A model generated the notes under the pieces. It searched no databases, was not told the DNA's origin, and saw nothing but the letters and a program-made list of their open reading frames with translations. Shown here in pieces: positions 1 to 17,416 of a stretch of 17,416 nt of DNA; within the stretch, counting starts at the first letter, position 1; every line of letters begins with the position of its first letter. The position numbers and the translations under genes were made by a program. Source of the stretch: an uncultured Bacilli bacterium (GTDB lineage: Bacteria; Bacillota_I; Bacilli_A; RF39; UBA660); contig CALVVD010000131.1 in the NCBI GenBank assembly GCA_944363745.1, positions 1 to 17,416 of the forward strand, in the 5' to 3' direction.

Positions 1-372
1 TCCCCCGGCCTTTACCCGCAGTTCCTGCCGCAGCTGGAGAGCGACGATGACACCGATCCATTCCCCTACATCATCGTCCGCATTGACAGCGGCGGAATCG
101 AGACTCAGACAGACCCGCACAAAATCTCGGTCATTTTAGTAATCGGCATCTTCGAAGACAGCCTGGAGAACGAAGGCCACGAATCCGTCCTGGAGATCAT
201 CGAACGCATCCAGCAGCACTACGAGGAAACACCGGCGCTGAAGGAGTTTGTCTGCGCCGACCCGTTCAACTGGGCGCTGCAGGATGAGCCGAGCTACCCC
301 TACTTCTACGGGGCCGTGAACCTGGTCTTCCACGCCCCGGCCCCCAGAGCGAAATGGAGCGAACTCGTATGA
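1..372 (+). CDS. neck / tail-terminator-like protein (5' partial)
   Basis: This reading frame is open from the first base and stops with TGA at 370-372, leaving 123 residues; the true start lies upstream of the window. The protein is acidic and contains PYIIVRIDSGG near the start, a helical stretch around ESVLEIIERIQQHY, and a closing segment YPYFYGAVNLVFHAP. This alternation of short strands with one helix, and the position just before the sheath gene, fit the small tail-terminator or tail-completion proteins that join the tail to the neck in contractile phages. The family assignment rests on gene order and general sequence character, not on a catalytic motif. Its stop overlaps the start of the next gene (ATGA at 369-372), which implies translational coupling. 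A different neck component is the main alternative. Confidence 0.6.
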   Translation, partial: SPGLYPQFLPQLESDDDTDPFPYIIVRIDSGGIETQTDPHKISVILVIGIFEDSLENEGHESVLEIIERIQQHYEETPALKEFVCADPFNWALQDEPSYPYFYGAVNLVFHAPAPRAKWSELV

Positions 373-656
373 GTACAAGGAAATCAACCCGAAAGGCGGC
401 TGCAGAGCCGCAGACAAAATTTGTTTACGTCGGCCCCACCATCCTCGGCGTGGCCACGCGGAATACGGTCTACAGCGAAAAGCCGAAGGGGCTGGAAGCA
501 GCCATCAAGGCAGCGCCGTACATGGCCGGTCTCTGCGTCCCAATCTCCAAGCTGGCTGACGCCATGGCCCAGATCAGCCGGAGCGAGGGCGGCGTTTACA
601 CACTCTACCAGAGGGCGCTCGCGGAGAGCGCCACCATCCAGAAAGGAGCGAATTAA
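369..656 (+). CDS. small hypothetical phage protein upstream of the sheath
   Basis: The gene encodes 95 residues with a basic N-terminus (MSTRKSTRK), followed by a compact region containing KFVYVGPTILGVATRNTVY. I prefer the ATG at 369 because it overlaps the upstream stop in an ATGA and has a GGAG about nine bases before it. An in-frame ATG at 354 would add five residues but has no good ribosome binding site. No enzymatic motif, signal peptide or membrane segment is visible. Genes of this size are common between the tail terminator and the sheath in contractile-tailed phages of Firmicutes, which suggests a structural or assembly role. I do not recognise the family. Confidence 0.65.
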   Translation: MSTRKSTRKAAAEPQTKFVYVGPTILGVATRNTVYSEKPKGLEAAIKAAPYMAGLCVPISKLADAMAQISRSEGGVYTLYQRALAESATIQKGAN

Positions 657-658
657 TT

Positions 659-2170
659 ATGCCGTACCAGCATGGCGTCCGGGTGCAGGAAAGAGCCACC
701 AGCATCGTCGCCCCCATCACCGGGACGGCGGGGCTGCAGGTGGTCTTCGGAACCGCACCCATCAACATGGCGGATGACCCCTACAAAGTGACCAACACCC
801 CGGTCATTGCCTACAACTGGGCAGAGGCCGTCAGCAAGCTCGGTTACAGCGAGGAAAAGGACGAAGACGGCCACTACCTCTACACCCTCTGCGCCTCCAT
901 GTATGCCAGCTTTAAGCTGGTGAACGTGGCCCCGGTCATTTTCGTGAACGTGCTCGACCCCAAGAAGCACAAGAAGGAAAACGTGGAGGCTACCTACCCC
1001 GTGGAGAGCATGGAGGCCGTCATCCCCATCACCGGCATCCTGCCGGGCACCGTCCAGGTCAAGACAGAGGCTGACGATACCGCTCTGGAGGTTGAGACCG
1101 ACTACGTCCTCTCCTTCAACGATGACGGCAACCTGGTCATCACCCTGGTCGCAGGAGGCAGGGGAGCGGAGGCCACGGGGCTGAAGGTCTCCTCCACCTC
1201 CATCGACCCCACCGTTGTGGATGCGGATGACATCATCGGAGCCTCTGCCGGGAGCGCGGAGAGCGGCTTTGAAGTGCTCCGCCAGGTTTACCCCAAGTTC
1301 GGCATGACCCCCGGCCTGATTATCGCCCCCGGCTGGAGCCATATCCCCGACGTGGGCATCGTCCTGGCCGCGAAGTGCCAGGAGATCAACGGTTACTTCT
1401 CCTGCGAGGGCTTCGTGGACATCGACAGCACCCCCAGCGGCTGCACCGCGTACAGCGACGTCAAGACCACCAAAGAGAGCGCCGGATGCAACAGCGAGCA
1501 CATCATGGCCCTCTGGCCCTGCGTGGTTTCCGGCTCCATCAAGTTCTGGTACAGCGCCGTCATGGCGGCACTGACCGCCTACCTGGACGCGAACAACGAT
1601 GACGTGCCCAACCTCTCCCCCTCCAATGAGCTGGTCGGCATCACCGGCACCGTCCTGGCCGACGCCGTTTACACGGAGAACGCCGACGGCACCGGCGGCA
1701 CCTGGAGCAAGGAAGTCCTGCTGGATCAGCTGCAGGCCAACGTGGTGAACAGCTTCGGCGTCTCCACCGCCCTCAACAACAACGGCTGGAGAACCTGGGG
1801 CAACCGCACCGCCGCCTATCCGGCCAACACCGACCCCAAGGATATGTGGTTCTGCTGCCGCCGGTTCTTCAGCTGGTGGGGGAACAGCTTCATCCTGACC
1901 TATGCACAGAAGGTGGACGACCCGGCGAACCGCCGCCTCATTGAGAGTATCGTCGACGCAGAGAACATCCGTGGCAACGCCTACGTTGCCCAGGACAAGT
2001 GCGCCGCAGCCCGAATTGAGTTCATCGCAGAGGAAAACTCGGTGACCGACCTGATCAACGGGAAGCTGACCTTCCACCAGCACCTCGCCCCTTACGTTCC
2101 GGCGGAGGACATCCTCAACACGCTGGAATTCGATCCCGACGCTCTGCAGAGCGCCCTGACTGGAGGTTGA
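659..2170 (+). CDS. contractile tail sheath protein (P2 FI-like)
   Basis: The product has 503 residues, the usual size for a compact sheath subunit. Sheath monomers stack around the tail tube and contract to drive the tube into the cell. The N-terminus (MPYQHGVRVQERATS, then a Gly/Thr-rich strand region) looks like the sheath start that carries the linker to neighbouring subunits. The C-terminal third has the typical GWRTWGNRTAAYP segment, with GNRT at about residues 381-384, followed by the helical region with RRFFSWWGNSF. These are hallmarks of P2 FI-type sheaths. The ATG has AAGGAG ten bases upstream. The tube gene follows after five bases. The order sheath, tube, chaperone, tape measure confirms a myophage tail. 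Confidence 0.93.
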   Translation: MPYQHGVRVQERATSIVAPITGTAGLQVVFGTAPINMADDPYKVTNTPVIAYNWAEAVSKLGYSEEKDEDGHYLYTLCASMYASFKLVNVAPVIFVNVLDPKKHKKENVEATYPVESMEAVIPITGILPGTVQVKTEADDTALEVETDYVLSFNDDGNLVITLVAGGRGAEATGLKVSSTSIDPTVVDADDIIGASAGSAESGFEVLRQVYPKFGMTPGLIIAPGWSHIPDVGIVLAAKCQEINGYFSCEGFVDIDSTPSGCTAYSDVKTTKESAGCNSEHIMALWPCVVSGSIKFWYSAVMAALTAYLDANNDDVPNLSPSNELVGITGTVLADAVYTENADGTGGTWSKEVLLDQLQANVVNSFGVSTALNNNGWRTWGNRTAAYPANTDPKDMWFCCRRFFSWWGNSFILTYAQKVDDPANRRLIESIVDAENIRGNAYVAQDKCAAARIEFIAEENSVTDLINGKLTFHQHLAPYVPAEDILNTLEFDPDALQSALTGG

Positions 2171-2175
2171 TCTAA

Positions 2176-2700
2176 ATGGCAATCGTAGGAATTCCTGAAG
2201 CCATCCACGACTTCAATATGTACCTGACCGGCAACAAGCTCGGAGGCATCACCGGCGAAGTGGAAATGCCCCCGTTTGAGAGCATGACCTCTACCGTCTC
2301 CGGGGCCGGTATTCTTGGAGAGTACGAGGCCCCCACACCCGGCCACTTCGGCAGCATGGAGCAGGAGATCCCCTTCCGCTGCATCAACCGGGACTACTTC
2401 AACATGGTAGACCCCACCCAGCCCCTGGAACTGACCCTGCGAGGGGCCATCCAGTACGCCGCAGCCTCCACCCAGGCCACGGAGTACATGGGCATGAGGG
2501 TGGTCTTCCGGGGCAAGCCCAAGAACGTCAACATCGGAACCGTCCGCCAGCGGGGCAGCATGGACAGCACCATCACCCTGGAACTGACCTACGTCCTGGT
2601 GGAGATGGACGGCAAGTCGATGATCGAGATTGACAAGATCAATCCCACCTACAAGGTAAACGGGAACGACGTCCTGTCGAAAGTCAAGCAGCTCACCTAA
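2176..2700 (+). CDS. major tail tube protein (P2 FII-like)
   Basis: The product has 174 residues, the usual length for P2 FII tube proteins. Tube subunits form stacked hexameric rings inside the sheath that serve as the DNA channel. Visible family traits are the short N-terminus with an MYLTGNKLGG segment, the strand-rich middle (LELTLRGAIQYAAAS), and the end TYKVNGNDVLSKVKQLT, which resembles the FII pattern of an aspartate/isoleucine-rich strand followed by a short polar tail. GGAGG lies nine bases before the ATG and overlaps the end of the sheath gene, so the two are probably translated together. No oddities are seen. Confidence 0.92.
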   Translation: MAIVGIPEAIHDFNMYLTGNKLGGITGEVEMPPFESMTSTVSGAGILGEYEAPTPGHFGSMEQEIPFRCINRDYFNMVDPTQPLELTLRGAIQYAAASTQATEYMGMRVVFRGKPKNVNIGTVRQRGSMDSTITLELTYVLVEMDGKSMIEIDKINPTYKVNGNDVLSKVKQLT

Positions 2701-2719
2701 GCCATAGGAGGAAAGAGAC

Positions 2720-3067
2720 ATGGAACAGCCCATCACCAACACCACCCCCGTGGAGGCCCCCGCCAGCGAGGCGGAGGCCACCACGCTGGTCAAACTCAGC
2801 AAGCCCTACAAGTTCGAGGAGCAGACCTACTCGGAGATCGACCTGTCCGGCCTGGACAGCCTCACCGCAGAGGATATGATCGCCGCAGAGAAGCACCTGA
2901 TGCGTACCGGCGTCTTCTCCCCGCTCCCGGAGATGACCGTGGAGTATGTCCAGTTCATCGCCGCCAGAGCCTCCGGCCAGCCCGTCGAGTTCTTCAAGGG
3001 GCTTCCCCCGAAGGACGCCATCAAGGTCAAAAACCGGGTGACCAGTTTTTTCTACGGAGAGGACTGA
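2720..3067 (+). CDS. tail assembly chaperone, short form (P2 E-like)
   Basis: The normal-frame product has 115 residues. The N-terminal third is Pro/Ala/Glu-rich. A short strand region (KLSKPYKFEEQTYSEIDLSGL) is followed by helices (LTAEDMIAAEKHLMRTG), the pattern of phage tail assembly chaperones. Such proteins bind the tape measure and recruit tube subunits, and are not kept in the finished virion. The start has AGGAGG eight bases upstream. Just before the stop the gene contains a T TTT TTC heptamer in the correct phase for a -1 shift, described as a separate feature. Placement between the tube and tape measure genes is exactly where E and its frameshifted extension lie in P2-like phages. 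Confidence 0.87.
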   Translation: MEQPITNTTPVEAPASEAEATTLVKLSKPYKFEEQTYSEIDLSGLDSLTAEDMIAAEKHLMRTGVFSPLPEMTVEYVQFIAARASGQPVEFFKGLPPKDAIKVKNRVTSFFYGED

Positions 3068-3234
3068 CCCCGGAGGACGGGAAAGACCTCCGTAGGCTAT
3101 GCGTCCGTCTTTCCATGACGCTCCATTCAGGATTCACCGACCTAATGCGGATGACCATCGGAGACCTCGTCGAGACCACAAAGGAGGTCATCAAGATAAG
3201 CAAGGAGGCGGCAAAACGTGGCAAGCGCAAGTAG
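2720..3234 (+). CDS. tail assembly chaperone, frameshifted long form (P2 E+E'-like)
   Basis: A -1 shift at 3046-3052 would fuse the first 111 residues of the short form to a 60-residue tail read from 3052 to the TAG at 3232-3234, giving 171 residues. The -1 frame is open throughout and reads as credible protein: it begins LRRGLTPEDGKDLRRLC, continues through SMTLHSGFTDLMRMTIGD and ends in a lysine-rich helix (AAKRGKRK). It has no ribosome binding site of its own at a sensible start. In phage P2 and many others the long form binds the tape measure while the short-form part recruits tube protein, and the ratio is set by frameshift efficiency. The extension ends 17 bases inside the tape measure gene. 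The shift is inferred from sequence only. Confidence 0.8.
3046..3052 (+). promoter_or_regulatory. -1 ribosomal frameshift slippery heptamer
   Basis: The heptamer T TTT TTC is phased so that the zero-frame codons are TTT TTC; after a slip of one base both tRNAs re-pair with TTT TTT. P2 uses a very similar T TTT TTG at the same gene boundary. Directly downstream, CTACGGAG (3052-3059) can pair with CTCCGTAG (3088-3095) over eight bases. An alternative hairpin pairs CGGAGG (3071-3076) with CCTCCG (3087-3092). Either could pause the ribosome. No folding calculation was made. Confidence 0.82.
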
Positions 3235-6202
3235 GGGAAAAGAATACAGCCTTGCAGTGAAGATCGCCGGTTCTGTCGCCTCCTCCTTCAACAGCGCCAT
3301 GGGGGCCGCAGAGAACCGGATCAGCGGCCTCGGCCAAATCGCAAAGCAGGCGGCAGCAATCGCGTCCGCAGCCTGGGGGGCGCTGAAGATTGGGGAATTC
3401 GTGACGGACTCCGTCCAGGCGGCGGTGGACTTCGAGAGCGCCATGGCCGACGTCGCAAAGGTCGTGGACGGCCTGCGGGATGAAAACGGAAACCTCACTG
3501 ACACCTACTACGCCATGTCGGACTCCATCGTCCAAATGTCGAAGAACATCCCCATGGCAGCAGAGGATCTGGCGGCGATCACCGCATCCGCAGGCACCGC
3601 AGGCATCGCCGCAGAGGAACTCACCACATTTACAGAGACCGCCGCCAAGATGGGCGTGGCCTTTGACACCACCGCCGAACAGGCGGGTGACTGGATGGCC
3701 AAGTGGCGTACCTCCTTTACCATGAGCCAGGAGGAAGTCACGGCTCTCGCAGACCAAATCAACTACCTATCGAACAACAGCGCATCCACAGCCTCGGAGA
3801 TTTCCACCATCGTGACAGCAGTGGGGCCGCTGGGCGACGTGGCAGGCATCTCAGCCGCCCAGATCGCCGCCCTCGGCTCCACCATGGTAGGCGTAGGCGT
3901 CCAGCAGGACGTGGCGGCAACCGGCATTAGAAAGCTGGCCACCACCATGGTGGCCGGATCTTCGGCCACAAAAGCGCAGGCCACCGTGCTTCAGCAGCTG
4001 GGCCTGGATGCCACAGAGATGGCGCAGCGGATGCAGACCGACGCGGAGGGGGCCATCCTCACCTTCCTGGAGGCAGTCAGCAAGCTGCCGGAGGCGGAGC
4101 AGGCCGCCGCCCTGAAAAACTACTTCGGCCAGGAATCCGTCGGGGCCATCGCCCCGCTCCTGACCAACCTCGACGTGCTGCGGGAGCGGTTCGAGATGGT
4201 GGCAGACGCCCAGCTCTATGCCGGGAGCATGGATGCAGAGTACGCCGCCAGAGCCGCCACCACCGCGAACAACATCCAGCTCTACGAAAACCGGATCGCC
4301 GCCCTGAAAATCCAGATCGGCAACTACCTACTGCCCGTGGTGAACAAGGTGCTGGGCGCAGCCTCCACCGGACTGGACTGGCTCAGCGACAAGATAGCCT
4401 CCGCAGAGGGAACGGTCTCCGGCTTCATCGGAACGGTGCAGAGCAAGGCGCTGGCAATCTTCACGATGATCCGGCCAAAGCTGGAATCCATCGGCGTAAA
4501 GGCGCAGGAGATATTCACCGTCCTTTCCGGGCAGCTGACCGCCGCCTTCGAGGCGGTGCAGCCCACACTCAACTGGATCATCGACACGGCGCTTCCCACG
4601 GCAATCAGCGCCGTCCTGGATCTGGTGGACGCCTTCGGCTCGGTCGTCATCACCGCCCTGGAGTTCAAAGAGGTGCTGATCGCAGCGGCTGCGGTCTACG
4701 GAGCATTCAAGGCCGGGAAAGCCCTGCAGAGCATGATTCAGGGATTCCAGCAGGCCAAGGTGACGCTGGCGCTCTTCAAGGCCAGCGCCCAGGGGGCCAC
4801 CATCGCACAGGCGGCATTCAACGGGACGCTGACCCTCGGAGAAACGCTGACCGCCCTATTCACAGGGCAGGTGACGCTGGCGCAGCTGGCCCAGGCAGGA
4901 TGGGCCACCGTGACCGGAGCGGTGACAAAGGCATTCGGAGCCTTGAACGCCGTTCTCATGGCAAACCCCATCGTTTTGATCGTGACGGCCATCGCCGCCG
5001 TGATCGCCATCCTGGTAGTCCTCTACACAAAATGCGAGGGCTTCCGCAACTTCGTTAATTCGGTGGCCAGTGCCATCGTCGGCTTCGTGAAGAACGCAGC
5101 CTCGGCCATCGCCGGATTTTTCAAAAACCTCTGGGCCACCATCCAGGGCATCTGGTCGGCAGTCTCCGGCTGGTTTAAGAGCAAGGTGATCGACCCGCTG
5201 GTAAACTTTTTCGCTCCCATCGTTCAGTGGATCAGCGGCTTCTTCCAGGGCTGCTGGATCATCATCCAGGCTGTCTGGGCGGCGGTCTCCGGCTGGTTCA
5301 AGACCAACGTCATCGACCCCGTGGTGAACTTCTTCACCCCCATCCCCGGCATCATCGGTGGATTTTTCTCCGGCCTTTGGACTTCCATCCAGAGCATCTG
5401 GGCGACCGTCTCCGGCTGGTTCAACCTCAACGTGATCCAGCCCCTGGTGAACTTCTTCGCCCCCATCGTCGAGAGCATCGGCGGATTTTTCGCAAACCTC
5501 TGGGCCTCCATCTGCAGCATTTGGCAGGCCGCAGGAACCTGGTTCTCCGAGAACGTGACCACCCCCATCAACAACGCCTTCCAGGCCATCGGTGACTTCG
5601 TGAAGGGAATCTTCAACGGCCTGATCGGCTTGGTGGAGGGCATGATCAACCGGATCATCGGGGCCGTCAACGGCTTCATCGGCGGCTTTAACGACGTGGT
5701 CGGCTGGGGCGCATCCTTCATCGGCGTCGATTGGGAGGGCCTTGCAACGATCCCGGAGGTATCCCTCCCCCGGCTGGCCAAGGGCGGCATCGTGGACAGC
5801 CCCACCATCCTGGAGGCAGGCGAAGCCGGAACCGAGGCCATCGTCCCCCTCTCCGAGCTATGGGGCAAGATGCAGAGCATGATCTCCGGCCCCGTCGGAT
5901 ACATGGCCGACAGGGTGTCCGCCCTGGCCGACCGGATGGAAGCCATGGAAATTGGTTCCACCGCCACCCCCATCTCCGAACTGCTGGCCAAGCTGCAGGA
6001 ACTCGGACGCGGCGGCGACCCCGACCCGGATGACCCGGAGGGCGGAGGGCCGGTCTACCACATCACCTACGCCCCGCAGTACTGCTTCGAGGGCGGAGCG
6101 CCCAGCAGGGAGGACATGACCGACGCAGAGCATATCTCCCAGGAGGAATTCGAGCGCCGGATGAATCAGTGGATGAAGGACAACGCAAGAAAGAGGTTCT
6201 AA
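3218..6202 (+). CDS. tail tape measure protein (P2 T-like role)
   Basis: The product has 994 residues and sets tail length as a scaffold inside the tube. It starts at GTG 3218, with AAGGAGG nine bases upstream, inside the end of the chaperone extension. The N-terminal ~350 residues have the Ala/Thr-rich helical character of the TP901-type core (VDFESAMADVAKVVDG, then many Ala/Glu helices). A hydrophobic segment lies at about residues 581-610, around MANPIVLIVTAIAAVIA, as in many tape measures. Residues 633-796 hold four tandem 41-residue Trp-rich repeats. Near residue 856 is the familiar GGIVDSPTILEAGEAGTEA motif, followed by a polar C-terminus (to MKDNARKRF). The coupling with the chaperone gene supports the assignment. 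Confidence 0.95.
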   Translation: MASASRGKEYSLAVKIAGSVASSFNSAMGAAENRISGLGQIAKQAAAIASAAWGALKIGEFVTDSVQAAVDFESAMADVAKVVDGLRDENGNLTDTYYAMSDSIVQMSKNIPMAAEDLAAITASAGTAGIAAEELTTFTETAAKMGVAFDTTAEQAGDWMAKWRTSFTMSQEEVTALADQINYLSNNSASTASEISTIVTAVGPLGDVAGISAAQIAALGSTMVGVGVQQDVAATGIRKLATTMVAGSSATKAQATVLQQLGLDATEMAQRMQTDAEGAILTFLEAVSKLPEAEQAAALKNYFGQESVGAIAPLLTNLDVLRERFEMVADAQLYAGSMDAEYAARAATTANNIQLYENRIAALKIQIGNYLLPVVNKVLGAASTGLDWLSDKIASAEGTVSGFIGTVQSKALAIFTMIRPKLESIGVKAQEIFTVLSGQLTAAFEAVQPTLNWIIDTALPTAISAVLDLVDAFGSVVITALEFKEVLIAAAAVYGAFKAGKALQSMIQGFQQAKVTLALFKASAQGATIAQAAFNGTLTLGETLTALFTGQVTLAQLAQAGWATVTGAVTKAFGALNAVLMANPIVLIVTAIAAVIAILVVLYTKCEGFRNFVNSVASAIVGFVKNAASAIAGFFKNLWATIQGIWSAVSGWFKSKVIDPLVNFFAPIVQWISGFFQGCWIIIQAVWAAVSGWFKTNVIDPVVNFFTPIPGIIGGFFSGLWTSIQSIWATVSGWFNLNVIQPLVNFFAPIVESIGGFFANLWASICSIWQAAGTWFSENVTTPINNAFQAIGDFVKGIFNGLIGLVEGMINRIIGAVNGFIGGFNDVVGWGASFIGVDWEGLATIPEVSLPRLAKGGIVDSPTILEAGEAGTEAIVPLSELWGKMQSMISGPVGYMADRVSALADRMEAMEIGSTATPISELLAKLQELGRGGDPDPDDPEGGGPVYHITYAPQYCFEGGAPSREDMTDAEHISQEEFERRMNQWMKDNARKRF
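5114..5605 (+). repeat. four 123-base tandem repeats inside the tape measure gene
   Basis: Four adjacent units of 41 codons begin at 5114, 5237, 5360 and 5483. Each starts GFF, continues with a Trp-x3-Ile(Val)-x3-Trp spacing, then SGWF (GTWF in the last), then V-I-x-P-x-V-N-F-F. Units 1 to 3 are close to one another, whereas unit 4 is more diverged (TTPINNAFQ in place of the NFF block). The repeat length is a whole number of codons, so gain or loss of units would keep the frame and could change tail length. Confidence 0.88.
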
Positions 6203-6205
6203 GCC

Positions 6206-6418
6206 ATGGACACCATCATCACCATCCAGGGCGACACCTGGGACACCATCGCCCGCAGAGCCTACGGGGACGAGAAAGCCGCCCAGGCGCTCATGGAGGC
6301 CAGGGAAAACATCCGCCTATTGGACTATCAGATATTCCCCGGCGGCGTCCATGTGGCCGTGCCGGTCTTGCCGGAGGAAACGCAGCAGGACAGCGGCCTC
6401 CCGGAATGGAGGCGATGA
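6206..6418 (+). CDS. tail protein X-like, small LysM-type protein
   Basis: The product has 70 residues and begins MDTIITIQGDTWDTIARRAYG, the strand-loop-helix start typical of P2 X and related LysM-like tail proteins, with the usual GDTWD..A.R.YG pattern. Such small proteins act in the baseplate or hub and may contact peptidoglycan. AAGAGG lies nine bases before the ATG, and the tape measure stop is four bases upstream. The gene sits between the tape measure and hub genes, where X-like genes are common in clostridial myophages. The C-terminus is short and charged (LPEWRR). No alternative is favoured. Confidence 0.88.
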   Translation: MDTIITIQGDTWDTIARRAYGDEKAAQALMEARENIRLLDYQIFPGGVHVAVPVLPEETQQDSGLPEWRR

Positions 6419-6421
6419 GCT

Positions 6422-7453
6422 ATGGAACCGCGCAAGGCAACTGTGGCCCTGACCTACAACGGGGCCAACGCCACGGAATCCATCGTCCCAGACCTTTCCT
6501 CCTTCAGCTACATTGACGTGGCCAGCGGAAGCAGCGACAGCATCAGCGTGGAGCTGACCGACCGGGGCCGTCGCTGGATCGGCCCATGGTTCCCCGTCAA
6601 AGGGGACACGCTCAAGCCGGTCATTCAGACCCGGAACTGGAACGGCGACGGGCAGATCCAGGCCTTCGCCTGCGGCACCTTCCAGGTGGACGATTTCAGC
6701 TTCAGCGGGGGGCCACCCATCCGGCTCAGCCTGGAGGGGCTGGCCCTCCCCGCAGACAGCAGCTTCAAGACCACCCAGCGCACCCTCACCTATGAGGACG
6801 CCACGCTTCAGGAGATTGGCCAGGAGATCGCAGGCCGTGCCGGTATCGCCCTGTTTTACGAAGCGGACACCATCAGCATCAAGCGCATCGAGCAGACCAA
6901 CCAGTCGGACTGCGAGTTTTACAACAAGCTGGTCACAGACTACGGCCTGGTGCTGAAGATTTACGACAACCGGCTGGTGGTATTTTCAGAGGCCCAGTAC
7001 GAGGCCAAGGCGGCGAAGCTGACGCTGACGGAGGCGGACTTTGAACCCGGCTGGTCTTGGGACACCACTCTGGAGGGCACCTACACCGGCATCAAGTACC
7101 AGTACACCAACGCGGATCAGAACAAGACCTTCACGGTCGAGGCAGGCGGAGGCAACCGCATCAAGACCAGCAACACCGCCGCCGATAACCTATCGGAGGC
7201 CATCACCATCGCCCTGGCGGAGCTGAACACCGCCAATAAGGGCACCACCACCATGAGCATCACGCTCAAGGCCCAGCTCGGCCTGATCGCCAGCGACTGC
7301 GTGGAGATCAAGGGCCTGCAGAAGCTGGACGGCAAGTATTACATCGAGAAGATCACCCACAGCATCGGCAGCGGCTACAAAATGACCCTGGAGATGCGCC
7401 GGGTGGAGGAACGGATCACCACCGTGACCGTGGCAAAAGAGAGCGCCGCATAG
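6422..7453 (+). CDS. tail hub protein D-like (late control gpD family)
   Basis: The product has 343 residues, the usual length for P2 D. These proteins form the hub trimer between the tube and the spike. The N-terminus builds a strand-rich domain (VALTYNGANAT, then SISVELTDRGRRWIGPWFP), where the DRxRxW pattern is typical of this family in Firmicutes phages. The middle has LTYEDATLQEIGQEIAGRAG, the helix common to gpD proteins, and the C-terminus closes with YYIEKITHSIGSGYKMTLEMRR, the family's final strand pair. GGAGG lies nine bases before the ATG. The spike gene follows directly, as expected for its partner. Confidence 0.92.
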   Translation: MEPRKATVALTYNGANATESIVPDLSSFSYIDVASGSSDSISVELTDRGRRWIGPWFPVKGDTLKPVIQTRNWNGDGQIQAFACGTFQVDDFSFSGGPPIRLSLEGLALPADSSFKTTQRTLTYEDATLQEIGQEIAGRAGIALFYEADTISIKRIEQTNQSDCEFYNKLVTDYGLVLKIYDNRLVVFSEAQYEAKAAKLTLTEADFEPGWSWDTTLEGTYTGIKYQYTNADQNKTFTVEAGGGNRIKTSNTAADNLSEAITIALAELNTANKGTTTMSITLKAQLGLIASDCVEIKGLQKLDGKYYIEKITHSIGSGYKMTLEMRRVEERITTVTVAKESAA

Positions 7454-7475
7454 GCGGCAGGAAAGGGGGAGGCCC

Positions 7476-7979
7476 ATGGACAAGCAGCAGCTCCTGCGTA
7501 TCGGCAGGATCTCCAGTTACAACTTCCCGGACGGCACCGCACGGGTGACCTACGACGATAAGGACGGCAGCACCACGCCGGAAATCCCCTTCCTAGCCTG
7601 GGAACACTGGCGACCGAAGATCGGAGACCAGGTGCTGGTGGGCCACCTCTCCAACGGCACCAGCAGGGCCATCATCCTCGGCCCCTTCTGGTATGAGGGA
7701 CACCGGCCCCACGGTGGCCGGGAGGGCCTCTACCGCCAGGAGTACACGAGCACCCTGGGTGGGGACGCTGCAGAGTACGACGAAAAGACCGCCTCCCTGA
7801 CCATTCAGGCAGGCGGCTGCACCATCACCCTGGCAGGCGGAAAGGTCACCGTCGACGCCCCGTCCGGCGTGGAGGTGACCACCACCGTCACCGCAGCAAC
7901 AGAGGTGACCGCCGGAGCCATCAAGCTCACGCAGCACACCCACACCGGCGTCCACGGCGAAACCTCTAAGCCCCATTGA
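7476..7979 (+). CDS. baseplate spike protein V-like
   Basis: The product has 167 residues. The first half is an OB-fold-like domain: GRISSYNFPDGTARVTYDD, then RPKIGDQVLVGHLSNG, with the typical P-x-GD-Q-V motif. The second half is a strand-rich needle built of short Thr/Val repeats (VEVTTTVTAATEVTAG). It ends with QHTHTGVHGETSKPH. The HTH triad resembles the metal-binding apex of P2 V and related spikes, where two histidines per subunit hold an iron ion at the membrane-piercing tip. The start is at ATG 7476 behind a GGGGGAGG sequence. It works as a trimer below the hub protein encoded upstream. The metal site is inferred from the motif. Confidence 0.9.
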   Translation: MDKQQLLRIGRISSYNFPDGTARVTYDDKDGSTTPEIPFLAWEHWRPKIGDQVLVGHLSNGTSRAIILGPFWYEGHRPHGGREGLYRQEYTSTLGGDAAEYDEKTASLTIQAGGCTITLAGGKVTVDAPSGVEVTTTVTAATEVTAGAIKLTQHTHTGVHGETSKPH

Positions 7980-7991
7980 TAGGAGGGCAGC

Positions 7992-8387
7992 ATGGCAATC
8001 GGAAATTGGGGGACTGACATCGTCTTCCGGGTGAGCGAGCGGGAGGCCCTGCTCCTTCAGAGCCTGAACCGCACCGTCAGCGCCGAATGGGCGGCACACA
8101 GCCGCATCGGACTAAAGAACCAGTCGGAATTCATCCGCCCAGGGCTGCAGCAGGTGACGTTCACCATGGTACTGGACGCCACCCTCGGCATCCGGCCCAG
8201 GGCGAACATCGAGCGGCTGGAGACCCTGGTGGAGCGGGGGGCGGTAAACACCCTGGTCATTGGAGGCCGGAGGGTGGGCCGACACCGCTGGAAGATCAAC
8301 AGCACAAGCGAGGCATGGAACACGATCCTGAACGGCGGCGAGCTGCTGCGAGCCAGCGTCAGCGTGACCATGGAGGAATACCTATGA
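7992..8387 (+). CDS. tail protein U-like
   Basis: The product has 131 residues. It matches the general pattern of P2 U proteins in clostridial phages: an early SAEWAAHSRIG, then the strand LQQVTFTMVLDA, a helix starting NIERLETLVERGAVNTL, a Gly-rich turn (VIGGRRVG), and an ending strand ASVSVTMEEYL. U is a tail-tip or tail-completion protein in P2. AGGAGG lies five bases before the ATG, and the upstream spike stop is 12 bases away. Its position among the hub and wedge genes supports the assignment. The exact structural role in this phage is unknown. Confidence 0.82.
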   Translation: MAIGNWGTDIVFRVSEREALLLQSLNRTVSAEWAAHSRIGLKNQSEFIRPGLQQVTFTMVLDATLGIRPRANIERLETLVERGAVNTLVIGGRRVGRHRWKINSTSEAWNTILNGGELLRASVSVTMEEYL

Positions 8388-8402
8388 GGGGAGGAACCGC
8401 AG

Positions 8403-8708
8403 GTGGAAGTTGCAGACATTGAGGTCGGCTTCGAGTACGGTGCCGGAGACGGGGCCACGGAGCGGGAGATCATCCGAAATGTGGAGATGATCATGGCAAC
8501 TCCGGTCGGCTCCTCCCCTTTGTACCGGGACTTCGGCGTGGACAACTCCATGCTGGACAAGCCCCTGGACGTGGCCCGCAGCCTATACGCGGTCGCCGTC
8601 ATGGAGGCCGTGGACAAGTGGGAGCCGCGAGCCAGGGCGGAGCAAGTGACCCTGACCCCGGAGGCATCCGGGAAACTTCGAGCAAAGGCGGTGATCGTGC
8701 TTGCTTAA
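8403..8708 (+). CDS. baseplate wedge protein W / gp25-like
   Basis: The product has 101 residues and begins at GTG 8403, with GGGGAGG about eight bases upstream. The segment IIRNVEMIMATPVGSSPLYRDFGVD is characteristic of gp25-like wedge proteins (T4 gp25, P2 W), which link the sheath to the baseplate wedges and carry a short lysozyme-like fold without activity. The ending strands (EQVTLTPEASGKLRAKAVIVLA) also fit. Its stop overlaps the start of the next gene by eight bases, so the two wedge proteins are probably translated together. The pairing with a J-like gene immediately downstream is the standard arrangement. Confidence 0.9.
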   Translation: MEVADIEVGFEYGAGDGATEREIIRNVEMIMATPVGSSPLYRDFGVDNSMLDKPLDVARSLYAVAVMEAVDKWEPRARAEQVTLTPEASGKLRAKAVIVLA

Positions 8709-9858
8709 CGAAACCCTGAAGCCGCTGGCGGAGCTGCCGGACGTCTCCTTCATCGACAACGATACCATCGACGCGATGATGCAGCGCCTGGTCTCCAACT
8801 ACGAGCGGCGATACCAGGAGATCACCGGCAAGGAGGTAACGCTGGGGGCAGCAGACCCCATGCGGATCGCCCTCTATGCCGTGGCCCTCGACCTCTACCA
8901 GACGGAGCAGTACGTCGACCGGGCTGGGAAGCAAGACCTCCTGAAATACAGCTACGGCGAATTCCTGGACGGCCTCGCCGCCAACCGGAGCGTGAGCCGG
9001 AAAGAGGCCACGGCAGCACGGACTACCGTGCGCTTCACGGCCTCGGAGACGAAGGACTACGCCCTGGCCATCCCGGCAGGCATCCGCGTGACCAACGGTG
9101 ACGGAATCTACTTTACCACCGTGGAGTACGCGGAGATCGCTCCCGGAGACGAATATGTGGACGTGGAGGCGGTCTGCACCGCAGAGGGGACGGAGGGGAA
9201 CAATTTCCTCCCCGGCCAGGTGGACATTCTGGTAGACCCCCTGCCCTACATCCAGAGCGTGGCCAACGTCACCACATCGGAGGGCGGAGCCGCCAGGGAG
9301 AGTGACGAAAGCCTCGCGGAGCGCGTCTACCTGGCCCCATCCGGCTACAGCACCGCAGGCCCATCGGACGCATACGTCTACTGGGCAAAGACCTTCAACG
9401 CCGGTATCGGCTCGGTTGTTCCGGTCTCCCCGGAGCCGGGGAAGGTCGACGTCTATGTTCTTATGACCGACGGCTCCATGCCGGGAGAGGAACTGCTGCA
9501 GGAGCTGCAGGACTACCTCACCGAGGAACGCATCCGGCCCATGACCGACCTGGTGACGGTGAAGAAGCCGGAGGCCGTGGAGTTTTCCATCGACCTGACC
9601 TATTACATCAACCGCAGTGACCAGGCCAAGGCCGTCACCATCCAAGAGAACGTGAAAAAGGCCGTGGCGGAGTACACCACCTGGCAGACCTCAGAGATTG
9701 GCCGGGACATCAATCCGGATGAGCTGGTGCAGCGTATCAAGGCAGCAGGAGCCAAGCGGGTGGAGCTGACCGCCCCCACGTTTGCCGTGGTCGGTGAGAC
9801 CCAGGTGGCCAAATGCACCGCCAGCGCCGCCGACAACGGGGGGCTTGAGGATGATTGA
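8701..9858 (+). CDS. baseplate wedge protein J-like
   Basis: The product has 385 residues. The start is TTG at 8701; the frame is closed by a TGA at 8692-8694, so little room exists for another start, and the ribosome binding site is weak (AAGG about 13 bases upstream). This suggests dependence on translation of the overlapping wedge gene. Domain signs are LDGLAANRSVSRKEATAARTT, a strand pair ending YALAIPAGIRVTNGDG, the GTEGNNFLPGQVD motif, and GAARESDESLAERV followed by SGYSTAGPSDAYVYWAK. All are diagnostic of the Mu gp47 / P2 J family that forms the wedge ring of the baseplate. Confidence 0.93.
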   Translation: MLNETLKPLAELPDVSFIDNDTIDAMMQRLVSNYERRYQEITGKEVTLGAADPMRIALYAVALDLYQTEQYVDRAGKQDLLKYSYGEFLDGLAANRSVSRKEATAARTTVRFTASETKDYALAIPAGIRVTNGDGIYFTTVEYAEIAPGDEYVDVEAVCTAEGTEGNNFLPGQVDILVDPLPYIQSVANVTTSEGGAARESDESLAERVYLAPSGYSTAGPSDAYVYWAKTFNAGIGSVVPVSPEPGKVDVYVLMTDGSMPGEELLQELQDYLTEERIRPMTDLVTVKKPEAVEFSIDLTYYINRSDQAKAVTIQENVKKAVAEYTTWQTSEIGRDINPDELVQRIKAAGAKRVELTAPTFAVVGETQVAKCTASAADNGGLEDD

Positions 9859-10588
9859 GCTATACGACGGCCAGATCACCGACCTGCTGCGGAACAACCC
9901 GCTCCAGTATGACCCGGAGGTCATGGCCATGGGCTATGCCATCCGGGAGGAAAAGCGGCGCATCATGGTTGAGACGGCGCAGACCCTCACCATGGCCATG
10001 CTGGACAACGCCCCGGAGTTCGTCCTGGACGTCCTGGCCGTGGAGCTTCGCACCCCGGCCTACGATGAGACGCTGCCCGTAGAGACGAAGCGGACGCTCA
10101 TCAAGGGGACGCTGGAGTTTTACGCCCACCTGGGGACGCCCTGGGCGGTAAACTGGGTGATCCGCTCCATCTTCGGAAATGGCAAGGTCACCGATTGGTA
10201 TGAGTACGGCGGCGAAGCGCATCATTTCCGGGTGAGCGCCATGAATGACGGCACCTTCGAGACCCTGGAGGGACTGGCGGCATTCATTCGGATGATCTCC
10301 ACCATCAAGCGGCTCTCCAGCTGGATCGACGGCATCACCGTAGACACCGACATGGGGACGCAGCCCCTGCGCTTCGGAGGCGTCATGGCCATCCAGACCA
10401 GACTGCCCATGCCGGAGATCACCCAGATCACCATGTTCGGCGCAAGCGTGGAGCTTGGCGGACGCATGGCCATCACGCCCAGGATCGCCGTCCCGGCCAT
10501 CCCGGACGAAATCATAATGACCCATACGGGCCGGGTGGGGCTGCAGATGACGGCCACCGTCACCCTCCCCCTCCCCGAAATTCCATAA
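9851..10588 (+). CDS. tail protein I-like (baseplate)
   Basis: The product has 245 residues when started at ATG 9851, which overlaps the J-like stop by eight bases and has a run of Gs about seven bases upstream. An in-frame ATG at 9782 lies deep inside the upstream gene and is less likely. The first ~120 residues match P2 I-type proteins: LPVETKRTLIKGTLEFYAHLG, then TPWAVNWVIRSIFG and WYEYGGEAHHFRV. The C-terminal half is a strand-rich addition with MPEITQITMFGASVELGG and two related segments, possibly a short repeated beta motif. I proteins connect the wedge to the tail fibres, and the fibre gene follows 12 bases later. Confidence 0.9.
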   Translation: MIELYDGQITDLLRNNPLQYDPEVMAMGYAIREEKRRIMVETAQTLTMAMLDNAPEFVLDVLAVELRTPAYDETLPVETKRTLIKGTLEFYAHLGTPWAVNWVIRSIFGNGKVTDWYEYGGEAHHFRVSAMNDGTFETLEGLAAFIRMISTIKRLSSWIDGITVDTDMGTQPLRFGGVMAIQTRLPMPEITQITMFGASVELGGRMAITPRIAVPAIPDEIIMTHTGRVGLQMTATVTLPLPEIP

Positions 10589-10600
10589 GGAGGACACACC

Positions 10601-11425
10601 ATGGAGTACGGATTCAAACCCACCACAAACGGACGCGCCCTGATCGCCGCCTGCGGGGCGCTGGAGCAGCCGCTGAAGCTGACCCGCGTGACCTTCGGCA
10701 GCGGCCTGGTGTCGGAGGGCACCAACCTGGCAGACCAGCACCAGCTGGTCGCACCCGTGGCGGACGGCACGATCGGAGAGCGGATGCACGAGAACGACCG
10801 CCTCTATCTCTCCGTCCAGTACGACAACAGCAAGCACCCCGAACAAGCAGCCTTCAACCTGGCGGAGTTCATCATCTACGCCATGCACCCGGAGACGCAG
10901 ACGGAGACCGACGTGGCCTACGCCACCCTGGGCGATTACCAGCAGCCCGTCCCCGCCTACAGCGCAGACCTCCCGGCCAGCATTTTCTCCTTCCCCATGG
11001 TGCTGGTGGTCTCGGACGAAATCGAGGTGGTCATCGCAGCGGCCCCCGGCGTGGTGACTCACAACGACCTGCAGCAGCTGCTCAACGAAGGCGTCATCGG
11101 AATCTCCAAGCAGGAGATCACCATTCCCACAGAGGGCTGGTCGAGCGATCCGGCAGGCGCAGGGGATGAGGAAGCAGAGGGCGGCGACTTTAACAGCGAC
11201 TACCCACAGCAGCTGGATATTGAGATCGCAACCATTACCGCCCGAATGACACCCATCCTGACGATCCACCCGGAATCCCTCCCCGACGCCGACGGCATCT
11301 GCCCCACCTGCCAGACTCTCGACGGGAAGCTCCGGCTCTTCGCAAAGGCAGCGCCCAAGGCAGAACTGCAGGCCACCCTCAGTCTCGTGGGAGGCTCCGG
11401 GAGAATCGAATTTGTAACTGAGTAA
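10601..11425 (+). CDS. tail-collar fibre protein
   Basis: The product has 274 residues. The first ~165 residues resemble the tail-collar domain at the base of phage fibres: EYGFKPTTNGRALIAACG, then LTRVTFGSGLV and the strand-rich LSVQYDNSKHPEQAAFNLAE, ending near FPMVLVVSDEIEVVIAA. This domain attaches a fibre to the baseplate. The C-terminal ~100 residues are acidic and unrecognised and include a CPTC motif near the end. AAGGAGG overlapping the upstream stop gives a strong ribosome binding site. The gene precedes the DGR target protein, so it may form the adaptor that holds the variable receptor-binding protein. That partnership is inferred from gene order. Confidence 0.85.
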   Translation: MEYGFKPTTNGRALIAACGALEQPLKLTRVTFGSGLVSEGTNLADQHQLVAPVADGTIGERMHENDRLYLSVQYDNSKHPEQAAFNLAEFIIYAMHPETQTETDVAYATLGDYQQPVPAYSADLPASIFSFPMVLVVSDEIEVVIAAAPGVVTHNDLQQLLNEGVIGISKQEITIPTEGWSSDPAGAGDEEAEGGDFNSDYPQQLDIEIATITARMTPILTIHPESLPDADGICPTCQTLDGKLRLFAKAAPKAELQATLSLVGGSGRIEFVTE

Positions 11426-11438
11426 GGAGGACAGAACC

Positions 11439-13265
11439 ATGGGATACGGCCCCGTAAACGCCCCCAGCTCCGGCGGCAGCAGCGAGGAACTGGAGGCCGT
11501 CCGCAAACTGGCTCAAGGGGCGGCAGACACCGCAGATGCCGCAAAGAACACCGCTGACACCGCAAAGGCCACTGCCGATGCCGCCCTGGAGGCCGCGAAT
11601 GCAGCCAGAGGCGTAGCCAACACCGCAAAGAGCACTGCCGATCAGGCCCTGGCACTTGCTGGTACCGCCAAGGACACCGCCGATACGGCCAAGGCCACCG
11701 CCGATCAGGCCCTGGAGACGGCCAACACGGCCAAAGCCACTGCCGACGCTGCAGCGTCCGCCGCCGCAAAGGCCCAGCAAACCGCAGACGAAGCGGCCCA
11801 GAGCATCAAGGACATCACCAATACGATCAGCTCCACGCCGTCTCAGAACGGCTCCCTGGTATACAACGCCAGCGTCCAGTCACCCACCTGGAACAGCTAT
11901 AACCCGGAGCAGCTCACCCTGGGCGGCGTGACAGAGGGCACCAACGCCGGAGAGTATGAGGCGACCTTTACCCCGAAGGGCGACTACGTCTGGAGCGACG
12001 GCACCCAGGATGCCCGGACGGTTACCTGGACGATCAAGCGGAAGACCGTCCAGCTTCCCGCACAGAGTGGAAGCCTCACCTACACCGGCAGCGCCCAGTC
12101 GCCCACCTGGGATAATTACAGCGCCGTGGAGCTGGACATGGGCGGCACCACCAGCGGCACCAACGCTGGGAGCTACCAGGCCACCTTCACGCCCACAAGC
12201 AACTTCCAGTGGAGCGACGGCACCTACGGAGCCAAGAACGCCACCTGGAGCATCGCAAAGGCGGCAGGCTCCCTGTCCATCAATCCCACCACGATGACGC
12301 TGGACGTATCGACCCTTCAGAAAACCATCGCGGTCACCAGGGCCGGAAACGGCGTGATCTCCGTGTCGGTGGACAACACGGCCATCGCGGAGGCCAGCCT
12401 CTCCGGCACTACCATCACCGTCACCGGAAAGGCCAAGGGCACCGCGAAGATCACGGTCTCCGTCGCCGCCGGTACCAACCACACCGCTCCGGCCAGCGCG
12501 GTCTGCACCGCAACCGTCAGCCTGCCCAGCAAAACGCTGGCCGACAATGACCCGGCCACCATCCAGGCCGTGGGCGCAGCAGGCACCGGGGCCAGCTACT
12601 GGGCGGTGGGCGACAAGATCGGCATCGCCGTCAACGGCACCTTCGGAGGCCTCACGCTGAACCAGACGGTCTACGCCTTCATCCTGGGCTTCAATCACAA
12701 CCAGAGCGTGGAGGGCAACGGCATCGACTTCCAGTTCGGAAAGACGGCGGATGGCAGAGACATCGCCTTTGTGCAGAGCTACGGCAGCACCGGCAGCGGC
12801 TTCTGCATGAACACATCGAACACCAACTCCGGCGGGTGGAAGAACAGCTACATGATGAAGACCATCTGCCCCGCCTTCCTCAACGCCCTCCCGGCGGCAT
12901 GGCGGAACGCCATCAAGAACTGCACCAAGTACAGCGACAACACCGGCGGCGGAAACGACACGGCCAGCTACGTCACAGCGACCACCCAGAAGATCTTCCT
13001 ACTGGCGGAGTTCGAGGTACACGGCACCCGCTACTACGCCAACAGCGCGGAGAAGAACTATCAGAAGCAGTACGACTACTACAAAAACGGCAACAGCAAG
13101 GTCAAGTACCAGCACAGCAGCACCGGCTCCGCCTGCATTTGGTGGCTGCGCTCGGTCCGTGCGGGCGCCGCGACGCGCTTCTGCAGTGTGTACACAGGCG
13201 GGAGCGCGAGCAGCACCGGCGCCTCCGGTTCGTATGGCTTCGCGCCGGGCTTTAAGGCCGCCTAA
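11439..13265 (+). CDS. DGR target: variable receptor-binding tail fibre protein
   Basis: The product has 608 residues and is the likely host-binding protein whose end is rewritten by the DGR. Residues ~17-130 form an Ala/Thr-rich heptad region with repeats of the TADTAKATADQAL type, probably a trimeric coiled coil. Residues ~137-282 are two strand-rich repeats of 73-residue period (GTNAG, then ATFTP, then WSDGT in each). Residues ~283-362 look like a Big_2-type Ig domain (LSINPTTMTLDVSTLQ). From ~363 on is a Gly/Asn-rich domain with Trp and Cys residues, then CIWWLRSV (566-573) and GFAPGF before the end, the pattern of C-type-lectin folds used by DGR targets (DUF6273-like). VR covers residues 562-606. 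AAGGAGG lies eight bases before the ATG. Confidence 0.93.
   Translation: MGYGPVNAPSSGGSSEELEAVRKLAQGAADTADAAKNTADTAKATADAALEAANAARGVANTAKSTADQALALAGTAKDTADTAKATADQALETANTAKATADAAASAAAKAQQTADEAAQSIKDITNTISSTPSQNGSLVYNASVQSPTWNSYNPEQLTLGGVTEGTNAGEYEATFTPKGDYVWSDGTQDARTVTWTIKRKTVQLPAQSGSLTYTGSAQSPTWDNYSAVELDMGGTTSGTNAGSYQATFTPTSNFQWSDGTYGAKNATWSIAKAAGSLSINPTTMTLDVSTLQKTIAVTRAGNGVISVSVDNTAIAEASLSGTTITVTGKAKGTAKITVSVAAGTNHTAPASAVCTATVSLPSKTLADNDPATIQAVGAAGTGASYWAVGDKIGIAVNGTFGGLTLNQTVYAFILGFNHNQSVEGNGIDFQFGKTADGRDIAFVQSYGSTGSGFCMNTSNTNSGGWKNSYMMKTICPAFLNALPAAWRNAIKNCTKYSDNTGGGNDTASYVTATTQKIFLLAEFEVHGTRYYANSAEKNYQKQYDYYKNGNSKVKYQHSSTGSACIWWLRSVRAGAATRFCSVYTGGSASSTGASGSYGFAPGFKAA
11847..12284 (+). 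repeat. two 219-base repeats in the fibre gene
   Basis: Two adjacent 73-codon units start at residues 137 and 210 (bases 11847 and 12066). Both share GSL.Y...QSPTW, then GTNAG.Y.ATFTP and WSDGT, and end in a W.I strand. The units are related to MBG/YDG-type bacterial Ig-like repeats. They differ at many codons, so the duplication is not recent. Confidence 0.8.
13124..13256 (+). repeat. DGR variable repeat (VR)
   Basis: This 133-base segment at the 3' end of the fibre gene aligns without gaps to the template repeat at 13915-14047 (offset 791). It differs at 22 positions, and in every case the template base is A: 13 became G, 6 C and 3 T. All template C, G and T positions are conserved. The changes alter 16 residues and leave one glycine codon silent. 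The 3' part (TTCGCGCCGGG) is identical in both repeats and fits the initiation-of-mutagenic-homing site. Confidence 0.98.
13240..13256 (+). promoter_or_regulatory. probable initiation of mutagenic homing (IMH) site
   Basis: The 3' end of VR is GC-rich and contains no adenine in its first ten bases (TTCGCGCCGGG region). In known DGRs this GC-rich end marks the target as recipient and begins cDNA integration. VR has C at 13250 where TR has A at 14041, a difference that may distinguish IMH from its template counterpart. The exact borders are inferred. Confidence 0.7.
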
Positions 13266-13291
13266 TCCAAAAATCCGACACCCAGTGAAGC

Positions 13292-13313
13292 GGTGGGGGC
13301 GAAAGCCCCCGCC
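13292..13313 (+). promoter_or_regulatory. DGR target hairpin with GAAA loop
   Basis: GGGGGC (13295-13300) pairs perfectly with GCCCCC (13305-13310) around a GAAA tetraloop. One G-T and two G-C pairs extend the stem to nine pairs (13292-13300 with 13305-13313). It lies about 36 bases downstream of VR. In the Bordetella phage DGR a hairpin or cruciform with a GNRA-like loop downstream of VR promotes retrohoming. No T-run follows the stem, so an intrinsic terminator is unlikely. Confidence 0.8.
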
Positions 13314-13354
13314 AGCGGAACGCAGACCAACGCCAGGGAAAGAGAGATCACGCC

Positions 13355-13891
13355 ATGTCCGTTTACAAATCCCGCCGGAAGGACGCATCCGCCCAGTTCA
13401 TCGCAGACGCCAGGGAACTGCGCCGGATGACCGCCAGGGCCGTGAAGCGGTTCCCCAGCAGCTACCGGTACATCGTGACCAACGGCCTGCTGGAGATGGC
13501 CAGGGAGATCGTGGTCAACGCCGTGAAGGGCAACGCCGTGTACCTGCACAAAGACCTCTCGCAAGGGGACTTCGACCTGCGGCACCGGTACCTGAAGATG
13601 GCGGAAGTGACCGCAGACGCATACCTGGAGGAAATCACCTTTGCCTTCTCCCTTGTGGATGACGGGAACAGCTTCTTCAAGAACAAGGCAGAATACCAGA
13701 AGGTCTTCAACGGCCTCACGTCCCAGGGCAACACCGTCCTGAAGCGGCTGCGGAAGGTGATCGACTCGGACAAGGATCGCTGGCGGCGGTACCAGAAGGA
13801 AAAGGCTGAGGCCACGCCGAAGCCTCCACCCAAGGCCACCGGCGGAGGGCAGCACACGCCGCCCCCGCCGCCCTGGCCACCCAACGCATAA
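13355..13891 (+). CDS. avd: DGR accessory variability determinant (Avd-like)
   Basis: The product has 178 residues. About 145 are strongly helical and basic (ARELRRMTARAVKRFPSSYRY near the start, later ITFAFSLVDDGNSFFKNKAEY and KRLRKVIDSDKDRW). This fits the four-helix-bundle Avd family, which forms a pentamer, binds the template RNA and is needed for cDNA synthesis with the reverse transcriptase. The last ~27 residues are Pro/Gly-rich (QHTPPPPPWPPNA) and look disordered, which is an unusual addition. The ATG at 13355 has only a weak purine-rich ribosome binding site (AGAGAG). The gene lies between VR and TR, and its stop is 24 bases before TR, the same order as in the Bordetella phage DGR. 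Confidence 0.92.
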   Translation: MSVYKSRRKDASAQFIADARELRRMTARAVKRFPSSYRYIVTNGLLEMAREIVVNAVKGNAVYLHKDLSQGDFDLRHRYLKMAEVTADAYLEEITFAFSLVDDGNSFFKNKAEYQKVFNGLTSQGNTVLKRLRKVIDSDKDRWRRYQKEKAEATPKPPPKATGGGQHTPPPPPWPPNA

Positions 13892-14372
13892 ATCCCCATT
13901 AGGGCAAGCTCTGACGGCTCCGCCTGCAATTGGTGGCTGCGCTCGGTCAATGCGAGCAACACGACGAACTTCTGCAATGTGAACACAGACGGGAGCGCGA
14001 ACAACAACAACGCCTACAATTCGAATGGCTTCGCGCCGGGATTTAAGAAAACGTTACTGGGGCCAGAAATAGTAGCCAACGGCGAACCCGTGCCCCAAAA
14101 CTTAAAGGAGAGCTTGCACCTTGGAGCCTGACCCAGACAGCTGGGCTTCATTCCTAAAATCGCCCCACGACACGATCCGCCCGGACGCTGCTTGCATGGC
14201 CGGGGAGTTTGATGGGCACCAAACCGCAGCTTCAGACCGGAGCGGCGGGACGGGCCTCCCCGGTTTCATTGGCGGACGTTACGCAGCTGCGCTGAAAAAC
14301 CACCCCCAATGACGGGACAGGTGCCGGAAGCGACGCACCCGGCAAACCACCCGCTGGAGGGGCCGTCTGTGC
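13892..14372 (+). ncRNA. DGR template RNA region (TR plus downstream spacer)
   Basis: No credible gene lies in these 481 bases. They contain the template repeat and a 325-base spacer leading to the reverse transcriptase gene. In studied DGRs the template RNA spans the end of avd, TR and part of the spacer, and the spacer structure primes cDNA synthesis. Visible pairings are a hairpin CCCAG/CTGGG with loop ACAG (14132-14145), CCGGGGAG (14200-14207) with CTCCCCGG (14256-14263), GTTTG (14207-14211) with CAAAC (14220-14224), and longer-range GGCACC (14215-14220) with GGTGCC (14320-14325). The RNA ends are not known. Confidence 0.75.
13915..14047 (+). repeat. DGR template repeat (TR)
   Basis: This 133-base non-coding copy matches VR without gaps. 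About 35 of its bases are A. Read in the VR frame it gives 12 asparagine codons of the AAY type (AAC or AAT), all of which are changed in VR. AAY codons are typical of DGR templates because randomising both adenines can give many residues but no stop codon. The region is not translated and begins 24 bases after the avd stop. Confidence 0.98.
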
Positions 14373-15665
14373 GTGGGGGCTGCGTCAGACCTAAACAGAG
14401 AGGGGACAGCCCCTTTGACAAGTGAAGAACGGCGGGAGGCCCGCTACCAGCGTCGAAAGGCAAAACGGGAGGCAAAGGCCCTGGAGACCACCGGGAAGAC
14501 CTTCGACGAGGTGATCAACTTCGGAAACATGGTGGAGGCCGGAAGGAAGTGCTGCGACGGTTCCCGCTGGAAGACCTCGACGATTCTATTTGAAACGCAC
14601 CTGCTGCCGGAGTGCGCTGACATCGTGGAGACCCTCGCCGGAGAGAAGCGGCGGTTCAAGGGCTTTCACAGCTTCACCACCGTGGAGCACGGCAAGGCTC
14701 GTCAGATCGACGCCCTGCCTATCCAGGAGAGGGCGGGGCAGAAATGCCTGTGCCAGAACTACCTGACCAAAGCCTTCTCCCGGAGCTTCATCTCCACCAA
14801 CAGCGCCAGCCTGGAGGGCAGGGGCATGGACTATGCCCTGGAGACCCTGCACCAGCAGCTCACCCGCCACTTCCACCGGTACGGCCTGGAGGGCGGCATC
14901 TACCAGTTCGACTTCAAGGGCTACTTCGGGAGCCTGCCCCACGATCTAATCAAGGCCAGGGCCAGACGGGTGATCCGGGACGATAGACTCTACCGGCTCT
15001 ACTGCAGCTACATCGACGATTTTCTGAAGATGAAGACCGCAGACCCAAAGGCGAAGCGGAAACGCGGCGTGGGCCTGGGGAGCGAGGTCTCCCAGATCAC
15101 CGCCCTGGACGCCGCCAGCCCCATCGACCACTACTTCAAAGACCGGCGGCGGGTGGAGGCCTATGGCCGGTACATGGATGACGGCTACGCCATCAGCCCC
15201 TCCCTGGAGGAGCTGCGAGACCTCGACCGCTGCAACCACCTGCTGGCAGCAGACCTGGGCCTCACCCTGAACGACAAGAAATGCACCATCACCCCATTCA
15301 AGCACCACAGCTTCACCTTCCTGAAGGTGCGCTTCACACTGCAGGAGAGCGGCAAGGTCACCATGAAGCTGAGCCGCCAGAGCATCAAGGCCATCCGGCG
15401 GAAGATGGATATCTTCAGGGCCTGGGTGACGGAGGGGCAGATGGACGCCGAAGACGCCATCCAGAGCTACCAGAGCTGGAGGGCGCACGCGAAGCGGTGC
15501 GACAGCTACCGCACCCTTGAGTCCATGGACGCCCGCTTCACGTCCATGTTTGCGCCGGAGCTTCGGCGCAGGAAGAACAAATTCCCCTGCACCCTCCGGG
15601 CCAAGAAGACAAAGGCCGGGTGGGAGTACACCAGAATCACGCAGCAGGCCACCCAGGCCGCATAA
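14373..15665 (+). CDS. DGR reverse transcriptase
   Basis: The product has 430 residues when started at GTG 14373, with GGAGGGG ten bases upstream. A TTG at 14415 with GAGAGGGG nine bases upstream is the alternative and would shorten it by 14 residues. Motif A is QFDFKGYF, with the catalytic Asp at 180. Motif B is GLGSEVSQ (234-241), where the SQ is the mark of DGR enzymes rather than retron or group II intron types. Motif C is GRYMDDGYAI, with Asp 269 and 270. A later FKHHSFTFLKVRF segment fits the thumb-proximal motif. The enzyme copies TR into adenine-mutagenised cDNA that replaces VR. All catalytic residues are present, so it looks active. It lies behind avd and TR. Confidence 0.97.
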   Translation: MGAASDLNREGTAPLTSEERREARYQRRKAKREAKALETTGKTFDEVINFGNMVEAGRKCCDGSRWKTSTILFETHLLPECADIVETLAGEKRRFKGFHSFTTVEHGKARQIDALPIQERAGQKCLCQNYLTKAFSRSFISTNSASLEGRGMDYALETLHQQLTRHFHRYGLEGGIYQFDFKGYFGSLPHDLIKARARRVIRDDRLYRLYCSYIDDFLKMKTADPKAKRKRGVGLGSEVSQITALDAASPIDHYFKDRRRVEAYGRYMDDGYAISPSLEELRDLDRCNHLLAADLGLTLNDKKCTITPFKHHSFTFLKVRFTLQESGKVTMKLSRQSIKAIRRKMDIFRAWVTEGQMDAEDAIQSYQSWRAHAKRCDSYRTLESMDARFTSMFAPELRRRKNKFPCTLRAKKTKAGWEYTRITQQATQAA

Positions 15666-15679
15666 GGAAGGAGCCGCCC

Positions 15680-16096
15680 ATGGAATACATCGTCCACCAC
15701 AGATGCCGGGAACTCTCCGCCGCCGGAGACAGACTGAACCTGCCATACGGCACCCGGCTGAACACCATCGGAGACTTTATCGCCACGGCGGAGGGCAGAG
15801 CGATCTGCTTCACCACCAGCGAGCTGGCGCACCGCTACATGGCCCGGAACGACGATGGCCGGGGCCTGGAGCGGGGCAAGGTCTCCTGGGCCATCGCCCA
15901 CAGCCGGAGGGAACGCCGGAGCGATGACGGCAGGCACCGCCAGCGGTTCACCGACCGGGAGATCGAAATGCTGGAGCGGGAGTGGAGCCGCTACCTTGTG
16001 CCGGACGCAGAGACCATCCTATTCAACCACGCCTTCTTCGAGGCGGAGCCAGAGGAACTGCTCCCCCTTGCAAGGGCGCTCAACATCAAACCGTAA
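15680..16096 (+). CDS. hypothetical protein behind the DGR reverse transcriptase
   Basis: The product has 138 residues and starts at ATG 15680, with AAGGAAGGA eight bases upstream and 14 bases after the reverse transcriptase stop. An earlier in-frame start at 15620 would overlap the enzyme gene and lacks a ribosome binding site. The first half is mixed strand and helix (EYIVHHRCREL, then TIGDFIATAEGRAICFTTSE). It is followed by LAHRYMARNDDGRGLERG, a very charged stretch (RRERRSDDGRHRQRF), and a helix starting TDREIEMLEREWSRYL. I do not recognise the family. Its tight linkage to the reverse transcriptase would allow a DGR role, but a general phage function is equally possible. Confidence 0.8.
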   Translation: MEYIVHHRCRELSAAGDRLNLPYGTRLNTIGDFIATAEGRAICFTTSELAHRYMARNDDGRGLERGKVSWAIAHSRRERRSDDGRHRQRFTDREIEMLEREWSRYLVPDAETILFNHAFFEAEPEELLPLARALNIKP

Positions 16097-16111
16097 AAGG
16101 AGGACACCACC

Positions 16112-16765
16112 ATGTACAAGATCATCAGCGCCGGGAAAATCGTCGCCCTCTGCGACGCCCCCAGGTACGTCACCAGGAACCCGGACACCGGGGCGCTGGT
16201 GGAGACCACTGCGGAGGACGCCATCGGCGTATCCGTGGCCGGGACGCTCTACAACCTGAACGGCGGCAGCGGCATCCCGGACGCACCGGAGGCCGTGGTC
16301 TCCGAGGTGGAGGGCGGCGAGATGGTATTCATCGCCATCTCCCAGGCCGACGCCGTCAGCACCACCAGCGGGATCGCCTTTGTCGCCATGGCGGAGGCCG
16401 GGACGATTGACGGCGTGACTGCCGGAGAACACGCCGACCTCTTCTCTCCGTGGGCCTATCCCGTCAACTACACCGTGGGCCAGATCCGGCGCTACACGGA
16501 CGGGAAGCTGTATAAGTGCCTTCAGGCCCACACGTCGCAGGCGGACTGGACGCCGGACACGGCGGTGAGCCTGTGGGTGAGCATCTCAGACCCGGCGGAG
16601 GAATGGCCGGAGTGGTCTCAGCCCCTGGGAGCGCATGACGCCTACTCCAAGGGGGCAAAGGTGAGCCACAACGGGAAGCACTGGATCAGCGACCTGGACG
16701 CCAACGTCTGGGAGCCTGGGCAGTACGGATGGACGGAAGCCCCGGCGGAGGCCCAGGAGGAATGA
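16112..16765 (+). CDS. tail-associated protein with two carbohydrate-binding-like modules
   Basis: The product has 217 residues. The first ~115 residues are strand-rich and unrecognised (YKIISAGKIVALCDAPRYV at the start). Residues ~120-160 (YTVGQIRRYTDGKLYKCLQA, then ADWTPDTAVSLWV) and ~174-210 (AYSKGAKVSHNGKHWIS, then NVWEPGQYGWTE) are two CBM5/12-like modules with the usual Gly-x2-Val/Ile, x-Tyr/Trp-x-Cys/Ser and Trp-x-Pro spacing. Such modules bind chitin-like or other GlcNAc-containing polymers and in phages may contact the cell wall. AAGGAGG lies eight bases before the ATG. Its stop overlaps the next start (ATGA). It may be a second fibre-associated adhesin. Confidence 0.85.
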   Translation: MYKIISAGKIVALCDAPRYVTRNPDTGALVETTAEDAIGVSVAGTLYNLNGGSGIPDAPEAVVSEVEGGEMVFIAISQADAVSTTSGIAFVAMAEAGTIDGVTAGEHADLFSPWAYPVNYTVGQIRRYTDGKLYKCLQAHTSQADWTPDTAVSLWVSISDPAEEWPEWSQPLGAHDAYSKGAKVSHNGKHWISDLDANVWEPGQYGWTEAPAEAQEE

Positions 16766-16965
16766 GCAACCTGCAGATGATCGAGGCGCTCTGCACTCTC
16801 TGCGAGGAACAGAGCCGCATCATTCGGGCGATGGCCCTCCGGCTGGGGGAGCTGGGGGACACCGCCCTGAAGGACGAGATTGCAAAGGCGGACGCCCGAT
16901 ACCGCCAGATCATCGGAAGTGAGGAATGGCCCGACCCCTGCCCGGAAGGGAGGGAAGAAGCATGA
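16762..16965 (+). CDS. small helical hypothetical protein
   Basis: The product has 67 residues and begins at ATG 16762, overlapping the upstream stop as ATGA. GGAGG ten bases upstream is the likely ribosome binding site; a second AGGAGG is only one base from the start and too close. An earlier in-frame ATG at 16729 lies inside the previous gene. The sequence is one long predicted helix (MIEALCTLCEEQSRIIRAMALRL with only short breaks), with a C-x2-C pair at residues 11 and 14 and an acidic end. No membrane segment is seen. Small helical genes of this kind are common just before lysis genes in clostridial phages. The function is unknown. Confidence 0.75.
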   Translation: MSNLQMIEALCTLCEEQSRIIRAMALRLGELGDTALKDEIAKADARYRQIIGSEEWPDPCPEGREEA

Positions 16966-17416
16966 GCCTACGAGAAGCCCTCGCAGGCGGCGGGGGGCTG
17001 CTCCTGCTGCTCCTGACGCTGGTGGAGATCGCCCCCATCAAGGTCAACCCCTGGTCTGCCCTGGCGAAAGCCCTTGGGAGGGCCATCAACGCCGACGTGC
17101 TGAAGGAGCTGGGGGCCGTGAAGCAGGGGCTGGCCGACCACATCCGCATGGACGATGAGCGCAACGCCGACGAGCACCGGGCCAGAATCCTCCGGTTCAA
17201 CAATGAACTGCTCCGGGACATCCCCCACACGAAGGAGGAATTCATCGACATCCTGGCCGACATCGACTTCTATGAGCGGTATTGCGATGAGCACAAGGGC
17301 TACAAAAACAACCGGGCCTCCCACGCCATCGCCAATATCAGCAGGGTGTACGATGACCGGCTCCGGGAGCACGACTTCCTGGCTTCCTCATCCAACGAAC
17401 GAGACACCGAAGACAC
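16962..17416 (+). CDS. membrane-anchored phage protein (3' partial)
   Basis: The frame begins at ATG 16962, overlapping the previous stop as ATGA, with GGGAGGGAAG upstream. It is open to the window end, giving at least 151 residues. An N-terminal hydrophobic stretch (GGGGLLLLLLTLVEIAPIKV) would anchor it in the membrane. It is followed by NPWSALAKALGRAIN, a helical region with charged residues, and an acidic/aromatic segment around DIDFYERYCDEHKGY. I recognise this general arrangement from proteins encoded next to holin and endolysin genes in gut clostridial phages, but no function is established. A role in lysis is inferred from position only. Confidence 0.8.
   Translation, partial: MSLREALAGGGGLLLLLLTLVEIAPIKVNPWSALAKALGRAINADVLKELGAVKQGLADHIRMDDERNADEHRARILRFNNELLRDIPHTKEEFIDILADIDFYERYCDEHKGYKNNRASHAIANISRVYDDRLREHDFLASSSNERDTED

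Follow-up and report, generated by a model that had tools for sequence, protein, structure and literature searches.

The window analysed here, a stretch of 17,416 nucleotides, holds two near-identical direct repeats that differ only at adenines of one copy, which raises the question of whether they belong to a diversity-generating retroelement (DGR) that is complete and active. The first-pass annotation had proposed such an element at positions 13124 to 14047. Its completeness was borne out, while its limits were found to be wider, as the reverse transcriptase (RT) and the structured RNA had been omitted. The cassette, which lies entirely on the forward strand, starts with the target gene at 11439, reaches 15665 and consists in order of the target gene, a hairpin with a GAAA loop, an Avd-like gene, the template repeat (TR), an RT-2 RNA and a DGR-type RT.

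Variable and template repeats

Alignment of the variable repeat (VR, 13124-13256) with the TR (13915-14047, flanked by the avd-like and RT genes) was gapless over 133 bases with 22 mismatches, each at a template adenine. The TR contains 35 adenines in these 133 bases, mostly in AAY codons in the frame of the target gene, and the probability of all 22 mismatches being confined to them by chance is 2e-16. Substitutions comprised 13 A to G, 6 A to C and 3 A to T, altering 16 residues of the protein with one additional synonymous change (codon 604). The adenine-only repeat pair described in the first-pass annotation was thus upheld, although its count of 22 mutagenic changes was reduced by one. 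This concerns position 13250, in the context GGGATTTAAG against GGGCTTTAAG, at which the VR carries C and the TR (position 14041) carries A. Under a strict rule, 56 of 59 pairs, that of the window among them, have this A/C difference where the repeats end on the 3' side; of the three others, two (L012, L013) show A/C on inspection and one (L051) is without it in that alignment. Because an identical A/C difference ends the repeats in so many pairs, position 13250 is a fixed base marking the IMH*/IMH boundary and not a product of mutagenesis. It follows that 21, not 22, adenines were rewritten, out of 32 lying upstream of the IMH base (chance probability of such confinement, 3e-16), with the rewritten portion of the VR being 13124-13249 according to the alignment and to variation among siblings.

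Each of the 59 pairs is the longest repeat of its locus that spans 78 bases or more, shows four or more differences and lies no further than 900 bases upstream of the RT, a selection that kept 59 of 73 loci, with duplicates (L052, L054-L057, L072) excluded before counting. Across this set, 906 of 961 VR/TR differences lie at a template adenine.

Downstream of the VR, a hairpin of 9 bp (one of them a G-T pair) with a GAAA loop was identified at 13292-13313, a counterpart of the BPP-1 target hairpin/cruciform with its GRNA loop. A scan in which G-T pairs were permitted revealed a GRNA hairpin downstream of the VR at 24 of 68 loci, downstream of the TR at 0 of 68, and in 12 of 4000 random 80-mers. 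The hairpin of the window begins 35 bases past the VR, just outside the 4-34 bases given in PMC3240598.

Reverse transcriptase, accessory protein and structured RNA

The RT gene (14415-15665, 416 aa) is placed with an assumed TTG start, a GTG at 14373 upstream also being possible. Its product matched phrog_1423 (Reverse transcriptase, 262 bits) and RVT_1, and annotated RTs of DGR phages were found among its close relatives. The RT alignment contains YMDD and GLGSEVSQ stretches, the latter of which we take to be the signature of DGR RTs, and the best PDB relative in a profile search was 8ub7 (E 1.9e-12), presumably the RT of BPP-1. PADLOC listed 17 models for the RT, with a generic RT model as the best (E 9.8e-15) and the remainder mostly those of defence RTs; in the NCBIfam search every match fell under its own cut-off.

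The Avd-like accessory gene (13355-13891, 178 aa) encodes a protein with a four-helix fold, which hhalign matched at 96.7% to the annotated Avd of Roseburia phage Shimadzu. No Pfam model was reached by this ORF, with sub-cut-off matches to bAvd obtained for two of eight relatives. When the Avd alignment was searched against PDB sequences, the only matches were designed coiled coils and a chain of the homeobox type, at weak E-values, and structural comparison gave no entry described as Avd among the 50 matches listed, which is no evidence against its being an Avd. Between the TR and the RT, a structured RNA of the Rfam family RT-2 (RF03077) was identified at 14061-14381 (71 bits, cut-off 40).

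Target protein and genomic context

The target gene (11439-13265) encodes a variable protein of 608 aa consisting of an alanine-zipper-like N-terminal part and a C-terminal DUF6273 domain, with the VR at the 3' end of the gene and 19 residues of the variable tip having a template adenine in their codon. A C-type-lectin-like fold was predicted for the DUF6273 domain, and the target of the BPP-1 DGR is itself a C-type lectin. Structure matches included lectin and TvpA entries, with 9qa6 alone well over background Z; a PDB sequence search with the target-domain alignment gave no match. The gene comes after P2-like tail genes (tube, minor tail protein, gp25, J and I), and the N-terminal part of its product matched tail-fibre PHROGs, with the best PHROG belonging to the function-unknown class. 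The protein is thus probably tail-associated, and its earlier designation as a fibre is plausible, if indirect, from these neighbours and N-terminal matches.

Variation among relatives

Seven proteins homologous to the target, with 94-97% identity to it, were compared with the window TR rather than with their own TRs. They differ from the protein of the window at 3-10 residues outside the VR, and within the VR at 12-16 of the 19 template-A residues and at none of the 27 others. All 133 residues at the 19 sites (133/133) are derivable from the window TR through adenine changes alone, and the eight VR peptides, that of the window included, are all distinct. Comparison of sibling contigs at the nucleotide level gave a similar picture. 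Contigs L059 and L060 differ at 20 positions over 11,218 bases, L079 and L080 at 17 over 7,000 bases, and L020 and L088 at 16 over 3,806 matching bases, all of them in the VR and at template adenines; L003 and L004 (8,563 bases) have 15 VR differences, all at template adenines, with 27 outside the VR. Identical VRs were found in some siblings (L080/L081/L082 and L068/L070). Variation at adenines only is directly observed in nature, as is the anatomy of the cassette. For the window itself, an exact pattern of the TR and spacer had no matches in viral_contigs, there was no nucleotide match to plasmids, and among phages six records gave pieces 60-80% identical spanning 4-14% of it, with no nucleotide sibling.

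Because homologues and sibling contigs vary mainly or only at template-A sites, the DGR of the window is by all signs active on comparative evidence, in agreement with the first-pass annotation, which had argued differently, from the absence of background mutation, for a recent retrohoming event and an active system. That argument is weak, since zero background was found in 48 of 65 pairs and zero changes over 94 non-A sites bound the divergence since the last rewriting only to below about 3% (95% bound); dating of the last retrohoming on this basis was dropped, the bound being too loose and zero too common. The 65-pair set is without gapped pairs and without L086 and L090, whose repeats are not VR/TR-like, and its pairs were cut at the first A/C difference within the last 30 bases, taken as the IMH, which overshortened a few pairs and makes the totals slightly low.

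Of the features by which a DGR is recognised, this locus has a near-identical TR/VR pair differing at template adenines (22 of 22 differences, or 21 of 21 upstream of the IMH base), a DGR-type RT adjoining the TR, a structured RNA separating the two, an accessory Avd (by homology to that of Shimadzu and its four-helix fold), a variable protein of predicted C-type-lectin fold with the VR at its C-terminus, an IMH/IMH* difference with a hairpin 3' of the VR, and natural variation confined to template-A sites.

Alternative explanations and proposed mechanism

It could be argued that the VR was rewritten long ago by machinery that is now dead. Broken members do exist, such as the relative L004, whose RT gene is interrupted by a stop codon in frame; here, however, no damage is apparent in the RT, the Avd-like gene, the RT-2 RNA or the TR, and each of the seven close homologues has a different VR peptide, leaving a decayed element very unlikely. 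The presence of two near-identical direct copies might also suggest a recombination or phase-variation cassette working by gene conversion among partial copies, with no reverse transcription. Such conversion does not produce A-only changes, 906 of 961 differences across the 59 pairs lie at template adenines, and the canonical order is kept by the RT, which is of DGR type, together with the Avd-like gene and the RT-2 RNA; we give this alternative hardly any credence. Much the same holds for a merging of reads from VR variants, or from VR and TR, during assembly: joins of VR and TR are known in assemblies, with contig P0131 being read as a chimera, yet misassembly would not confine the independent variants of seven homologues to A-codon residues, nor yield 20 of 20 template-A differences between otherwise identical 11.2-kb contigs (L059/L060), and we consider this explanation scarcely tenable.

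We are highly confident in a complete, functional phage DGR, with expression and retrohoming predicted. RNA of the TR (13915-14047) and of the structured stretch (14061-14381) would be copied by the RT with the Avd-like protein, template adenines would be misread during copying, and the cDNA would take the place of the VR at the target gene's 3' end, with position 13250 and the hairpin at 13292-13313 lying downstream. The outcome would be a C-type-lectin-like tip in which 19 residues have a template adenine in their codon, presumably serving host attachment, with baseplate and tail genes adjoining. By analogy with the BPP-1 system, RT, Avd and RNA would be expected to form a complex, priming to take place in the spacer, the cDNA to retrohome and the target protein to bind a receptor.

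Comparison with known DGRs

The locus provides a good further instance of an established system rather than a system of a new kind. The BPP-1 DGR (mtd-avd-TR-brt) has the same order of target, avd, TR, structured RNA and RT, and likewise a hairpin with a GRNA-type loop past the VR. Its recomputed VR/TR pair is A-biased as in the window, with 18 of 22 differences at A and four at other bases, while the window has its one A/C difference at the IMH. The BPP-1 RNA at the corresponding place is Rfam Phage_DGR (RF03022) rather than RT-2, and BPP-1 Avd could not be aligned by sequence with the Avd-like protein. A C-type-lectin target, predicted in the window, is shared by both, that of BPP-1 being given in PMC4891356.

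Roseburia phage Shimadzu (LR596903) was found to carry baseplate J, tail I, a VR fibre, an annotated Avd homologous to that of the window, TR, RT-2 and RT in the same order, along with the IMH A/C base; its RT is 37% identical. The closest full-cassette locus found was L008 (Oscillospiraceae MAG, 'Lapin' isolate, CANQZJ010000012.1), with an RT 85% identical and 16 of 16 VR/TR differences at A, the IMH base counted. RTs of the Faecalibacterium phages compared are 28-32% identical; PMC11792537 describes the VR at the C-terminus of DUF6273 in Faecalibacterium prophages Lelie, CP11, Roos and Pioen, as in the window, and one large and one small target in Lelie and CP11. According to PMC6199706, Hankyphage, a Bacteroides phage, has two tropic variants that differ in the VR only, resembling L059/L060 with their VR-only differences over 11.2 kb, and its aligned TRs are without substitutions, unlike those of some relatives of the window.

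These relatives (L002, L068/L069/L070 and L083/L084) have templates that have lost adenines, and several TR variants are described for Treponema denticola in PMC4891356. Such losses may possibly reflect an erosion ratchet. This is retained as no more than a lead since, judging from P0131, assemblies can contain VR/TR chimeras.

A possible second target

Unlike the stretch analysed here, L008 carries another VR far from its cassette: it lies in a DUF4406-DUF6273 gene, some 37 kb away from the RT, with 13 of 13 differences from the L008 TR at A; a counterpart in the window phage would lie outside the stretch. Four further genomes each have one remote DUF6273-type VR, with 15/15, 22/22, 11/12 and 11/13 aligned differences at A, the IMH base being present in all four and included in these counts. 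On contig P0131 (4,014 bases), a DUF4406-DUF6273 gene is fused in frame to 66 terminal residues identical to a read-through of the window TR and the sequence following it (13931-14128), and in its kin P0130 18 of 18 A-codon residues fit the window TR. As a lead, a second, remote DUF4406-fused target probably uses the window template. By inference, P0131 and P0130 would derive from the same phage as the window, and the second target would act inside the cell. Chances appear evenly balanced that one template serves two targets, with the window DGR also rewriting a remote DUF4406-DUF6273 gene, apparently in an early non-virion region and encoding an intracellular enzyme-like protein. A literature search returned no publication that mentions any two of DUF4406, diversity-generating retroelement and deoxyribosyltransferase, while DUF4406 by itself appeared in three.

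Implications

The locus adds one clean DGR, active by the comparisons above, in a phage whose relatives include prophages from Oscillospiraceae and from further bacteria of the gut. The one-base IMH*/IMH marker (A in the TR, C in the VR) is nearly constant across the loci compared and should be omitted from counts of adenine substitutions. Rfam RT-2, a generically named family, occupies the spot of the spacer RNA of the BPP-1 DGR. If the two-target reading is true, the phage would diversify not its tail alone but also an enzyme-like protein inside the cell, and DUF4406-fused second targets, if real, would mean that diversification by DGRs extends past attachment proteins.

Variable and template repeats

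Realignment of the variable repeat (VR, 13124-13256) and template repeat (TR, 13915-14047) confirmed the pair described in the first-pass annotation, with 133 bases aligned without gaps and 22 differences, every one at a template adenine (13 to G, 6 to C and 3 to T); similarity beyond these limits was at background level on either side. The probability of such an A-only pattern arising by chance is below 1e-15. As claimed, 16 residues of the 608-aa target protein are altered, with one additional silent change. The reading of all 22 differences as adenine substitutions was found to need correction at the last of them, situated at 13250 within GGGATTTAAG of the TR and GGGCTTTAAG of the VR.

A base that is A in the TR and C in the VR, following at least 10 identical bases, was identified in 56 of 59 pairs upstream of related RT genes (window included). 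It was visible by eye at loci L012 and L013, and was present in the pair of Roseburia phage Shimadzu and in each of the five remote second VRs that were inspected (see below), but was absent from L051 in the alignment inspected and from the pair of Bordetella phage BPP-1. A mutagenised A would vary among loci (A, G, T, C), so a constant C indicates a base outside the transferred cDNA. Judged by this conservation, position 13250 marks IMH versus IMH* and lies outside the transferred cDNA, leaving 21 of the 32 upstream adenines of the window as rewritten. This proportion (66%) ranks 58 among 65 pairs, for which the median is 48%.

The structured RNA RT-2 (RF03077) was found directly 3' of the TR in all 11 loci of the nearer group and, among 14 more distant loci, ahead of the RT in 11, the exceptions being L012, L013 and L078; it was also detected in Shimadzu, L066, L082 and L084. 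BPP-1 differs in possessing Phage_DGR (RF03022) at the corresponding place, where its spacer is described as a structure that recruits RT-Avd and primes cDNA (PMC12875486). By analogy, we infer that RT-2 would perform this same role. Hammerhead II and twister-sister ribozymes were observed flanking related loci (L009 13707-13771, L016 11564-11652, L020 14137-14220). Downstream of the DGR of the window, a gene at 16112-16765 encodes a product with a CBM_5_12 carbohydrate-binding module, perhaps an additional tail-associated protein.

Adenine specificity and altered templates among related loci

A VR/TR pair was detected in 59 of 73 distinct loci, with 42 of these pairs wholly A-specific and 906 of 961 differences lying at template A. 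With the IMH base removed and further loci added (65 pairs), mismatches totalled 945 at A, 27 with A in the VR only and 48 others, with 48 pairs possessing no non-A mismatch; the 'perfect' pattern is thus common. Nearly every DGR is reported to have at least 75% of its mismatches at A, and 50-75% of DGRs to show signs of recent activity (PMC8144416). The absence of background mutation in the window had been taken to indicate a system both recently used and active. The argument for recency was not sustained, as the pattern is common and 94 non-A sites can limit the divergence accumulated after the last rewriting to no better than about 3%, while activity was upheld by comparative evidence (see below).

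Non-A mismatches of the 65-pair set were derived mostly from loci with altered TRs (L002, L068-L070, L083/L084) and from L071. L002 and L003 differ at 17 sites in 8,273 bases, 15 of which are in the TR (L002 5552-5627), all being A in L003 and non-A in L002, with their VRs identical. L068 and L070 have a common TR in which six positions that are A in the L063 TR carry other bases, these being the only differences; L069, which its name places in a third dataset, has this TR too. L083 and L084 possess just 16 A in the TR core, and 13 of their 20 mismatches fall where the template base is not A. It is possible that these adenine-poor TRs arise from a template sometimes rewritten by its own machinery, or that they are chimeric assemblies; the join in protein P0131 (see below) suggests that such VR/TR chimeras exist. 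L071, with a TR of the L064/L066/L073 type and the VR of L070, looks like a recombinant with a VR still mirroring the old template.

Evidence for activity

Of 14 target-protein homologues inspected among the 120 matches listed, seven with a complete VR were chosen. These are 94-97% identical to the window protein, with 3-10 residue differences outside the VR, and differ from it at 12-16 of 19 A-codon residues of the VR and at none of the remaining 27. The 133 residues found at the A-codon sites (seven homologues, 19 sites) can all be reached from the window TR via A changes alone, the mean reachable share per site being 55% of the 20 amino acids. Among more distant homologues (75-91% identical), non-A-codon differences numbered 0/27 in P0005, P0006 and P0008 and 2/27 in P0003. 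The C-termini of the other three inspected, P0004, P0019 and P0023, could not be aligned as VR.

Comparison of sibling contigs revealed differences confined to the VR, and all at template A, for L059/L060 (20 in 11,218 bases), L079/L080 (17 in 7,000 bases) and L020/L088 (16 in 3,806 matching bases). L003/L004 (8,563 bases) showed 15 differences in the VR, each at a template A. Another 27 fall outside the VR: 12 within 277-376, 14 past position 8500, close to where the contig match ends, and one that causes an in-frame stop in the RT gene of L004 (6001-7254), the frames of L002 and L003 being open. Differences in VR, TR and elsewhere numbered 14, 1 and 24 for L073/L074, and 19, 6 and 17 for L063/L068. 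Against VR turnover, L068 and L070 share an identical VR despite 13 differing sites, and L080, L081 and L082 are mutually identical across 11,218 bases. The observation is thus confirmed, and on this comparative evidence the DGR of the window is judged active; it is a further example of an already known kind of system.

A probable second, remote target

The genome of L008 (an Oscillospiraceae MAG locus) was found to possess a third repeat copy approximately 37 kb from its RT, inside a 331-aa ORF with DUF4406 and DUF6273 domains that adjoins a gene whose sequence reads as helicase-like. This second VR differs from the L008 TR at 13 sites, IMH base included, all at A. The protein was matched in 12 of 23 genomes searched, and remote VRs were present in all five genomes followed, those with the strongest matches (L008's included), with 15/15, 22/22, 11/12 and 11/13 differences at A in the other four. 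The DUF4406-fused second target of genome G001 (L095 637-1632; G001:C12:4773-5765) and remote DUF6273-type VRs at L113 5222-5336, L114 5507-5620, L115 5689-5799 and L116 4540-4653 fit their local TRs. For genomes G017 and G021, the match to the DUF4406 part lies less than 2 kb from the second target. Faecalibacterium prophages are described with one large and one small DUF6273 target (PMC11792537); no link of DUF4406 to DGRs was found in the paper collection searched.

Three DUF6273 protein clusters were observed to be large (P0001, 2322 member sequences; P0130, 1376; P0184, 10526), perhaps a mark of hypervariable targets. DUF6273 tails fitting a DGR template were also seen behind a DNA-methylase-like (PF00145) N-terminus in P0173 and a GTPase-like (PF01926) N-terminus in P0191, which could be true fusions or assembly joins.

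The last 66 residues of P0131 (ENA-derived, 4,014-base contig) are an in-frame read-through of window 13931-14128, comprising most of the window TR and the 27 codons after it, joined to a DUF4406-DUF6273 gene. This is most likely an assembly chimera of a second VR and the TR of the window's phage lineage. P0130 is identical to P0131 across 227 upstream residues and fits the window TR at 18/18 A-codon residues; among 16 second-target-type proteins, 11 fit it at 18/18 and five at 17/18. Together with the remote VRs of relatives, the join in P0131 and the fit of P0130 to the window TR indicate that the phage lineage of the window probably also possesses a second target.
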